Positions 1 to 64,000 of a stretch of DNA of 64,000 nt are shown piece after piece (position 1 is the stretch's first letter; every line of letters begins with the position of its first letter). Origin of the DNA: Myxococcus landrumus (GTDB lineage: Bacteria; Myxococcota; Myxococcia; Myxococcales; Myxococcaceae); the NCBI RefSeq assembly GCF_017301635.1, contig NZ_CP071091.1, positions 773,001 to 837,000 of the forward strand, written 5' to 3'. Both the position numbers and the translations under genes were made by a program. The notes beneath the pieces were generated by a model. That model had not been told where the DNA came from. It made no database searches and saw nothing but the letters and a program-made list of their open reading frames with translations.

Positions 1-13
1 TCGTGAGGTACGC

Positions 14-33
14 CGTGGGCTGCCCCCACGTTT
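14..33 (+). terminator. Possible terminator of the gene left of the window
   Basis: A six-base-pair GC stem (CGTGGG with CCCACG, five-base loop) is followed by a short TTT. It sits just ahead of the first start codon, so it may end an upstream transcript. The T tract is too short to be sure. Confidence 0.3.
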
Positions 34-50
34 CGGGATAGGAGTGAGCC

Positions 51-1652
51 GTGTTGCCCCTCGTCATCCGAATCAAGGGCCTGGACGTGCAGGCGCCGAC
101 TGAGAAGCAGTACGTCTTCCGGCACTCGCCCGTCCGCATCGGCCGCAACCAGCTCAACGACGTCTCCATCCCGAAGACGTTCGTTTCGCTCTTCCACGCG
201 CTCGTCCGGTTCGACCAGAAGGCCATCTATGTGGTCGACCTGGGCTCGACGAACGGCGTGAGCATCGACGGCCGCCGTATCGACAAGAACATTCAAGTGA
301 AAGTGGACGAGGAGACTCGAATCTCCATCGGCACCATTGAGATGCGCTTGTCGCGAGAGGCGGTGCAGGGGGATGGGCAGTCACAGATGACGCAGTTCCG
401 GGCGCTGACGACGCTCATGGACCCTGGAGAGGGGACGCCGTCGAGCTTCAAGCCAACGCCCGTGCAGGGACGTGCGCAGGTGGTGGCCACGGCGCTGTTG
501 CCCGCGCTGGGGTCCATCCCGTCATTGCAGGACGACGACGAGGAGGAGATGGGGGCCTCGCGGACGCAGCTCATGCCGGCGCTGGAGGAAGGGGAGCTGG
601 GCGCGGAGGACGACGGGCAGCGGACGCAGATCTCCAGCATCCCGCGAGTGGAGGAGCCGGTGGCGCGGCCCGCGGTGCCGTCCATCATCCAGCGGCGCAA
701 CCGGACGCCAGAGAGTGTGCGGGTGGTTCCGCCGGGGGCGGGTGGGGTGCATGCCTCCATCCAGCAACTGGTGCCGCTGTACACGGCATACCGGAACGCG
801 TGGCAGGCACTGCACTCGGCGATGGTGCGACAGGGCGAGGGGCTGGCGGAGAACGAGCGGCCGTCGCTCGTGGGGCAGATTCAGAGGCGCTTGTCCGGGG
901 TGGTGCACGAGCCGCAGTTCGGTGAGTTCGCGCGCTCGCTCGGGGTGGCGGTTCCGCAGGGCTCGGGGGGGACGTCCTCGGGCGTGTCGATGTCGGGTGT
1001 GCAGGGTGCTCCGCCTCGGCTGGATGTGATGGCGCGTGAGTTGTTGGGGCAGTTCGTCCGGTCCTATCTGCCTGGGAGCAAGGGGCTGGAGTCGGGGGCG
1101 GATATCGACCGGTTCCTGGAGCGGCTGGCGGGGGTGTTGGAGACGTTTGGCCGAGCCTTCGTGGAGCTTCGGCAGGGGCATGACCAGTTCGGCCAGGAGA
1201 TGGCCGTGGCGATGGTGCGAGATGTGACGCCGCTGTCGAAGAGCAAGAACACGCGCGAGGTGTTGCGCTACTTGCTGGACTGGAAGGCCGCGGACGGCGC
1301 CGAGCGGGTGCAGGAGCTGAAGAGTGGATTCGGGGATGTGATGATCCACCAGATTGCACTGCTCAACGGCATGCGCGAGGGCGTGCGGGCGCTGCTTCAG
1401 AGATTGAGCCAGGGTGGGGAGGAGGGGGAGGGCTCGTTCCTGTCGAAGCTGTGGCCGTTTGGAGCGTCGACGCGGCTGAAGTGGCTGGAGGAAGAGATTC
1501 GCCGGCTCAGCGAGGAAGAGAGAGAGCTGACGAAAGCCTTGTTTGGACAGGAGTTCGCGAAGGCCTACCACGCCATTGTGGGAGATGCGGCGAACAAGGG
1601 CAGCGATGGGGAGGTTTCCGTGGTGTCCAAGCGCAGGGAACGGGAGTCATGA
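51..1652 (+). CDS. FHA-domain protein, type VI secretion TagH/Fha-like
   Basis: The 533-residue protein has an N-terminal FHA domain (about residues 25-100, with the RIGR, SLFHA and STNG motifs that bind phosphothreonine peptides). A long acidic and proline-containing linker follows, then a helical C-terminal domain from about residue 240 to the end. The C-terminal pattern (a HQIALLNGMREG segment and LFGQEFAKAY near the end) resembles the C-terminal domain of type VI secretion FHA scaffold proteins. Such proteins are phosphorylation-controlled assembly factors in the cytoplasm. The GTG start is chosen because GGAG lies a few bases upstream. It overlaps the next gene by ATGA, so the two are translationally coupled. 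No other secretion genes are visible, because the window begins here. Confidence 0.78.
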   Translation: MLPLVIRIKGLDVQAPTEKQYVFRHSPVRIGRNQLNDVSIPKTFVSLFHALVRFDQKAIYVVDLGSTNGVSIDGRRIDKNIQVKVDEETRISIGTIEMRLSREAVQGDGQSQMTQFRALTTLMDPGEGTPSSFKPTPVQGRAQVVATALLPALGSIPSLQDDDEEEMGASRTQLMPALEEGELGAEDDGQRTQISSIPRVEEPVARPAVPSIIQRRNRTPESVRVVPPGAGGVHASIQQLVPLYTAYRNAWQALHSAMVRQGEGLAENERPSLVGQIQRRLSGVVHEPQFGEFARSLGVAVPQGSGGTSSGVSMSGVQGAPPRLDVMARELLGQFVRSYLPGSKGLESGADIDRFLERLAGVLETFGRAFVELRQGHDQFGQEMAVAMVRDVTPLSKSKNTREVLRYLLDWKAADGAERVQELKSGFGDVMIHQIALLNGMREGVRALLQRLSQGGEEGEGSFLSKLWPFGASTRLKWLEEEIRRLSEEERELTKALFGQEFAKAYHAIVGDAANKGSDGEVSVVSKRRERES

Positions 1653-2623
1653 GGCACATGACGAGCTCGAGGTGGCTGGAGCGGTTGGGACTGGGGATGT
1701 TGGTGTTCCTCGGTTGGACGGGGTGCAAGAGTTCGGCGCCCGTGCGTGCGGCGCCCAGCGTGCAGGCGCTGTGCTTCGCGGAGCGGCCGACGGGAGTCCA
1801 TGCGCTGTCGCCGGAGCAGTGGCGGGCGGAGTTGCTCATCCCGATGTTGTTGAGTGGGTATGACGCGAGGACGGGGCAGTTGGCGACGCCGCACACGGAC
1901 TGCATGGGGACGCCGGTGCTCTGGCAGGACCCGGGGCCGGGCGAGTGCGCCGAGGTGGGGACGGCGTCAACGGCGTTGCCCGCGACGACTGTGACGGCGG
2001 CGGACATGGTGATGAGTGAGGTCCGTCCGGATGCGCGGCTCGTGTGGGTGGTGACGCGCCGGTTCTCGGATGGGGATGGGATGGGGCCGGTGGCGTTGGT
2101 GGAGTCCACGCCGCGAGGGATGGCGGTGAAGGCGTTGGGCGTGCTGCGTTCGCGGACGCAGCGGGCGACGTTGAGGTTGGAGCGGGTGGGAGGAATCGAC
2201 CTGTTGGTGGCGGAGGGGGAGCGGTGCTCGGGGCCGAAGGATTCGGTGTGCCAGCGTTCGGTGCGGATGGTGCCGCAGCGGGGAAATCGCTTCATCAACG
2301 AGCCGCTGCTGCTGGCGGACGGGGCCTGTGCGAGTCCGTCGATGATTCAGCTCAATCGCACGGCGTCGCGTTCACTGCCGAGTCGCTGGTTGCGCAAGTA
2401 TGACTACACGGCGGCGTTGAGCTTCGCGGCGGATGGGATTCGGGTGCAGGAGCAGATGATTGTGAATGACCTGGACCCGAAGCAGCCCACGGTTCCGGCG
2501 AGACAGTTCCGCAAGGCGCAGGTGGACCGGCGGGTCCAGGTGTCAGCGGGGCGGTTGGTGGTGGATGACACGTCACTGTGGGGGCGCCTGTTGGAAGAGG
2601 GCGCCACGGAGGCGATGCGGTAG
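1649..2623 (+). CDS. Hypothetical lipoprotein coupled to the FHA gene
   Basis: This is a 324-residue protein of unknown family. The N-terminus is a lipoprotein signal: a basic start, a hydrophobic core (LGLGMLVFLGW) and a TGC lipobox, so the mature protein would begin at Cys near residue 26 and be membrane-anchored. The mature part has several cysteines and no motif I recognise. Its start overlaps the stop of the FHA gene by four bases (ATGA), which argues for one operon and a shared role, perhaps in secretion-system assembly at the envelope. It is longer than the usual TssJ lipoprotein, so I do not call it that. Confidence 0.7.
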   Translation: MRHMTSSRWLERLGLGMLVFLGWTGCKSSAPVRAAPSVQALCFAERPTGVHALSPEQWRAELLIPMLLSGYDARTGQLATPHTDCMGTPVLWQDPGPGECAEVGTASTALPATTVTAADMVMSEVRPDARLVWVVTRRFSDGDGMGPVALVESTPRGMAVKALGVLRSRTQRATLRLERVGGIDLLVAEGERCSGPKDSVCQRSVRMVPQRGNRFINEPLLLADGACASPSMIQLNRTASRSLPSRWLRKYDYTAALSFAADGIRVQEQMIVNDLDPKQPTVPARQFRKAQVDRRVQVSAGRLVVDDTSLWGRLLEEGATEAMR

Positions 2624-2632
2624 TGGGTTGGG

Positions 2633-2665
2633 CTGGACGAGATGTGATTGCGCCATCTCGTCCAG
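2633..2665. terminator. Hairpin between convergent genes
   Basis: A perfect 12-base-pair stem (CTGGACGAGATG with CATCTCGTCCAG) encloses a nine-base loop between two genes whose stops face each other. It can serve both directions. There is no long T run on either side. Confidence 0.65.
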
Positions 2666-2674
2666 CGGTGTGTA

Positions 2675-3580
2675 TCAGGGAGTCGAGGCAGGCTGCTCAT
2701 CGAGGAAGGACGGGATGAGCGGGGCGAGCAGGTCGACGCGAGTCACCGCGTCCCAGTGAGTCGTTCCCGGGAGGATGGCGAGGCGAGAGGGGAGAATGCC
2801 CGCCATCATGCCGTCCGCCTTGCCGCCGCCGAGCAATCCAAACATCTCCACGGAGTGCGTCGGCGGGAGGCTGTCCGAGTCTCCGGCGATGACGAGCGTG
2901 GGCGTCTTGAGGGCTGCCACGTTCTGGGTCCAGTCATAGGGGTTCTTGGTCAGGAGGTTGCTGATCTTGGACACGAGGATGGGGAAGTCCTCGGGGCGTG
3001 GAGCGGTGCGCAGATAGGCCTCGTGCATGGGGGAGCCCGCGAGTGCCTCTCCGGTCATGGTGGCCATGATGGCCAGGTTCTCTGGGAACCACGCGCCGCT
3101 CTTGAAGGTGGTGGACAGGAGGACGAGCTTGCGAAGGGATTGCGGGTGGCGGAAGGCGAACTGGAGTGCGACACCGCCGCCGAGGGAGTAACCGCAGACG
3201 TCGGCGGACTCGATGTTGAGGTGCTTCATGAGGGCGGCGATGTCATCCGCCATGGTTTCGAAGCGCAGGGGGCGGTTGATGTCGGCGGTGTGTCCGTGGG
3301 CCTGGAGTTCGACGGCGATGACCTGGCGAGTCTTCGCGAGCTCGGCGATGAGCGGCTGCATCGAGTCGATGGTCGAGAGGGCGCCGTGGAGAAGGATGAG
3401 CGGGCGGCCGGTGCCGTGAAGCTCGTAGTAGAGGTTGAGTCCATTCACCTGGGCGTAGGCGCCGGGGGCGGGGGACTCGTTCTCGGGGGCGGGCTTCGGG
3501 TCGGAGCCGCAACCCAGGGACAAGAGGGAGGCGGACAGCAGGAATGCCGCGGCGAGGAGGGACTTGGCTGGAGTCTTCAT
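2675..3580 (-). CDS. Alpha/beta hydrolase lipoprotein
   Basis: This 301-residue protein has the alpha/beta hydrolase fold. It begins with a lipoprotein signal (hydrophobic core, then LSLGC), so it is probably anchored to the envelope. The fold elements in order are the oxyanion region LLHGAL (about residue 63), the nucleophile elbow GYSLGGG (Ser about residue 130), and a late GTTHW segment that supplies the catalytic His. It would hydrolyse an ester or a similar bond, and the substrate cannot be told from sequence. The mature N-terminus is a short Pro/Glu-rich spacer. It is transcribed alone, facing the previous gene across a hairpin. Confidence 0.82.
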   Translation of the reverse strand: MKTPAKSLLAAAFLLSASLLSLGCGSDPKPAPENESPAPGAYAQVNGLNLYYELHGTGRPLILLHGALSTIDSMQPLIAELAKTRQVIAVELQAHGHTADINRPLRFETMADDIAALMKHLNIESADVCGYSLGGGVALQFAFRHPQSLRKLVLLSTTFKSGAWFPENLAIMATMTGEALAGSPMHEAYLRTAPRPEDFPILVSKISNLLTKNPYDWTQNVAALKTPTLVIAGDSDSLPPTHSVEMFGLLGGGKADGMMAGILPSRLAILPGTTHWDAVTRVDLLAPLIPSFLDEQPASTP

Positions 3581-3617
3581 GGCGTGCTCTCGAGGGTGTC
3601 GGGGCAGCGCGTGTTTC

Positions 3618-3660
3618 GCCCACGGAGGGGTGTGGGGAATCGACTTCAGGCTCCGTGGGC
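3618..3660. repeat. Inverted repeat in a divergent intergenic region
   Basis: A 10-base arm GCCCACGGAG is repeated in inverted form as CTCCGTGGGC, with 23 bases between. It lies in the 210-base gap between the hydrolase start and the sigma-like pseudogene start. It could be an operator or an RNA hairpin. I see no clear promoter boxes in the gap beyond an AT-rich stretch near 3714-3728. Confidence 0.4.
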
Positions 3661-3790
3661 CGCGCTTTCAAACACGTAGACTCCGCGAGGCGGCGGAACT
3701 CATCGGTCGTTCGAGTTTTTTCTGAATCGCGAGGGAGGAAGGGCGGGATGGCGTCTTCAGAAACGAGGCCCGCTGTCTTCAGGAGCGACG

Positions 3791-4586
3791 ATGTCGAGTG
3801 AACTCAGGATGGACGCCACAGATGCGGCGTGCGCCGAGACGAGTCACAAGTTTGATCGAGCGAAGCATCCAGCCGAACTCGTATCGAGAATCATGGAGGC
3901 CAGACGGAACGAGGACCTACTGAGTGAGCGTTGTCTTTCCGCTGAGCTGATTGTCTCCGTGCGTCCAATCATTCGGAGCGTCGTTCGACGGGTGTTGCCA
4001 TTCTCTGGTTCCTTGAGCGTGACAGACCTTGAACAAGTGGCGGCGATATCGATTCTTCGGACGGTTGATAAATATGTGCCTTCACGGAGCCGGCTGTCAT
4101 TTGGCGAGGTTGCGTATTTTCGTGTGAAGGCAGCGTGTGCGCAGTTCGCACGCCTGCACGGCACCGCTGTCCATCTGAGCGATGGCGCCCACAAGGGCCG
4201 AACGACCCGAGGTGGTCGAGCCCCTCGGATTCGAATGAAGGGGTTGGAGCCATGGAACGGGTCCACGGATGACTCACTGGGGGGACGGGCAGAGCCGCTG
4301 GTGAGATTGAGGATGCCCTTGGGGCGCTCATGTCCCGTGATCGCGCTTCGTCATGTCCCGAGCAGGCGCTGATGACGGCAGAGCGACGAGCTCGCGTGGC
4401 CGATGCTGTGCGGTATCTGCCGCCGGAAATGCGAGAGCTGCTCTCGTGTGTCTACGGCCTCGATGGCATGGAGCAGTCCGTGCGCTCACTGGCGCGCGCC
4501 TGGGGGCTCCAAAAAGTCGGGTTGCCCGACTTCACACACGGGCGCTCGTGGAGCTGCGCGAGAGGCTCGGGGCGTTGGCTTGGTGA
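3791..4586 (+). pseudogene. Sigma-70-family factor broken by two frameshifts
   Basis: Sigma-70 sequence is split over three reading frames. The first frame (ATG at 3791 with AGGAGCG upstream) encodes region 2: DLEQVAAISILRTVDKY and then a stretch rich in Arg, Ala and Leu. Near the G6 run at 4279-4284 the coding sense moves back one base, to a frame reading EIEDALGAL and then PEMRELLSCVYGLDG (region 4.1). At the A5 run at 4511-4515 it moves back one base again, to SRVARLHTRALVELRERL (helix-turn-helix, region 4.2), and ends at TGA 4586. Restoring one base at each run would give a protein of about 265 residues. Decay, sequencing error in homopolymers, or (less likely) recoding could explain it. 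The 5' half is less GC-rich than its neighbours. Confidence 0.7.
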
Positions 4587-4629
4587 CGAACGATGGGGGA
4601 GGTGGTGTCGCCACTTCCCAAAAAACGAA

Positions 4630-4661
4630 CGGGGTTGGACAGTTTCCACTGTCCAACCCCG
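4630..4661 (-). terminator. Rho-independent terminator of the tRNA transcript
   Basis: A 13-base-pair stem (cGGGGTTGGACAG with CTGTCCAACCCCg, six-base loop) is followed on the minus strand by a six-T run, the complement of A6 at 4620-4625. It lies directly downstream of the two minus-strand tRNA genes. Confidence 0.85.
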
Positions 4662-4671
4662 CGTTTCTGCA

Positions 4672-4744
4672 TGTCCCCGACGGGATTCGAACCCGTGTTA
4701 CCGGCTTGAAAGGCCAGCGTCCTGGGCCTCTAGACGACGGGGAC
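4672..4744 (-). tRNA. tRNA-Glu (anticodon TTC)
   Basis: The minus strand folds into a full 73-base cloverleaf: acceptor stem GTCCCCG/CGGGGAC with discriminator A, anticodon loop CTTTCAA giving TTC, and a T arm with GGTTCGAATCC. The 3' CCA is not encoded. It is the second tRNA of a two-gene transcript, 12 bases after tRNA-Lys. Confidence 0.95.
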
Positions 4745-4756
4745 GTCGTCACTACA

Positions 4757-4829
<73 letters not shown>

Positions 4830-5015
4830 GCACTATTCTTTTGTTCAAAATCAACAGCCGCGCCCCTTGGGCCCTGGAGGCAGGCGCTTCCTACCAGCAC
4901 TCCATCGCGCTTTCCACTGGCGAGCGCATGTTCCCCTTCCTGACGGCGGTTCCGCCGCCTTCCTCTGAACGGCTGCCCCCGCGCTACCGTCAGCCATCGG
5001 CTGTATACAGGCCTC

Positions 5016-5555
5016 ATGGCCCAGGACCTGCCCCCGGACGAAATCGACGACCTGGAGGCCGAGGAGGGTGACGAGAAAGCCCCCTTCCGCCGCTACCTCA
5101 CCCGGCTGGGCGCCGAGCGCATGCACCGCGAGCTCATCCGCCTGCTCAACGAGGAGCGCCCCAAGGTCACCGCCGAGGTCTCCGCCGCAGCCGCCCAGGG
5201 CGACCGCTCCGAGAACGCCGAGTACATCTACGGAAAGAAGCGCCTGCGCGAAATCGACCGCCGCATCCGCTTCCTCCAACGGCGCCTCGACACCGCCACC
5301 ATCGTCACGCCTTCTGAACAGAGTGACCGTGCACGCGTCTACTTCGGCGCCACCGTCACCCTCGAGGACGAGGACGGAGCCCGGACCACGTACCAGATTG
5401 TCGGGTCCGATGAGATTGACGCCGCCGGAGGTCGCATCAGCGTGGAGTCCCCCATCGGCCGAGCCCTCCTGCGCAAGGGCATCGGTGACACTGTCGACGT
5501 GCGCCGCCCGCGGGGCGAGATCGAACTGACCGTCGTCGACATCCGCTACGACTAG
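5016..5555 (+). CDS. greB: GreB-type transcription elongation factor
   Basis: The 179-residue protein belongs to the GreA/GreB family, which enters the RNA polymerase secondary channel and stimulates cleavage of backtracked RNA. The N-terminal coiled coil holds the acidic tip segment (QGDRSENAEY, about residues 66-75). It is followed by YGKKRLREIDRRIRFL, which is more like GreB than GreA. The C-terminal FKBP-like domain ends with IGRALLRKGIGDTV. An extra acidic N-terminal extension of about 20 residues (EIDDLEAEEGDE) is unlike E. coli GreB. The next gene starts nine bases after the stop, so the two are probably cotranscribed. Confidence 0.88.
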   Translation: MAQDLPPDEIDDLEAEEGDEKAPFRRYLTRLGAERMHRELIRLLNEERPKVTAEVSAAAAQGDRSENAEYIYGKKRLREIDRRIRFLQRRLDTATIVTPSEQSDRARVYFGATVTLEDEDGARTTYQIVGSDEIDAAGGRISVESPIGRALLRKGIGDTVDVRRPRGEIELTVVDIRYD

Positions 5556-5563
5556 GAGGCCCC

Positions 5564-6511
5564 ATGCCTCGGACGCTGCCCATCAACCCCCGCTTCCGTC
5601 GCATCTTCCAGAGCCTGAGCGGGGCGGACCTGGCCGCGCCGGACCCCGACGAACTTTCACTCGAAGACCTGGGACTCGGCGACTCCCAGCAAACTCGCGG
5701 GGGCCTCCTCTTCGGTACCTACAGCCACCAGGGCCTGGACCGGGGCCTGCGTGCCTATGGCCTCCTCCAGCGCGCCGAGGAACGCGTCGGCCCCATGGAG
5801 CTGCGCATCCAGGGGGAAGATCCGTTCCGCCCGCGCATCATCCTCTGGAGCCGCCGCTTCTACGCCCCCGTCGCCGACATCTCGCTGCGCATGGCGACTG
5901 GCGCCGAAGTGGGCCTCGGCGGTCCGCTCGCCTCCGCGCCGCTGTTGTACGTCGACGCGCTGCTGCTCCAGAACCCGGGCCGTTCCTTCGACTGGCACCG
6001 GCCGCCACTGCCCGGACAGAGTCACCCAGGCCTCGCGCTCTCCGCGCCCCTCCTGGAGCTGCTCATGCTCATGGCCCGCCGCATCGGCGCGGAGGGGTTG
6101 GCCCTCACTCCCTCGACCTTCGCCGCGGCCACTGTCTATGACCGGCGCTTCCTCTTCGTCGATGGCGAAGCCCAGGGGCGCTTCCTCGCGCTGCGTGACG
6201 CGGGGGACTCGCGCCCCAGATGGTTGGTTGCCTGGGCGGTGGAGCTCGGCTGCATGCGCGACGCCGAGGGACAGCACGTCCCCTTCACCCCCATGCCCAT
6301 GCTCGCCCCCTTCAGTCCCAGGCTGCGCGGCGCATTCGAGATGAAGGAGTGGCTCGAGGGCCGCGAGAAGACGGGCCGGCGGTTGCTCACGCTCGACGAG
6401 GAGGCACTCCGCCAGCGTTTCCCCTGGGAGCGCATGCCTCCGGGGCCCCCGCCCGAGCGGTTCGCGGACCTGCTGGGCTACGACCCGCTCGCCCCGGTCC
6501 TCGCGCACTGA
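5564..6511 (+). CDS. Conserved hypothetical protein downstream of greB
   Basis: I do not recognise this 315-residue protein. There is no signal peptide and no convincing membrane segment. It has an Asp/Glu-rich early region, a hydrophobic leucine/alanine-rich middle (about residues 165-185), and a proline- and arginine-rich end. AGGAGG precedes the ATG by about six bases, a very strong ribosome binding site. Codon use matches the neighbours, so it is a real gene. The close spacing to greB suggests one transcript but says little about function. Confidence 0.65.
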   Translation: MPRTLPINPRFRRIFQSLSGADLAAPDPDELSLEDLGLGDSQQTRGGLLFGTYSHQGLDRGLRAYGLLQRAEERVGPMELRIQGEDPFRPRIILWSRRFYAPVADISLRMATGAEVGLGGPLASAPLLYVDALLLQNPGRSFDWHRPPLPGQSHPGLALSAPLLELLMLMARRIGAEGLALTPSTFAAATVYDRRFLFVDGEAQGRFLALRDAGDSRPRWLVAWAVELGCMRDAEGQHVPFTPMPMLAPFSPRLRGAFEMKEWLEGREKTGRRLLTLDEEALRQRFPWERMPPGPPPERFADLLGYDPLAPVLAH

Positions 6512-6733
6512 GCGGCCTCTGTTCCAGGCGCGTCACACCAGGGTATCCGGGCCGGCCATCGGAGGTCCCTTGGGGCGAGGCCCAGGCGTGGGGTTTCCAA
6601 CAGCGGGTGCGACACGCGTCAACCTGGCTGCTTCCGTGGGAGCCCCTGTCTATATTGGAGTGGGCGTCAGGCTCATCCACGTCGCACGGTCCCCAGCGGT
6701 CGCACCCGAACCAATCAGGTCGCGCAACCCACG

Positions 6734-8053
6734 ATGCGAAAGAACTTCATCCTCGACACCAACGTCCTCCTCCACGATCCGCGCAGCATCTACGGCTTCG
6801 AGGACAACAACGTCATCATCCCCATCTACGTCATCGAGGAGATCGACCAGTTCAAGCGCGACCTCTCGGAGCTGGGCCGCAACGCCCGGCTGGTCGCGCG
6901 CTACCTGGACGGCTTCCGCGCGGAGGGCTCGCTCAAGGAGGGCGTGCCCCTGCCCCGGGGTGGAATGTTGCGCGTGTGCTTCACCGAGCGCGACCTGCCC
7001 CTGTCCATGGCGGACAGCAACCTGATGGACAACCGCATCCTCGCGGTGGCCATCGACCTGATGGAGCAGGAGCCGGACACGCAGGCGGTCTTCATCACGA
7101 AGGACACCAACCTCCGCATTCGCGCCGACGCGCTGGGCCTCATCGCCGAGGACTACGACACGGAGCGGGTGGAGATCACCGAGCTGTACACGGGCTTCAC
7201 CGAGCGGCTTGTCCCCAAGGCGCTGGTGGACCAGATGTACAAGCCCGGCGCGGAGGTGGAGCTGCCCGACGCGGACACGCTCTTCCCCAATCAGCTCCTG
7301 CTGCTCAAGGACGAGACGAACCCCTCGCACACCGCGATGGGGCGCCTGCACGGCCTCAAGAACCGCGTGGTGCCCCTGCTGCGGCAGAGCAAGGAAGGCA
7401 CCTGGGGCATCCGTCCGCGCAACATGGAGCAAGCCTTCTGTCTAGACCTGCTCCTCAATGACGACATCAAGCTGGTGACCATCGTCGGCAAGGCGGGCAC
7501 GGGCAAGACGCTGCTGGCCATCGCCGCGGGGCTCCAGAAGGTGACCGAGGAGAACCTCTACCAAAAGCTCCTGGTGAGCAGACCCATCTTCCCCCTGGGG
7601 CGGGACATCGGGTATCTGCCCGGGAGCGTCGAGGAGAAGCTCAACCCCTGGATGCAGCCCATCTTCGACAACGTGGAGTTCTTGATGAACCTCAGCCGCG
7701 CGGACAAGAAGGCCGGACGCGGCTACCACGAGCTCCTGGACCTGGGGTTGATGGAAATCGAGCCGCTCACGTACATCCGCGGCCGGAGCATCCCCAACCA
7801 GTTCATCATCGTGGACGAAGCGCAGAACCTCACCCCCCACGAGGTGAAGACCATCATCACCCGCGTGGGCGACAACACGAAGATCATCCTCACGGGGGAC
7901 CCGTTCCAGATCGACAACCCCTACGTGGATTCGACCAACAACGGCCTGGTGCACGTGGTCAATCGCTTCAAGAGCGAGAAGATCGCCGCGCACATCTCCA
8001 TGGCCAAGGGCGAGCGCAGTGCCCTGGCCGAGCTCGCCGCCAACCTGCTCTAG
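6734..8053 (+). CDS. PIN-PhoH fusion ATPase (YlaK-like)
   Basis: The 439-residue protein joins an N-terminal PIN nuclease domain (LDTNVLLHDP at residue 7, acidic residues through about residue 120) to a C-terminal PhoH ATPase domain. Walker A is GKAGTGKT (about residues 252-259), and Walker B is FIIVDEAQN (about residues 357-365), followed by LTGDPFQID. PIN-PhoH proteins of this type are RNA-unwinding and RNA-cleaving enzymes in the cytoplasm. The gene follows a 222-base gap in which TATATT at 6651-6656 could be a -10 box, without a good -35 partner. A small DUF493 gene follows 33 bases downstream. Confidence 0.9.
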   Translation: MRKNFILDTNVLLHDPRSIYGFEDNNVIIPIYVIEEIDQFKRDLSELGRNARLVARYLDGFRAEGSLKEGVPLPRGGMLRVCFTERDLPLSMADSNLMDNRILAVAIDLMEQEPDTQAVFITKDTNLRIRADALGLIAEDYDTERVEITELYTGFTERLVPKALVDQMYKPGAEVELPDADTLFPNQLLLLKDETNPSHTAMGRLHGLKNRVVPLLRQSKEGTWGIRPRNMEQAFCLDLLLNDDIKLVTIVGKAGTGKTLLAIAAGLQKVTEENLYQKLLVSRPIFPLGRDIGYLPGSVEEKLNPWMQPIFDNVEFLMNLSRADKKAGRGYHELLDLGLMEIEPLTYIRGRSIPNQFIIVDEAQNLTPHEVKTIITRVGDNTKIILTGDPFQIDNPYVDSTNNGLVHVVNRFKSEKIAAHISMAKGERSALAELAANLL

Positions 8054-8086
8054 CCGCCCCCGCGTGCCGGAGCAAAGAGACGTGAC

Positions 8087-8392
8087 ATGAAGAAGGACGG
8101 ACCCGGAGACACCCCCTCGGAAGGCACGGAGAAGAAGCCCCTCATCGAGTACCCCTCGGTCTACACCTTCAAGGTCATGGGCAAGAAGGGCTCCGACTTC
8201 GCGGAGCACGTGCGGGAATTGTTCCGGCGGATGATGGGCTCCGAAATCTCCCCGGACTCCATCCACGAGCAGCCCAGCAGCAAGGGCAACTACGTGTCGT
8301 TGAGCGTGTCGGTCTACCTGCTGTCCGAGGAGCAGCGGCGCGGCATCTACGACCAGCTCCACAAAGACCCTCGCGTCATCTACTACCTGTGA
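8087..8392 (+). CDS. DUF493 (YbeD-like) protein
   Basis: This 101-residue protein has the DUF493/YbeD pattern: an early YPSVYTFKVMG strand, a helix with VRELF, and a closing YDQLHKDPRVIYYL. The family has an ACT-like ferredoxin fold and is thought to be regulatory, with no enzyme activity known. In this protein the first 20 residues are a charged extension. It lies 33 bases downstream of the PIN-PhoH gene and probably shares its transcript. Confidence 0.85.
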   Translation: MKKDGPGDTPSEGTEKKPLIEYPSVYTFKVMGKKGSDFAEHVRELFRRMMGSEISPDSIHEQPSSKGNYVSLSVSVYLLSEEQRRGIYDQLHKDPRVIYYL

Positions 8393-8478
8393 AGCAAGGT
8401 GCGCGGGGGCTTCTCCCTCGGGTGGGGAGCCCGCCCCGTCTCTGGAAGTCCCTCCGGGGTTGGATATATGAGGAACCT

Positions 8479-9240
8479 ATGAGCCCGGCTGAGTCCTTTC
8501 CGCTGTACCACCCCGCGGACGCCCGGCGTGCGTTCAGTTCGGACGACGCAACCCGGCGCTTCGCCAAGGTGGCCCAACTGGAGCCGGGCTCGCGCGTGCT
8601 GGTGCTCGGGTGTGGGGGAGACGCGAGCGCCGCGTTGGTGCTGGCCCGGGAGATGGGCTGCACCGTCATCGCCGCGGACACCGACGAGTCCATGGTCGCG
8701 ACCCTCCGAGACAGGGTTCGCCATCAGGGCCTGTCGGACCGCATCGAGGCTCGGGGCGTGACGCTGGACGCCCTCGGGTTCGTCGACGGCTGGCTGGACG
8801 CCATCCTCATCCAGGGCCGGGTGCTGTACCCGCTGCGCGCGACGCTCGCGAACCTGCGACCCTTGCTGGCGAGGCGAGGCCGGTTGGGGATGACGTTTCC
8901 CGTGAGGGTGGGGCGGGTCCTCCCGAAAGCCGCCAGCGAGCTCTGGGAGCGTCGGCTGGGGGCTCCGCTGCTGCAGCCCCGCGAGATGCTCCAGACGCTG
9001 GAGATGAGTGGCTTCGAGCCGGAGTCGGCCGAGACGCTGCACGACTCGGAGCTCGACGACTACTACCGCGAAGTCGAGGCGAGCCTGCGGCCGACCTCGG
9101 GGGCTCAGGCCTCGGCGCTCCGCGAGGAGCTGGCGCTGCACCGCGAAAGCAACGGCAAGGCCAGCGTCAGCTATGCGTTCCTGGTGGGACGCCGCAAGGA
9201 GCCTGGAGAGAAGCCTCCGGCCTCTCGCGACAGGGGCTGA
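8479..9240 (+). CDS. SAM-dependent methyltransferase
   Basis: This 253-residue protein has a class I methyltransferase core. The glycine motif is VLVLGCGGDAS (about residues 35-45), followed by an acidic strand end (IAADTDESM) that would contact the SAM ribose. Motif II/III lies around DAILIQGRVLYPLRATL. The ATG at 8479 is chosen because AGGAAC lies just upstream; reading further up gives an unlikely extension. The substrate is unknown. The C-terminus is a charged, Lys/Pro-rich tail. It is separated from the next, convergent gene by a GC hairpin. Confidence 0.75.
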   Translation: MSPAESFPLYHPADARRAFSSDDATRRFAKVAQLEPGSRVLVLGCGGDASAALVLAREMGCTVIAADTDESMVATLRDRVRHQGLSDRIEARGVTLDALGFVDGWLDAILIQGRVLYPLRATLANLRPLLARRGRLGMTFPVRVGRVLPKAASELWERRLGAPLLQPREMLQTLEMSGFEPESAETLHDSELDDYYREVEASLRPTSGAQASALREELALHRESNGKASVSYAFLVGRRKEPGEKPPASRDRG

Positions 9241-9252
9241 GTGCGGGTGGTG

Positions 9253-9273
9253 GGGGCGGGAAGTGCCCGCCCC
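9253..9273. terminator. GC hairpin between convergent genes
   Basis: An eight-base-pair stem (GGGGCGGG with CCCGCCCC) with loop AAGTG fills the 43-base gap between two facing stop codons. There is no T tract, so termination is inferred from position. Confidence 0.5.
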
Positions 9274-9283
9274 TCGACCTGGC

Positions 9284-10378
9284 TCAGTTCAGCGCGCCGT
9301 TGAAGTCGACGAGCTCGATGGAGTCGGGCGCCACGGACAGGGAGACCTCGTCCCGGTACCCGGCCGCGTCGCCTCCGACCTGGAACGGCATGGGGCGCGC
9401 GAAGCGGATGGTGGCGTCGCGGACGTGGAAGTCGTGGAGGCCTTCGGGGAACCAGCGGCCGTTCCACAAGCGGGGCAGGTTGGCCAGCACCTGCGTGGGC
9501 GTCACCTGGCCCAGCCGCAACTGCATGAAGCCCCGCCGGCCACACGCGAACGGGAACATGCGGAAGCCATAGCCATAGAAGGGCATGGTCCCCGCGGCGG
9601 CCATCATCAGCCTACCTCGGAAGAGCAGCTCACCCGGGGCCACGGGCTCACCCATCGGCTGCCCATCCGCGCCCAGCCGGTACGCCTCGCCGGCCTGCCC
9701 GTTGACGACCTCGCACTCGACCCAGGTGGAGTTCGTCAGGTAGTGCGGCACCGTCTTGCAGGCCACCGCGGAGAAGTAGCCGCCGCTGCCCGAGAGGACG
9801 CTCTTGAGCAGCCCCTTGCCCAGGTTCTCCTTCACCCAGATGTAGTCGTTGAGCACCTTGCCATCCACGCCCAGGCCCGCGAAGGGGGCGCGCTGGCCGT
9901 CCACCATCAGCAGGTCCATGGGGCGGAAGCCCGGGATTTCCCCCGTCCGGGCGCGCAGCACGTCGTTGAGGATGCCGTCGCCCCGGGTACCAGAGGCGTT
10001 GACGTGGGCGGCGATTCCATTGCCCGTGCCCAGCTTGAGGATGCCGAAGCGGGGCGCCTGCTGGCCGGCGAAGCGGCCTCGGGGGCCGACCTGCTGGAGC
10101 ACCTCGTTCACGAAGCCCATGAAGGTGCCGTCGCCGCCGCCGGTGAAGACCATCGGGTAGCCGCGCTCCAGCACCGTCTGGGCGATGCGGCGGCCATCAA
10201 GGGGCGAGCGGGAGAGGAACAGGTCCTGCTCCGGCACCACGTGCGACAGCGACTTCACCACCCGGGCATCCACCTTGCGGGCGTTCGCGTTGAGCAGGAC
10301 CGCGACCTTCGGCTCCGCGGAGACGTCCGCCGAGGGGGAACGGCGTAGCTCCGGAGAACGCAAGGGCTGAACCAGCAT
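9284..10378 (-). CDS. Diacylglycerol-kinase-family lipid kinase
   Basis: The 364-residue protein has the DAGK/sphingosine-kinase/NAD-kinase fold. An N-terminal VAVLLNANARKV strand and loop comes first, then the nucleotide-binding signature FTGGGDGT (about residues 78-85). A second conserved segment, ILKLGTGNGIA, follows at about residue 115. These motifs support ATP-dependent phosphorylation of a lipid or similar alcohol at the inner membrane face. The start at 10378 (ATG, with GGAG about 11 bases upstream) is preferred, because the 25 residues further upstream look random. The DAGK C-terminal beta domain appears complete. Confidence 0.82.
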   Translation of the reverse strand: MLVQPLRSPELRRSPSADVSAEPKVAVLLNANARKVDARVVKSLSHVVPEQDLFLSRSPLDGRRIAQTVLERGYPMVFTGGGDGTFMGFVNEVLQQVGPRGRFAGQQAPRFGILKLGTGNGIAAHVNASGTRGDGILNDVLRARTGEIPGFRPMDLLMVDGQRAPFAGLGVDGKVLNDYIWVKENLGKGLLKSVLSGSGGYFSAVACKTVPHYLTNSTWVECEVVNGQAGEAYRLGADGQPMGEPVAPGELLFRGRLMMAAAGTMPFYGYGFRMFPFACGRRGFMQLRLGQVTPTQVLANLPRLWNGRWFPEGLHDFHVRDATIRFARPMPFQVGGDAAGYRDEVSLSVAPDSIELVDFNGALN

Positions 10379-10773
10379 GGGGCAGGCTCCAGGGTAGGTG
10401 CGGGTGGGGGGACCCGTCATCGACGCCGGCCTGAAATGCACTTTTACTGCCAACGGGTGACGCGGGGCGTCAGTGGGCTGGGGGCCTGTTATTTCAAGGG
10501 GATGAATCGTTGGCTGCTGGTGGAGTGTCCGCCAGGTTGCTACCGCGGGGTGACGGCGGTGTAGAGCCCGTTACGCACCCGTGCCGTGAAGGTGGCGATG
10601 GCGTGACGCGGCAGACGGCCTTGTGCGCACTGCGCTACGCACTGATGAGCACCACCTTTGGCCAGGAGCGCCTGACGACACCACCCGGTTTGACATGAAG
10701 GGGGGGGTGGTTACGTTGGGCATACATCAGGAGCTTTCGCAGAAAACGCAGTCATTTCCGGAGGATACGAACC
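10379..10773. other. 395-base divergent intergenic region upstream of dnaK
   Basis: The stretch separates the lipid kinase start from dnaK. It contains no gene I can support, no CIRCE-type repeat, and an eight-G run at 10700-10707. A possible housekeeping promoter near its right end is listed separately. Confidence 0.6.
10690..10717 (+). promoter_or_regulatory. Possible sigma-70 promoter of dnaK
   Basis: A perfect TTGACA (-35) is followed after 16 bases by TACGTT, a weak match to the -10 box. It is 57 bases upstream of the dnaK start codon. The -35 is good and the -10 is poor, so this is tentative. Confidence 0.35.
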
Positions 10774-12678
<1,905 letters not shown>

Positions 12679-12710
12679 TGCCAGGGCCGTGAGGCCCAGG
12701 TGCTGAAGAG

Positions 12711-12751
12711 GAAGGGCCGGTGCTCCGCTTCACGCGGGGGGCCGGCCCTTC
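12711..12751 (+). terminator. Hairpin after dnaK
   Basis: A long imperfect stem (GAAGGGCCGG...CCGC pairing with GCGG...CCGGCCCTTC) starts 33 bases past the dnaK stop. The ten outer pairs are perfect. No T run follows. The rest of the gap to 12907 holds no gene I can see. Confidence 0.5.
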
Positions 12752-12907
12752 TGCATTGCGGGCTTCAATGCTTCACCTTCCGCGCTCCGGGATGTCCGTA
12801 CGCGAGGTGAGACCAGGGGTGTCCGCAAGCGGTTGATGGGAGAGGGAGAGGGCTGGCCGTTTGGGTGCAATGGGCGCGGGCTCCACGCTGTCGTGAGAGG
12901 TGCTCGC

Positions 12908-13765
12908 ATGTCCCGTGTTGCGTCCCCGCTGTCCTCGTCCACGTCCGTGCTGGTCGAGACGGATGCCCCCGCTGCCCCCGCGGAAGGAGCGCTCGCCAGG
13001 GGCTCTTCGCCTCGCACTTCGGACACGCTGGAGGTCTTTCACGGGCCTCCGGTGGGCGCGAGAAGCGCCGCATCCGTACCCGGACCGCGGTGTGGCCCGC
13101 TGTCGGGGGCATCGAACGATTTCGACTTCGCGGTGGGTGGCTCCTTTCCGCCTCGGCCCACAGGCAGCGTGCGGGAGCAGATGCGACAGGGGGCCTTCAC
13201 GCTGGCCCAGTCGGAGGCGGCCGCCGCGAGCATGGTGATGGGAGGCGGTCGTTACGTGGATGCCTATGCTCGAGGGCACCTGCGCCTGCTCGAACCCAAC
13301 GCGCCCATCGAAGGGGCACCCACCTCCCTGACGGACTACACCAGCGCGCTTCCAGGCGTCCCTCCCGAGGCTGCCTGGGCCTACTTCGTGGGCAATCCTG
13401 GCGCGGTGTTCGAGTCCGCTGGCATCAGCCTCAAGCCCTCCACCGGTGCACTGTCGGAGGGGGCGAAGGTGTTCCTGGAGGAGAAGGGGCCGCCCCCGGT
13501 CTGGGCGCCTGTGTCGTTCCGGCTGGAGCCCGCGACGAATACGGTCCACATCACGACCCTGGATGGTCACCCGCTGCGAGGGACCAACCGTTTCGTCTTC
13601 GAGGACGATGGGGCAGGGGGGACCCGGCTGCGTCAGTACTCCGCCTTCCAGGGGAGCTCACCCGCGACGTCCGTGGGACTCAAGCTGCTGGACCCCATCG
13701 AGCGGCAGCATGAAATCTGGCGGTCCGTGCATGCACATCTCCATGACACGCTCGTCTCCCGTTGA
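12908..13765 (+). CDS. Hypothetical protein
   Basis: I do not recognise this 285-residue protein. The first 80 residues are rich in Ser, Ala and Pro and look disordered. The later part has regular strand patterns (PVSFRLEPATNTVHITTLDG, then NRFVFEDDG) and ends with an ERQHEIWRSVHAHLHDTLV helix, which could be a small beta domain with a C-terminal helix. No signal peptide is evident. The start at 12908 is preferred because GAGAGG lies upstream. The DUF393 gene begins 29 bases downstream and may be cotranscribed. Confidence 0.6.
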   Translation: MSRVASPLSSSTSVLVETDAPAAPAEGALARGSSPRTSDTLEVFHGPPVGARSAASVPGPRCGPLSGASNDFDFAVGGSFPPRPTGSVREQMRQGAFTLAQSEAAAASMVMGGGRYVDAYARGHLRLLEPNAPIEGAPTSLTDYTSALPGVPPEAAWAYFVGNPGAVFESAGISLKPSTGALSEGAKVFLEEKGPPPVWAPVSFRLEPATNTVHITTLDGHPLRGTNRFVFEDDGAGGTRLRQYSAFQGSSPATSVGLKLLDPIERQHEIWRSVHAHLHDTLVSR

Positions 13766-13793
13766 CATAGAACACAGGGTGGAGGTGATGCGG

Positions 13794-14198
13794 ATGGCGC
13801 TGATGACGACACCGCCGGGACACGACGTGCTCCTCTACGACGGGCATTGCCGCATCTGCAGCGGCGCGGCCCGTGAGTTCAAGCGGCTGCTGGGGGGCCG
13901 TGGGACGGAGCTGCGCTCCTTCCGGGACGACGGCGTGCTGGAGGCCTTTCCGGGAATCAGCCCGGAGCGCTGCGAGAAGGCCATGCAGTTGGTCCAGGCG
14001 GACGGCCGGGTGTTGGAAGGGGCCGAGGCCATCGTCCGTGCCCTGGGCCGGCATCCCCTGGGCCGGTTGCTCTACGTGTACTACGTCCCAGGACTCCGCC
14101 AACTCGCGGACGTCCTCTATGGGGCCATCGCCCGCTACCGGTTCAAGATTGCAGGACGGAACTGCTCGGACGCTGGGTGCGCGGTCCACTTCAAATGA
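13794..14198 (+). CDS. DUF393 (YuxK-like) thiol-disulfide protein
   Basis: The 134-residue protein has the DUF393 hallmark: VLLYDGHCRICSGAA near the N-terminus with the CxxC pair, a predicted thioredoxin-like active site. It also has the later DVLYGAIARYRFKIAG segment typical of the family. Two cysteines near the end (NCSDAGC) are also common there. GGAGG eight bases upstream supports ATG 13794; an in-frame ATG at 13788 is too close to that site. Substrate and partner are unknown. It may form a unit with the preceding gene. Confidence 0.8.
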   Translation: MALMTTPPGHDVLLYDGHCRICSGAAREFKRLLGGRGTELRSFRDDGVLEAFPGISPERCEKAMQLVQADGRVLEGAEAIVRALGRHPLGRLLYVYYVPGLRQLADVLYGAIARYRFKIAGRNCSDAGCAVHFK

Positions 14199-14243
14199 GG
14201 GAAGGTCGGCGGGTAGCATGCCGCCAACCCCGCTCTTAACGGA

Positions 14244-16781
14244 TTGTCCGTGCAATCACATCCGCCTCCGTACCTTCATGCCGCTCGTGCCTTTCGCCAT
14301 TTCTTCAACGAGCTGCGGGATGTCTACCTGGAGAGAGAGACGCTCTTCACGCAGCTCGAGCTGGCGCTGCTGAGCCGGGAGCATGTGCTGGTGGTGGGGC
14401 CGCCTGGGACGGCCAAGAGCGCCATCGCGAGCGCGGTCCTGGGGCGCATCATCGACGAGCAGACGGGGCTGCCATCGCTGTTCTCCAAGCAGCTCGCTGA
14501 ATCCACGGTGCAGACGGACCTGCTGGGGCCGGTGGACTTCAAGGTCCTGACGGAGACGGGGCGCACCGAGTACCTCACCGACGAGGGCATGCTGGGCTCT
14601 CAGCACGCCTTCCTCGATGAGATTTTCGACGGCCGGGACATGTTGCTGCGCTCCATCCTCAACGTGCTGTTCGAGCGCGAGCTCAAGCACGGCCGACGGG
14701 TGACGACGGGGCGCACCGAGTGCGTCGTCATGACGAGCAACCGGTACCTCTCGGAGGTCCTGGCCCGCTCGCCCGAGCTGCTGCTGGCCTTCGCCGACCG
14801 GTTGAGCTTCATCTCCTTCGTGCCCAAGTCCTTCGCCCGGAAGGAGAGCCGGGCGGCCATGTTGCAGCGCTTCGCCCATGGTGCTCGGGCGGACCTGCGC
14901 GCTCCGCTGTCGGTCCAGCAGTTGGACTTGCTCCAGGACGCCGTGGCCCGGGTGAAGGTGCCGGGCCCCGTGCTCGAGGGCGTCGAAATGTTGGCGGATG
15001 GGGTGGAGCGCGCCTTGACGGCGCAGGTTTCCAAGCTGCCCGACTACGTGCCGACGAAGTACTTCTCGCAGCGCTCCGTGGTGAAGGCGTTGTGGGCCCT
15101 GAAGGCGGCGGTGGTGCGAGACCAGATCTACCGCCGTCCGGAGCGTCCACTGGAAGCCTCGGTGGAGGACCTGGATGCGCTGCGCTGGTTCTTCCTCCTC
15201 GGAGGTCCTCCGTCGACCGAGACGGACGCGCTGCTCAAGTCGGTGGTGGACCCGAGGGAGCGCGCGCAGCTCGAAATCGTCCGGTTGGAGCAGCGGACGT
15301 TCGACGAGGTCATCACCAAGGTTCGTCAAGAGCTGGGGGGAAGCCAGGAGCGGGAGGCCCATGAGTTGGGCATCACGGATGAGGCCGCCGTGGTGGATGC
15401 GCTCTCGCGCAACTGGCAGCCCTCCCTGGCGTCCACCTCCGCTCGTGCGCTGATGTCCAAGCTCGTGCCAGGTCCTCGGCACTTGCAGAACCGAGCCCCC
15501 TTGTTGGGCGTCGCTCGTGGGCTGGTGGCGGCGATGGACCAGCGACTCGCTCGAGGGATGGCGGGGCAGACCGAGGGGCGGAGTGGGTTGTCCCTGTTGG
15601 CGTCCTTCCATGACGTGTTGGAGCTGTGCCGGGTCATCCCAGAGCTGAAGCCTGGCTTCGTGCCGCTGAGCGAAGCCATCGCCCGTTTCCTCGAAACGGC
15701 GGTGGAGATGATTGCCCTGAGCGCCGAGAGCGCTGACTTCGATGACGCCCTCAAGCTGGAGGGGCTGGTGGGGCTCGCCGACAACCTGGAAGAGGAGCTG
15801 TCCAGGTCGGCCGACCTGGTGGGCATCCTGGTCGAGGGGGCTCCTGCTTCCGTGGACCGGCTGCGCACCGCGGAGGCCGCGGTCCGCAAGCGGGTGGTGG
15901 GCGCGGTGAGGCGTCGGGCGACCGTCGCCTTCCAGGGCGCGACACCGAAGGGACGCAAGGAGCCACTGGAGACCCTGGCCGCGGACTCGCGGCGGTTGTC
16001 GCAGCTGGAGCAGTCGCTCATGTCCCTGGACCCCACGCAGCCGAGCTTCAAGCAGGAGCTGCTGTTGCCCCTGGGGCTCTCCTACGCACGCGAGGTCCTG
16101 TCCTCCACGCCCTTCGAGCGCATCGACCAGTACGGGCGCGCGGTCCAGGCCGTGGCGGAGAACCTGCGTCGCGAGGGGCTCCCCGTGGACGTGGTCATGG
16201 GCGAATGCCACGGCATCATCGATGGCCGACTGCAAGAGCACGCCCGCCGCCTGGGCCGGGAAGAGGTGGGCCCCCCTCCCGCGACGGTCTCCGTCTTCAG
16301 TGGTGATGCCTATCTCTTCTACCGGGGGACGCTCTCCACGAAGACCCCGGACGGAGAGCTCGCGGCGCTCCAAGGGCTGGAGGGACAGCTGGCGTTCGCG
16401 CGGTCGCAATCCGCCTCGACGTTCTTCTCCGAGGAGGCCCGCGCGGCCGTGGCGCAAGTCGAGCTCACGTTCCTCCAGACTCGCGTCAAGTATCTGCGCG
16501 GCTGGCTGACGCAGCTCCTCACGGCCTTGCCCGCACCCGAGTCGCTCGCGGAGCGTGCCGAGGTGGAGCGCACGGTGGATCGGCTCGTGCGAAGCCGGTT
16601 CCCGTTGCTCGCCCTGAAGGAAGGCGAGCTCGTGCGGCTGCGCGGGGTGGTGGCGTTGGTCGCGACCACTCCAGGTGAGGTGGGGACGAGCGCGCAGCGA
16701 CTGGAGGCTCAGCTCCATGGCATCGAAGAGGACTTCGGACGCTACAGCCGGCAGGTGCTGGAGCGGCGGTCCGCCGCATGA
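14244..16781 (+). CDS. MoxR-family AAA+ ATPase
   Basis: The 845-residue protein has an N-terminal MoxR/RavA-type AAA+ module: Walker A VVGPPGTAKS (about residues 50-59), Walker B AFLDEIFDG (about residue 127), and sensor 1 VMTSNRYLSE (about residue 165). A long, mostly helical C-terminal region of about 500 residues follows that I cannot assign, far longer than in E. coli RavA. The start is uncertain: TTG 14244 or GTG 14250, neither with a clear ribosome site. The next gene encodes a VWA protein, the classic MoxR partner, so together they likely act as a chaperone-like pair that loads or remodels a complex. Confidence 0.85.
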   Translation: MSVQSHPPPYLHAARAFRHFFNELRDVYLERETLFTQLELALLSREHVLVVGPPGTAKSAIASAVLGRIIDEQTGLPSLFSKQLAESTVQTDLLGPVDFKVLTETGRTEYLTDEGMLGSQHAFLDEIFDGRDMLLRSILNVLFERELKHGRRVTTGRTECVVMTSNRYLSEVLARSPELLLAFADRLSFISFVPKSFARKESRAAMLQRFAHGARADLRAPLSVQQLDLLQDAVARVKVPGPVLEGVEMLADGVERALTAQVSKLPDYVPTKYFSQRSVVKALWALKAAVVRDQIYRRPERPLEASVEDLDALRWFFLLGGPPSTETDALLKSVVDPRERAQLEIVRLEQRTFDEVITKVRQELGGSQEREAHELGITDEAAVVDALSRNWQPSLASTSARALMSKLVPGPRHLQNRAPLLGVARGLVAAMDQRLARGMAGQTEGRSGLSLLASFHDVLELCRVIPELKPGFVPLSEAIARFLETAVEMIALSAESADFDDALKLEGLVGLADNLEEELSRSADLVGILVEGAPASVDRLRTAEAAVRKRVVGAVRRRATVAFQGATPKGRKEPLETLAADSRRLSQLEQSLMSLDPTQPSFKQELLLPLGLSYAREVLSSTPFERIDQYGRAVQAVAENLRREGLPVDVVMGECHGIIDGRLQEHARRLGREEVGPPPATVSVFSGDAYLFYRGTLSTKTPDGELAALQGLEGQLAFARSQSASTFFSEEARAAVAQVELTFLQTRVKYLRGWLTQLLTALPAPESLAERAEVERTVDRLVRSRFPLLALKEGELVRLRGVVALVATTPGEVGTSAQRLEAQLHGIEEDFGRYSRQVLERRSAA

Positions 16782-16821
16782 GCGCGTCCTGCCCGGCTAG
16801 AGCGGAGAGGGGCGGCTGAGC

Positions 16822-19098
16822 ATGCTCTCCCGCCAGCTCACGGAGCTGCGACGACGCCTGGACTCTCTTCGTGAATCGCCGCCCTCCGTGTCGGGACGGC
16901 GTTGGTGGTCCTTCGGGCGAAAGGTGGCGGGGCCGGGAGACCTGGCCCTGCCCGTGCTCACCGCGCTGCACCGCGACCTGGACCGCGTCGGAGTGCACAC
17001 CTCCGCGGATGCGCAGTTGCTTCGCACGTTGGGGGCGCGGCGAGGCCTCGCGGGCACCTTGTCGCAGGGGCTTCATGCCCGTGCTGGCCAGGCGCTGGAG
17101 GAGTTCGAGGAGTGCGTGGCGCGCGTCGAGCGCTCCTGGCGCGCGGGCGCGATGCCTCCGGGGGCGCTCACGGTGCTCGAGCGGGCCTTTGTCCAGCTTG
17201 CTCGGGCCGTCAAGGTGGCGGACCTCTTCGCGCGTCCGCAGCTCGATGCGATGGAGGATGACGAGGACTTCATCGTCTACGAGCGTCCCGCCATGGCGCA
17301 GCGGCACCGAGCGCCGACGAGTGCCCGGATGGCCGTGGCCGAGTTCTTCGCGCTGCGTGCCCGTCTGAATGTCCTCGACGTGGTGCAGAAGCGGCGGGAC
17401 CTGGACCTGGCGCACGAAATGCTGCTGCGACTGGGGGCAGACCACGACCGGGATCGGGGCTTGCCCCTGCGTCGCGAGGTGGCGGAAGGACGCGAACGGA
17501 TTCGCGCGGTGCCCGCCGTGCGCTCCCTCGATGAGCTCATGCGGCACGTGCGCCACTCCGCGAAGACGGACCCTCGGGCCGCGTACCGCTCCCTGCGAGG
17601 ACTCTACGAGCGAGCGCTCGAAGCTGGAGATGTGGAGCTGACTCGGGCGGCGCGCAGTGCCCTGGAGCCGTTGCTCCCCACCCAGGAGAGCTTGACGTCC
17701 CTGGTGGAGCGCGCCGAGCGCGATGCCCTGTCCCGCTGGTTCGGAGAGCCCGGGGGAGAGGAGCGCCCCGAGGCCGCCTCGCCGCGCCCCGAGGAACTCC
17801 TGACCGACCTGGCCTTCTCGCTTCGTCCCGAGCAACTGGCGACCTTCGAGCTGGCGGAGGGCTGCGCCCGGTACTTCGACGTGGAGGATGCGCTCACCGA
17901 GGAGATCGTCCTCGCGGAGACCCAGGTCTCGAAGCCCGTATCAAGGCGCGTTCCCTATCCCACGCAGACGATGACCTTCGAGACGACGGGCGGCCTGCAC
18001 GAGGTGAACAACTTCGTGCTGACGGACCCGCGGATGTTGCTGCGAGACCTCGCCGCCAACCGCCAGCTCGTGCGCGCCTACGTGGAGGACGCTCCGCCGC
18101 CCGAGCGCAAGAAGGTGAAGCGCACCGCCGTGCGTGTCTACGTCTGCGACGCGTCCGGTTCCATGCATGGTGCCCGCGCCCGGTTCCGCGATGCCCTCAT
18201 CATCGCCGAGCTGAACAACCTGCGCGTCAAGGCCCGCCGGGGCGAGGTGTTCGACCCGCTCTACTTCAGCTTCTTCAACGATGTGCCCACGGAGCTCGCC
18301 CGCGTGGACACCGCCGCCGAGGCCACCCGGCAGATCGAGCGTCTGTTCCGGGACTCACCCGCGGAGGGCCAGACGGACATCTCGCTGGCGCTGATGTCGG
18401 CCTTCGACTCCATCCGCGCGGCGCAGGGGAGGGACCCGTACCTCGCACGGGCCACCGTGGTGCTCGTCACCGATGGCGAGGACCGCGTGGACCTGGACCT
18501 CATCCGCCGCACCCGCGCGCCCATGGGCTCGCTGGATATCGCGCTGAGCTTCATCTCGCTGGGAGAGGAGAATCCGGACCTGCGTTCGCTCATCCGTGAG
18601 CAGCGCGCCTCCGGTGTCCGCGCCTTCTACCACCACCTCTCCGACGAGGAGATTCAGTGGGCTCGCACCGAGTTCGACACGCCCTGGCGCACGCTGCTGC
18701 CCCGGGACGTGCCCACCACGTCGGAGGCGCTGGAGCAACTCGCCCCGCACCTGGAGGCGCTCGAGGCCGTGGCTGGCGGCCGGGCCACCTCGGCCCCCGT
18801 CGCGGTGGAGGCGTCGTTCGAGGCGCTCTTCCCTGAGGCCCCCACCAGGCAACAAGGAGCGCAGGCTCCGGGCCAGGATGAGCTCAGCCGCGTGGCGGAC
18901 ATTCTCGGAGCACTGGCGGAGGCTGCCTCCCTCGCGCCCGCGGACAAGCGCGCCACGGAGAGCGTGGTGCTCCTCCAACACTTGCTGACGGTGTACGGGC
19001 TGACCCCTGCGCGCTACCTCGCCGTGCTGTCCGTGGGAGGACCGTCGGTGGAGGATGCCTTGTCTCGTGTGCGGCTGTTGTGCCGGCCCTTCGGTTAG
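16822..19098 (+). CDS. VWA-domain partner of the MoxR ATPase
   Basis: The 758-residue protein is helical and Arg-rich for about 430 residues, then carries a von Willebrand A domain. The metal-site motif is VYVCDASGSMHG (about residues 435-446), followed by the Thr and Asp positions (QTDISLALMSAF, LVTDGED). This ViaA/CoxE-like layout matches proteins that work with MoxR ATPases. No membrane segment is visible, so it is probably cytoplasmic. It starts 40 bases after the ATPase gene, with GGAGAGG upstream, and a PspA-like gene starts 14 bases after its stop, which points to one operon. Confidence 0.85.
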   Translation: MLSRQLTELRRRLDSLRESPPSVSGRRWWSFGRKVAGPGDLALPVLTALHRDLDRVGVHTSADAQLLRTLGARRGLAGTLSQGLHARAGQALEEFEECVARVERSWRAGAMPPGALTVLERAFVQLARAVKVADLFARPQLDAMEDDEDFIVYERPAMAQRHRAPTSARMAVAEFFALRARLNVLDVVQKRRDLDLAHEMLLRLGADHDRDRGLPLRREVAEGRERIRAVPAVRSLDELMRHVRHSAKTDPRAAYRSLRGLYERALEAGDVELTRAARSALEPLLPTQESLTSLVERAERDALSRWFGEPGGEERPEAASPRPEELLTDLAFSLRPEQLATFELAEGCARYFDVEDALTEEIVLAETQVSKPVSRRVPYPTQTMTFETTGGLHEVNNFVLTDPRMLLRDLAANRQLVRAYVEDAPPPERKKVKRTAVRVYVCDASGSMHGARARFRDALIIAELNNLRVKARRGEVFDPLYFSFFNDVPTELARVDTAAEATRQIERLFRDSPAEGQTDISLALMSAFDSIRAAQGRDPYLARATVVLVTDGEDRVDLDLIRRTRAPMGSLDIALSFISLGEENPDLRSLIREQRASGVRAFYHHLSDEEIQWARTEFDTPWRTLLPRDVPTTSEALEQLAPHLEALEAVAGGRATSAPVAVEASFEALFPEAPTRQQGAQAPGQDELSRVADILGALAEAASLAPADKRATESVVLLQHLLTVYGLTPARYLAVLSVGGPSVEDALSRVRLLCRPFG

Positions 19099-19112
19099 GC
19101 TCTCGGCACGTC

Positions 19113-19670
19113 ATGTTCTTTGGCCTCTGGAAACGCAAGAAGGAGCGCCCCCGGCCCGTGGACCCTCTGGCCGCCTTCGACGAGCTGCTCGAGAACCTGG
19201 AGCGCCAGGCCGCGGAGATGCGCAAGTCCGCCGCCACGCTCCTGGCACTCAAGGGCGACCTCTCCCGCTCGCTGGAGCGCTGTTCGCGCAAGCTGGGAGA
19301 CATCGACTCCCGCCGAGCCACGGCCATGTCTCGCGGGGACGCCAAGGCCTCCTCGGTGCTCGAGAAGGACCGCGTCCAGGCAGAGGCTCAACTCACCTCG
19401 ACCCGCGAAGCGCTGGGACGCGCCGAGTCCGACAGCCAACTGTTGCTCGAAGCGGCCGGCGAGCTGGGCGAACGTGTCGAGGAGCTGCGCCGTGAGCGGG
19501 AGAGCGCCTCCGCGCGGCTCACTTTGGGCGGCATCATCACGGACACGCTGAAGGAGCGGGTGGCCCGCTTCGAACAGGCGCTGGTCGTGGATGCGGCCCG
19601 CGACGAAGTGGAGCGCGCCCATGCACTGGCGGAGGTCTACCGCGACGAGCTCCGCGAGAAGTCGGACTGA
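19113..19670 (+). CDS. PspA/IM30-like coiled-coil protein
   Basis: This 185-residue protein is almost entirely charged coiled coil. It starts with a short FFGLWKRKKERP segment that could touch the membrane. The heptad pattern and length fit the PspA/Vipp1 family, which builds membrane-stabilising assemblies during envelope stress. The match is to overall form rather than a diagnostic motif, so a related coiled-coil protein is possible. The ATG at 19113 is 14 bases after the VWA gene stop. Its stop lies ten bases from the convergent diadenylate cyclase gene, with no room for a separate terminator. Confidence 0.6.
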   Translation: MFFGLWKRKKERPRPVDPLAAFDELLENLERQAAEMRKSAATLLALKGDLSRSLERCSRKLGDIDSRRATAMSRGDAKASSVLEKDRVQAEAQLTSTREALGRAESDSQLLLEAAGELGERVEELRRERESASARLTLGGIITDTLKERVARFEQALVVDAARDEVERAHALAEVYRDELREKSD

Positions 19671-19680
19671 CGGCGCGTGC

Positions 19681-20562
19681 TCAGGTGCGGCGCGCCGTCT
19701 GGTGCAGCTCGAGGACGATATTTCCGCCCTTGAACAGCCGCACCGCTCCGGACGTCTGGCTCACCACCAGCGCGATGCAGTGCGTGGTGGAGGTGATGCC
19801 GGCCGCGGCCGCATGACGTGCGCCCAGGCCGAGCGGAATCTTCACGGCTTCGTCCGCGGCGGACAGATAGCGCCCGGCGGCCAGGACCACGCCGTCCTCC
19901 CGGATGACGAAGGCGCCATCCAGCACGGAGAAGTTCTTGATGGCCTCGCGAATCTTCGGGTCCAGCACGTTCCGCTCCGCCTCGGACAGGCCCTGGAACG
20001 GATTGATGGTCATCTGACGGCTCTTCTCGAGCACCGTCGTGTGGTCACCGATGGTGATGATGGTGCCGATGGGATGGCCCTCGAAGCCCTCCTGGCCAAT
20101 CTGGAGCGCGAGCTGGATGAGCGCGTCCACCACCTGCGAGTTGAACTCCTCGCCCAGCTTCACACCCTCGATGGCGAGCCGGTCATCGAGCGAGCCACCG
20201 ATTCGCATCTGCATCAGCGTGTCGGGAGCGCGGCCCACGCGGCCCGTCATGCAGAGCACCAGGTCGCCTTCCTTGAACGCGCCCTGGGAGAGCGCGGACA
20301 CGAGAGCCACCTTGACTCGCTCGGTGCGCGAGTAGTCGTACGCTGGAATCACGAGTGCGCGGACTTTTCGCTGCTGGTGCTCCTGGGCGAGCTTGTCCAG
20401 CGTCACCGCGTACACGAGCTTCTTGCGAGCAGGCCGCCCCCGGAGTTCCTCGGGAGGGATGGGCGTGTCACAGATGTAGAGGAAGTGATCCACATCGCTC
20501 TTCGCGGCCAGGGAGAGGGCCGAGCGAAGGAATTCTCGATCAAACTTCGTGTTCTCACTCAT
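19681..20562 (-). CDS. DisA_N-domain diadenylate cyclase
   Basis: The 293-residue protein has an N-terminal domain of about 150 residues that I cannot name, then a DAC domain that would make c-di-AMP from two ATP. The DGA motif is present (FSVLDGAFVIREDG, about residue 220). The second motif, normally RHR, reads RHA (GLGARHAAAAGIT, about residue 257), checked in the DNA. No transmembrane segments are seen, so it differs from CdaA and would be cytoplasmic. The ATG at 20562 has GGGAGGGG upstream; a longer reading to 20709 overlaps the divergent gene and looks random. Confidence 0.8.
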   Translation of the reverse strand: MSENTKFDREFLRSALSLAAKSDVDHFLYICDTPIPPEELRGRPARKKLVYAVTLDKLAQEHQQRKVRALVIPAYDYSRTERVKVALVSALSQGAFKEGDLVLCMTGRVGRAPDTLMQMRIGGSLDDRLAIEGVKLGEEFNSQVVDALIQLALQIGQEGFEGHPIGTIITIGDHTTVLEKSRQMTINPFQGLSEAERNVLDPKIREAIKNFSVLDGAFVIREDGVVLAAGRYLSAADEAVKIPLGLGARHAAAAGITSTTHCIALVVSQTSGAVRLFKGGNIVLELHQTARRT

Positions 20563-20689
20563 ACGCCCCTCCCTTCGCCCACAGTTCGAGACCGGGTCAG
20601 CTTGACACCGACGGCCCCATGAATAAAGCTTTCGGGCCCTTTTTTTGGGGGACAGGGCCCAAAAACCCTCGCGTACTGGAGCGAAGGCT

Positions 20690-21052
20690 GTGAACCAGAA
20701 AGATCTCAAGCGTTACAAGAAGATGCTCGAGGACAGCAAGACGAGCCTGCTCGAGAGCGCCAAGAAGACCCTGGTGGAGGAGTCGAGTTTCGACACGGAT
20801 GACCTCCCCGACGAGATTGACCTGGCATCTTCCGAATATGCGCAGTCCATGGTGTTCCGGCTCCGGGACCGGGAGAAGTTCCTGCTTCAGAAGATTGATC
20901 GGGCGCTGGCGCGTATCGAGGACGGGACGTTCGGCGTCTGCGAGCGTTGCGAGGAGGACATCTCTCCCAAGCGGTTGGAGGCGCGTCCCGTGACGACGCT
21001 CTGCATCCGCTGCAAGGAGGAGCAGGAGAAGAAGGAGAAGTCCTACGGCTGA
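20690..21052 (+). CDS. DksA/TraR-type zinc-finger regulator
   Basis: The 120-residue protein has an N-terminal coiled coil containing acidic residues at the turn (FDTDDLPDEIDLAS), and a C-terminal four-cysteine zinc finger (CERC, 17 residues, CIRC). This is the DksA layout; DksA acts in the RNA polymerase secondary channel with ppGpp. It is shorter than E. coli DksA (151 residues) at the N-terminus. GTG 20690 is preferred, with GGAGCGAAGG upstream. A longer reading from 20645 begins inside a G/C-rich inverted repeat. Confidence 0.88.
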   Translation: MNQKDLKRYKKMLEDSKTSLLESAKKTLVEESSFDTDDLPDEIDLASSEYAQSMVFRLRDREKFLLQKIDRALARIEDGTFGVCERCEEDISPKRLEARPVTTLCIRCKEEQEKKEKSYG

Positions 21053-21070
21053 TGGCCGTGGGGGCCCGGT

Positions 21071-21096
21071 GCCGCGCGGGACAAATCCCGTGCGGC
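21071..21096. terminator. Hairpin between convergent genes
   Basis: An 11-base-pair stem (GCCGCGCGGGA with TCCCGTGCGGC, one G-U pair) with loop CAAA lies between the DksA-like and FHA genes, whose ends face each other. Flanking GGCCC/GGGCC could extend it. No T run. Confidence 0.6.
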
Positions 21097-21125
21097 CCGG
21101 GAGTGCGGACGGGGAGGGCGCTGCT

Positions 21126-21893
21126 TCAAGCCAGCGGCGCCTGAATCTCCACACGAAGCAGTTGGCGGCCGATGAGGTAGTGGTCGCCGTTGTCCACGAA
21201 TGTCGGGCCCGCCAGCCGAATGAAGGTGCCGTTGGACGAACCCACGTCCCGCACCGTCAGCCGGTCCTGGCGAACCTGCAGCACCGCATGGCGGCCTGAG
21301 ACGAAGCCGTCCGTGGGGAAGGTGAGGTCGCCCTGCTCGCGTCCCAGCAGGTTGTCGCCCTCGCGCAGCGGATAGGCCGCGCCCCGAAGTCCTCCCTCCA
21401 GAATCTGGATGAGCCTCAGGCGGTAGCCGGGATCCGGTGAGCCCCAGACCTGGGTGCCCCCAGGGCCCTGGGTGGCGGTGGGGATGGGCTCCAGCACCAG
21501 CCGTTGCCGTCCCAGGCGCAGCTCGCCTCCGGGGGACAGCTCCCGCTCCTGGCGCAGGCGGACGAAGACGCCGTTGGCGCCGCCCACGTCCTCGACGGCC
21601 AGCCTCGAGCCGGAGAAGAAGAAGCGCATCTGGACGGGCATGATGAAGGGGTCATCCGGGAGCGGGATTTCCCCCTGCTGGCCGCAGGTGAGGGTGTCGC
21701 GCAGCATCCGGACAACGGACTCGGGTCCCCCGTCCGCCCGCACGACGCGGATGGAGACCTGGGGGCGCGAGGACAGGCTGGCCACGGCCATGACCATCGT
21801 CCCGGAGCGGAGCGGCGAGCCGCACGCTCGGCAGACGGTGGCATCCCGGGGGTTCTCGGTGTCGCAGCGGGGGCAGTATTCCATCGCTTCCAT
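21126..21893 (-). CDS. Zinc-ribbon protein with FHA domains
   Basis: The 255-residue protein starts with a CxxC...CxxC zinc ribbon (YCPRCDTENPRDATVCRACG, residues about 6-25). A middle FHA-like region follows (about 70-130), then a clear C-terminal FHA domain (LLGREQGDLTFP, FVSGRHAVL, VGSSNGTFIRL). The first FHA has a degenerate core (GANGVFV in place of the S/TNG loop), so probably only the second binds phosphothreonine. The gene is divergent from a Ser/Thr kinase gene that carries a similar zinc ribbon, so it may be a substrate or adaptor for that kinase. Confidence 0.82.
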   Translation of the reverse strand: MEAMEYCPRCDTENPRDATVCRACGSPLRSGTMVMAVASLSSRPQVSIRVVRADGGPESVVRMLRDTLTCGQQGEIPLPDDPFIMPVQMRFFFSGSRLAVEDVGGANGVFVRLRQERELSPGGELRLGRQRLVLEPIPTATQGPGGTQVWGSPDPGYRLRLIQILEGGLRGAAYPLREGDNLLGREQGDLTFPTDGFVSGRHAVLQVRQDRLTVRDVGSSNGTFIRLAGPTFVDNGDHYLIGRQLLRVEIQAPLA

Positions 21894-22006
21894 GAGGGCT
21901 TCGCGTTTCTACCAGGGGTGGGCCTGGGTTGCTCGTCTTGCGCGCGGCTTGCTCAGCACCCGAGCGCCGTGGTGAACTTCCGGCCCCACCCTTCGGGGAC
22001 GTTGAC

Positions 22007-23707
22007 TTGCACTGCCCCTCCTGCGGCGCTGACGCCCAAGAATCCTCCCGTTTCTGCCCGGCATGCGGCGCGACCCTCGTGCGCACGCCGGATGCTGACG
22101 ACTACGTCGGCATGACGATTGCCCAGAAATACCGGGTCGAGGCCCTCATTGGCGAGGGCGGCATGGGCAAGGTGTTCCGCGCCCGCCAGATTTCCCTCGA
22201 CAAGGTGGTCGTGCTGAAGGTGCTCCGGCACACGCTCCTGTCGGACGAGCGCACCGTGGCGCGCTTCCAGCGCGAGGCCAAGGCCGCCAGTCGCCTCAAC
22301 CACCGCAACTCCATCAGCGTGCTGGACTTCGGCCAGGCCGAGGACGGCGCGCTCTTCATCGCCATGGAGTACGTGGCGGGGCAGGACCTGCACCAGATTC
22401 TCAGCCGCGAGTGGCCCCTGGGTGAGGGGCGCGTGGTGCGCATCGTGAGCCAGGTGCTCGGGGCGCTCTCGGACGCGCACGGCGCGGGCGTCATCCACCG
22501 GGACCTCAAGCCCGAGAACATCATGGTGGAGCAGCGCCGCAACGAGCCTGACTTCGTCAAGGTGCTCGACTTCGGCATCGCGAAAATCACCGACTCCACG
22601 GACGATGGACCGGCGCTCACCCGCGCGGGCTTCGTCTGCGGGACGCCCGAGTACATGTCCCCGGAGCAGGCGCGGGGCGCGACGCTGGACCACCGCTCGG
22701 ACCTGTACGCGGTGGGCGTCATCCTCTACCAGCTCATGACGGGGCTGCTGCCGTTCGAGTCGGACTCGGCGGTGGGCTTCGCCACCAAGCACCTCACCGA
22801 GGAGCCGCCGCCTCCCACGCGGCGCCGTCCCGAGGCTCGCATCTCCGCGGCCATGGAGCGGCTCATCCTCCGCACGCTCTCGAAGAGCCCGGATGACCGT
22901 CCCGCCAACGCGGAGGCGTTTCGGGCGGAGCTGATGGCGGTGGACAAGGAGCGCCGCCGCTCATCGGACGCGGCGCCTCGCCGCCAGCAAGGGCCCGCCG
23001 TGCTGGCGCCGCTGCCTCGGAAGTCCACCGCGCGCAACGACGACAACCGGGACTCGGCCACGGCTCCGAACTGGGGGGGCGAGGTGACGGTGGAGGCGAC
23101 GGTCCGCGCGCTTCCGGACGTGCTCGCGCCGCTGCCCACCAGCGCCGACGCCATCTCCGTGACGCGCGAGAAGACGGACTCCATCGTCCCCACCCAGCCC
23201 GGCGTCGGGGGCGGGGGACTGGCGCTCTTCTTCAAGTCGCTCACGGTGGTGTTGTTGATCGCCGGAGCCGCCATCTCCGCGGCGACCTACTTCGACCTCT
23301 GGCCGGGGAAGGTTGACGTGGTGGTGCCCTTCAACCCGGTACCGCGCAACACGACCGGCCGCACGGGCGCCACGGAGCCCGGCAACTCCGAACTGCCGCT
23401 CTACGACCAGTCGATTCCCTCGCAACGGCGCAATGTCGAGGAGTCCCGCAAGCACGCGCAGGAGGGGGACAATGCGCTGGAGCGCAATGACATCGCGATG
23501 GCCAGGGCCAAGTACCTGGATGCGTTCGCGTTGCATCCGGACCCGGAGCTCGCGTTGAAGCTCGGTGATCTGTACTGGTATCAAGGCCAGCAAGACGAGG
23601 CCCGCGGCTGGTGGTCGCGGCACCTGCGCGACGTGAGGGACTCGAAGGCGCGCGCCCACATCGAGCAGCTCATGGGTGGCTCGGTGGCTCGCCCGTCCAC
23701 CCCGTAG
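22007..23707 (+). CDS. Ser/Thr protein kinase with zinc ribbon, TM and TPR-like tail
   Basis: The protein (566 residues from this start) begins with a zinc ribbon (HCPSCGADAQESSRFCPACG). The Hanks-type kinase domain spans about residues 45-310: glycine loop IGEGGMGKVF, ATP lysine in VLKVL, HRDLKPEN catalytic loop, DFGIAKI, and GTPEYMSPEQA. A linker, one membrane segment (FKSLTVVLLIAGAAISAATYF, about residues 409-429) and a repeat-like helical tail follow outside the membrane. All catalytic residues are present. The start is uncertain: TTG 22007 has GGGGA upstream and precedes the ribbon directly, while an in-frame ATG at 21929 would add 26 random-looking residues. Confidence 0.88.
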   Translation: MHCPSCGADAQESSRFCPACGATLVRTPDADDYVGMTIAQKYRVEALIGEGGMGKVFRARQISLDKVVVLKVLRHTLLSDERTVARFQREAKAASRLNHRNSISVLDFGQAEDGALFIAMEYVAGQDLHQILSREWPLGEGRVVRIVSQVLGALSDAHGAGVIHRDLKPENIMVEQRRNEPDFVKVLDFGIAKITDSTDDGPALTRAGFVCGTPEYMSPEQARGATLDHRSDLYAVGVILYQLMTGLLPFESDSAVGFATKHLTEEPPPPTRRRPEARISAAMERLILRTLSKSPDDRPANAEAFRAELMAVDKERRRSSDAAPRRQQGPAVLAPLPRKSTARNDDNRDSATAPNWGGEVTVEATVRALPDVLAPLPTSADAISVTREKTDSIVPTQPGVGGGGLALFFKSLTVVLLIAGAAISAATYFDLWPGKVDVVVPFNPVPRNTTGRTGATEPGNSELPLYDQSIPSQRRNVEESRKHAQEGDNALERNDIAMARAKYLDAFALHPDPELALKLGDLYWYQGQQDEARGWWSRHLRDVRDSKARAHIEQLMGGSVARPSTP

Positions 23708-23871
23708 TCCGCGTCACTCGGCTGGGGCCCGTGCCGGCTTGAATGCGCGGGCATCGGCCAAGGCGGACGCGGCGCTGGTGGCGTCACCCGCCCACGGTGA
23801 CTGTCGGGCAGCGGCTCGATGCGGTCATGGCCCGTGGGAACGGGCGAGCATCTCAGCGCCGGAACCGAGCC

Positions 23872-25047
23872 TCAGCCCAGCGTCTCCACCTGCACCACGT
23901 GCTGGCCCAGGCGCACCCTGTCTCCGGGACGCAGCGGGCGCTCCTCTCCAGCGGGGATGCGCACGTAGGTGCCCAGCCCCCCGGACAAGTCTCGCAGCAG
24001 CGCACCCGTGGGCGTGGGGGACAGCTCGCAGTGGCGGCCCGCGAGGCCCTCGTCGCCCGGGAAGCTCAGGTCGCAGTTGGCTTGCCCCAGCGTGAGCAGG
24101 GGCGCGGCCGTGACGACCGCACGGCCTCCTCGGCCGCCGACGATGACTTCCTCCACTCCGTAGACGGCCTGGCCGAGCGGCACCGGGGCTCCGTACACGA
24201 TGGGGCGTCCAGCCACGGGCGCGAGGGGCTCCAGCCTGCCCGTGAAGCGGAACAGCCGCTGGCCCACGCTGAAGTGGGTGCGCGCGGTGATGGCCTCCGT
24301 GCCCGCCACCGTCACGAACACCCCCGACGCGCTGTTTTCGTCGCGCACGAAGAGCGCGCCGTCCTTCACGAGGAAGGTGGCGTGCAGGGGCGACACGAAG
24401 CCGTCATCGGGGAAGAGGATGGCGCCGCGCTGACGGCCCACCACGCAGCCCGTGACGGGGAGCTTGTAGCGCTGGCCCCGGCTGGAGCCCGCGATGACCG
24501 CCAACCCGAAGCGCGATGCCGCCGGAGCGGGGCGGGGCGCGGCCGCCGGGGCGGAGGCCCCGGTGCGCGCGGGCAGCGAGCCCTCGGGTACGGGGGGCGG
24601 GGGACGGGTATTGGCCGGACCCGGAGTGCCTCCAGTCCCTCGAGGGGCCAGTGACGGCGGGGCGGCGGGAGGGACCGTGGGAACCGGGGGCTTCGACGGC
24701 GCGGGCCGCTCCACCATCAGCCCGGCGGCGGCCGTGGGAGGCGGCGTCCGAGCGGAAGGTCGCATCCCTGGCGGAATGGCGCTGGGGGGGAGCGGGGTGA
24801 CCGGGGGACTCGAGGGCTCCGGGACTCGCGTGCCAGGAAAGGACGCCACCGCGGCCGGGCGCCCCCCTTGGGGCGTCACCGAGGGCGGTCGCGACGTGGC
24901 GGCCGCCTTCGCGGCGGGCTTGGCGGCCGGGGCTGGAGCCTCCGCCAGCGCCTGGCCGCAGAGTACGCAAGAGGCCGAGCGCGGCGGATTGAACCCGTCA
25001 CAGTTCGGGCACACCACCGAGAGAGCCGACAACAAGAGCTGTGACAT
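23872..25047 (-). CDS. Zinc-ribbon, proline-rich FHA protein
   Basis: The 391-residue protein begins with a zinc ribbon (VCPNCDGFNPPRSASCVLCG, residues about 12-31). A Pro/Ala-rich linker of about 140 residues follows, then one FHA domain (about 175-265, GCVVGRQRGAILFP, FVSPLHATFL, ENSASGVFV) and a second FHA-like domain to the end (AGRHCELS, GGLGTYVRI). Both FHA loops deviate from the usual S-T-N-G pattern. The ATG at 25047 removes an unlikely 86-residue upstream extension. It is convergent with the kinase gene and divergent from relA. Confidence 0.82.
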   Translation of the reverse strand: MSQLLLSALSVVCPNCDGFNPPRSASCVLCGQALAEAPAPAAKPAAKAAATSRPPSVTPQGGRPAAVASFPGTRVPEPSSPPVTPLPPSAIPPGMRPSARTPPPTAAAGLMVERPAPSKPPVPTVPPAAPPSLAPRGTGGTPGPANTRPPPPVPEGSLPARTGASAPAAAPRPAPAASRFGLAVIAGSSRGQRYKLPVTGCVVGRQRGAILFPDDGFVSPLHATFLVKDGALFVRDENSASGVFVTVAGTEAITARTHFSVGQRLFRFTGRLEPLAPVAGRPIVYGAPVPLGQAVYGVEEVIVGGRGGRAVVTAAPLLTLGQANCDLSFPGDEGLAGRHCELSPTPTGALLRDLSGGLGTYVRIPAGEERPLRPGDRVRLGQHVVQVETLG

Positions 25048-25194
25048 GGGCGGGCGTGAATCTACGGGTGCGTAAAACGTCGGGTCAACGAAAGCGAACG
25101 CGATGGGTGGGACAAGCCCGGAAGAGAAATGTGGCTGACCCTGTGGGGCGACGTTGCCCCTCTCCAAGCACAAAGTTACGATTCGTTTGCTTCG

Positions 25195-27408
25195 ATGATC
25201 CGCCTGAACGACATCCTCCAACGGGTTTCCTCGTACCACCCGGACCCGGACCTGGACATCATCAAGAAGGCCTACGTCTACTCGGCCAAGGTGCATCAGG
25301 GCCAACTGAGGAAGTCAGGCGAGCCCTATCTTGTCCACCCGCTCGAGGTCGCGGGCATCCTCGCGGACCTGAAACTGGACGAGGCGTCCATCGTCACGGG
25401 TCTGCTCCACGACACCATCGAGGACACCCTCGCGACCGCCGAGGAGCTCACGGAGCTGTTCGGCTCCGAGGTGGCCCAGCTCGTCGACGGCGTCACCAAG
25501 CTCTCCAAGTTCTCCGCGTCGGCCAGCCTCTCCCAGGAGGAGAAGCAGGCGGAGAACTTCCGGAAGATGATCATCGCGATGGCGCAGGACATCCGCGTCA
25601 TCCTGGTGAAGCTGGCGGACCGCACGCACAACATGCGGACGCTGGACCACATGAACGAGGAGAAGCAGGCGCGTATCGCCCAGGAGACCCTGGATATCTA
25701 TGCGCCCCTGGCCAACCGGCTCGGAATCTCCTGGATAAAGACCGAGCTGGAGGACCTGAGCTTCCGCTACGTGAAGCCGCAGGAGTTCTTCGGACTCCAG
25801 GAGAAGCTCAACAAGCGCAAGAAGGAGCGCGAGAAGTACATCGAGGACACCTGCGACCTCATCCGCTCCAAGTTGGCTGAACGTGGGCTGAAGGGCGAGG
25901 TGAGCGGCCGCTTCAAGCACGTCTACAGCATCTACAAGAAGATCAAGGCGCAGGGCATCGACTTCGACCAGATCCACGACATCATCGCGTTCCGCATCAT
26001 CGCCCCCGCGGCGCCCGCCTGCTACGAGGCGCTGGGCTTGGTGCACGAGATGTGGAAGCCGGTGCCGGGTCGCTTCAAGGACTTCATCGCGATTCCGAAG
26101 CCGAACATGTACCAGTCACTGCACACCACGGTGATTGGTCCGCTCAGCGAGCGCGTGGAAGTGCAGATCCGCACGGCGGAGATGCACAAGATCGCCGAGG
26201 AAGGCATCGCCGCCCACTGGAAGTACAAGGAGGGCAAGGCCGTCATCTCCAAGGATGACGAGAAGTTCGCCTGGCTGCGCCAGCTCATGGAGTGGCAGCA
26301 GGACCTCAAGGACCCCAAGGAGTTCCTCGAGACGGTGAAGGTGGACCTCTTCACCGACGAGGTCTTCGTCTTCACGCCGAAGGGCGACGTGCGCTCGCTG
26401 CCTCGGGGCGCGACGCCGGTGGACTTCGCGTACGCCATCCACTCGGACGTGGGCAACCGGTGTGTGGGCGCGAAGGTGAACGGGAAGATCGTCCCGCTGC
26501 GCTACAAGCTGAAGAACGGCGACACCGTGGAGGTGCTCACCAGCCCGCAGCAGCACCCGTCCAAGGACTGGCTCACGTTCGTCAAGACGAGCCGCGCGCA
26601 GCAGCGCATCCGCGGCTTCATCAAGCAGCAGCAGCGTGAGAAGAGCCTCCAACTGGGCCGCGAGCTCACGGACCGCGAGCTCAAGCGCTTCCAGCTCAAC
26701 TTCAACCGCCTGCTCAAGAACGGCGAGGTGAAGCGGGTCGCCGAGGAGCTGGGCTTCCGCGTCGAGGACGACCTGCTGGTGGCCATTGGCTACGGCAAGG
26801 TGACGCCGCAGCAGCTCGTGCAGCGCCTGGTGCCAGAGGAGAAGCGCAACGAGGCGGAGGCCAACCCTCGCTCCGAGTCTTCGGGCAACAGCGCGTCTTC
26901 CGGCGGCTCGTCGATGCTGCCGGGCCTGTCCCGCGTGACGGACCTGGCCAAGCGCCTGGTGGGCCGCAGCAACCGCAGCGGTGTGCAGATTGGCGGCGTG
27001 GACGACGTGCTGGTGCGCTTCGGCCGGTGTTGCAACCCTGTCCCGGGCGACCCGATTGCCGGCTTCATCACCCGGGGACGGGGTGTCACGGTGCACACCG
27101 TGGGGTGCGAGAAGGCACTCGCGACGGACCCGGAGCGGCGCGTGGACGTGACGTGGGACGTGCGCGGGGACTTCAAGCGCCCCGTCACCCTGCGCGTGCT
27201 GACGGCGGACCGGACAGGTCTCCTGGCCGACATCTCGAACATCTTCTCGAAGAAGGGCGTCAACATCTCCCAGGCCAACTGCAGGGCCACCGGGGATGAC
27301 CGGGCGGTGAACACCTTCGAGGTCATCATCTCCGACCTCAAACAGCTCACGGACTTGATGCGCACCATCGAGCGTCTGAGCGGCGTCTACTCCGTCGAGC
27401 GAATCTAA
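25195..27408 (+). CDS. relA: Bifunctional (p)ppGpp synthetase/hydrolase RelA/SpoT
   Basis: The 737-residue protein has the full long RSH layout. The HD hydrolase domain (HDTIEDT, about residue 56) comes first, then the synthetase domain with FKHVYSIYKKIKAQG and HDIIAFRI, a TGS domain (VFTPKGDVRSLPRGATPVDFA, about 395-415), and a C-terminal ACT domain. The HD motif is intact, so it should both make and degrade the alarmone. (p)ppGpp triggers development in M. xanthus. The ATG at 25195 gives the usual MIRLNDIL start; the ribosome site is weak. It is divergent from the FHA gene. Confidence 0.95.
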   Translation: MIRLNDILQRVSSYHPDPDLDIIKKAYVYSAKVHQGQLRKSGEPYLVHPLEVAGILADLKLDEASIVTGLLHDTIEDTLATAEELTELFGSEVAQLVDGVTKLSKFSASASLSQEEKQAENFRKMIIAMAQDIRVILVKLADRTHNMRTLDHMNEEKQARIAQETLDIYAPLANRLGISWIKTELEDLSFRYVKPQEFFGLQEKLNKRKKEREKYIEDTCDLIRSKLAERGLKGEVSGRFKHVYSIYKKIKAQGIDFDQIHDIIAFRIIAPAAPACYEALGLVHEMWKPVPGRFKDFIAIPKPNMYQSLHTTVIGPLSERVEVQIRTAEMHKIAEEGIAAHWKYKEGKAVISKDDEKFAWLRQLMEWQQDLKDPKEFLETVKVDLFTDEVFVFTPKGDVRSLPRGATPVDFAYAIHSDVGNRCVGAKVNGKIVPLRYKLKNGDTVEVLTSPQQHPSKDWLTFVKTSRAQQRIRGFIKQQQREKSLQLGRELTDRELKRFQLNFNRLLKNGEVKRVAEELGFRVEDDLLVAIGYGKVTPQQLVQRLVPEEKRNEAEANPRSESSGNSASSGGSSMLPGLSRVTDLAKRLVGRSNRSGVQIGGVDDVLVRFGRCCNPVPGDPIAGFITRGRGVTVHTVGCEKALATDPERRVDVTWDVRGDFKRPVTLRVLTADRTGLLADISNIFSKKGVNISQANCRATGDDRAVNTFEVIISDLKQLTDLMRTIERLSGVYSVERI

Positions 27409-27485
27409 ACCGCCGCCATTCGTGGTAGAGCGCCCGAGCAATCCGGCGGCCATCTCCGGCCGCCCGACTCCTCGAGGTGCGCTCC

Positions 27486-27872
27486 ATGGCTCGAAAGACC
27501 ATCCACTCGGACGAGGCCCCCAAGGCCATTGGTCCGTATTCGCAGGCGGTGCAGGTGGACTCGGGGAAGATGACCTTCCTCTCCGGCCAGATTCCCCTGG
27601 ACCCCGTCACCATGGAGATGGTGCAGGGAGACGTCGTCGCCCAGGCGGAGCGGGTGATGCTCAACCTGAAGGCCGTGCTGACCGCCGGCGGGCTCGACTT
27701 CAGCCACGTGGTGCGCTGCACCATCTTCCTCACGGACCTGGGTGACTTCGCCAAGGTGAATGAGGTGTACGGCCGCTACTTCACCGGCGCGCCGCCGGCC
27801 CGCGCCACCGTGCAGGTCGCCGCGCTGCCCCGCGGCTCCAAGGTGGAGATTGACGCCATCGCCGTCTCCTGA
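27486..27872 (+). CDS. ridA: RidA-family enamine/imine deaminase
   Basis: The 128-residue protein has the full RidA (YjgF/YER057c) pattern: AIGPYSQAV near the N-terminus, FLSGQIPLDP, the VVRCTIFLTD strand, and the C-terminal ARATVQVAALPRG segment with the conserved arginine that binds the carboxylate. It hydrolyses reactive 2-aminoacrylate-type intermediates released by pyridoxal enzymes. GAGG upstream supports ATG 27486. It follows relA after 77 bases and ends at a strong hairpin. Confidence 0.93.
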   Translation: MARKTIHSDEAPKAIGPYSQAVQVDSGKMTFLSGQIPLDPVTMEMVQGDVVAQAERVMLNLKAVLTAGGLDFSHVVRCTIFLTDLGDFAKVNEVYGRYFTGAPPARATVQVAALPRGSKVEIDAIAVS

Positions 27873-27901
27873 CGCGCCACACCCACGCTGCTCAAAAGCA
27901 A

Positions 27902-27935
27902 GAGGCCGTCGGACCCGAATTGGTCCGACGGCCTC
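27902..27935. terminator. Strong bidirectional hairpin
   Basis: A perfect 14-base-pair stem (GAGGCCGTCGGACC with GGTCCGACGGCCTC) with a CGAATT loop lies between ridA and the convergent DsbA-fusion gene. Confidence 0.8.
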
Positions 27936-27968
27936 GTGTGCTTCAGGGGCCCGAAAGGGCGGGGCGGA

Positions 27969-29948
27969 CTACTTCCGGTCCGCCGCCACCGCGCCGGCCT
28001 TCTTCAGCTCCTCGTCGATGACGCGCTTGAACTCCGTCAGGGGCTGCGCGCCCACGACGGTGCGGCCATTGATGAAGAACGTCGGGGTGCCCGTGGCGCC
28101 CAGACGGTTGGCGTCCGCGGCGTCCGCGTCGATCTGCGGGCCGAACTTGTTCGAGTCCAGGGCGGCCTTGAACTTGGTGACATTCAGGCCCAGCTCCTGC
28201 GCGTACTTCTCCAGGGACGTGCGGTCCAGGGCGCGCTGGTTGGCGAAGAGCTTGTCGTGCATCTCCCAGAACTTGCCCTGCTCGTGCGCGGCCAGGGCGG
28301 CGGCGGCGGCGGGCTTGGCGTTCGGGTGCATGGGCAGCGGCTGGTTGCGGAAGGCAATCTTCACCTTGCCGGCGTACTGCTCCTCGACCTGCTTGAGCGT
28401 GGGCACCACGCGGCTGCAGAACGGGCACTCGAAGTCGGAGAAGGCGACGATGGTGATGGGCGCGTTAGCGGGACCCTTCACCGGCGAGTTGCCGACCTCC
28501 ACCTTCTGGACCGGCGGCTCGGCGGGCGCACCCGCGGGAGGCGCGGCCGGAGCGTTGGCGACGTTCTCCGCGTTCAGCTTCGCGTAGAGCTCCTCGGGCT
28601 TGGTGCCAGCGGCCAGCAGCTTGTCGGCCTTGGCGATCTCCTCGTCGATCATCCGCTTGAAGCTGTCGAAGGGCTGCGCACCCACGACCTCACGGCCGTT
28701 GACGAAGAACGTCGGCGTGCCGTTCGCACCCACCGCGGCGCCAGCGGCGGCGTCCGCCTCCACCTTCGCGCGGAACTTGCCGGAGTCGAGCGCGCTCTTG
28801 AACTTGGCGACGTTCAGACCCAGCTCCTGCGCGTACTTCTCCAGGGAGGCCCGGTCCAGCGCCTTCTGATTGGCGAAGAGCTTGTCGTGGTACTCCCAGA
28901 AGCGGCCCTGCTCCAGCGCGGCCTCGGAGGCCTCGGCGGCGGGCTTGGCGTTCGCGTGGAAGGACAGCGGCTGGTGACGGAACACCACACGCACGTCCTT
29001 CGCGTACTCCTTCTTGATCTGCTGCAGCGTGGGGACCGCGCGGCTGCAGAAGGGGCACTCGAAGTCGGACCACTCGACGATGGTCACCTTCGCGGTGGCC
29101 GGGCCGAACGAGGCCGAGTTCGCGGGGACGTCAATCTTGCGGACAGCCGGGGGCGGCTGCTGGGGCGCGGCCTTCGGAGCGGCGCGCTCGGCGCCCTTCT
29201 CGATGATCTTCGCGTACACCTGGCCGGCGGGGACGCCGCTCTTCACCAGGGCCTCGGCCTTGGTGAGCTCCTCGTCGATGAGGGCCTTGAAGTTGTCGAT
29301 GGGCTGCGCGCCGGAGAGGAAGCGGCCGTTGATGAAGAAGGCCGGGGTGCCCGTGGCGCCCAGCTGGTTGGAGAGCGCCTGCTCCTTCTGGATGATGTCG
29401 GAGAACTTCGGGTTGGCCAGGTCGGCCTTCCACTTGTCCAGGTCCAGCCCGAGCTCGCGCGCGAACTGCTCCAGCGACACGTCATCCAGCTTCTTCTGGT
29501 TGGCGAAGAGCTTGCCGTGCATCTCCCAGTACTTCCCCTGCTCACCGGCCGCGAGGGCCGCGAGGGCCGCGGGCTTGGCGCGCGGGTGGAAGGAGAGCGG
29601 GTTCTGCTTCATCACGACGCGCAGCTTCTTGCCGTAGTCCTGCTCCAGCTTCTCCACCGTCGCGTTGGCGCGGCTGCAGAAGGGGCACTCGTAGTCGGAG
29701 AACTCGACCAGGGTGACAAGTGCATCGGCGTTGCCCCGGCTGGGGGAACCGTCGATGGGCACCTTGAACACGGTGGGGTCTACCGGACGGCGCGCGTTGT
29801 TGGCTTGACCTGCTTGAGCGGCCGGCTTGGTTTCTGCCTTCGGGGACGCGCCGCTGTAGACGCGGCCGCCAACGAAACCAAGCACGAGGCCGACCAGCAG
29901 GGCCACGATGATATTGGGCTTCATGGGTGGGTTCTGCTCCTTCGCCAT
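27969..29948 (-). CDS. Membrane-anchored protein with three tandem DsbA-like domains
   Basis: The 659-residue protein has an N-terminal membrane segment (NIIVALLVGLVLGFVGGRVYSG, about residues 12-33) and then three copies of a DsbA/thioredoxin-like domain of about 190 residues. Each copy has ECPFCSR as the active site and a G(T)PxFFxNGR cis-Pro loop. Copies are separated by Ala/Pro-rich linkers (APKAAPQQPPPA, APAAPPAGAPAEPP). All three CPFC sites are intact. It would act as a disulfide oxidase, isomerase or reductase tethered to the outer face of the inner membrane. The ATG at 29948 is preferred; reading further upstream gives a random extension into the divergent promoter. Confidence 0.88.
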   Translation of the reverse strand: MAKEQNPPMKPNIIVALLVGLVLGFVGGRVYSGASPKAETKPAAQAGQANNARRPVDPTVFKVPIDGSPSRGNADALVTLVEFSDYECPFCSRANATVEKLEQDYGKKLRVVMKQNPLSFHPRAKPAALAALAAGEQGKYWEMHGKLFANQKKLDDVSLEQFARELGLDLDKWKADLANPKFSDIIQKEQALSNQLGATGTPAFFINGRFLSGAQPIDNFKALIDEELTKAEALVKSGVPAGQVYAKIIEKGAERAAPKAAPQQPPPAVRKIDVPANSASFGPATAKVTIVEWSDFECPFCSRAVPTLQQIKKEYAKDVRVVFRHQPLSFHANAKPAAEASEAALEQGRFWEYHDKLFANQKALDRASLEKYAQELGLNVAKFKSALDSGKFRAKVEADAAAGAAVGANGTPTFFVNGREVVGAQPFDSFKRMIDEEIAKADKLLAAGTKPEELYAKLNAENVANAPAAPPAGAPAEPPVQKVEVGNSPVKGPANAPITIVAFSDFECPFCSRVVPTLKQVEEQYAGKVKIAFRNQPLPMHPNAKPAAAAALAAHEQGKFWEMHDKLFANQRALDRTSLEKYAQELGLNVTKFKAALDSNKFGPQIDADAADANRLGATGTPTFFINGRTVVGAQPLTEFKRVIDEELKKAGAVAADRK

Positions 29949-30147
29949 AGGTCCGACTCCGGCCCCGAGCGTGGATGGGCGAGAAAATTTGAGAGGGCCG
30001 GGGTACTTAACAGAGGGTTTTCCAGACGTGCAAGCCGAGTGGTCGTCCTCTGCACTCGACAACAAGGCCCCTTGGGGGCCGGGTAACGAGAGAGCACTCG
30101 GAAAAATTCCGCATGCTCGGATCTCCCCGAAGCGAGAGAGTTGGCAG

Positions 30148-30378
30148 ATGGACATCACCGAGCGCGTCGACACATCTGGGGCGTTCTGCCCCATGCCCAT
30201 CCTGGAGATCGCGAAGGTGATGAGGCGCTTGTCCGCTGGCTCACTCGTGGAGCTCATCTCCACGGATCGCGGACTTGAGGCGGATCTTCCCGCCTGGTGT
30301 GAAGCGACGGGCCACGAGCTCGTCCGTCTGGAGCGCAGAGGGACGAGCTACGTCGGCTTTGTCCGCAAGGTGGGGTGA
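30148..30378 (+). CDS. TusA/SirA-like sulfur-carrier protein
   Basis: This 76-residue protein has the family signature CPMPILEIAK (residues about 13-22) with the sulfur-carrying Cys, and a second strand segment GSLVELISTD. TusA-like proteins pass persulfide sulfur, for tRNA thiolation or other uses. It is divergent from the triple DsbA gene, with about 200 bases between the starts; both handle thiols, which may or may not be meaningful. Its stop is 16 bases from the convergent ABC gene. Confidence 0.85.
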   Translation: MDITERVDTSGAFCPMPILEIAKVMRRLSAGSLVELISTDRGLEADLPAWCEATGHELVRLERRGTSYVGFVRKVG

Positions 30379-30393
30379 GTTGAACCCGCGCTG

Positions 30394-31302
30394 CTAGAGC
30401 AACTGAAGAACGCGGTCCTCGAGCCGCCGCCCCTGGCTGACGCCCAGGATGAGGACCCCCGTCTGGAGGAGGTGGGCGACCACGCGGCTGATGACCTCCT
30501 CGGGCTTTGCGTTCCCTCCGAAGCGCACCACCAGGATGTGTTCACCCTCCATGCGCGCGTCGGTGACATCCGCGAGGGCCGTGAGCTCTGGGGGAATGAC
30601 AGTGCCACGGGCAATTTGCACGCGGAACTCCGCGCCCAGGCCGGTCAGCTCGGACATGGAGCCGGCCTGCGCCAGCACGCCCTTGTCGAGGATGGCCGCC
30701 GCGTCGCACAGCTCCTCCAGTTCCTGGAGGTTGTGGCTGGAGACCACGACGGTCTGCTTGCCCTTCATGTCCTTGATGACCTGACGCACCTGCGCGGCGA
30801 TGCGTGGGTCCAGTCCCGCGGTGGGCTCGTCCAGCAGCACCAGCGGGGGGCGGCCCATCAGCGCCTGGGCCATGGCCGTCCGCTTGGCCATGCCGTGGCT
30901 GAGGGCCTGGGTCTGCACGTTCCAGGCTTCCATCAGCCCCACCTGCTCCAGCGCTTCGCGGGCCTCTTTTTCGGGAGACGCGAGGCCGGACAGCCGGGCC
31001 CAGTACATCAGCAGCGCGCCCACTTCCCAGCCTGGGGGAAGCACCGCGTCCTGCGGCAGCGCGCCGAGCCTCCCCTTGAGGGCACCTGGCGTGGAGGGGT
31101 CCACGTCCATGACCTTGAGCGAGCCCTCGGAAGGGTAGAGGTAGCCGCACATCATGGAGAAGGTGGTGGTCTTCCCGGCGCCGTTCGGGCCGATGAGGCC
31201 ATACACCACGCCGCGCGGCACGGTGAAGCTGACGCCGCTGACCGCGACCTTGGGACCGAAGCGCTTGGAAACGCCGAACAACTCGATGGCCGCGTCGCTC
31301 AC
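30394..31302 (-). CDS. ABC transporter ATP-binding protein
   Basis: The 302-residue protein has the complete ABC ATPase set: Walker A GLIGPNGAGKTTT (about residues 37-49), Q-loop LPQD, signature LSHGMAKR (a variant of LSGGQ), Walker B LVLLDEPTAGLD, and switch His in SSHNL. A C-terminal domain of about 80 residues follows, as in export-type transporters such as NatA or CcmA-like proteins. GTG 31302 overlaps the permease stop by four bases, so the two are coupled and form one exporter. The substrate is unknown. Confidence 0.9.
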   Translation of the reverse strand: MSDAAIELFGVSKRFGPKVAVSGVSFTVPRGVVYGLIGPNGAGKTTTFSMMCGYLYPSEGSLKVMDVDPSTPGALKGRLGALPQDAVLPPGWEVGALLMYWARLSGLASPEKEAREALEQVGLMEAWNVQTQALSHGMAKRTAMAQALMGRPPLVLLDEPTAGLDPRIAAQVRQVIKDMKGKQTVVVSSHNLQELEELCDAAAILDKGVLAQAGSMSELTGLGAEFRVQIARGTVIPPELTALADVTDARMEGEHILVVRFGGNAKPEEVISRVVAHLLQTGVLILGVSQGRRLEDRVLQLL

Positions 31303-32186
31303 AGGTCCCTCGCGCGCAGGGCGCCATAGGCACCCAGCAAGAAGATGGTCGCGAAGCCCGCGTAGGCCGCGCCGCTGACGCCAAACTCGGTGAGCTTCGG
31401 GTGCAGGAGGTTCGACGCGTAGAAGGACGGCGACAGGTAGCGCAGCCCGCGCAGCGCGCTCTCGTCGCTCACGAACTTGCCCACCGTGTCCATCAACCAG
31501 AAGACGAACAGGAGGATGAAGTTGAACACCAGGCTGACCGCGGGGCTGCGGAAGAGGCTGGAGCACAACGTGGTGAGGGCCACGTACGACAGCGAGAAGA
31601 CGATGGCGGCCAGCCAGAACTTGATGAGGTTCAAGCTCATGGCCGCGAAGCCGAAGTCCGGGTTGGTGATGCTCGCGAAGGTGAAGATCGCCAGGTCGAT
31701 GATGAGCACCAGGCCCAGGAGCAGCGAGGCCTGGGCCAGGAACTTGCCCAGGAGGACCGAGGAGCGCCGCGCGCGCACCGTCAGGTAGCGCATGGAGCGC
31801 GGGCCCACTTCTCCACTGATCTGATCAAACCCCATCAGCGCCACGTAGGCGGGGAGGAAGAAGAGGGTGACCTTGAAGACGAGCAGCACCTCGATGGGGA
31901 CCTGCGCGAGCGCCTCGAGCAGCGCGGTGTCCTTGCCGATGAGGAACCCGAGGATGCCCTTGCGCCCCTCCTCGGCGATGCGCACGGGGGCATCCATGTC
32001 GGCGCCCGCGTTCGCCAACTGCTGATTCACCGCGTTGCGGATCTCACGCGCAATCCATCCAATAACCAGCAGCACCAGCGCGGTGAACATGCTGTAGAGC
32101 CCGAGCAGCACCGCCGCTCGGCCACTGCGCATGGCCCGGCGAAGCTCGGCGCTCCAGATGACCAGGGTTTCTTTCAGTCCGTCCAA
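31299..32186 (-). CDS. ABC-2-type transporter permease
   Basis: The 295-residue protein has about six hydrophobic segments, including GLYSMFTALVLLVIGWI near the N-terminus, VLLVFKVTLFFLPAYVALMGF, LLLGLVLIIDLAIFTF, FWLAAIVFSLSYVAL, VFNFILLFVFWL and YAGFATIFLLGAYGA at the end. A GPRSMRYLTVRARRSSVLLGK segment is characteristic of ABC-2 permeases. A long loop after the first segment holds a charged region. The start is taken as TTG 32186; a longer reading would run across the gap to the divergent gene. It pairs with the ATPase just downstream. Confidence 0.85.
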   Translation of the reverse strand: MDGLKETLVIWSAELRRAMRSGRAAVLLGLYSMFTALVLLVIGWIAREIRNAVNQQLANAGADMDAPVRIAEEGRKGILGFLIGKDTALLEALAQVPIEVLLVFKVTLFFLPAYVALMGFDQISGEVGPRSMRYLTVRARRSSVLLGKFLAQASLLLGLVLIIDLAIFTFASITNPDFGFAAMSLNLIKFWLAAIVFSLSYVALTTLCSSLFRSPAVSLVFNFILLFVFWLMDTVGKFVSDESALRGLRYLSPSFYASNLLHPKLTEFGVSGAAYAGFATIFLLGAYGALRARDL

Positions 32187-32313
32187 AGTGCGGGCGAACC
32201 TATCGGACTTGCGCGCCCGACCGCCAAGTTTCTCGGGCGGACGGGAGAATCCGCCTGCCAGGGAAGCGTCGATGGACAGCGCCCCGACAACCGATAGGAT
32301 TCGCCGGCCGCAT

Positions 32314-33759
32314 ATGACGATTCGCCGCCGATTCCTGTCCGCCGCCGCGCTGTGCCCCCTCGCCCTGCTCCTGGGCGCCAACGGCCCCGCGCCTGAAGAG
32401 GCACCTCCGACAACGGGGAGCCCCGTGGCGGCGTCGTCTCCCGCGCCCTCCGCCGAGAGTCTCCCGGTCGGCGCGACCCCCGGTGTGACTCCGGCTCACG
32501 CGGACGGCGCGAGCCTTGGAAGCGCCACCGCCGCCGAACCCGGCCCGCAACAGGGCGCGGGGGCGCACGGCGGCGAGCAGGCGGCCCCCGCCGTGGCCGC
32601 GGTCGAACCTGGGATGGTGCCTCCGTCGCCCGTGCCCTCGCGGCTGACGGCTCCGCCCATGGCGAAGCTGCAATCCATGCCTCGGGGCCTGGACCTCCTG
32701 GCCCGCGCGAAGCTCCAGGGCGAGCGGCTGGTGGTGAAGGAGAAGGACGGCCAGGAGCGGGTGCTCACCGTGGACCCGGTGCTCCAGGCATCGCTGACCA
32801 AGATTCTCCGCGACTACGCGGTGCCCTATGGCGCCGCCGTGGTGCTGGAGCCGTCGACGGGGCGGGTGCTGGCGCTCGCGGAGCACTCGGAGGCGCAGCC
32901 GGACCTGCGGGGCTTGCCCTATCGCGCGGTGTTCCCCGCCGCGAGCATCTTCAAGATTGTCACCGGCAGCGCGCTGCTGGAGGCGGGGGTCACGCCGTCC
33001 ATGGAGGAGTGCTTCCACGGCGGCAAGCGCCGGCTCACCGAGCGGAACCTCGAGGACACCGAGCGCGACGGGGCCTGCTATTCGCTGGCGCTCGCCATGG
33101 GCAAGAGCGCCAACGTCGTCTTCGCCAAGCTGACGCAGAAGCACCTCACCGCGGACTCGCTGCGGCGCATGGCGGCGCGCTTCCGCTTCAACCGGGAGAT
33201 TGCCTTCCCGGTGCCCATGGACGTGTCGCTCGCCGCCGTGCCGGAAGAGGGCTTCGACCTGGCCAACACCGGCGCGGGCTTTGGCGACATCTACCTGTCG
33301 CCGCTGCACGGCGCGCTCATGGCCTCGGTCGCGGCCAATGACGGCCGGTGGGTGGACCCCGTGCTGGTGGAGCCGCCGCAGGGCAGCCCGCTCCTGGCCG
33401 CCGAGGGCGAGCGCGTGCTGGAGCCCGCGGCCGCCAAGGCGCTCACCGACATGCTGGAGGAGACCGTCACCCACGGCACCGCGCGAGCCGTGTTCCGGGA
33501 GCGCGCCTTCCGCGTGGACAACGCGGTGGGCAAGACGGGCACCCTCGCGGACCGCAGTCCCTTTCGCGACTACTCGTGGTTCGTGGGCTTCGCGCCTCGG
33601 GACAACCCTCGCGTCGCCGTGGCCGCGCTCATCGTCAATGACCCGAAGTGGCGCATCCGTGGCACCTGGCTGGGACGCGAGGCCTTGCGGCTGGGGTTGC
33701 AGCGTGTGCCCGCGCCGCTCGAGGTCACCGCGCCCGCCGCCTCCGCGGGCACCCCCTGA
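32314..33759 (+). CDS. Penicillin-binding transpeptidase
   Basis: The 481-residue protein has a signal peptide (RRRFLSAAALCPLALLLGANG) and a Pro/Ala-rich stretch to about residue 110. A transpeptidase domain follows, with the active-site tetrad SIFK (Ser about residue 211), KSAN and KTGT (VGKTGTLAD, about 407-415). There is no glycosyltransferase domain, so it is a peptidoglycan crosslinking enzyme or a related D,D-transpeptidase in the periplasm. It starts 128 bases from the divergent ABC operon. Confidence 0.88.
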   Translation: MTIRRRFLSAAALCPLALLLGANGPAPEEAPPTTGSPVAASSPAPSAESLPVGATPGVTPAHADGASLGSATAAEPGPQQGAGAHGGEQAAPAVAAVEPGMVPPSPVPSRLTAPPMAKLQSMPRGLDLLARAKLQGERLVVKEKDGQERVLTVDPVLQASLTKILRDYAVPYGAAVVLEPSTGRVLALAEHSEAQPDLRGLPYRAVFPAASIFKIVTGSALLEAGVTPSMEECFHGGKRRLTERNLEDTERDGACYSLALAMGKSANVVFAKLTQKHLTADSLRRMAARFRFNREIAFPVPMDVSLAAVPEEGFDLANTGAGFGDIYLSPLHGALMASVAANDGRWVDPVLVEPPQGSPLLAAEGERVLEPAAAKALTDMLEETVTHGTARAVFRERAFRVDNAVGKTGTLADRSPFRDYSWFVGFAPRDNPRVAVAALIVNDPKWRIRGTWLGREALRLGLQRVPAPLEVTAPAASAGTP

Positions 33760-33785
33760 GCAGCACGCGCGGCGGCCAGCGAGTG

Positions 33786-34943
33786 CTACCGCGCGGTGAG
33801 CTTCACCAGGCCCATGTTCACGAAGCCGTGGAAGAACTTGAGCGCTTCCAACTCCTGCAGCGGTGACACATGGACGATGGCGGCGACGTCGCGCCGGCCA
33901 TCCACGCGGGACAGCAGGTAGCGCTCCGGCGCCGTGAGCTGGAGACTCTTCAGGTTCGAGGGCGCCACCAGCAGCGCCGGCACCTGGGGCGCGTCCATCA
34001 GCTCCCGACGCAGCTCGGACAGGAGCTTCTCCTGCGCCGTCTTGAGGAGCGCCGCGGACTGGGCCGTGGGGGACATCTCGTGCGCGCGCCGGGCGAGGGC
34101 CTCTCCGTCTCGCGTGTTGCCCGCGTCGAGGAAGAGCTGCGCCGCCTGGAGCACCTCGTCGGAGGACGACTCCGAGCCGATGACCCCCGTGTCGTCCTTC
34201 TCTTCCTCCACCACCGCGGCGGTGACGGGCACCGGGGCTTCGTCGGACACCTTCACCGCGTCCAACCGGTAGAGCGCGTACAGCCGCTGGTAGAGGAAGA
34301 AGTCCGTCGCGTGGAGTGCCCGGGCCATTCCGTCGATGCTCAGCCCGTCGTGGATGTGCTGGATGATGCGCTCATCCATGCTCCCGGGCTTGCGCTCCGG
34401 CAGCTTGCGCTCGTCGACGGACAACCGCGTTCCACCAGAGGGGAACACCGCGCGGATGGCCTCCCACGCCGTCTCCCGGAACTCGCCTTCGCGGTGGATG
34501 TCCACCAGGTCCACCTCCACGTCGAGGCCGGCGATGTCCGGCGCCGTGTCGGAGGACTCGAAGGTGAACTCGCCTTCCTGCCAATGGAAGGCATCCAGCA
34601 GCATCTCCCGGAACTTGTGGCTCAGCGTCGAGCGCACCATGGCCTCCGGCACCACGCCCGAGGTCGCCAACACCTTGCCCAGGAACACGCGTGACTGCGT
34701 CTGGGTGGCGAAGGCCTTCTCGAGCTGGGCGGCCGTCAGGTGCCCCATGTTGATGAGGAATTGTCCAAAATACTCCCGAGGCTGGTTGGAGCTGGCGCAG
34801 ATGACCTGCCCCTCGCGGAGCACCCATTGCTTGCGGACCTCTCCGCGCTCCACCCTCAGCGAGCCGGTGGCTCGACGGTTCCCGAGGTAGACGACGAGGT
34901 CCTTGAGGGGCATCGTCGAAAAGTCACCAGTCAACCCACGCAT
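33786..34943 (-). CDS. DUF4388-domain regulatory protein
   Basis: The 385-residue protein has an N-terminal DUF4388 domain (LTGDFSTMPLKDLVVYLGNRRATG, then SLRVERGEVRKQWVLREGQVI), common in myxobacterial signalling proteins. A helical middle includes an HxxREMLLDAFHWQEGEFTF segment, and a C-terminal domain of about 100 residues follows. It is likely cytoplasmic, and its role in gliding or regulation cannot be told from sequence. ATG 34943 has GGAAGG upstream. Its start is only 21 bases from the start of the divergent glutaredoxin-like gene. Confidence 0.75.
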   Translation of the reverse strand: MRGLTGDFSTMPLKDLVVYLGNRRATGSLRVERGEVRKQWVLREGQVICASSNQPREYFGQFLINMGHLTAAQLEKAFATQTQSRVFLGKVLATSGVVPEAMVRSTLSHKFREMLLDAFHWQEGEFTFESSDTAPDIAGLDVEVDLVDIHREGEFRETAWEAIRAVFPSGGTRLSVDERKLPERKPGSMDERIIQHIHDGLSIDGMARALHATDFFLYQRLYALYRLDAVKVSDEAPVPVTAAVVEEEKDDTGVIGSESSSDEVLQAAQLFLDAGNTRDGEALARRAHEMSPTAQSAALLKTAQEKLLSELRRELMDAPQVPALLVAPSNLKSLQLTAPERYLLSRVDGRRDVAAIVHVSPLQELEALKFFHGFVNMGLVKLTAR

Positions 34944-34964
34944 CGACCTTCCATCCTGCACGCC

Positions 34965-35243
34965 ATGAGAGTCGAGATCTACTCGAAACCCAAATGCAGT
35001 CTTTGCGACAAGGCAGCCGACATCGCCGAGGCCGTCCGCGCTCGCATCCCCTTCGAGCTACGGCTCATCTCCATCCTGGAGGACCCGGCGCTGCTGGAGC
35101 GATGGCGCTACGAAATCCCCGTGGTCGCCATCAACGGGGTGCCCACCTTCAAACTTCGCTTCACCGAGGCCGAATTGGAGGCCCGGTTGCGTGAGGTCCA
35201 AGGTGGCATGTCGGTTGCTAAAAGCGACGCCCAGAATGGGTAG
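34965..35243 (+). CDS. Glutaredoxin-like (DUF836-type) protein
   Basis: The 92-residue protein has a thioredoxin-like fold. It starts with MRVEIYSKPKCSLCDKAADI, with CxxC at residues about 10-13, followed by the cis-Pro strand EIPVVAINGVPTFKLRF. It is a short glutaredoxin-like reductase whose partner is unknown. The ATG is 21 bases from the divergent DUF4388 gene start, so the promoter must overlap the neighbour's coding region. Confidence 0.85.
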   Translation: MRVEIYSKPKCSLCDKAADIAEAVRARIPFELRLISILEDPALLERWRYEIPVVAINGVPTFKLRFTEAELEARLREVQGGMSVAKSDAQNG

Positions 35244-35360
35244 TCGAGTGCCCTTCTCCTGGAAATCCAGGGGGATGAAGAGGTCAGGGAAGGGCTGAGG
35301 ACTGTAATTCCGGGCGCGTGCCGGAGGAGCAGTGGAGAATTTTCTGGTGGGGAGGCGGAC

Positions 35361-36317
35361 GTGGTGGGCGTGAGGCGCAAGCGGGTGGGGAAGGCGGGGC
35401 AGCCTCCCACCGTGCTGCTTGTCGAGCCACGGGCGGACGACCTGGAACGGACGCGGATGCTTCTGGGGGAGGCTGGCTTCCGGGTGGTTCCCGTGACGCG
35501 CTTCGACGCGGCCGTCCCTCTGTTCGAGGTCATCCAACCCGATGCGGTCCTCCTGGCGGCGCAGGCCCCCGACTACGCGGCCATGCAGGTGGCCCGGCGA
35601 CTGAAGCAGCTCAGCCGGGGCTCCGTGCCCTTGCTCTACCTGGTGGATTCGGGCGACGCCGGTGTCTACCAGTACTGTCTGGAGAAGGGGCAGTGCGTGG
35701 ATGTGGCGCCCCGGGCGGGCAGCGGGGCGGAGCTGACGGTGAAGCTGCACGCGCAGCTGCGCTTGAAGGCCGCCGTGCTGCGGACCGCCGCGGGGGAAGA
35801 AGAGGACACGGCGCTGGCGCTGCACGACCCGGTGACGGGGCTCTACAACCGCCCCTTCCTGCTCGCGCTCCTGGGGCTGGAGGTCCGCCGGTGTGAGCGC
35901 TACGGCGGGACGTTCTCCGTGGTGGCGGCGGAAGTGAGTGGTTGGAGCGCGATGCGCAAGGACGCCGGGCGCGGCATGGCGGAGCGGCTCCTGGTCTACA
36001 GCGCGGTGGTGCTCGGTCAGACGGTGCGCGAGGCGGACGCGGTCGCGAGGGTGGGGGAGTGCCAGTTCGCGGTGATGCTGCCGGGCACTCCCGCGGAGGC
36101 GGTGCCGGTGATGCTGTCGCGGGTGGCGGCACGCTTCGAGTCGGCGCGCTTCCAGGTGGAGGGTCGGGTGGTGCGCACGTCGCTGGCCCTGGGGGCGGTG
36201 AGTTTTCCGGACACGGTGGGGACTCCCCACCAGCTCCTGAACGCGGCCCAGCAGGAGATGCGGCGCACGCGTGAGTTTCGTCGACTGGCCGGGGCCATGG
36301 CCCGGGTCTCGGTTTGA
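35361..36317 (+). CDS. Receiver-like and degenerate GGDEF protein
   Basis: The 318-residue protein has an N-terminal receiver-like domain (TVLLVEPRADDLERTRMLL) in which the usual phospho-Asp region reads PDAVLLAAQAP, without Asp. The C-terminal GGDEF-type domain has the expected start (HDPVTGLYNRPFLL), but the signature loop reads RVGECQF, not GGDEF. Both halves therefore look enzymatically inactive, and a protein- or ligand-binding role is likely. GTG start with GGAGG upstream. The NtrC-type gene begins 45 bases after its stop. Confidence 0.78.
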   Translation: MVGVRRKRVGKAGQPPTVLLVEPRADDLERTRMLLGEAGFRVVPVTRFDAAVPLFEVIQPDAVLLAAQAPDYAAMQVARRLKQLSRGSVPLLYLVDSGDAGVYQYCLEKGQCVDVAPRAGSGAELTVKLHAQLRLKAAVLRTAAGEEEDTALALHDPVTGLYNRPFLLALLGLEVRRCERYGGTFSVVAAEVSGWSAMRKDAGRGMAERLLVYSAVVLGQTVREADAVARVGECQFAVMLPGTPAEAVPVMLSRVAARFESARFQVEGRVVRTSLALGAVSFPDTVGTPHQLLNAAQQEMRRTREFRRLAGAMARVSV

Positions 36318-36361
36318 GGATGGGCGGAGGTTCGATGCAGAGGGCGAGCGGAGGCGAGGGG

Positions 36362-38017
36362 ATGGATCGGATCGCGGTGCTGGTGGTGGATGACGAGGAG
36401 TCGGTTCGCACCTTCCTGTCCGAGCTGCTCGGCGGTGCGGGGTATCAAGTCCGCTGTGCGTCGAGTGGTGCGCAGGCGCTGGAGATGCTCGCGGGAGGCT
36501 CCTTCGACGCGGTGTTGCTCGACGTGGTGATGCCGGAGATGAGTGGCTTGGAGGTGCTCCGTCGCTACCGGGGGCAGGGGGGCACCGCCCCCGTGGTGGT
36601 GCTCAGCGGCCTGACGGGCGCGGATGACGCCGTGCGTGCCATGAAGATGGGCGCCAGCGACTACCTCTCCAAGCCGTTGGGCAATGACGACCTGCAGGAC
36701 GCGCTGGCGCGGGCCCTGGGGGCGCGGGCTCCGGAGCGTCAGGCGGTGGTGCAGGGGGTGGGGCCTCGGCCCGTGGTGGACGCGGCGGCGGATGCGCGGG
36801 TGCTCATCTCCACGTCCCCCGCCATGCGCAGGGCGCGTGCGCTGGTGGAGCGCATCGCGAACGAGAACGTCCCGGTGCTGCTGCTGGGAGAGTCCGGCAC
36901 GGGCAAGGAGGTCATCGCGCGGGAGATTCACGCACGCAGCCAGCGCCGGGGCCGGCCCTTCATCAAGGTGAACTGCGCGGCGCTGCCCGGTGAGTTGTTG
37001 GAGAGCGAGCTGTTTGGCCACGAGCGCGGCGCCTTCACGGGGGCCACCGCGGAGAAGCCCGGCAAGTTCGAGTTGGCGGACGAAGGCACCATCTTCCTGG
37101 ACGAGATTGGCGAGATGGCCATCCGGCTCCAGGCCAAGCTGCTCCAGGTGCTCCAGGACGAAGAGTTCTTCCGCGTGGGCGGCAAGAAGAGCGTGCGCGT
37201 GGACAGCCGCGTGGTGGTGGCCACCAACCGCGACCTGGAGAAGGAAATCGCGCTGGGCAACTTCCGTGAGGACCTCTACTACCGCCTCAACGTGGTGGCC
37301 ATCCGCCTGCCGCCCCTGCGCGAGCGGCGCGAGGACGTGGTGCCGCTGACGGACCACTTCCTCAAGAAGTATGGCCGCCAGTACATCACCGGCGTCTCGG
37401 AGCTGCCGACGGAGGTGCTGCAGGCCTTCGCCGACTACGACTGGCCGGGCAACGTGCGCGAACTGGAGAACATGGTACGCCGGCTGTGCGTGCTGAAGGA
37501 CCCGACGCTGGTGCTCGATGAGCTCCACGCGGAAGGGCGTGCCCCGGCGAGCGCGCCGTCCCTGCCCACCGCGTATGGCGGGGATGATGGTGGCTACTCC
37601 AGCCCGGGCCGCTCGATGGAGGATTCTGGCCGCATGCCCTCCGTTCCCTCGGCGCAGGTGCTGGAGATGCCCTCCCGGGCGTCTGGCGCCGTGTCGTCCG
37701 TGGGCTCGGCGTCGCCCGCACCTCACGTCGCGCCTCTGGAGCCGGTGAACTCCGTCATCCCGGCGCCGCGCTACGTCAATCCCTTCGACGTGCCCCAGCC
37801 GCCGCCGCCTCCTCCTCCTTCGGGAGAGCTGTCGTTGAAGGACATCGGCAAACGCGCGGCGATGCTGGCCGAGCGCGAGGCCATCCTCGCGATGCTCCAG
37901 CGCACGGCGTGGAACAAGCGTCGCGCGGCCGGCAAGCTGCGCATCAGCTACAAGGCGCTGCTCTACAAAATCAAGGAGTGCGGCATCATCGACCCGCGCG
38001 CCAGCGCCGAGCTGTAG
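36362..38017 (+). CDS. NtrC-family sigma-54 activator
   Basis: The 551-residue protein has an N-terminal receiver (VLVVDDEES, phospho-Asp in LLDVVMPEM, Lys in SKPLG). A central AAA+ domain follows with Walker A GESGTGKEV (about 167-175) and the sigma-54-contacting GAFTGAT loop (about 223-229). Next comes a Pro-rich linker with PPPPPPP, and a Fis-type helix-turn-helix at the end (WNKRRAAGKLRISYKALLYKIKE). It should activate sigma-54 promoters when phosphorylated. The sensor kinase is not beside it. ATG 36362 has GGAGG upstream; in-frame ATG 36335 is also possible. Confidence 0.9.
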   Translation: MDRIAVLVVDDEESVRTFLSELLGGAGYQVRCASSGAQALEMLAGGSFDAVLLDVVMPEMSGLEVLRRYRGQGGTAPVVVLSGLTGADDAVRAMKMGASDYLSKPLGNDDLQDALARALGARAPERQAVVQGVGPRPVVDAAADARVLISTSPAMRRARALVERIANENVPVLLLGESGTGKEVIAREIHARSQRRGRPFIKVNCAALPGELLESELFGHERGAFTGATAEKPGKFELADEGTIFLDEIGEMAIRLQAKLLQVLQDEEFFRVGGKKSVRVDSRVVVATNRDLEKEIALGNFREDLYYRLNVVAIRLPPLRERREDVVPLTDHFLKKYGRQYITGVSELPTEVLQAFADYDWPGNVRELENMVRRLCVLKDPTLVLDELHAEGRAPASAPSLPTAYGGDDGGYSSPGRSMEDSGRMPSVPSAQVLEMPSRASGAVSSVGSASPAPHVAPLEPVNSVIPAPRYVNPFDVPQPPPPPPPSGELSLKDIGKRAAMLAEREAILAMLQRTAWNKRRAAGKLRISYKALLYKIKECGIIDPRASAEL

Positions 38018-38068
38018 GCCACGCGTCGCGGCTTGCCTTCGCCGCGCGCTCCCGTTATCGCGGAGGTC

Positions 38069-39382
38069 ATGACAGCCTCCCTGGTCCTCCTGGGTTCCGG
38101 ATACACGCTGACGCGGCTCGCGGTGGCGCAAGCGCAGACGGGGCGGGAGGTGCTCGCCGCCACGCGGGATGCCTCCCGGCGCGAGGAGCTCCAGCGCGCG
38201 GGGGCTCGCATCGTGTCGCTCGAGGATGCGCTGCTCCAGACGCGCGACGCGCACGTCGTCGTGTCCATTCCACCCGAGGCCGGGCTCGATGTGGCCATCG
38301 CCGAGGCGCTCGCGGCGCGGCCCCCGGCGCGACTCATCTACTTGTCCTCCACCGGTGTCTACGGCTCCGCGCGCGGCGCCGTGGACGAGGACACCCCGGT
38401 GGATGTCGCCTGGCCCGCGTCGCTCCCTCGCCTGGAGTCGGAGTCGCGCTACCTGCCGTTGGGCGCGATGGTGCTGCGCATCGCGGGCATCTACGGCCCG
38501 GGCCGCGGCGCGCACTCCCGCTTGTTGTCGGGGACGCTCCGGGTGCCGGACCACGGCGGGCGCATCTCGCGAATCCACGTGGACGACCTGTGCGCGGCCA
38601 TCCTCGTCGCGTTGGAGCACGGCGCTCCGGGGGCGCTCTATTGCGTGGCGGATGACCGCGCAGTGCCGCTCGAGGAGACGGCGGGTTGGCTTGCGCGCCG
38701 GTTGGGCCTGTCGCCCCCGCCGCGAGTCCCGCTGGAGACGCTGCACGAGTCCCTGCGCGGCGACCGCGCCATCTCCAACGCCCGGCTCAAGCACCTGGGG
38801 TGGACGCCTCGCTATCCGGACTACGTCGCGGGTTTCTCCGCGGTGCTGGAGGCCGAGGGCCGCACGAGCGCCGAGGGCGACATCGTCCTCCGTCCGGTGC
38901 TGCCCGAGGAGGCGGAGGCGCTGCACGCCCTGCGGCTGCGCGCGTTGAAGGAGCACCCCGAGGCGTTCGGGACGTCATTCGTGGAGGAGTCGGCGCTCTC
39001 GCTCGACGTGGTGCGCGCCCGGCTGGTGGCCAGCGACAAGCAGCGGGTGATGGGCGCCTACGACGGGACGCGGCTGGTGGGCATGGGCGGAGTTCGCGCG
39101 GAGCCCCGCATCAAGTGTGCGCACAAGGCCGTCATCTGGGGCATGTACGTGGCCTCGGAGGTCCGCTCGCGCGGCGTGGGCCGGCGCCTGCTCCAGTCCC
39201 TCGTGACGGAGGCCCGCAAGCTTCCCGGAGTCGAGCAGCTCATGCTCATCGTGGTCGCCAGCAACGCCTCCGCCCACGCGCTGTACCGCTCCATGGGCTT
39301 CCAGACCTATGGCGTCGAGCCTCGGGCCCTGAAGATTGGCGGGGCCTATGTCGACGAGGAGCTGATGGTGTTGCGGCTCTGA
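38069..39382 (+). CDS. NAD(P)-epimerase fused to GNAT acetyltransferase
   Basis: The 437-residue protein joins two domains. The first (about 1-275) is an extended SDR/epimerase-like fold with LVLLGSGYTLTRLA at the N-terminus, YLSSTGVYG and a YGPGRG segment, similar to YeeZ-type epimerases. From about residue 285, GDIVLRPVLPEEAEALHALR begins a GNAT domain, with VASEVRSRGVGRRLLQSL as the acetyl-CoA site. Both parts look intact, and no stop or frame change separates them. The substrate is unknown. It starts soon after the activator gene, on the same strand. Confidence 0.85.
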   Translation: MTASLVLLGSGYTLTRLAVAQAQTGREVLAATRDASRREELQRAGARIVSLEDALLQTRDAHVVVSIPPEAGLDVAIAEALAARPPARLIYLSSTGVYGSARGAVDEDTPVDVAWPASLPRLESESRYLPLGAMVLRIAGIYGPGRGAHSRLLSGTLRVPDHGGRISRIHVDDLCAAILVALEHGAPGALYCVADDRAVPLEETAGWLARRLGLSPPPRVPLETLHESLRGDRAISNARLKHLGWTPRYPDYVAGFSAVLEAEGRTSAEGDIVLRPVLPEEAEALHALRLRALKEHPEAFGTSFVEESALSLDVVRARLVASDKQRVMGAYDGTRLVGMGGVRAEPRIKCAHKAVIWGMYVASEVRSRGVGRRLLQSLVTEARKLPGVEQLMLIVVASNASAHALYRSMGFQTYGVEPRALKIGGAYVDEELMVLRL

Positions 39383-39401
39383 GGCGCTCCTCGCGGGCAC
39401 A

Positions 39402-39433
39402 CACCCACACACCCAGACGAGAGCGTGTGGGTG
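39402..39433 (+). terminator. Possible hairpin after the fusion gene
   Basis: A nine-base-pair stem (CACCCACAC with GTGTGGGTG) with a 14-base loop lies 20 bases past the stop codon. No T tract follows. Confidence 0.4.
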
Positions 39434-39544
39434 GGGTTCACGGAAGGGTGACAGATCCAGAAGGCAGTGGTGTTCCAGGGAGCGGAGGATGCGGTGGTGG
39501 CCTGGTCCCTGGGGCCGGCTGACCGCGTTGGAGGCTTCGTGAGC

Positions 39545-40357
39545 ATGGCCCTGACCACCCCTGACTGGCTGCTGGAGCGGATTGCCCTGGGCGAGCTGCC
39601 CGAGGATTCGCTCGCCGCCGCCCGCGCCAAGCTGGAGCTGGAGTCGCATGGGCCGTCCCGGCTCGCGCGCCTGGAGGCGGACTCGCGCGAGACGCTCACG
39701 CGGCATCCGCCCGAGGCGGTGGCTCGCGAGGTGGCCCGCCGGCGCCGCACCGCGAGCCTCGTGGCCGACGCGGCGCGGCAGCCGGAGTCGCAGGGATGGC
39801 ATGGCCTGTCGCTCAGTGTGCCGGTGGCGGCCTCGCTGGTGTTGCTGCTCCTGTCCGTCCAGCCGGACATGGCCCTGGAGCCACCGGGGCTGACTCCCGC
39901 GCGGGTGGAGCTGATGGAGACCGTGGGCATCAAGGGCACGGCGCGGCTCCTGGTGTACCGCCAGGACGAGGGGACGGTGGAGCTGCTGATGGACCGCGCG
40001 CGTGCCCAGCGCGGTGACCTGCTCCAGCTCAGCTACCTTTCCGGAGGCCGGCGCCATGGTGTGGTGGTCTCCGTGGATGGTCGGGGCGCGGTGACACTGC
40101 ACCACCCCACCGCGTTGATGGGCTCTACGTCGCTCGAGGGCGGCGACGCGGTGTCGCTGACCCATTCGTACGAGCTCGACGATGCCCCCGGCTTCGAGCG
40201 TTTCTTCTTCGTGACCTCGGACTCACCCGTGGATGTCGGAGCTGTGCTACAGGCCGCTCGACTGTTGGCCCGACACCCCTCCGAGGCGAGCATCCGGCCG
40301 CTTCCCCTGCCGCGTACGCTGGCCCAGACATCCTTTACGTTGGAGAAAGTGCCGTGA
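39545..40357 (+). CDS. Anti-sigma-like membrane protein ahead of the caspase gene
   Basis: The 270-residue protein has a charged cytoplasmic N-terminal part of about 90 residues (DWLLERIALGELPEDSLAAAR) that resembles an anti-sigma or regulatory module. One membrane segment follows (SLSVPVAASLVLLLLSV, about 91-107), then an extracytoplasmic domain of strands and loops (VELLMDRARAQRGDLLQLSYLSG). There is no zinc-binding motif, so membership in the anti-sigma family is only suggested. The last base of its stop codon is the first base of the next ATG, so the two genes are tightly coupled. The ATG at 39545 follows the TTCGTGAGC context; no strong ribosome site is visible. Confidence 0.55.
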   Translation: MALTTPDWLLERIALGELPEDSLAAARAKLELESHGPSRLARLEADSRETLTRHPPEAVAREVARRRRTASLVADAARQPESQGWHGLSLSVPVAASLVLLLLSVQPDMALEPPGLTPARVELMETVGIKGTARLLVYRQDEGTVELLMDRARAQRGDLLQLSYLSGGRRHGVVVSVDGRGAVTLHHPTALMGSTSLEGGDAVSLTHSYELDDAPGFERFFFVTSDSPVDVGAVLQAARLLARHPSEASIRPLPLPRTLAQTSFTLEKVP

Positions 40358-42648
40358 TGGCGCGGTCACTCCTGTTCCTGTCCCTGTTCCTCCCCGCCGT
40401 GGCCTCGGCGGCTCCCTCGGATTCCAACGCCGCGCCCGCCGCCGTGCGTCGTCTGGCGCTGCTGGTGGGTGTCAACGACGGTGGCCCCGGCCGCGCGCGG
40501 CTGCGCTACGCCGTCACCGACGCGAACTCCTTCGGCCAGGTGCTGGAGGAGCTGGGCGGTGTCCAACCCCAAGACCGGCTGATGATGCTGGAGGGGGACC
40601 GCGCGGCGCTGGAGAACGCGCTGGCGCGCTTCAAGGCCATGGTCGCCGCCGCGAAGTCTCCGGGCGGGCGCACCGAGGCGCTCATCTACTACTCGGGCCA
40701 CTCCGACGAAGAGGGCCTGCTGCTCCACAAGGACCGCTTCGGCTACCGCGAGCTGCGTCAGGCGCTGGAGCAGCTTCCGGCCGACGTGCGCATCGCCATC
40801 CTGGACTCGTGCGCCTCCGGAACGCTGGCGCGGCAGAAGGGCGGCGTGCGGCGTCCGGCCTTCCTCGTGGACGCGTCCACCGCGGTGCGCGGCCACGCCA
40901 TCCTCACCTCGTCGTCGGAGGACGAGGTGTCCCAGGAGTCCGACCGCATCGGCGGCTCGTTCTTCACGCACAACCTCGTCTCGGGCATGCGCGGCGCGGC
41001 GGATGCGACCGGCGATGGCCGCGTCACGCTCCACGAGGCCTACCAGTTCGCCTTCCACGAGACGCTGGCGCGCACCGAGCGCACTCGCGGCGGCGCGCAG
41101 CACCCCGCCTATGACATCGAGCTGGCCGGCACCGGCGAGCTGGTGATGACGGACCTGCGCACCACGTCCGCCGTGCTGGTGGTGGGGGAGGGCGTCGAGG
41201 GCCGCCTGTTCATCCGCGACCAGCCCGGGCGGCTGGTGGTGGAGCTCAACAAGCTGGCGGGACGCTCCACGGAGCTGGGCCTCCAGCCCGGAAGCTACAC
41301 GGTGATGCGGGAGTCGCGCGGCGCCAGCTCCCAGGCAACGCTGGTAGTGGACAAGGGCGGGCGCACGGTGCTGGCCGACAGCGCCTTCCTGCCGATGATG
41401 GGTGAACTGACCGCGATGCGCGGTGGCTCGGCCGTGGTGGGTGGAGACAGCCTCGCCATGACGTCCTCGGTGGAGGACTCGGGCCGTCGCCGCCGCTTCC
41501 TCAACGTGGGACTCGCGCCCAAGCTGCAGACCAACAGCCTCTTCGGGGACACCAGCGTGGACAACGCGCTGTCCTTGTCGCTGGGCCTCGCGACCATGGG
41601 CCGGCTGGATGGCTTCGCCCTGGCGATGGGCGCGAACTGGAATGCGGACTCCGTTCGCGGCGTGCAGACCTCCTTGGGTGCGAACGTCGTGAACGGGCAC
41701 GTGAACGGCGCGCAGTTCACCATCGGCGGCAACTGGGTCAACGGCTCCGTCGAGGGCGCGCAGTTCGCCGTGGGCGGCAACTATGCCAGCGAGCGCGTGG
41801 AGGGCATCCAGGCCGCGGTGGGCATCAACATCGCGCGCAAGGGCGGCATGATGGGCCAGCTCGGCGTGGGGGCCAGCATTTCGAGCATGTCGATGAAGGG
41901 CGCGCAGCTCGCGGTGGGCACGAGCTGGGTGGACGGCGACTTCGAGGGCTACCAGGCGGCGGTCGGCCTCAACATGGTGCGCGGGCACATGAAGGGCATC
42001 CAGATGTCCTCGGGCGTGAACTACGTGGCCTCGGCCAAAGGCGCGCAGCTGTCGATCCTCAACATCGGCGGCGACGTCCGAGGCATGCAGCTGGGCCTCA
42101 TCAACGTCGCCGGGAAGATGAACGGCCTCCAACTGGGACTCATCAACGTGTCGCAGGAGCTGGAGTCGGGCGTCCCGGTGGGCCTGCTCAACATCGTGCG
42201 CAACGGCCAGTTCCACGTCGAGGCCTTCGGCAGCGACTTCAACTACGCCAACGTCTCCCTCAAGGTCGGCAGCCGCTATCTCTACACGACGCTGGTGGTG
42301 GGCATGGGCTCCATCCGCACGCGAGGCCCCAGCCACTGGTCCACGGGCGTGGGCATCGGCGGGCACTTCCCGGTGACGGAGCGGCTCTTCGTCGACGTGG
42401 ACGTGGTGACCAACGGCATCCACGAGTGGAAGGGCGGCGAAGGCAACCGCCTCCTGCACCAGGCCCGGCTCATGCTGGGCTACCAGGTGGCCAACCACTT
42501 CGCCATCATCGCGGGCCCCACGGCCAACCTCCTCCACGGGTTCGATGGCGAGGCGGTGACTCCGCTGAGCCACCTGGGCACCGCGGGCTCGACCACCAAC
42601 AAGGAAGCCATCTGGTGGCCGGGCCTGCAGGTGGGCCTGCGCATCTGA
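40357..42648 (+). CDS. Secreted caspase-like protein fused to a surface-repeat barrel
   Basis: The 763-residue protein has a signal peptide (ARSLLFLSLFLPAVASAAPS). A caspase-fold (metacaspase/peptidase C14) domain spans residues about 25-250, with catalytic His in IYYSGHSDEEG and catalytic Cys in ILDSCASG. After a linker, residues about 390-640 hold many short repeats of the kind G-x-N-V-V-N-G-x-x-x-G-A-Q and GLQLGLINV, typical of LA_2272-type surface-repeat proteins. The end is barrel-like, with the C-terminal WPGLQVGLRI a likely outer membrane beta signal. It would be a caspase tied to an outer membrane barrel. ATG 40357 overlaps the preceding stop. Confidence 0.85.
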   Translation: MARSLLFLSLFLPAVASAAPSDSNAAPAAVRRLALLVGVNDGGPGRARLRYAVTDANSFGQVLEELGGVQPQDRLMMLEGDRAALENALARFKAMVAAAKSPGGRTEALIYYSGHSDEEGLLLHKDRFGYRELRQALEQLPADVRIAILDSCASGTLARQKGGVRRPAFLVDASTAVRGHAILTSSSEDEVSQESDRIGGSFFTHNLVSGMRGAADATGDGRVTLHEAYQFAFHETLARTERTRGGAQHPAYDIELAGTGELVMTDLRTTSAVLVVGEGVEGRLFIRDQPGRLVVELNKLAGRSTELGLQPGSYTVMRESRGASSQATLVVDKGGRTVLADSAFLPMMGELTAMRGGSAVVGGDSLAMTSSVEDSGRRRRFLNVGLAPKLQTNSLFGDTSVDNALSLSLGLATMGRLDGFALAMGANWNADSVRGVQTSLGANVVNGHVNGAQFTIGGNWVNGSVEGAQFAVGGNYASERVEGIQAAVGINIARKGGMMGQLGVGASISSMSMKGAQLAVGTSWVDGDFEGYQAAVGLNMVRGHMKGIQMSSGVNYVASAKGAQLSILNIGGDVRGMQLGLINVAGKMNGLQLGLINVSQELESGVPVGLLNIVRNGQFHVEAFGSDFNYANVSLKVGSRYLYTTLVVGMGSIRTRGPSHWSTGVGIGGHFPVTERLFVDVDVVTNGIHEWKGGEGNRLLHQARLMLGYQVANHFAIIAGPTANLLHGFDGEAVTPLSHLGTAGSTTNKEAIWWPGLQVGLRI

Positions 42649-42651
42649 CCT

Positions 42652-42690
42652 GACGAGGCGGGCCGCCTCACGTGTGCCGGCCGCCTCGTC
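42652..42690 (+). terminator. Hairpin after the caspase gene
   Basis: A stem of about 13 pairs (GACGAGGCGG-CCG with CGGCCGCCTCGTC, one bulged G) starts five bases past the stop. A second small hairpin (CCCGGCA with TGCCGGG) follows near 42699. No T run. Confidence 0.6.
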
Positions 42691-42794
42691 TGGAGTGTTC
42701 CCGGCACGACCTTGCCGGGACTCGGCGGCTCGGAGGGAAGGCTGGTCTGTCCGGGTCGAAGACGCGTGGCGGAGCGGAGTGGATGGCTCCCATC

Positions 42795-42905
42795 AGCCGG
42801 ACACACCGGCTCCGCGGCAGGGTGGCTTTCCAGGCGGTGCTCCCCGGTGAGAGGCTGGACGAACGGCCATCGTCATGGCCGGGCAACCCTTGCCCTGGGG
42901 GCACG
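42795..42905 (+). promoter_or_regulatory. Structured leader upstream of the TPR gene
   Basis: The leader can form four stems: AGCCGG/CCGGCT (42795-42811), a closing stem GTGCTCCC/GGGGGCAC (42837-42844 with 42897-42904), and two hairpins inside it (GGCCAT/ATGGCC and GGGCA/TGCCC). The 3' arm of the closing stem is the G-rich ribosome site next to ATG 42906, so folding could hide the start. GAGAGG and GGCAACC inside resemble conserved SAM-I pieces, but other SAM-I elements are absent. Confidence 0.45.
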
Positions 42906-43472
42906 ATGTCCAAGTTGCTGTTCGCGGCGTTCAACGAGGGCGCCAAGCTGTCGATGACCGGCGACCACGAGGCCGCGATCTCCTTCTTCGACAAGGTCCT
43001 CGCCGTCGACGCGAAGCACTTTCCCGCCCTCATCGCGAAGGGCTCCTCGCTCGCGCAGCTCGGCCGCGCGCAGGAAGCCCTGCGCTGCTTCGAGCGCGCC
43101 ATCGAGGTGGACCCGTCCGCCGCCGACCCGCATCGCGACGCGGCCCTGTGCCAGTTGGAGCTGGGCGAGCCCGAGGCCGCCGCGGAGCTCATGGAGCGCG
43201 CCATCCAGCTCAACGGCGACCCGGGCTACCGCGAGGCCTCCGCCATCGAAGTCTATGAGCGAGGCAACGCGCTGCTCACGCGCGGCCCCCGCCGGCCGGA
43301 CAAGGCCCGCTATCGTCAAGCACGACACACTTTCGAGCTGGCCCTGGAACTGGCGCCCGCATACGTCGAGGCGGCCAAGGCCCTGGCCGATGTCTGGGAG
43401 CACCTGGGAGACACCGCCCAGAGGGACCAGTACACGCAGCTCGCCTCGCGGCTGCGGCCCAAGGGCGCCTGA
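42906..43472 (+). CDS. TPR-repeat protein
   Basis: The 188-residue protein consists of three or four tetratricopeptide repeats (AISFFDKVLAVDAKHFPALIAKGSSLAQLG and AALCQLELGEPEAAAELMERAIQL are typical fragments) with no signal peptide. TPR proteins hold partners together; the partner is unknown. The ATG lies at the end of a possible structured leader and has GGGGG upstream. A longer in-frame reading back to 42672 gives a composition unlike a protein, so the leader is treated as noncoding. Confidence 0.8.
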   Translation: MSKLLFAAFNEGAKLSMTGDHEAAISFFDKVLAVDAKHFPALIAKGSSLAQLGRAQEALRCFERAIEVDPSAADPHRDAALCQLELGEPEAAAELMERAIQLNGDPGYREASAIEVYERGNALLTRGPRRPDKARYRQARHTFELALELAPAYVEAAKALADVWEHLGDTAQRDQYTQLASRLRPKGA

Positions 43473-43618
43473 GCAGGCAGCCCGCTAGCGGCTCGAGGCG
43501 CTCCTCGCCGCGGCTTCGGCCCAGGCCGCGGCCGTCCACGCTGGCCGCGCGGACGCAATCCAGGGACCTCGTTGTTACACTGCGCGCGGCGATTCCGCGC
43601 TAGCACATTAATCCGACA

Positions 43619-43632
43619 AGACAGATCTGTCT
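43619..43632. promoter_or_regulatory. 14-base palindrome before the DAHP synthase start
   Basis: AGACAGATCTGTCT is a perfect palindrome 14 bases upstream of ATG 43647. Its position suits an operator or a translation-control site for aromatic biosynthesis. A palindrome of this length can occur by chance. Confidence 0.35.
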
Positions 43633-43646
43633 GGAGAACCACGAAG

Positions 43647-44765
43647 ATGATTGTCATGCTCGAACCGGACTCTCCTGAGTCCGTGGTATCCGCCGTCCTT
43701 CAAGTCGCGTCCCAGTACAAGGGCGTGACGCCGCGGCCCCATGTCATCGAGGGCTCGGAGTACACCGTCACGGAGATCTACCTGTTGGGCTCCACGGCCC
43801 AGGTCCCGACGGAGGCCTTCGAGCAGATTCCGGGCGTGCGCCAGGTGGTGCGCGTCTCGCAGAAGTACCGCGTCATCGGCCGGCACAAGGGCCAGAGGAC
43901 GTCGACGGGCTTCGAGTACAACGGAATCACCTTCGACGAGCGCACCGTGCAGGTGTTCGCCGGCCTGTGTGCGGTGGACACGAAGGAGAACGTGGAGGCG
44001 ATGATGGCGGCGCTGGAGCGCTGCGACATCCGCACCACGCGCATGGGCGCGTACAAGCCCCGCACCAACCCCTACGAGTTCCAGGGCCTGGGCGCCGCGT
44101 GCCTTCCGTGGGTGTTCGAGTCGGCGGGCCGGCACGGCATCAAGGTCGTCGCGATGGAGGTGACGCACCCTCGCCACATCGACGAGATTCGCGAAGCGCT
44201 GGAGCGCTCCGGCAACGCCACGGGCGTCATGCTGCAGGTGGGCACGCGCAACGCGCAGAACTTCGAGCTGCTCAAGTCCATTGGCCAGCAGCGCGTCTTC
44301 CCCGTGCTCTTCAAGCGCGGCATGGGCATCACGCTGGAGGAGTCGCTCAACGCCTGCGAGTACATCGCGAGCGAGGGCAACCCGAAGATTGTCTTCTGCC
44401 TCCGCGGCGTGAAGTCGCACCTGGGCGATCCGCACCGGAACATGGTGGACTTCGCGCACGTGCCGGTGGTCCGCCGCCTCACGCGCATGCCCGTGTGCGT
44501 GGACCCGTCGCACGCCATCGGCCGGCCGGATGCGCCGCCGGATGGCCTGCCGGACATCTTCCACTCCATCGGCCAGGGCCTCATCGCGGGCGCGTCCATG
44601 GTGCTGGTGGACTTCCACCCGAACCCGGAAGCGGCGCTGTGTGACGGTCCGCAGGCGCTGCGGCTGGAGCAGCTCGCCGCGCTCCAGCGCTACACGCAGA
44701 TTGTCCGCGAGGCGTACCTGGCCGTCGTGAAGAACGGTGACGGAAGCCAGTCCACCCCGGCGTAG
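43647..44765 (+). CDS. aroF: DAHP synthase-like protein, divergent class I-beta
   Basis: The 372-residue protein matches the class I-beta DAHP synthase layout: an N-terminal ferredoxin-like domain (VLQVASQYKGVTPRPHVIEG) then the TIM barrel. Landmarks are AGLCAVDTKENV (metal Cys), GAYKPRTNPYEFQGLG, LQVGTRNAQNFELL, VDPSHAIGRPD (metal His) and ALCDGPQAL (metal Asp). Several positions differ from the consensus: RGG before AYKPR reads RMG, CERG reads CLRG, and the metal-Glu segment EVHPEP reads DFHPNP. It would join PEP and erythrose 4-phosphate at the first step of the shikimate pathway, but a changed substrate is possible. The two prephenate dehydratase genes face it, six bases beyond its stop. 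Confidence 0.78.
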   Translation: MIVMLEPDSPESVVSAVLQVASQYKGVTPRPHVIEGSEYTVTEIYLLGSTAQVPTEAFEQIPGVRQVVRVSQKYRVIGRHKGQRTSTGFEYNGITFDERTVQVFAGLCAVDTKENVEAMMAALERCDIRTTRMGAYKPRTNPYEFQGLGAACLPWVFESAGRHGIKVVAMEVTHPRHIDEIREALERSGNATGVMLQVGTRNAQNFELLKSIGQQRVFPVLFKRGMGITLEESLNACEYIASEGNPKIVFCLRGVKSHLGDPHRNMVDFAHVPVVRRLTRMPVCVDPSHAIGRPDAPPDGLPDIFHSIGQGLIAGASMVLVDFHPNPEAALCDGPQALRLEQLAALQRYTQIVREAYLAVVKNGDGSQSTPA

Positions 44766-44771
44766 CCGACG

Positions 44772-45596
44772 TCAGGCCACGCCGTAGCTGCCGAGGACCC
44801 GCAGGGTGATGCAGGCTGCTTGAGCGGCCTCCACCGCCTCGCGCACCCGCGGGTCCTCCAGCGCGCCGTCCACGTCCAGGCACCACACGTACTCCCACGC
44901 GCGGCGCTGCGGCCGGGACTCCAGCCGGGACACTTCCAGCCCGCGTCCGGAGAACGCCCCCAGCACGCGGTACAGCGCGCCGGACTCGTTCTGCACGGTG
45001 AAGGCGAGCGCCGTCTTGCGCCGCTTCCACTCGCGCGGCGGCGCGAGCCCCAACGTGACGAAGCGCGTGTAGTTGTCCGGAGAGTCCTCTACGCCTTCCT
45101 CCAGGACGTTCAGCCCGTACAGCTCCGCGGAGGCGCGGCTGGCGATGGCGCCCGTGCGCGGCGGCGTCTCCTCGGCGACCTTGCGCGCGGCGATGGCGGT
45201 GTTGGCCTCGGGGATGGGCTGGATGCCGCGCCGCCGCAGATAGCCCGCGCACTGGGACAGGGCCTGGGGATGCGAGAGCACCCGCTCGACGTCCGCGAGC
45301 GCGAGGCCCGGCGGCGCGACGAGGCAGTGGCGGATGCGCAGCGACATCTCGCCGGTGATGGGGACATCGTGCTCCAGGAGCAGGTCCACGTTCTCCGCCA
45401 CCGGGCCTCCCAGCGAGCTCTCCACGGGGACCACGCCGCCGTCCACGCGGCCTTCGGCCACCGCCTCGAACACGGCGCGGAAGGTGGGGCAGGGGACTGC
45501 TTCGACGTGCGGCCCGTGGAGCGCGCGCAGCGCCTCTTCTCCATAGGCGCCTCGCTCTCCCTGGAAGGCGATGCGACGCGGAGACGACTCAGCCAT
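44772..45596 (-). CDS. pheA: Prephenate dehydratase
   Basis: The 274-residue protein is a stand-alone prephenate dehydratase, making phenylpyruvate for phenylalanine. The catalytic domain has FQGERGAYGEEAL, VVPVESSLGGPVAENVDLL and the catalytic TRF in NYTRFVTLG (about residues 168-176). The C-terminal ACT domain (NESGALYRVL, VSRLESRP) binds phenylalanine for feedback control. Its start overlaps the stop of the upstream gene by eight bases. A second, bifunctional dehydratase sits directly upstream, so the pair is a duplication in tandem. Confidence 0.9.
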   Translation of the reverse strand: MAESSPRRIAFQGERGAYGEEALRALHGPHVEAVPCPTFRAVFEAVAEGRVDGGVVPVESSLGGPVAENVDLLLEHDVPITGEMSLRIRHCLVAPPGLALADVERVLSHPQALSQCAGYLRRRGIQPIPEANTAIAARKVAEETPPRTGAIASRASAELYGLNVLEEGVEDSPDNYTRFVTLGLAPPREWKRRKTALAFTVQNESGALYRVLGAFSGRGLEVSRLESRPQRRAWEYVWCLDVDGALEDPRVREAVEAAQAACITLRVLGSYGVA

Positions 45597-46728
45597 GGCT
45601 CCCCTCGGCTCGGGCATAGGTGCCCAGCACTCGCAGGAAGGAGGTCAGCGGACGGATGTCCTCGATGGCGGCCGTCAGTGGCGCGGAGGCCGCGTGGCCC
45701 TCCACGTCCACGTAGAAGCGGTACTGCCACGGGCTGCCCGGAATCGGCCGCGACTCCAGCTTGCTCAAGTTGACGCCGCGCAACGTCAGCCGCTGGAGCA
45801 TCTCGCCCAGCGTGCCGGGCTTGTGCTCCAGCACCATGAGCAGCGACGTCTTGCAGGGGGCATCGGGCGAGAGCGGCGTGGCCTCGCGCCCCACCTCGAC
45901 GAAGCGCGTGTAGTCGGACTCGGGCTGGAGCTCGCGCGCCAGCACCTCCAGGCCGAAGCGCTGCGCGGCCGTCTCGCTCGCGATGGCGGCGACGGTCGGG
46001 TCATTGCGCTCGCGCACCTTCTGCGCCGCGCCGCCAGTGTCCACGTCCGGCACGGCCCGGGCCCATGGAAGCTTCTCGCGAAGGAACGTCTCGCACTGGG
46101 CCAGGGCCTGCGGATGGGAGAGCACCTCGCGCAGTCCCTCCAGCTTCGCGCCCGGCAGGCCCAGGAGCCGGTGGTCCACCTGGCTCACCAGCTCCGCGGT
46201 GATGACCACGCCGCCCTCGGCGAGCAGGTCATACGTCTCGTTCATGCTGCCCGCGGTGGTGTTCTCGATGGGCAGCAGCGCCAGGTCCTGCTCACCGCGG
46301 CGCAGCGCCTCCACCACCTCGCGCGAGTGGTCGAACCCGGTGAGCAGCACACCGCCGGAGCGGCCCGCGTAGAGGCGGCGCGCGGCCAGGTGGCTGTAGG
46401 AGCCCTCGATGCCCGGATAGCCCACGCGCAACGGCGTCGTGTCCTGCCGGGTGACGAGCGCCTGTTGCCGGGCCACGGACATGTCGATGACCAGCCGCCA
46501 GATGCGCTCCACCTCGTGCGGGTCCAGCTTGTGCTCGGCGGCGCGCGTGCGGATGCGCCGCAAGAGCAGGTCTTCTCTTCGCTGGTCCCGGAGAGGCGCC
46601 GCCGTGGCCAGCTTGGAGCGGGCCACATCGTCCGCCAGGTCCATGCGGCGGCGGAGTGCGTCGAGAATCTCCTCGTCGATGGCCTCGATGGCATCGCGCA
46701 GCGCGCCCAGGTCCAGCGGGGAAGTCAT
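45589..46728 (-). CDS. pheA: Chorismate mutase-prephenate dehydratase (P-protein)
   Basis: The 379-residue protein starts with an AroQ chorismate mutase domain (ALRDAIEAIDEEILDALRRR, about residues 7-90). A prephenate dehydratase domain follows (YPGIEGSYSHLAARRL, LPIENTTAGSMNETYDLL, DYTRFVEVG), then an ACT domain (HKPGTLGEMLQRL, LSKLESRP). It therefore does two consecutive steps toward phenylalanine. The start at 46728 overlaps the acetyltransferase gene upstream by four bases. All motifs are intact, so both dehydratases in this locus should be active. Confidence 0.92.
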   Translation of the reverse strand: MTSPLDLGALRDAIEAIDEEILDALRRRMDLADDVARSKLATAAPLRDQRREDLLLRRIRTRAAEHKLDPHEVERIWRLVIDMSVARQQALVTRQDTTPLRVGYPGIEGSYSHLAARRLYAGRSGGVLLTGFDHSREVVEALRRGEQDLALLPIENTTAGSMNETYDLLAEGGVVITAELVSQVDHRLLGLPGAKLEGLREVLSHPQALAQCETFLREKLPWARAVPDVDTGGAAQKVRERNDPTVAAIASETAAQRFGLEVLARELQPESDYTRFVEVGREATPLSPDAPCKTSLLMVLEHKPGTLGEMLQRLTLRGVNLSKLESRPIPGSPWQYRFYVDVEGHAASAPLTAAIEDIRPLTSFLRVLGTYARAEGSHG

Positions 46729-47186
46729 CGCACGGACTCCTTCAGCTCTCGCGACATGAGGTGGTGGGGGCCGATTCCGGGCAGCTCGAACACGTCGCCG
46801 TGCTGGATGAAGCCGAGCGAGCGGTAGAAACCGGACGCCGTCGCGCGGGCGTTGCACCACACCTGCGTGCCCCGATGCTCCAGCGCGTGGTCCATGCAGG
46901 CCTTCAACAAGGCCGCGCCCAGGCCCTGGCCCTGTCGCCCTTGCTCCACGGCCATGCCGCGCAGTCGCCACGCGGTGATGGCCTTCAATGCGTAGGGGGG
47001 CGGCTCCCGATACAGTGACGCCACACCGAGCAGGCGGCCGTCCGAGTACAAGCCGAGATGGAGGGTGTCCTGGTCATCATCTCCTGGATAGACGACGGCC
47101 TCGGGAGGCTGGTGGGGGCGCAGGACGGCCCGGCGCAGCCCGCGCGTCTCGGCGGCTGGAATCCGGCGGATGTCTGGAGTGCTCAC
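46725..47186 (-). CDS. GNAT-family acetyltransferase
   Basis: The 153-residue protein has the GNAT acetyl-CoA signature: WRLRGMAVEQGRQGQGLGAALLKACMDH (written in pieces: RGMAVE then QGRQGQGLG, about residues 77-93), followed by NARATASGFYRSLGF. The substrate is not evident. GTG 47186 is preferred. It is the first gene of the three-gene minus-strand unit with the two prephenate dehydratases, overlapping the next start by four bases. Confidence 0.85.
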   Translation of the reverse strand: MSTPDIRRIPAAETRGLRRAVLRPHQPPEAVVYPGDDDQDTLHLGLYSDGRLLGVASLYREPPPYALKAITAWRLRGMAVEQGRQGQGLGAALLKACMDHALEHRGTQVWCNARATASGFYRSLGFIQHGDVFELPGIGPHHLMSRELKESVR

Positions 47187-47257
47187 GGCGCGAGTATGCC
47201 GTTTTAGGCGCTGGTGCGTCCTCATTCCGTGAAGGCAGACGGGGAGGTCGTTTCACC

Positions 47258-47812
47258 GTGAAGGGTACCGCCATCCTAGAGGAGCCCGGAAGTCCAGCGC
47301 GCGCGATGGACGCGGTGGCTTTCGACGCCCTTCTCGAGGCGGAGCAGGGCGCGCTGTCGCGATTGGCGAGGCGATTGGTGTGGGACGGTGAGGAGGCCCG
47401 GGACCTGGTGCAAGCGTCCCTGGCTGATGCCTACGAGAAGCGGCATTTGTTGCGGGACGCGAAGGCGGGCCCGGCGTGGTTGAGGCGCATCCTGGTCTCT
47501 CGCGCGATGGGGCACCTGCGGCGGCGGCGCGTGTGGGGGCTGATTCGTGAATCATTGAACGGGGGCTCCGCGCTGGAGCTGTCACCGGAGGAGCGCTTCG
47601 AGGGAGTGGAGCGCTGGAGGGCGTTGGGGCGCGCGGTGCGAGCACTTCCCGCGCAACAAGCCACGGCCTTCACGCTGCGCTACCTGGAGGGACTGGACCT
47701 GGATTCCATCGCGGAGGCCATGGGCATTGGCCGAGGCACCGTGCGCATCCATCTGTACCGCGCGCTCAAGAAGCTCAAGGCCGAGCAGGCCCTCGAAGGA
47801 GAGACATCATGA
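47258..47812 (+). CDS. ECF-type RNA polymerase sigma factor
   Basis: The 184-residue protein has sigma region 2 (FDALLEAEQGALSRLARRLV, DLVQASLADAYEKRHLL) and region 4 with the helix-turn-helix (LPAQQATAFTLRYLEGLDLDSIAEAMGIGRGTVRIHLYRALKKL). There is no region 3, as expected for extracytoplasmic function sigma factors. GTG 47258 has GGGAGG ten bases upstream; the ATG at 47306 lacks a site. Its stop overlaps the anti-sigma gene start by four bases. Confidence 0.9.
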   Translation: MKGTAILEEPGSPARAMDAVAFDALLEAEQGALSRLARRLVWDGEEARDLVQASLADAYEKRHLLRDAKAGPAWLRRILVSRAMGHLRRRRVWGLIRESLNGGSALELSPEERFEGVERWRALGRAVRALPAQQATAFTLRYLEGLDLDSIAEAMGIGRGTVRIHLYRALKKLKAEQALEGETS

Positions 47813-48411
47813 GATGCCACGAGGTGGCCACGGCCCTCCTGGGTGATTCGCCCGCGTGGCCTCGGGACGTGCGGGCTCACCTGGACGGCTGCGAGGACTG
47901 CCGCGCGCTGGCCTCGGCCCACGCCGCCGCCGCCTCGCTGCGTGCGCCGCAGCCTCCGCCGCTTCCTCGCGTCTCCCGCGAGGCGGTGCTGGGCGAGGTG
48001 CGTCGCCGGAAGGTGCGCCGCCGCGTCGCCCTGGGCGCGGTGGCCTCCCTGTGTGTGGGATTCCTGACGTGGATGGCGCGCCCCGGGGAGCCATCGCCAG
48101 AGTCCCCTTCGCCATACGAGGTGCTCGCCGAGCTGCCCGAGGACACGCCCCCCGCGTCTCCGCATGAGCTGAGCCTTCGGGGGGAGCCACCCCAGCACCG
48201 CTTCGACGAGGACCCGCGTGGCTCGCTGGCGGTACTGGTCGCCGAGGTGCGTGGCTACTCGCGTCGCGAGGTGGTCTACGGCGACGACACCTACAAGCCC
48301 TTCGGGACGCTGGCCGCGTGGCTGCGTCCCCCTGATTCCCGCGCGCTGGAAACACCGCCGTTCCGCACGGCGGTCATCCCTCTCATCCATTCACAGGAGT
48401 TGATGCCATGA
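47809..48411 (+). CDS. Zinc-finger anti-sigma factor
   Basis: The 200-residue protein begins with a zf-HC2-type motif (RCHEVATALLGD, then HLDGCEDCRAL, about residues 24-34) that normally binds zinc and holds the ECF sigma. A membrane segment follows (RVALGAVASLCVGFLTWMA, about residues 72-90), then an acidic, Pro-rich extracytoplasmic region. Its overlap with the sigma gene and with the Spy-like gene after it fits a membrane stress-sensing module. Confidence 0.85.
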   Translation: MRCHEVATALLGDSPAWPRDVRAHLDGCEDCRALASAHAAAASLRAPQPPPLPRVSREAVLGEVRRRKVRRRVALGAVASLCVGFLTWMARPGEPSPESPSPYEVLAELPEDTPPASPHELSLRGEPPQHRFDEDPRGSLAVLVAEVRGYSRREVVYGDDTYKPFGTLAAWLRPPDSRALETPPFRTAVIPLIHSQELMP

Positions 48412-48992
48412 AGAAACCCCATGTCTCGTTGTGGGCGGCGTTGCTCGCGCCGCTCCTGTGGGCCTCGCCCTCGTCCGCGCAGGGAGAGCCCGAAGGCGTC
48501 GTCATCCACCGCGTGCCCGCGGGCGCCACCACGGTGCATCTGGACGGGCCGGGGGGGCCGGATGTCCTTCCTCCGCTCGGGCCGCTGCCCGCCGCCTCGT
48601 ACGGGATTCCCCCCTACGTCGCGGAGAAGCTCGGCATCCAGCGGGAGCTGGTGAAGCAGATTCAAGACGCCACCTTCGATGCCAATGAGGCCCTCATCCC
48701 GCTGGAGGCGGACCTGAAGCGGGCGCAGCTCCAGCTCGAGCGGCTGATTCGCGCGGATGCCAGCGAGGAGAGCGCCATCTTCCGACAATTGGAGGAGGTG
48801 GGCCGCGCGGAGACGGCGGTCCGTCGCAACCGCCTGGCCTTGATGGTCCGCATCAAGCGGATGCTGGGCCCCGACCTCTGGCAGAAGCTGGAGGCGGAGA
48901 TGGGGGTGATGCGCATCCACAAGGGGGTGAGGGTTATCAAGGGGCTCCCCGCGATGGGGGAGCCGGCAAGCCCCACGCCGCGCAAGCCGTAG
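48408..48992 (+). CDS. Spy/CpxP-like periplasmic protein
   Basis: The 194-residue protein has a signal peptide (HVSLWAALLAPLLWASPSSAQ) and a helical mature domain (residues about 65-175) with the amphipathic LERLIRADASEESAIFRQLEEVG pattern of Spy/CpxP/ZraP-type periplasmic chaperones or metal sensors. Classical LTxxQ repeats are not evident, so the family call is approximate. It overlaps the anti-sigma gene start-to-stop and closes the operon before a strong hairpin. Confidence 0.7.
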   Translation: MKKPHVSLWAALLAPLLWASPSSAQGEPEGVVIHRVPAGATTVHLDGPGGPDVLPPLGPLPAASYGIPPYVAEKLGIQRELVKQIQDATFDANEALIPLEADLKRAQLQLERLIRADASEESAIFRQLEEVGRAETAVRRNRLALMVRIKRMLGPDLWQKLEAEMGVMRIHKGVRVIKGLPAMGEPASPTPRKP

Positions 48993-49004
48993 CGTTCCGG
49001 ACAG

Positions 49005-49055
49005 ACGCGGGCCCATTCCCTCCACCCCTCCAAGGCCACCGGAGTGGGCCCGCGT
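49005..49055 (+). terminator. Hairpin after the sigma operon
   Basis: A 15-base-pair stem with one G-U pair (ACGCGGGCCCATTCC with GGAGTGGGCCCGCGT) encloses a 21-base loop. It ends 11 bases before the permease start, so it probably ends the ECF transcript. Confidence 0.65.
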
Positions 49056-49066
49056 ATCCTGACGCC

Positions 49067-50548
49067 ATGGCCAACCCACCGGACGCCGAGCGTCAGCTCG
49101 AGGAGGACGCCGCCCAGCTCCAGCGGCTGGGGTACGCGCAGCAGCTCCTGCGTGGCATGGGCGGCTTCTCCAACTTCGCGGTCTCCTTCTCCATCATCTC
49201 CATCCTCACTGGCGCCGTGACGCTGTACGGCCATGGCCTGCGCTTCGGGGGCCCGCTGGTGATGGGGGTGGGCTGGCCGCTGGTGGCGGTGATGACGCTG
49301 GCCGTGGCGGCGAGCCTCGCGCAGCTCGCATCCTCTTTTCCCACCGCGGGCGCGCTCTACCACTGGGCCGCGATGCTGGGCGGGCCCCGCGTGGGCTTCT
49401 TCACCGCGTGGCTGAACACCCTGGGACAGTTCGCCATCACCGCGGGCATCGACTACGGCCTGGCGGAGTTCCTCTCGGACATGCTCGTGGGCTCCCGCGA
49501 GCGCTCCACCGTGATGCCGCTCTACGCGGCCATCCTCCTGTCGCACGCGGTGCTCAACCACGTGGGCGTGCGCGTGGTCGCCTGGCTCAACGACTTCTCG
49601 GCCTGGTACCACGTCGTGGGCGTGGCCGTGCTCATCGGCGCGCTCGCGGCCTTCGCACCCAAGCAGGACGCGGCCTTCCTGCTGACGCGCTTCAGCTCCG
49701 AGACGCCGCTGTATGCCTATGGCTTCCTCATCGGCCTCTTGCAGGCGCAGTGGACCTTCACGGGCTACGACGCCAGCGCCCATGTCTCCGAGGAGACACG
49801 AGACCCCACGCGCAACGCTCCGTGGGGCATCTTCCTGTCCGTGGCCGTCAGCGCGGTGGTGGGCTACCTGCTGCTCGGCGCGGTGACGCTGGCCATCCAG
49901 GACCTGCCCGCCACGGCCGCCGCCGCCAATCCCTTCCTGCACGTGCTGGCGCACTCGCTGGGCCCGGCCCTGGGGGGCGCGCTCGTCTGGGTGGCCATCG
50001 GCGCCATGTGGTTCTGTGGCCTGTCATCGGTGACGTCCAACTCGCGCATGTTGTTCGCCTTCGCGCGCGACAACGGACTGCCCGCCTCACGGTGGCTGGC
50101 GCGGGTGTCGCCGCGCTTCAAGAGTCCCTCCGTGGCGGTCTGGGTGTCGGTGGCCGCGGCCTTGTTGGTGGCGCTGTGGAGCCAGGCGTACGCGGCCATG
50201 GTGGCGCTGAGCACGCTGGCGCTCTATGCGTCATACGCCTTGCCCATCTGGGTGGGCTTCCGCACGCGGCGCGCCGGGACGTGGTCGCACCGGGGGCCGT
50301 GGGACCTGGGCCGCGCGTCGTCTTTCATCAACGCGGTGGCGCTGGGGTGGTGCGCGGTGGTGATGGTGCTCTTCGTGCTGCCGCCCAACCAGCTCGCCGG
50401 CTACACGTTCGCCGGCGCGCTGGTGTTGCTGGGGCTCTACTGGGGGCTGGTCCAGCGGCACACCTTCACGGGGCCGCGTGTGACGCTGCTTCGGCCCCCG
50501 GAGCCTCCAGCTACTTCGGCAGCGACGTCTTCCCCATCTTCAGGATGA
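49067..50548 (+). CDS. APC-superfamily amino acid permease
   Basis: The 493-residue protein has about twelve hydrophobic segments starting near residue 30 (FAVSFSIISILTGAVTLYG) and the APC pattern GYDASAHVSEETRDPTRNAPWG in the middle, typical of GABA and amine permeases of the BAT/GabP group. It would import an amino acid or amine across the inner membrane in exchange for protons. The transported compound cannot be told. Its last 38 bases overlap the convergent EVE gene. Confidence 0.88.
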   Translation: MANPPDAERQLEEDAAQLQRLGYAQQLLRGMGGFSNFAVSFSIISILTGAVTLYGHGLRFGGPLVMGVGWPLVAVMTLAVAASLAQLASSFPTAGALYHWAAMLGGPRVGFFTAWLNTLGQFAITAGIDYGLAEFLSDMLVGSRERSTVMPLYAAILLSHAVLNHVGVRVVAWLNDFSAWYHVVGVAVLIGALAAFAPKQDAAFLLTRFSSETPLYAYGFLIGLLQAQWTFTGYDASAHVSEETRDPTRNAPWGIFLSVAVSAVVGYLLLGAVTLAIQDLPATAAAANPFLHVLAHSLGPALGGALVWVAIGAMWFCGLSSVTSNSRMLFAFARDNGLPASRWLARVSPRFKSPSVAVWVSVAAALLVALWSQAYAAMVALSTLALYASYALPIWVGFRTRRAGTWSHRGPWDLGRASSFINAVALGWCAVVMVLFVLPPNQLAGYTFAGALVLLGLYWGLVQRHTFTGPRVTLLRPPEPPATSAATSSPSSG

Positions 50549-50939
50549 GCTTGAAATGCTCGGCGGTGACGGGAGCGACGCTGAGGCGGCTGCGGGTGAT
50601 GAGCGGAAACTCCTTCAAGGCCGCGGTGGCCTTGACGGTGGAGAGCTCCACCGGCTGCTTGACGGGGATGACGGGCGCGACCTTCACGGAGGCCCAGTCC
50701 TCACCGGGCGCGGTGGAGTCCTCCGTCGCCAGGGTGAGGACCTTGGCCACGCCGACCACGGCCTTGCCCTCGTTGGAGTGGTAGAAGAGGCAGAGGTCCC
50801 CGGGTTTCATCGCCCGCAGGTTGTTGCGCGCCTCGAAGCTGCGGATGCCCGTCCACTCCGTCTTCTGGTCCTTCTCGAGCTGCGCGTACGCGTAGACCGA
50901 GGGCTCGCTCTTGATGAGCCAGTACTGGGGGTTCGCCAT
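50511..50939 (-). CDS. EVE-domain protein
   Basis: The 142-residue protein is a complete EVE domain (PUA-like fold): it starts with QYWLIKSEPSVYAYAQL and has EWTGIRSFEARNNLRAMKPGDLCLFYHS. The end segment HFKLILKMG is characteristic. EVE domains bind modified bases in RNA or DNA, and here probably act as a reader. The ATG at 50939 is chosen because the extra residues beyond it look random. The stop overlaps the permease gene from the other strand. Confidence 0.92.
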   Translation of the reverse strand: MANPQYWLIKSEPSVYAYAQLEKDQKTEWTGIRSFEARNNLRAMKPGDLCLFYHSNEGKAVVGVAKVLTLATEDSTAPGEDWASVKVAPVIPVKQPVELSTVKATAALKEFPLITRSRLSVAPVTAEHFKLILKMGKTSLPK

Positions 50940-51049
50940 GGGCGCGCACCATAGAGCAGGACGCAGCCTGGTGAGGTGAAATGCGCCGCGAGCATGGCGG
51001 ACGGCGCGAGGGCTCGTTAGCAAGCGGCACCATTTACGGGAGGGAACCG

Positions 51050-51844
51050 ATGAACCTGGATTTGAAGGACAAGGTTGCGCTGGTGACGGGGTCCACGGCG
51101 GGGATTGGCCTGGCCATCGTCGAAGCCCTGGCGAGCGAGGGAGCGGAGGTCATCGTCAACGGCCGCTCGAAGGAGCGGGTGGACGCGGCCATCGCCGGGG
51201 TGCGCCGGAAGCAGCCGGACGCGAAGCTGCGCGGCGCGGCCATCGACCTGGGCACGAGCGAAGGGGTGAGCGCGCTCCTCCAGTCCATCCCCCGGGTGGA
51301 CATCCTGGTGAACAACCTGGGCATCTTCGAGGCGAAGCCGTTCGAGGCCATCGCCGACGCGGAGTGGATGCGCTTCTTCGACGTGAACGTGATGAGCGGC
51401 GTGCGGCTCAGCCGCCACTACCTCCAGGGGATGCGGGAGACGAACTGGGGGCGCATCGTCTTCATCTCCAGTGAGTCGGGCATCCAGATTCCCGTGGAGA
51501 TGATTCACTACGGGGTGACGAAGACCGCGCAGATTGCGCTGTCGCGAGGCATCGCGGAGAGCCTGGCGGGGACGAGCATCACCTCGAACTGCGTGCTGCC
51601 GGGGCCCACGCGCACCGAAGGCGTGGAGGACTTCCTCAAGGGCCTGGCGAAACAGCAGGGCGTGGACCAGGCCACGGTGGAGCGAGAGTTCTTCAAGAGC
51701 GCCCGGCCGTCGTCGCTGCTCCAGCGCTTCGCGGAGCCGCACGAAGTCGCCGCGCTGGTGGCCTTCGTGTGCAGCCCCAAGTCGTCTGGCATCAACGGCA
51801 CGGCGCTGCGCGTGGACGGCGGCGTGGTGCGCGCCATCCCCTGA
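51050..51844 (+). CDS. Short-chain dehydrogenase/reductase
   Basis: The 264-residue protein is a classical SDR. The NAD(P) loop is TGSTAGIG (about residues 12-19). A NNLGIFE segment follows (NAG usually), then the catalytic Ser in ISSESG and the YGVTK motif (Tyr about residue 154, Lys 158). NADPH or NADH dependence and substrate are unknown. GGGAGGG upstream supports ATG 51050. No cotranscribed partner is obvious. Confidence 0.9.
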   Translation: MNLDLKDKVALVTGSTAGIGLAIVEALASEGAEVIVNGRSKERVDAAIAGVRRKQPDAKLRGAAIDLGTSEGVSALLQSIPRVDILVNNLGIFEAKPFEAIADAEWMRFFDVNVMSGVRLSRHYLQGMRETNWGRIVFISSESGIQIPVEMIHYGVTKTAQIALSRGIAESLAGTSITSNCVLPGPTRTEGVEDFLKGLAKQQGVDQATVEREFFKSARPSSLLQRFAEPHEVAALVAFVCSPKSSGINGTALRVDGGVVRAIP

Positions 51845-51898
51845 GCGACGCGGCCGAGACGGTGTTTCATGGATGACACGAAGCGGAAGCGCTTCGTG

Positions 51899-54142
51899 TC
51901 ACGGCCAGAGGACACGCGTGGGCGTCAGGCGTCGAAGCTTGTCGTCGACGCCGAGCTGCCCGTTGAGGTTGTCGCCCCAGGTGGCAACGCCTTGGCTCGA
52001 GCGCAGCGCCACGGAGTGGGAGTTCCCGCCCGCCAGCGAGATGAGGTCATCCACCCCGGAGATGGGGACGACGGAGTCCGTGGACACCCGCGACCCATCC
52101 CCCAGTTGGCCTGAGCCGTTCGTTCCCCAGGAGCGCCCCGTGCCGTCCGAGAGCACCACGAGCGCATGCTCTCCACCGGCGGCGATGGCCGTCGCGCCAC
52201 TCAGGCCCGTCACCACGCGGGGCGTCTTGATGGGGCGGGTCCAGTGTTTGCTGCCCCATTCATAGACGGTGCCGTCCGAGCGCAGGGCCAGGGAGTGGTT
52301 CCTCGCCGCGGCGACCGACGCCACGGCCTCCAGTGACGTCACATGCCTGGGAGTCGCGCTGCCGGTCATGTCGCCAGTGCCCAGTTGTCCTTCGCCATTC
52401 CGGCCCCAGGCCCACACAGCGCCGTCCGCACGGAGGGCCAGCGAGTGACGGTCCCCCGCCGCGATGGCCACGATGTTCGTCAGGCCTGGAATCGGCATGG
52501 GAGTGGAGCGGTCCGCGGACGAGGCATCTCCCAGTTGTCCCGCGCTTGCATCTCCCCACGCCCAGACGGTGCCGTCCGTGCGCAAGGCCAGGGAATGGTC
52601 CTGGCCCGCGGCGATGTCGGTCACCCCGCTCAGGCCCTGCACCTGGACGGCCAGGAGTCGGTCCTCCGTCGTTCCGTCCCCGACCTGCCCGTTGTCGTTG
52701 TCACCCCATGCCCAGACCGTGCCGTCCTGCTGGATGGCCAGGGCATGTTCGAGGCCCGCTTTGACCTTCACCACGTTGAACAGGTTCTTCACGGGCTCAG
52801 GCGCCCGGTGGGCGTTGCGGATGCCGGTGCCGAGCTGCCCTTGGATGTTGTGGCCCCAGCCGACGACGGTGCCGTCCTCGCGCAGCGCGAGGGAGAAGTC
52901 GCCTCCCGCGGACACGGCGGTGACGGCGGACGGGCGTCGGGTGGGCCCGGGGAGGGTTCTATCCACGATGCGTCCCACGCCCAGTTGCCCATGCATGTCC
53001 CATCCCCAGGCCAGCAAGCCGCCCTGAGGCCGCCGAATCACGGAGTGCCGGTACCCTCCCTCGACCTCCACCGCGGAACCAGGCCCCAGCACGCGAGTGG
53101 GAATCTCCAGGGGCTCCCTGTTTCCGGTTCCAAGCTGGCCCTCGTCATTTTCGCCCCAAACCCAGACGGAGCCGTCCGCGAGGGCCGCGAGGGAGTGCCA
53201 GTTGCCACAGGAGATGGCGGCGGGCGCAGCGAGCGTCGTGGGTATCCGCGTGGGGACGCGACGGCTCCAGGTGTCACCGAGGCCCAACTGGCCATGGTGG
53301 TTGCTCCCCCAGGCCCAGAGGGTGCCGTCCGCCCGCAGGGCCAGGTTGTGTCCAGCGCCCGATGCGAGGGCCACGATGTCCGTCAACCCCAGGGCCTGGA
53401 TGGGGTTGGCCGACACCACCGGCTCGCCATTCCCCAGCTCCCCACCGATGCCCATGCCAAAGCCCCACACGCTCCCGTCTGCCTTCAGCACCAGGGAGTG
53501 GAGGTTCCCCGCGGAGATGGCCACCGCGTTCGTGATGTCGACGACCTCCCCAGGCGTCGGCACGGACCCGATGATCCAGCCACGTCCCAGCTCGCCATTG
53601 CCATTGTTTCCCCAGCCCCACACGGTCCCATCCCGCTTCAGCGCGAGGGTGTGATAGCCACCGGCCGCCACGGCGATGATGTCCGTGAGCCCCATGACGC
53701 GACCGGGTTGGCTTCGCCTTGGCACGGTGTCATCGCCAAGCTGTCCCAGCCAGTTGTCGCCCCAAGCCCAGACAGTGCCGTCCGCCCGCAGGGCCACTGA
53801 GTGGTAGTGGCCCGCATCCACTGAGACGACCTCGCCGAGCCCCTCCACGCGTCCAGGGGTTCCTCGCGATTGGATCGGCCCACTGTCGCCCAACTGCCCA
53901 TCATCGTTCCGGCCCCAGGTCCATACCGAGCCATCGGAGTCGAGCGCCACTGTGTGATGGACGCCCGTTGCGATGCGGATTCTCCGCGCGGCGAAGGTCC
54001 CCGCAGCCGCGTCGGGGCCCCTCGATTCAACCTCCTCCCGCGACGCGGTCGAGGCCGCGCTGACGGACAGCGCGACGACCATCGTGAGGCGCGCGAGGGC
54101 GCCGAGTGGGGGGTGGAGGGGGTGTCGTGGCTTCGGGTTCAT
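51899..54142 (-). CDS. Secreted RCC1-repeat beta-propeller protein
   Basis: The 747-residue protein has a likely signal peptide (ALARLTMVVALSVSAASTAS) and about 14 RCC1 repeats, each with the pattern ALRADGTVWAWGDN and then GQLGD. Two seven-bladed propellers are the simplest reading. The mature protein starts with an acidic, Ala-rich stretch to about residue 55. It would be periplasmic or surface located; partner unknown. Repeat conservation is high at the glycine positions, and one repeat (near YEWGSKHW) lacks the GQLG half. Confidence 0.9.
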   Translation of the reverse strand: MNPKPRHPLHPPLGALARLTMVVALSVSAASTASREEVESRGPDAAAGTFAARRIRIATGVHHTVALDSDGSVWTWGRNDDGQLGDSGPIQSRGTPGRVEGLGEVVSVDAGHYHSVALRADGTVWAWGDNWLGQLGDDTVPRRSQPGRVMGLTDIIAVAAGGYHTLALKRDGTVWGWGNNGNGELGRGWIIGSVPTPGEVVDITNAVAISAGNLHSLVLKADGSVWGFGMGIGGELGNGEPVVSANPIQALGLTDIVALASGAGHNLALRADGTLWAWGSNHHGQLGLGDTWSRRVPTRIPTTLAAPAAISCGNWHSLAALADGSVWVWGENDEGQLGTGNREPLEIPTRVLGPGSAVEVEGGYRHSVIRRPQGGLLAWGWDMHGQLGVGRIVDRTLPGPTRRPSAVTAVSAGGDFSLALREDGTVVGWGHNIQGQLGTGIRNAHRAPEPVKNLFNVVKVKAGLEHALAIQQDGTVWAWGDNDNGQVGDGTTEDRLLAVQVQGLSGVTDIAAGQDHSLALRTDGTVWAWGDASAGQLGDASSADRSTPMPIPGLTNIVAIAAGDRHSLALRADGAVWAWGRNGEGQLGTGDMTGSATPRHVTSLEAVASVAAARNHSLALRSDGTVYEWGSKHWTRPIKTPRVVTGLSGATAIAAGGEHALVVLSDGTGRSWGTNGSGQLGDGSRVSTDSVVPISGVDDLISLAGGNSHSVALRSSQGVATWGDNLNGQLGVDDKLRRLTPTRVLWP

Positions 54143-54284
54143 CGGGGACCTCGCTTCCGGGCCGTGGGGCCCGCCTCCCTGCGCCCAGGAGCGGGCGCAT
54201 GGAAATCACAGGCAGGTGCAAGCCTACGGAAGTGACGAAGCAGACGCGCGCGGTCCGCGGCGCGCAGGTGCTGTCTGGAAATGA

Positions 54285-54319
54285 AAAGGCCTGGCGACCC
54301 TCGAGGTCACCAGGCCTTT
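54285..54319 (-). terminator. Terminator of the small membrane-protein gene
   Basis: A hairpin (AAAGGCCTGG-GACC with GGTC-CCAGGCCTTT, one mismatch) is followed on the minus strand by TTTTCATTT. It lies just past the stop of the tiny gene at 54338. Confidence 0.75.
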
Positions 54320-54337
54320 GTCATGCGCGCCGGAGCT

Positions 54338-54535
54338 TCAGGGTTGGTTCGCCATGCCCCGCGTCGTCTCCTCGGACGTCTTCCCGCTCAAGAGCGAGCT
54401 GCTCGCGTACAGGGCCAATCCCATCAGCCCCAGCGCCGCGGCCTCGGTCTGAGCCGCGAGGGCAATGCCCAGCCACGTCATCGCTCCGGTTCCCAATGCG
54501 AATGCCGCCACCACCGCCCCCGCTGCCTTCCTCAT
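54338..54535 (-). CDS. Small two-helix membrane protein
   Basis: The 65-residue protein of unknown family has a basic start (MRKAAG) and two hydrophobic segments (AVVAAFALGTGAMTWLGIALA and AAALGLMGLALYASSSLL). A short charged tail (GKTSEETTRGM) ends it. Support for the gene is the GGGAG upstream of ATG 54535 and the terminator right after the stop. The divergent exo operon starts about 370 bases away. Its function cannot be guessed. Confidence 0.6.
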   Translation of the reverse strand: MRKAAGAVVAAFALGTGAMTWLGIALAAQTEAAALGLMGLALYASSSLLSGKTSEETTRGMANQP

Positions 54536-54813
54536 CCGCAGGCTCCCTGTTTGCCGGACCCGAGGCCCGTTGTGGAACTCCACTCCCCACCTTCAAATGA
54601 CTTCAATTCGCGTGCCGCGCACACAGGGTGTGGAATGGGAAGGGAGATGCCCCGTCTTGGGTAAATGTCTTCCATCAACAGGGGCCGCGGGGCGGTACAC
54701 CCCTGACTTCGCCCCCGTGAGGTGGCGGTAATTCTTCCCGGCCCGCTGGACGCTCCAACCTGAGGCATTTCGTAACCCACCGCTATCCATGGGTTTTCCC
54801 TCCCAGGGCTGCA

Positions 54814-54829
54814 TGGCACATCCGCTGCT
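54814..54829 (+). promoter_or_regulatory. Near-consensus sigma-54 promoter of the exo operon
   Basis: TGGCAC, five bases, then CTGCT matches the -24/-12 consensus (TGGCAC-N5-TTGCW) at all but one position, with the right GG-to-GC spacing. Transcription would start near 54840, giving a leader of about 67 bases before exoA. Sigma-54 use implies an NtrC-type activator; in M. xanthus the activator Nla6 is reported to control exo. Confidence 0.78.
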
Positions 54830-54906
54830 AAGGCAGGCGAGCCGAGAGCGTGGGCCTCGCGAGCGTGGGGCCCGAAGAGACATCCGCAGCGATGAGGGAG
54901 GGGACG

Positions 54907-55479
54907 ATGGGCAAGACGAGCGCGGGGGGCTGGATGTTGTTGGGAGCGTTGCTCCTGGGCGGGTGTGTGCATCAGCCGGCGGTCAAGGTGGACAACTCCG
55001 ATCAGCCCTATCGCATTGGTCGTGAGGATGTATTGGACATCGCGGTGTGGCGTGACGCGGAGCTGTCCCGCACGCTGCCGGTCCGTCCGGATGGCTACAT
55101 CTCCATGCCGATGGTGGGCGAGGTCCAGGCGGCGGGGAAGACGCCGACGGAGCTGGCCGAAGCGCTCAAGTCGAGCTTCCAGCCGTACGTGCAGGAGCCG
55201 CGCGTGACTGTCATTGTCCGCGAGGTCAACAGCAGCCGCGTGTTCGTCACCGGAGAGGTGACGCACCCGGGGGCCTATCCCTTGCGCGGGCGCGTGTCGC
55301 TGATTCAAGCCATCGCGCTGGCGGGGGGCTTCACCGACTTCGCCAACTCCGACGGCATCGTGGTCATCCGCAGCGACGGCAACGGCGGACAGATTCCCGT
55401 GCGCTACAGCGACCTGATTTCTCCCGACGGGGGCCAGGACGTCCTGCTCAGGCCAGGGGACACCATCGTCGTGCCGTGA
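54907..55479 (+). CDS. exoA: Polysaccharide export lipoprotein ExoA (Wza-like)
   Basis: The 190-residue lipoprotein (LLLGGC lipobox, Cys about residue 18) has the Wza/BexD pattern: a polysaccharide export domain starting YRIGREDVLDIAVWRD with GYISMPMVGEV, then an SLBB-like part (FVTGEVTHPGAYPLRGRV). It forms the outer membrane channel for the exo spore-coat polysaccharide. It is shorter than E. coli Wza, lacking its C-terminal helix. ATG 54907 has GGGAGGGG upstream. It is the first gene of the operon, 78 bases downstream of the sigma-54 box. M. xanthus calls this gene exoA (fdgA). Confidence 0.92.
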   Translation: MGKTSAGGWMLLGALLLGGCVHQPAVKVDNSDQPYRIGREDVLDIAVWRDAELSRTLPVRPDGYISMPMVGEVQAAGKTPTELAEALKSSFQPYVQEPRVTVIVREVNSSRVFVTGEVTHPGAYPLRGRVSLIQAIALAGGFTDFANSDGIVVIRSDGNGGQIPVRYSDLISPDGGQDVLLRPGDTIVVP

Positions 55480-55537
55480 AGAGATGAGCGGGTGAAGCGA
55501 GGACCGGGGCGACGGGCGTAGGCGAGGGAGGTGGACG

Positions 55538-56689
55538 GTGAAGGGCGACTGGAAGAAGTGGCTGCTGACGGGCCTGATGCTCACCGCGCCAGCGGTGCCC
55601 GCGGCGACCGTGTGGGAGCCTCGGCTGCGCATCGCCGCCGAGGAGCGCTACGACGACGACCTGCGCCTGGGCGCGGGCGCGACGGGCGGCCAGTTCATGT
55701 CGAAGCTGTCGCCGCGCGTGGGCCTGGAAGGCAAGGACGAGCGGCTGACGCTCGACGGGTTCTACGCGGCGGATGTGCTGATGCGGCACGGCTCCGGCCG
55801 GGTGACGCTGGACCACCGCAGCGGCATGGCGCTGCAGTACCTGCTGTCCCGCAGGCTCCGGGTGGATGGCTACGCGCGCGTCTTCCGCGTGACGGACCCG
55901 ACCTCGCTGCCGCGCGACGGCCTGGCGCGCTCCACCGAGCCCACCTTCTTCACGCAGGCCCGGCTGGGCCTCACCGCCCGGGCCTCGGAGCGGGTGGACG
56001 TGCGCGCGGGCTATGCGCTGGAGGTCGTGCGCATCCTCGAGGACGGGCAGCACACCGGCTCCGCGCACACGCCGACGCTGGAGATGCTGTACCGCTCCTC
56101 GCGCCGGCTCACCCTGGGGCTCGAGTACCGCTACCAGGGGTTCCTCTATGAGCGCGTGCTGTCCCAGGCGCACGCGCTGACGGGCTCGCTGCGCTACCGG
56201 CTGACGCGGCCCACCACGCTCATCGTGCGCGCGGGGCCCGTGCGCTACCTGGCGCCGTATGGCCAGGAGGGTGGCTGGGTGCCGCGCGTCAACCTGGAGC
56301 TGGCGCGCGAAGGGGAGCTGTTTGATCTGGGCTTCGCGGTGGGCCATGACCTGGTGGGAGCCAGCGGCTTCGCCAACGCGCTGTGGGCGGACTACGCGAC
56401 GCTGACGGTGGCGCGCAGGTTCAACCAGCGCTTCTCGGCGTTCGGCGCGGCCAGCTTCTTCCGGAACGGGCGCGCGCCGGCGCGGGCCTGGTCGACGTTC
56501 GACAACGCCCGCCGCGTGTCCCAGGGATACGCGGTGGGAGCCGGAGTGGAATACGCCGTCAATCGCCAGGTGGCGATGCAGGGCGCGGTGGACCGGATCG
56601 CCCAGGTGGGCGTGGCGGAAGCGGCGGGGGCCGCGGGAGACCTGTCTCGCAATGTCTTCGCCGTCCGCCTCATCGTGACGGCTTGGTGA
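55538..56689 (+). CDS. exoB: ExoB, probable outer membrane beta-barrel
   Basis: The 383-residue protein has a signal peptide (WKKWLLTGLMLTAPAVPAA) and long alternating strands through the mature part (FSAFGAASFFRNG, VGAGVEYAVNRQVAMQGAVDRI), ending in RLIVTAW. This looks like an outer membrane barrel, and its position in the operon matches exoB of M. xanthus, an export or secretion component. GGGAGG before GTG 55538 fixes the start. Confidence 0.82.
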   Translation: MKGDWKKWLLTGLMLTAPAVPAATVWEPRLRIAAEERYDDDLRLGAGATGGQFMSKLSPRVGLEGKDERLTLDGFYAADVLMRHGSGRVTLDHRSGMALQYLLSRRLRVDGYARVFRVTDPTSLPRDGLARSTEPTFFTQARLGLTARASERVDVRAGYALEVVRILEDGQHTGSAHTPTLEMLYRSSRRLTLGLEYRYQGFLYERVLSQAHALTGSLRYRLTRPTTLIVRAGPVRYLAPYGQEGGWVPRVNLELAREGELFDLGFAVGHDLVGASGFANALWADYATLTVARRFNQRFSAFGAASFFRNGRAPARAWSTFDNARRVSQGYAVGAGVEYAVNRQVAMQGAVDRIAQVGVAEAAGAAGDLSRNVFAVRLIVTAW

Positions 56690-56722
56690 CAACACGTGAG
56701 TGGGTTGGAGGAGGAGCGGAAC

Positions 56723-58132
56723 ATGGAGCGTGGGATGACGGCGGACGAGCTGCTGGCCTCACTCTGGCGACGCAAGGCGCTGGTGGGGGCCATCACGGTG
56801 GCGGTCCTCGCGGTGGGCGCGGCCATCGTGATGACTCGGCCGAGCATGTACGAAGCGTCTGTGGTGGTCCGCGTGGAGCCGCAGCGGCCAGGCGAGGAGA
56901 TGGTGCAGCGCACCGTGAGCGAGCTCATCGAGCAGCGGCTGCTCACCGTTCGCCAGGAATTGCTGGCACGGCCCGTGCTCCAGAAGGCCATCGAGGAGAT
57001 GGGGCTCTATCCAGACACGGTGTCTGAGAAGGGCATGGAGGCGGCCGTCGCGCAGATGCGCAAGGATTTGACGGTGCGCGTGGAGGGGGAGACGGCGTTC
57101 GAGTTGACGTATGCCCATCCGGACCCGCAGGTGGCCGAGCGAGTGGCCAACCGGCTTCCGACCCTCTTCTCCGAGGAGACGCTGAAGCTGCGCCAGGCCC
57201 AGGCCGCGCGCGCCACGGACCTCTTCAACGAGGAGATGGGGCAGATGGGCAAGGCGGTCTCCTCGTGGGAGCGGAAGATTTCCCAGTTCAAGGTGGACCA
57301 CCTGGGGGAGCTGCCGGAGCAGATGGAGATGAACATGCGCGGACTGGAGCGCGTGTCGCACGAGCTGCAGACGAAGTCGGAGGAGCTGCGGGTGGCGGAG
57401 GCGCGGCGCTCGGACCTGGCGCGGGCTCGCAACGCGGTGGACAGCGAGGCGGGGCGGCTGGAGGCGGCGGAGAACGGGCTGTCACGGGCGCTCGTCAACG
57501 CGCGCACCAACTGGACGGAAGACCATCCGGAAATCAAGCGCATGGAGTCGGAGCTGGGGGCCATGACGGCGCAGCGCAAGGAGGCGGAGGGGCGGCTGTG
57601 GGCGGAGCGCGCCGAGCGCACCCGCGTGGGCTCGCTCATCGGCGCCATCCAGAAGGACATCGTCGACCTCCAGCAGAAGGCGGAGGTGTACCAGTCGCGG
57701 CTGAACAACACGCCTCGGTGGGCACATGAGCTGGCGGTGATGAACCGCGACTACGAGGTGGCCCGGACGAAGTACCAGAGCGTGGTGAGCCGCAAGGTGG
57801 AGGCGGAGATTGCCCAGGAGCTGGAGGCGAAGACGTCGAAGAGCCTCTTCAACGTCATCTCTCCCGCGGGAGTCCCGGCGACGCCCGCGCGGCCGGACCG
57901 GCTGACGGGGATGCTGGTGGTGCTCCTGGTGGCGCTGGGCCTGGGAATCCTCACGGGCGCGGTGCTCGAGATGCGCGATGACAGCCTGCGCGATGGCACG
58001 GAGGTGCGCCAGCGCCTGACGCTGCCCGTGCTGGCGGTGGTGCCGGACATGCAGGGCAAGACGGAGCGACGGGTGTTGATGCCGTCCCAGGGGGGACGCA
58101 ACAACGTGTCATCCCCCTCCTCATTGAACTGA
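56723..58132 (+). CDS. exoC: ExoC, Wzz-type chain-length protein
   Basis: The 469-residue protein has two membrane segments: one near the start (LVGAITVAVLAVGAAIVM) and one near the end (GMLVVLLVALGLGILTGAVL). Between them is a long periplasmic coiled-coil region, the Wzz/polysaccharide co-polymerase layout. No kinase domain is attached, since the tyrosine kinase is the next gene. ATG 56723 has GGAGGAG upstream; GTG 56696 lacks a site. Position and layout match M. xanthus exoC. Confidence 0.9.
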   Translation: MERGMTADELLASLWRRKALVGAITVAVLAVGAAIVMTRPSMYEASVVVRVEPQRPGEEMVQRTVSELIEQRLLTVRQELLARPVLQKAIEEMGLYPDTVSEKGMEAAVAQMRKDLTVRVEGETAFELTYAHPDPQVAERVANRLPTLFSEETLKLRQAQAARATDLFNEEMGQMGKAVSSWERKISQFKVDHLGELPEQMEMNMRGLERVSHELQTKSEELRVAEARRSDLARARNAVDSEAGRLEAAENGLSRALVNARTNWTEDHPEIKRMESELGAMTAQRKEAEGRLWAERAERTRVGSLIGAIQKDIVDLQQKAEVYQSRLNNTPRWAHELAVMNRDYEVARTKYQSVVSRKVEAEIAQELEAKTSKSLFNVISPAGVPATPARPDRLTGMLVVLLVALGLGILTGAVLEMRDDSLRDGTEVRQRLTLPVLAVVPDMQGKTERRVLMPSQGGRNNVSSPSSLN

Positions 58133-58159
58133 CACCCACGGAAAGGACGGAAGGTGGAC

Positions 58160-58900
58160 ATGGACCAGACGATGGAGCGGGCGGGCAACTTCCTCCCCAG
58201 GGTGGATGAGGGCTCGGCGAATCCCAATGCGGTGGACCGGCGGGTGGTGACGTTGACCGCCCCAGCCTCGGCGGCGGCGGAGCAGTACCGCAGCCTGTAT
58301 TACCGGCTGGAGCGGATGCGGGAGCTGCGGCCCATGAAGGTGGTGGCGCTGACCTCGGCCGTGCCTGGAGAGGGCAAGACGGTGACGAGCGTCAACCTGG
58401 CGATGGCGGCGGCCCGGGCGAACCCGGAGCGGCGCATCCTCCTGGTGGACGCGGACCTGCGGCGCGGCGGGGTGGCGGCCACGCTGGGGGTGCGCAACAA
58501 GACGGGCCTGGCGGAGCTGCTGTCGGGGGAGGTGGAGGTGCGCGATGTGGTGCGCCGCTTCAACTCCACGCGTCTGGCATTGATTGCCGCGGGGGCTCCG
58601 CCGGAGGAGCCCTCCCAGGTGTTGGCCAGTCCCCGGATGAAGCAGTTCCTCAAGGCGGTGCGCGAGGGCTTCGACGAGGTGTACGTCGACCTGCCTCCGA
58701 CGCTGCCCTTCGCGGACGCGGCCATCCTGGGTCACCAGGTGGATGGGTTGTTGCTGGTCATTCGCGCCAACGTGACGCCGGGCAAGACGGTGCACCAGGC
58801 GGTGGAGCATCTGGCGGGGGCCCCCATCCTGGGGTGCGTGTTGAACGGCGCGGAGGTGCGTGCGACGCCGTACCTGAAGAACTACGAGAAGCAGCGGTAG
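58160..58900 (+). CDS. exoD: ExoD, BY-type tyrosine kinase
   Basis: The 246-residue cytoplasmic protein has the BY-kinase motifs: Walker A SAVPGEGKTVTSVN (about residues 71-84), Walker A-prime LLVDADLRRG, and Walker B region. The C-terminus holds only two nearby tyrosines (YLKNYEKQR), fewer than the usual cluster. In M. xanthus this is BtkA, activated by its membrane partner during sporulation. A separate kinase and Wzz-type protein is the split form common in Gram-positives. ATG 58160 has GGAAGG upstream. Confidence 0.9.
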   Translation: MDQTMERAGNFLPRVDEGSANPNAVDRRVVTLTAPASAAAEQYRSLYYRLERMRELRPMKVVALTSAVPGEGKTVTSVNLAMAAARANPERRILLVDADLRRGGVAATLGVRNKTGLAELLSGEVEVRDVVRRFNSTRLALIAAGAPPEEPSQVLASPRMKQFLKAVREGFDEVYVDLPPTLPFADAAILGHQVDGLLLVIRANVTPGKTVHQAVEHLAGAPILGCVLNGAEVRATPYLKNYEKQR

Positions 58901-58982
58901 GGGTGAGGGTCCGCGCCCCGGCCAGGATGGGGCGGGCGGGGCGCGGGTGTGTCTTGGGCGGGTGGGTCGGTCGGAGGGGCAC

Positions 58983-60350
58983 GTGCTCCGGGTTTTTCAC
59001 CACTATTTTTCTGCGAAGAAGCTGACGTTCTTTCTCGCCGAGAGCTCGGCGATTGCGCTGGCGTGTGTGATGGGGGCGGCGGCCTGTGCCGCGCTCTTCT
59101 CGCCCGCCGGCACCCGGCCCTCGCTCTGGACGTTGTGGCCAACGCTGCTGGGATTGGGGGCCGCGTTTGTCGTCACGTTCCAGTTCACGCTGTATCTGTT
59201 GGACTTGTATGACTTGCGCGTGGCCGCGGAGGACCGGGCGCGGGGCTACCGCTTCCTGAAGGCCGCGGGGGTCACGGCCATGGTGTCGGGCGGGGTGATG
59301 CTGGTGGTGCCGCTGTTGTTCCCGGTGGCCCTGCCTCCCGGCGCGCTCATGGGCGGGGCCATGGGGGCCTTGGCCGGCACGCTGGTCGTCCGCGTCTCGA
59401 TTCGCGCCCTGGTGGGCGAGCCCGACGCGGTGCTCATCATCGGAGATGGCCTCAAGGCCCGCGCGGTGGCGAGTGCGATTGAGGCGGGGGGCGAAGGCAG
59501 CTACCGCGTCGTCGCCATGGTGAACCCTCGCACGACGGAGGAGCCGCTGGACCGGCTGGCTGCTCGTCTTGGCGCGGCATATGTCGTGCAGGCTGCGGAT
59601 GACATGCGTGGGGCGAACTGGGTGGATTCACTGTTGAGCTGCCGGCTTCAGGGCCGTCGTGTGTATGACGCGACGGGCTTCTGTGAGCGGGTGCTGCGGC
59701 GGATTCCGGTGCAGTTCCTCCGGGCGAGCGACTTCGCGTTCGCGGATGAGCTGACGGTGTCGTCGCTCCGGCGCGCGCTCAAGCGGGCCTTCGACTGGGC
59801 CGTGGCGGCGTCGTTGCTGGCGGTGTCGGGGCCCTTCCTGCTGCTGGTGGCGGCGGCCATCAAGCTGGACTCGAAGGGGCCTGTCTTCTACCGGCAGGAG
59901 CGCACGGGGCTGGGCGGGGCGACGTACCACCTGTGGAAGTTCCGCAGCATGCGGACGGACGCGGAGAAGGACGGCGCGGTGTGGGCGCGGGCGAACGATG
60001 ACCGCGTCACGCGGGTGGGCCGCTTCATCCGGCGAACGCGCATCGACGAGATTCCCCAGGTGTTCAACGTGTTGATGGGGGAGATGAGCTTCGTGGGGCC
60101 TCGGCCGGAGCGCCCTGTCTTCGTCGCGCAGCTCAAGGAGCAGATTCCCTTCTATGGCTTGCGTGAGGCGGTGAAGCCGGGCCTGACGGGCTGGGCGCAG
60201 ATTCGCTACCCCTATGGGGCTTCGGTGGAGGACGCGCGCAACAAGCTGGAGTTCGACCTGTACTACGTGAAGAACGGTTCGCTGTTCCTCGATGTGGGAA
60301 TCATCTTCCACACGGTGAGGCACGTATTGCTCGGACGTGGGGCTCGGTAG
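58983..60350 (+). CDS. exoE: ExoE, polyprenyl sugar-phosphate transferase
   Basis: The 455-residue protein is a polyprenyl glycosylphosphotransferase that starts the repeat unit by loading a sugar-phosphate on the lipid carrier. About four membrane segments precede a CoA-binding-like cytoplasmic region and the catalytic domain. The catalytic domain has KLDSKGPVFYRQERTG, WKFRSMRTDAE, the Asp-Glu catalytic pair in RIDEIPQ, and FVGPRPERPVFV. M. xanthus ExoE has this role. GTG 58983 has GGAGGGG upstream. Confidence 0.92.
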   Translation: MLRVFHHYFSAKKLTFFLAESSAIALACVMGAAACAALFSPAGTRPSLWTLWPTLLGLGAAFVVTFQFTLYLLDLYDLRVAAEDRARGYRFLKAAGVTAMVSGGVMLVVPLLFPVALPPGALMGGAMGALAGTLVVRVSIRALVGEPDAVLIIGDGLKARAVASAIEAGGEGSYRVVAMVNPRTTEEPLDRLAARLGAAYVVQAADDMRGANWVDSLLSCRLQGRRVYDATGFCERVLRRIPVQFLRASDFAFADELTVSSLRRALKRAFDWAVAASLLAVSGPFLLLVAAAIKLDSKGPVFYRQERTGLGGATYHLWKFRSMRTDAEKDGAVWARANDDRVTRVGRFIRRTRIDEIPQVFNVLMGEMSFVGPRPERPVFVAQLKEQIPFYGLREAVKPGLTGWAQIRYPYGASVEDARNKLEFDLYYVKNGSLFLDVGIIFHTVRHVLLGRGAR

Positions 60351-60443
60351 GGACACGTCCCGCGCGCCTTCCGGTGGCGGGAGGCAGGGCGGGGACCCAC
60401 CCAGGGGTGGGTGGGTGGGGCGTCGAGGATGGGGGAGGGGAAC

Positions 60444-61523
60444 ATGGTGGGGATGGATTTGGATTCGCCGCTCCCGGAGTCGTGGGAGGAAGCACGCGCC
60501 CGCCGGGAGCGGGACGCGGACCGCAATGAGCTGCTGCAATCACAGCTGGCGCGGCCCACCCGGATTGTCGCCATTGGAGGGGGGACGGGGCTGCCCATGG
60601 TGCTGCGGGGCCTGGCGCGGCGCGCGGCGCCGAAGCCCGGAGATCCCGGGGTGGACATCACCGCCGTCGTGGCGATGAGCGACGACGGGGGCAGCTCCGG
60701 CCGCTTGCGTCGGCTGCACGGGGCGCTGCCTCCGGGAGACATCCGCAACTGTCTGGTGGCGCTCGCGGGGGGGCGCAACGCGTTGAAGGAAGTGTTTCAG
60801 TTCCGCTTCGGCGGGGCGCGGGGGCTGGCCGGGCACGCGGTGGGCAACCTGCTCATCGCCGCGCTCGCGGAGCTCAAGGGCGACTTCCTGGAGGCGGTGC
60901 GCATGTCCGGGGAGCTCCTGGGCGCCCGGGGCCGGGTGTTGCCGTGCACACTGGAGTCGGTGCAGCTCGTGGCGCAGATGCACGATGACACGGAGGTCAT
61001 CGGCGAGCGCAACATCTGCCGGGCGCAGGGACGGGTGCGGCGTGTGTCGTTGAGTCCTCGCTCTCCGCCTCCGGTGGAGGGATTGCTGGAAGCTTTGTAC
61101 ACGGCGGACCTGGTGACCATTGGACCTGGGTCGCTGTACTCCAGTCTTCTGCCCAACCTGCTGGTGGATGGGGTGGCCCAGGCGTTGAGGGAGTCTCGGG
61201 CCTTGAAGGTCATGGTGGCGAACTTGATGTCCCAACCAGGCGAGACGGATGGGATGTCATGTCTGGACCACGTGCAAGCTGTTCGGAACCATGTGGGCCC
61301 GGTGTTGGACGCGGTGCTGGTGAACGGCACGGAGCCGTCACCGGAAGCCACGCGGCGTTATGGCAGACGTGGCTCGTTCGCGGTGTGTGTGGACACTCGA
61401 GAGCTGATTGCCGCGGGAGTGGTTCCCGTGCGGGCGGATCTCCTCAAGAGCGGGTCCAGGATTCGACATGACAGCCGCAAGGTCGCCGCTTGTCTTCTGA
61501 AGATGGCTCGCAGCGGCTTGTAG
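60444..61523 (+). CDS. exoF: ExoF, YvcK/CofD-like protein
   Basis: The 359-residue protein matches the YvcK (gluconeogenesis factor)/CofD fold: IVAIGGGTGLPMVLRGL near the start, VAMSDDGGSSGRLR, GALPPGDIRNCLVAL and the GPGSLYSSLLPNLL pattern. In other bacteria the family binds UDP-sugars or makes F420 precursors. Here it lies inside the exo operon, which points to UDP-sugar sensing for the coat. ATG 60444 has GGAGGGG upstream. Position matches exoF of M. xanthus. Confidence 0.88.
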   Translation: MVGMDLDSPLPESWEEARARRERDADRNELLQSQLARPTRIVAIGGGTGLPMVLRGLARRAAPKPGDPGVDITAVVAMSDDGGSSGRLRRLHGALPPGDIRNCLVALAGGRNALKEVFQFRFGGARGLAGHAVGNLLIAALAELKGDFLEAVRMSGELLGARGRVLPCTLESVQLVAQMHDDTEVIGERNICRAQGRVRRVSLSPRSPPPVEGLLEALYTADLVTIGPGSLYSSLLPNLLVDGVAQALRESRALKVMVANLMSQPGETDGMSCLDHVQAVRNHVGPVLDAVLVNGTEPSPEATRRYGRRGSFAVCVDTRELIAAGVVPVRADLLKSGSRIRHDSRKVAACLLKMARSGL

Positions 61524-61557
61524 CCACACCCATCCATCACCACCTTGGTTGCCCAAC

Positions 61558-62676
61558 ATGGAAGCAAGACAAAGCAAAACGGGGCCGCGCGTCGTCGAGG
61601 TGGGCGACCGGGCGGACTTCATGGCCCTGGAGCCGGAGTGGAACGCGTTGGTGGAGTCGACGTCCAACGAGGTCTTCTATCGGCATGAGTTCCTCCGCAT
61701 CTGGCTGGACAACTTCGCCCCCGGGGCGCGGTTGCGGGTGCTGACGCTGAGGGATGGGTCGGGGCGGTTGAGCGCGGCGCTGCCGCTGTGGGAGGAGCGG
61801 ACGTCGATGTATGGCGTTCCAGTGCGGCAGCTCTCCGGCGCGGCCAACGCACACTCCTGCCGCTTCGATGTGCTGGCGCGGGAGCCGGACGCGGCCGGGG
61901 CCATGTTCCTGTCTCATTTGCGCCAGCAGGGCGGCTGGGACGTGCTGCGGTTGACGGACGTGCCGGATGGGGGCGCGGCGTGGCGCCTGCACGCGGCGGC
62001 CGTCGCGGCGCGGATGCCCGTGGGGGCCTGGGAGTCGCTGCAATCGCCATACATCACCCTGCCGGCGAGCCGGGAGAAGTTCCAGGCGGCGCTGCAAGCG
62101 AAGTTCAAGGCGAACTGCCGGCGCCGGCGTCGCAAGCTCGAGGAGAAGGGCCAGGTCACCTTCGAGCGGGTGGACGGCGGGCTGGGGCTTGAAGGCACGC
62201 TGGAGGAAGGCTTCCTGCTGGAGCAGAGCGGCTGGAAGGGCGAGCGCGGCACGGCGATGGCGCAGGACTCCGCGACGCGCGGCTTCTACACGGAGCTGGC
62301 GCGGGATTTGGCCTACCGGGGGAAGCTGGCGCTGTACTTCCTGCGGCTGGACGGCAAGCCGGTGGCCTTCCATTTCGGCCTGGAGCACGGGGGGCGCTAC
62401 TTCCTGTTGAAGCCGGGCTACGACGAAGTGCTTCGCGAGTGCAGCCCGGGCCAGCTCCTGATGGAGGAGGTGGTGGGGACCTGCATCGACCGCGGGCTTC
62501 GCGAGTTCGACTTCCTGGGGCCGGACATGGTGTGGAAGCGGGACTGGACGGACCAGGCCCGGCGCCACACCTGGCTGTATGTCTTCAACGACTCCGCGTT
62601 CGGCCGGGCCCTGTGCGCGGCCAAGTTCCGGTGGAGTCCGGTGGTGAAAGAGGTGGTGGCGAGATGGACGCGATGA
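61558..62676 (+). CDS. exoG: ExoG, FemAB/GNAT-type transferase
   Basis: The 372-residue protein has the FemAB/GNAT-6 pattern: an N-terminal WNALVESTSNEVFYRHEFLRIW, a basic middle (FKANCRRRRRKLEEKG) and the closing acetyltransferase part LREFDFLGPDMVWKRDW. It likely transfers an acyl or aminoacyl group onto coat sugars, and in M. xanthus the corresponding gene is called exoG. The start at 61558 is chosen over the TTG at 61549. Its end overlaps exoH. Confidence 0.88.
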   Translation: MEARQSKTGPRVVEVGDRADFMALEPEWNALVESTSNEVFYRHEFLRIWLDNFAPGARLRVLTLRDGSGRLSAALPLWEERTSMYGVPVRQLSGAANAHSCRFDVLAREPDAAGAMFLSHLRQQGGWDVLRLTDVPDGGAAWRLHAAAVAARMPVGAWESLQSPYITLPASREKFQAALQAKFKANCRRRRRKLEEKGQVTFERVDGGLGLEGTLEEGFLLEQSGWKGERGTAMAQDSATRGFYTELARDLAYRGKLALYFLRLDGKPVAFHFGLEHGGRYFLLKPGYDEVLRECSPGQLLMEEVVGTCIDRGLREFDFLGPDMVWKRDWTDQARRHTWLYVFNDSAFGRALCAAKFRWSPVVKEVVARWTR

Positions 62677-63842
62677 CCCCGACGGGCCGGCTGTTCGTGC
62701 CGTCCTTGCCGACGCTGTGGCCCGCCATGTTGGTGTCCAAGCCGAAGCCGGGGGCGCTGCCTCCGTTCTCGTCGCCCAATGTCCGGTACTTCTACTTCGC
62801 CCGGAACGCGGTCTGGCTCACGGTGAAGATGCTGGGGCTGGACAAGGGCGAGGTGCTGATGCCCGCGTACCACCACGGGGTGGAGGTGGAGGCGCTGGTG
62901 GACGCGGGGGCCACGCCGCGCTTCTACCGGGTGGGCAGCCGGTGGGATGTGGACGTGGAGGACGTGGCGCGGCGCATCGGGCCGAAGACGAAGGCGCTGT
63001 ACCTGACGCACTACGCGGGCTTCCCGGGCCCGGTGGAGGCGATGCGCAAGCTGGCGGACCAGCACGGGCTGGTGCTCATCGAGGACTGCGCGCTGTCGCT
63101 CCTGTCGTCGGACGGGGCGGTGCCGCTGGGCACGACGGGGGACGTGGGCATCTTCTGTCTCTACAAGACGCTGCCGGTGCCCAATGGCGGCGCGTTGGTG
63201 GTGAACGGCTCGCGCTCGTACAGCCTGCCGGAGCCTCCTTCGCCGCCGTCCGCGTCGACGTTCAGCCACACGGTGTCCGCGCTGTTGCAGAACCTGGAGC
63301 TGCGCGGCGGATTCGTGGGCCGGACGCTGCGGGGCCTGGTGCGCACGGTGGGGCATGGCACGGTGAAGGCGGCGAGCATCGAGCGGGTGGCCACGGGCAC
63401 CCAGCACTTCGACCGCAAGCACGTGGACCTGGGGATGAGCCCGCTGACCCGGCGCATCGCGCTGGCGCAGGACCTGGAGTCCATCGTCGAGAAGCGGCGC
63501 CGCAACTACTTCTACCTGTTGGGGCGCCTGCGGGACGTGGTGCCGCCGCTGTTCAACCAGCTTCCACCGGGCGCGTGTCCGCTCTTCTATCCGATGGTGG
63601 TGCAGGAGAAGGCGGAGGTGCTGGCGCGCCTGCGGGCGAAGGGCATCGACGCCATCGACTTCTGGAAGCGGTTCCATCCCGCGTGTGACGCCGCGGCGTT
63701 CCCCGAGGTGGCGCAGCTGCGGCGGAGCATCGTCGAGATTCCGTGCCACCAGGACCTGACGCCCGAGGTGATGGCGGACGTGGCGTTGGTGGTTCGCGAC
63801 GCGGTGCGCGCGGAGCGGCGGACGAAGAAGCGCGCGGGTTGA
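62664..63842 (+). CDS. exoH: ExoH, DegT/DnrJ/EryC1-type aminotransferase
   Basis: The 392-residue protein is a PLP aminotransferase of the sugar type: NVRYFYFARNAVW, MPAYHHGVEVEAL, LYLTHYAGFPGPV and the IEDCALSLLS segment where the PLP Asp sits. The Lys position reads CLYKTLPVPNGGALV. It would add an amino group to a coat sugar. The start overlaps the exoG stop by 13 bases, so translation is coupled. M. xanthus exoH is the same. Confidence 0.88.
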   Translation: MDAMTPTGRLFVPSLPTLWPAMLVSKPKPGALPPFSSPNVRYFYFARNAVWLTVKMLGLDKGEVLMPAYHHGVEVEALVDAGATPRFYRVGSRWDVDVEDVARRIGPKTKALYLTHYAGFPGPVEAMRKLADQHGLVLIEDCALSLLSSDGAVPLGTTGDVGIFCLYKTLPVPNGGALVVNGSRSYSLPEPPSPPSASTFSHTVSALLQNLELRGGFVGRTLRGLVRTVGHGTVKAASIERVATGTQHFDRKHVDLGMSPLTRRIALAQDLESIVEKRRRNYFYLLGRLRDVVPPLFNQLPPGACPLFYPMVVQEKAEVLARLRAKGIDAIDFWKRFHPACDAAAFPEVAQLRRSIVEIPCHQDLTPEVMADVALVVRDAVRAERRTKKRAG

Positions 63843-63858
63843 GCGAGGAGACGGGCCT

Positions 63859-64000
63859 GTGATTCACGAGGATGAGCTGAAGCAGGGGCCGCGAATCGGA
63901 CCGCGGCTGGATGTGAGCGCCGTGGGCACGGTGTCCGCGATGGCCGGGATGCGCGCCGAATGGGACGCGCTGCTCGACGCGAGTGGCGCGGGGCCCTTCA
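63859..64000 (+). CDS. exoI: ExoI, start of a FemAB/GNAT-type protein (truncated by window)
   Basis: The first 47 residues are seen from GTG 63859 (GAGGAG upstream). The segment AEWDALLDASGAGPF matches the start of the FemAB-like family, as in exoG (WNALVESTSNEVFY). The rest is beyond the window. In M. xanthus this is the last exo gene, also a FemAB-type transferase. Confidence 0.75.
   Translation, partial: MIHEDELKQGPRIGPRLDVSAVGTVSAMAGMRAEWDALLDASGAGPF

Follow-up and report, generated by a model that had tools for sequence, protein, structure and literature searches.

Operons that join caspase homologues to sigma factors have been known since 2012. In Myxococcus xanthus DK1622, four of the five metacaspases lie in predicted operons with sigma-70 factors, and Asplund-Samuelsson et al. 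(2012, PMC3501461) also noted such predicted operons in Anaeromyxobacter, Haliangium, Sorangium, Ralstonia and Fibrobacter. The discussion of that paper suggests a role in cell death; within its section on these operons, no middle gene is read as an anti-sigma factor, and neither an outer-membrane barrel or solenoid on the caspase nor a promoter or regulon is described. In type III-E CRISPR systems, the ECF sigma inhibitor Csx30 is a cleavage substrate of the caspase-like (CHAT) protease Csx29 (Csx29-Csx30-CASP-sigma; PMC10028731), and the same source mentions the DegS-RseA-sigmaE pathway of E. coli. Finally, in EACC2-caspase systems, a caspase domain is encoded close to an ECF sigma factor; the main text describing them never uses the terms anti-sigma, periplasm, outer membrane or signal peptide (PMC8195603).

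Here we describe an operon of Myxococcus landrumus, found in a window of 64,000 nucleotides, in which a membrane anti-sigma-like gene is followed by a gene for a caspase predicted to be exported and tethered to the outer membrane (Table 1). DegS is an inner-membrane serine protease, and its pathway is similar in that a periplasmic protease and a membrane anti-sigma factor control an ECF sigma factor with an envelope regulon; here, the candidate protease is instead a caspase, with a predicted place on the outer membrane. The kinship with the M. xanthus operons lies in caspase genes that form operons with sigma-70 factors (PMC3501461), and the difference is that the window locus holds no sigma gene. 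With the CRISPR system, it shares a caspase-like protease encoded together with an ECF-sigma inhibitor, a presumed one at the window locus. However, Csx29 is RNA-activated in a CRISPR effector complex, whereas the window protease is predicted to be exported and anchored in the outer membrane, and its candidate anti-sigma partner to cross the inner membrane; Csx29 has been shown to cleave Csx30 (PMC10028731), whereas for the window pair we infer the cut. As for the EACC2-caspase systems, the window caspase falls well short of the threshold for the related EACC1-associated caspase model (NF047832: 61.3 bits, cut-off 140), and we rejected an EACC1 caspase system on that score. As for known surface repeat families, the window repeats match the LA_2272 model (NF047436: 28.4 bits, cut-off 25) but not that of VC2662 (NF047437: 29.6 bits, cut-off 140), and they differ in sharing a chain with a caspase and in preceding a predicted barrel of eight strands. 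The outer-membrane tether, the anti-sigma factor and the promoter were not found in the literature searched, mostly at title and abstract level.

Table 1 Features of the operon, with positions counted from the first nucleotide of the window.
Feature	Position	Strand	Basis
ECF-type promoter element GGTGACAG-N14-GGTGTT	39447..39474	+	ahead of anti-sigma/caspase operon; shared with sigma operon
Membrane anti-sigma-like gene, 270 aa	39545..40357	+	start ATG 39545; gene order of relatives (family A2)
Single transmembrane segment, anti-sigma residues 87-105	39803..39859	+	hydropathy scan
Conserved Lys-Gly, residues 130-131, periplasmic linker, candidate cleavage site	39932..39937	+	[KR]G conservation
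DUF4384-like periplasmic domain (approximate)	39992..40216	+	alignment to L003 and L004
Caspase - beta-solenoid - outer-membrane barrel fusion, exported (predicted)	40357..42648	+	763 aa
Signal peptide, residues 1-18	40357..40410	+	Sec-type look, read by eye; most alignment rows with hydrophobic N-terminus
Caspase (C14) domain, residues 31-252	40447..41112	+	Pfam PF00656 Peptidase_C14, 45 bits, cut-off 21.4
Catalytic His115	40699-40701	+	within YYSGHS
Catalytic Cys152	40810-40812	+	within LDSCASG
Small beta-rich domain, residues ~263-339	41143..41373	+	secondary structure of full-length model
LA_2272-type repeats, predicted beta-solenoid, residues ~378-615	41488..42201	+	NF047436 above cut-off; HMW1 beta-helix match
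Predicted eight-stranded outer-membrane barrel, residues ~616-763	42202..42645	+	separate fold of residues 608-763

The caspase fusion protein

The fusion gene is a single open frame of 763 codons plus a stop. Matches running from residue 1 to 762 or 763 are present in all 27 genomes of the genus, own genome included, so the frame is not a product of chance. The first-pass annotation had placed a signal peptide, a caspase and LA_2272-kind repeats in one reading frame, and this frame and the profile scores bear it out. The same fusion, which it proposed to seek elsewhere, is also encoded in MAGs labelled as other phyla (Latescibacterota and Gemmatimonadota); the two halves are thus not always separate genes, though one gene encodes repeats and barrel without the caspase and another the barrel alone. 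By eye, the Gemmatimonadetes-labelled MAG loci closely resemble those labelled Latescibacterota, and the phylum label may reflect binning.

We aligned the window protein with 38 relatives (39 rows), leaving out near-identical loci of the genus, contig-truncated loci (L064-L066, L068, L069) and caspases with other C-terminal domains (L003, L004, L005, L007). Both catalytic residues are invariant in 39/39 rows, in line with the intact caspase His and Cys read from the sequence at the outset, and the domain, as modelled, matches the fold of caspases and metacaspases (best Z 17.7). Domains and conservation are thereby established at the level of sequence. Equally invariant are Asp55 and Asp150, the putative acids of the S1 pocket (role of these positions as given in PMC6426788); a weak alignment (E 0.029) pairs Asp55 with an Asp of a yeast metacaspase. 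The two acids are consistent with a predicted specificity for Lys or Arg at P1. Defence-system models (PADLOC) gave no match to either operon protein at E <= 0.01, and a defence system was rejected.

Beyond the caspase, G-x-Q units recur between residues 435 and 592, mostly 14-16 residues apart with one double step (483-515). On the model, the stretch 378-586 is matched by the HMW1 beta-helix (2odl; Z 16.2 over 205 residues, 3.0 A), the sole row covering the repeats among the best 50 structural matches and one whose Z is inflated by repeats; the solenoid reading rests on a full-length model of modest quality (pTM 0.44). Folded separately, residues 608-763 give eight strands with pLDDT 85.4 and pTM 0.79. 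Structures that match this barrel include the designed transmembrane barrel 6x9z (Z 15.1), OprF (14.0), OmpA (13.8) and NspA (13.6), with soluble barrels matching as well (designed 6ohh, Z 13.7; avidin, Z 10.8), and a Foldseek search with the barrel model returned nothing at E <= 0.001. We predict that the repeat-free last ~150 residues form an eight-stranded barrel of the OmpA/OprF type.

The repeats themselves had initially been taken for an outer-membrane barrel. We rejected them as the barrel wall, given the beta-helix match, a repeat number that varies by 16-residue units among some relatives, and the last 156 residues folding as a barrel alone. What stands of that claim is that the same chain holds a predicted barrel; the structure prediction called for at the time places it at the C-terminus and makes a solenoid of the repeats. 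Both ends of an eight-stranded OmpA-type barrel are periplasmic. The caspase domain, with the outer-membrane location itself predicted, therefore most likely faces the periplasm, and the proteolysis or signalling at the cell surface envisaged by the first-pass annotation is disfavoured.

The anti-sigma-like gene, its relatives and a shared promoter

The stop codon of the upstream gene (TGA 40355-40357) and the caspase start (ATG at 40357) have one base in common, as had been noticed. The start chosen by the frame finder for the upstream gene, GTG 39467, falls inside the promoter element, and the conserved start is ATG 39545. A comparable transmembrane segment, followed by [KR]G, is present in 24/24 rows of an alignment chosen for spread (A2) and in 30/30 loci from outside the genus, nine loci being common to both sets. 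The Lys-Gly pair is also kept in the two anti-sigmas (L152, L155) that lack a caspase gene in the roughly 1.4 kb downstream of them; it may thus be structural, which weakens it as a caspase-specific substrate site.

For the window protein, NCBIfam gave nothing, and the one Pfam match is at chance level (E 0.1) and below cut-off; in the own genome, a DUF4384 scan gave three sub-cut-off matches, none of them at the window locus. L003 and L004 match PF14326 with 17.9 and 19.1 bits (cut-off 27), and among eight relatives scanned, DUF4384 appeared in four and zf-HC2 in three, always below cut-off, while four had neither. Anti-sigma models score far below cut-off in L084 as well (21.8 of 225 and 20 of 100 bits). 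Among 30 relatives outside the genus, all have an ECF-like sigma gene ahead of them and 28 have a caspase gene behind (30 loci examined among the 60 anti-sigma matches listed; matches in 23/34 genomes). In MAGs labelled Latescibacterota or Gemmatimonadota, an anti-sigma homologue lies upstream of the caspase fusion at 8/8 loci, two of them cut by a contig end. From this context, a membrane anti-sigma factor is the best reading of the upstream protein, in agreement with the earlier suggestion.

The sigma gene of the genus is found at a second locus (26/27 genus genomes), with a second anti-sigma gene and a caspase-less barrel; in the own genome, this sigma gene lies at 6.63 Mb (G000:C1). A sigma operon with a caspase-less barrel indicates that the sigma factor does not require a neighbouring caspase. 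This sigma type occurs in 35/61 genomes, namely 26/27 of the genus and nine others, and these nine are the same nine that carry sigma, anti-sigma and caspase fusion together. The sigma factor of L084 exceeds the cut-offs of Sigma70_r2, Sigma70_r4_2 and TIGR02937, the last being the ECF superfamily model; that of L057 falls below for Sigma70_r4_2 (23.2, cut-off 25.7). The own genome also holds paralogous sigma/anti-sigma-like/caspase operons.

The two loci of the genus share a promoter element. The exact pattern GGTGACA[GC]-N14-GGTGTT stands upstream of the window-type operon in 25/27 genus loci and of the sigma gene in 19/26, the other two and seven having one mismatch each; five genus genomes contain 39 exact matches, versus 0 for a reversed control. 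Gene order and shared element, like the domains, can be read off the sequences directly. The search outside the genus came up empty in 3/9 genomes and 1/6 MAG loci (G046, G058, G060 and L069). An element common to all sigma/caspase operons was rejected: none lies upstream of five other own-genome sigma genes (L071, L072, L074, L075 and L082, the last counted as sigma-like by eye). We surveyed candidate targets at 38 loci (8 of the own genome's 15 matches and 30 of the 39), 37 of which have the exact pattern. The targets likely include caspase-less repeat-barrel proteins and lipoproteins, and an S41 protease lipoprotein is another likely one; gene picking favoured signal-peptide starts. Among the genes picked, the L193 frame has poor coding statistics and that of L124 lies 436 bases from the element. 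A second exported caspase-repeat-barrel fusion, in an exbB-containing cluster, likewise carries the element, with one mismatch in the own genome; the cluster gave no match to the window anti-sigma.

A possible route from envelope to genes

We put at about even the chance that the exported, outer-membrane-tethered caspase clips the anti-sigma factor to turn on an envelope regulon, a cleavage that we infer. The operon would then supply the membrane-bound components of a signalling system built on an ECF sigma factor. The anti-sigma factor is predicted to have a cytoplasmic N-terminus, one transmembrane helix and a periplasmic DUF4384-like domain; the caspase is predicted to be exported to the periplasm and held by its C-terminal eight-stranded outer-membrane barrel, with the beta-solenoid as a spacer. 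The barrel or solenoid might sense an outer-membrane change or a missing partner, and the caspase would cut the periplasmic anti-sigma part at its predicted P1 Lys/Arg, Lys130-Gly131 being the candidate. Such a cut would start the release of sigma. The window anti-sigma would bind a sigma factor encoded elsewhere in the genome, probably a reader of the GGTGACA[GC]-N14-GGTGTT promoters; once released, it would switch on its own gene, the anti-sigma/caspase operon, lipoproteins and repeat-barrel proteins. Several observations speak against this scenario: the window operon holds no sigma gene, the sigma operon of the genus has its barrel without a caspase, Lys-Gly is kept where no caspase gene is near, the window anti-sigma reaches the cut-off of no curated family, the promoter is missing from some loci outside the genus, and the barrel model also resembles soluble barrels.

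Since the caspase operon itself bears the shared promoter, the caspase could also be an output rather than a sensor. Another protease would then free sigma, and the caspase, as a sigma product, would act at the outer membrane to trim other exported proteins in envelope quality control or maturation; the second fusion of the exbB cluster, with the element and without a window anti-sigma match, and the S41 protease lipoprotein among the likely targets both fit. We nevertheless consider this unlikely, if worth keeping in view, as it leaves unexplained why the caspase gene directly follows the anti-sigma gene at nearly all loci outside the genus, and why the same order recurs in other-phyla MAGs and in own-genome paralogues with a different C-terminal domain.

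Serine-protease autotransporters have the order protease, beta-helix, C-terminal outer-membrane barrel. The window protein has the same domain order, and its lone solenoid match among the best 50 is the HMW1 beta-helix, so the solenoid might be a passenger stalk that holds the caspase outside, acting on prey or kin cells. This is improbable: eight strands are predicted, not twelve, leaving no pore for a passenger, the type Va translocator is not matched, and a Pfam search of the fusion (E <= 1) found nothing besides Peptidase_C14. Nor could a position on the surface account for the close connection with an anti-sigma factor of the inner membrane. Programmed cell death, with the caspase as an autolysis enzyme in development or under stress, has been proposed for the M. 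xanthus metacaspases (PMC3501461), and here it seems very improbable. Export, the predicted outer-membrane tether and the anti-sigma operon point to regulation. Moreover, some lineages with homologues are, to our knowledge, not known for development.

We thus retain the tethered caspase that cuts the anti-sigma factor. Its broader form, to which we give somewhat less than an even chance, is that an outer-membrane-tethered caspase fold is dedicated to an ECF sigma pathway as its site-1 protease, reaching the inner-membrane anti-sigma factor across the periplasm to cut it, in a module that extends beyond myxobacteria and was duplicated and split in Myxococcus. One copy would have kept sigma, anti-sigma and a caspase-less barrel, and the other an anti-sigma and the full caspase, both still wired together through one promoter.

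For a bacterial caspase homologue, the locus suggests a likely site of action in the periplasm with an outer-membrane tether, a candidate substrate in the neighbouring anti-sigma factor, a promoter and candidate output genes. If the proposal is true, a cysteine-protease branch would be added to envelope-stress signalling, and the fold of eukaryotic death proteases would gain a bacterial signalling job: a caspase could be the means by which these bacteria make envelope trouble known to their genes.

Domain architecture and predicted fold of the caspase fusion

A signal peptide, a caspase domain and LA_2272-type repeats lie in one frame of 763 residues, as the first-pass annotation had it. In an alignment of the window protein with 38 relatives (39 rows), His115 and Cys152 never vary, and neither do Asp55 and Asp150. 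Acidic positions are tied to Lys/Arg specificity of metacaspases in an excerpt of PMC6426788; judging from the alignment, we putatively equate both aspartates with them.

Features of the window and of related loci in the same genome
Feature	Location	Strand	Basis or remark
Epimerase-like domain joined to GNAT acetyltransferase in one frame	38033-39382		By eye; upstream of the operon
Promoter element	39447-39474		
Anti-sigma-like gene	39545-40357	+	
Caspase fusion gene	40357-42648	+	
Signal peptide	N-terminus of fusion		By eye
C14 caspase domain	Fusion		Pfam, 45 bits
Small beta-rich domain	Fusion, between caspase and repeats		
LA_2272-type repeats	Fusion		28.4 bits, cut-off 25
C-terminal domain	Fusion		No Pfam or NCBIfam model above cut-off
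Two adjacent prephenate-dehydratase-like genes	44772-46971	-	By eye; one seemingly fused to chorismate mutase
Sigma gene	G000:C1:6630634-6631152		Query sequence
Sigma operon locus L084	G000:C1:6628000-6635000		
Second fusion locus L073	G000:C1:5872000-5882000		

The full-length AlphaFold2 model, built on the 39-row alignment, has a mean pLDDT of 74.5 and a pTM of only 0.44, so the placement of domains is uncertain. Its caspase domain aligns with structures of caspases and metacaspases (best Z 17.7); its repeats (residues 378-586) align with the beta-helix of HMW1 over 205 residues at 3.0 Å (Z 16.2). Folded alone, the C-terminal 156 residues form eight strands (pLDDT 85.4, pTM 0.79). The HMW1 match and the separately folded C-terminus imply a solenoid followed by a barrel: of the "repeat-rich barrel" proposed at first, the barrel is retained as the predicted eight-stranded C-terminal end, while the repeats are reassigned to a predicted solenoid preceding it.

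Structural matches of the barrel model include a designed transmembrane barrel (Z 15.1), OprF (14.0), OmpA (13.8) and NspA (13.6), and also soluble barrels, namely the designed 6ohh (13.7) and avidin (10.8); Foldseek returns nothing for it at E ≤ 0.001, its top hit being a porin at 2.1e-3. Since the protein has a signal peptide and many of the structural matches are outer-membrane proteins, this model is better read as a membrane barrel than as a soluble one. Eight-stranded barrels have both ends in the periplasm, so that the caspase domain most likely sits there.

Full-length proteins are present in 27/27 genus genomes searched, own genome counted. The search for the same fusion in other myxobacteria, suggested in the first-pass annotation, recovered full fusions in other families of the group; MAGs labelled Latescibacterota and Gemmatimonadetes have them as well. 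The full fusion is not universal among relatives: for most genomes outside the genus, the matches listed span either the caspase alone or the barrel alone, and 8 of 61 relatives have no match whatever to the protein. Myxococcus-type loci also occur in records titled 'Comamonas sp. KCTC 72670' (L042, L054), whose genome label looks wrong.

The anti-sigma-like neighbour and a distant sigma gene

The upstream gene encodes 270 residues, which include a single transmembrane segment and, on the periplasmic side, a conserved portion. The window copy has no model match above cut-off, and anti-sigma models score far below cut-off for its close relative at L084. Among eight scanned relatives, all scores being below cut-off, zf-HC2 appears in three, DUF4384 in four and neither in four. 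Gene context recurs across the family: in fetched loci outside the genus, an ECF-like sigma gene lies upstream in 30/30 and a caspase gene downstream in 28/30. We read the protein as an anti-sigma factor by this context, in line with its initial description. A Lys-Gly pair (once Arg-Gly), 7-25 residues past the transmembrane helix, is kept in all 24 rows of the family alignment and in 30/30 fetched loci; since two fetched anti-sigmas without an adjoining caspase gene keep it too, it is only a candidate cleavage site.

The window operon, separated by ~160 bases (by eye) from an acetyltransferase-like gene, holds no sigma gene. The own genome has a single sigma of this type (next best match, E 5.5e-25). 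In 26/27 genus genomes, the genes after it encode a second anti-sigma and a short protein whose match to the fusion is confined to the barrel end; G012, an assembly of 820 contigs, gave no sigma match. The own-genome short protein has a signal peptide (by eye) and neither caspase nor repeats, and might act as a decoy or partner for the fusion. Nine non-genus genomes have sigma, anti-sigma and caspase fusion side by side; the simplest history is a duplication within the genus, with the labour divided between the copies. Further own-genome operons (L071, L072, L074, L075) combine sigma, anti-sigma-like and predicted exported caspase genes; these caspases end in other beta-rich domains, with one sub-threshold OMP_b-brl match (E 0.1).

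A shared promoter element and its predicted targets

The element GGTGACA[GC]-N14-GGTGTT precedes both the sigma gene and the window anti-sigma. It is exact in 19/26 genus sigma loci and 25/27 window-type loci, with one mismatch in the remainder. With at most one mismatch, it stands before the sigma gene in six of nine non-genus genomes examined (G033, G034, G038, G041, G047, G057; not found in G046, G058, G060), and five of six MAG loci have it with two mismatches and unchanged spacing (not found in L069). Five genus genomes hold 39 matches to the element and 0 to its reversed control; own-genome counts for the GGTGACAG form with at most one mismatch are 15 (six exact) and 4, respectively.

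The regulon reading covers 37 loci with the exact pattern: four before the sigma gene, five before window-type anti-sigmas, five before caspase-less repeat-barrel proteins like P0005 and three before exbB. In 19 of the other 20, a crude filter flags the first gene as lipoprotein or signal-peptide-bearing, a raw count with no genomic baseline beside it and from a gene picker favouring such starts. Three were scanned; two are DUF2807 proteins, and the third is an S41 protease. The predicted set looks like an envelope regulon. L073 holds a second fusion of a caspase, predicted to be exported, with repeats and a barrel. Clustered with it on the same strand are exbB, identified by Pfam, and, by eye, genes resembling those of ExbD and TonB, one for a large receptor-like protein and one for a lipoprotein; the element, with one mismatch, stands ahead of exbB.

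A possible route from tethered caspase to sigma factor

Excerpts of earlier work describe operons of four M. xanthus metacaspases that include sigma-70 factors, with a suggested role in cell death (PMC3501461), a CRISPR system whose caspase-like protease cleaves an inhibitor of an ECF sigma (PMC10028731), CHAT proteins near ECF54 (PMC8999054) and ECF sigma genes near EACC2 caspases (PMC8195603). No paper among the literature matches listed describes the outer-membrane tether, an anti-sigma between sigma and caspase, or this promoter. We propose that the outer-membrane-tethered caspase would cut the anti-sigma factor. Such a pathway is consistent with the order of the genes, the anchors of the two proteins in opposite membranes, the conserved active site and the promoter element that the operons share.
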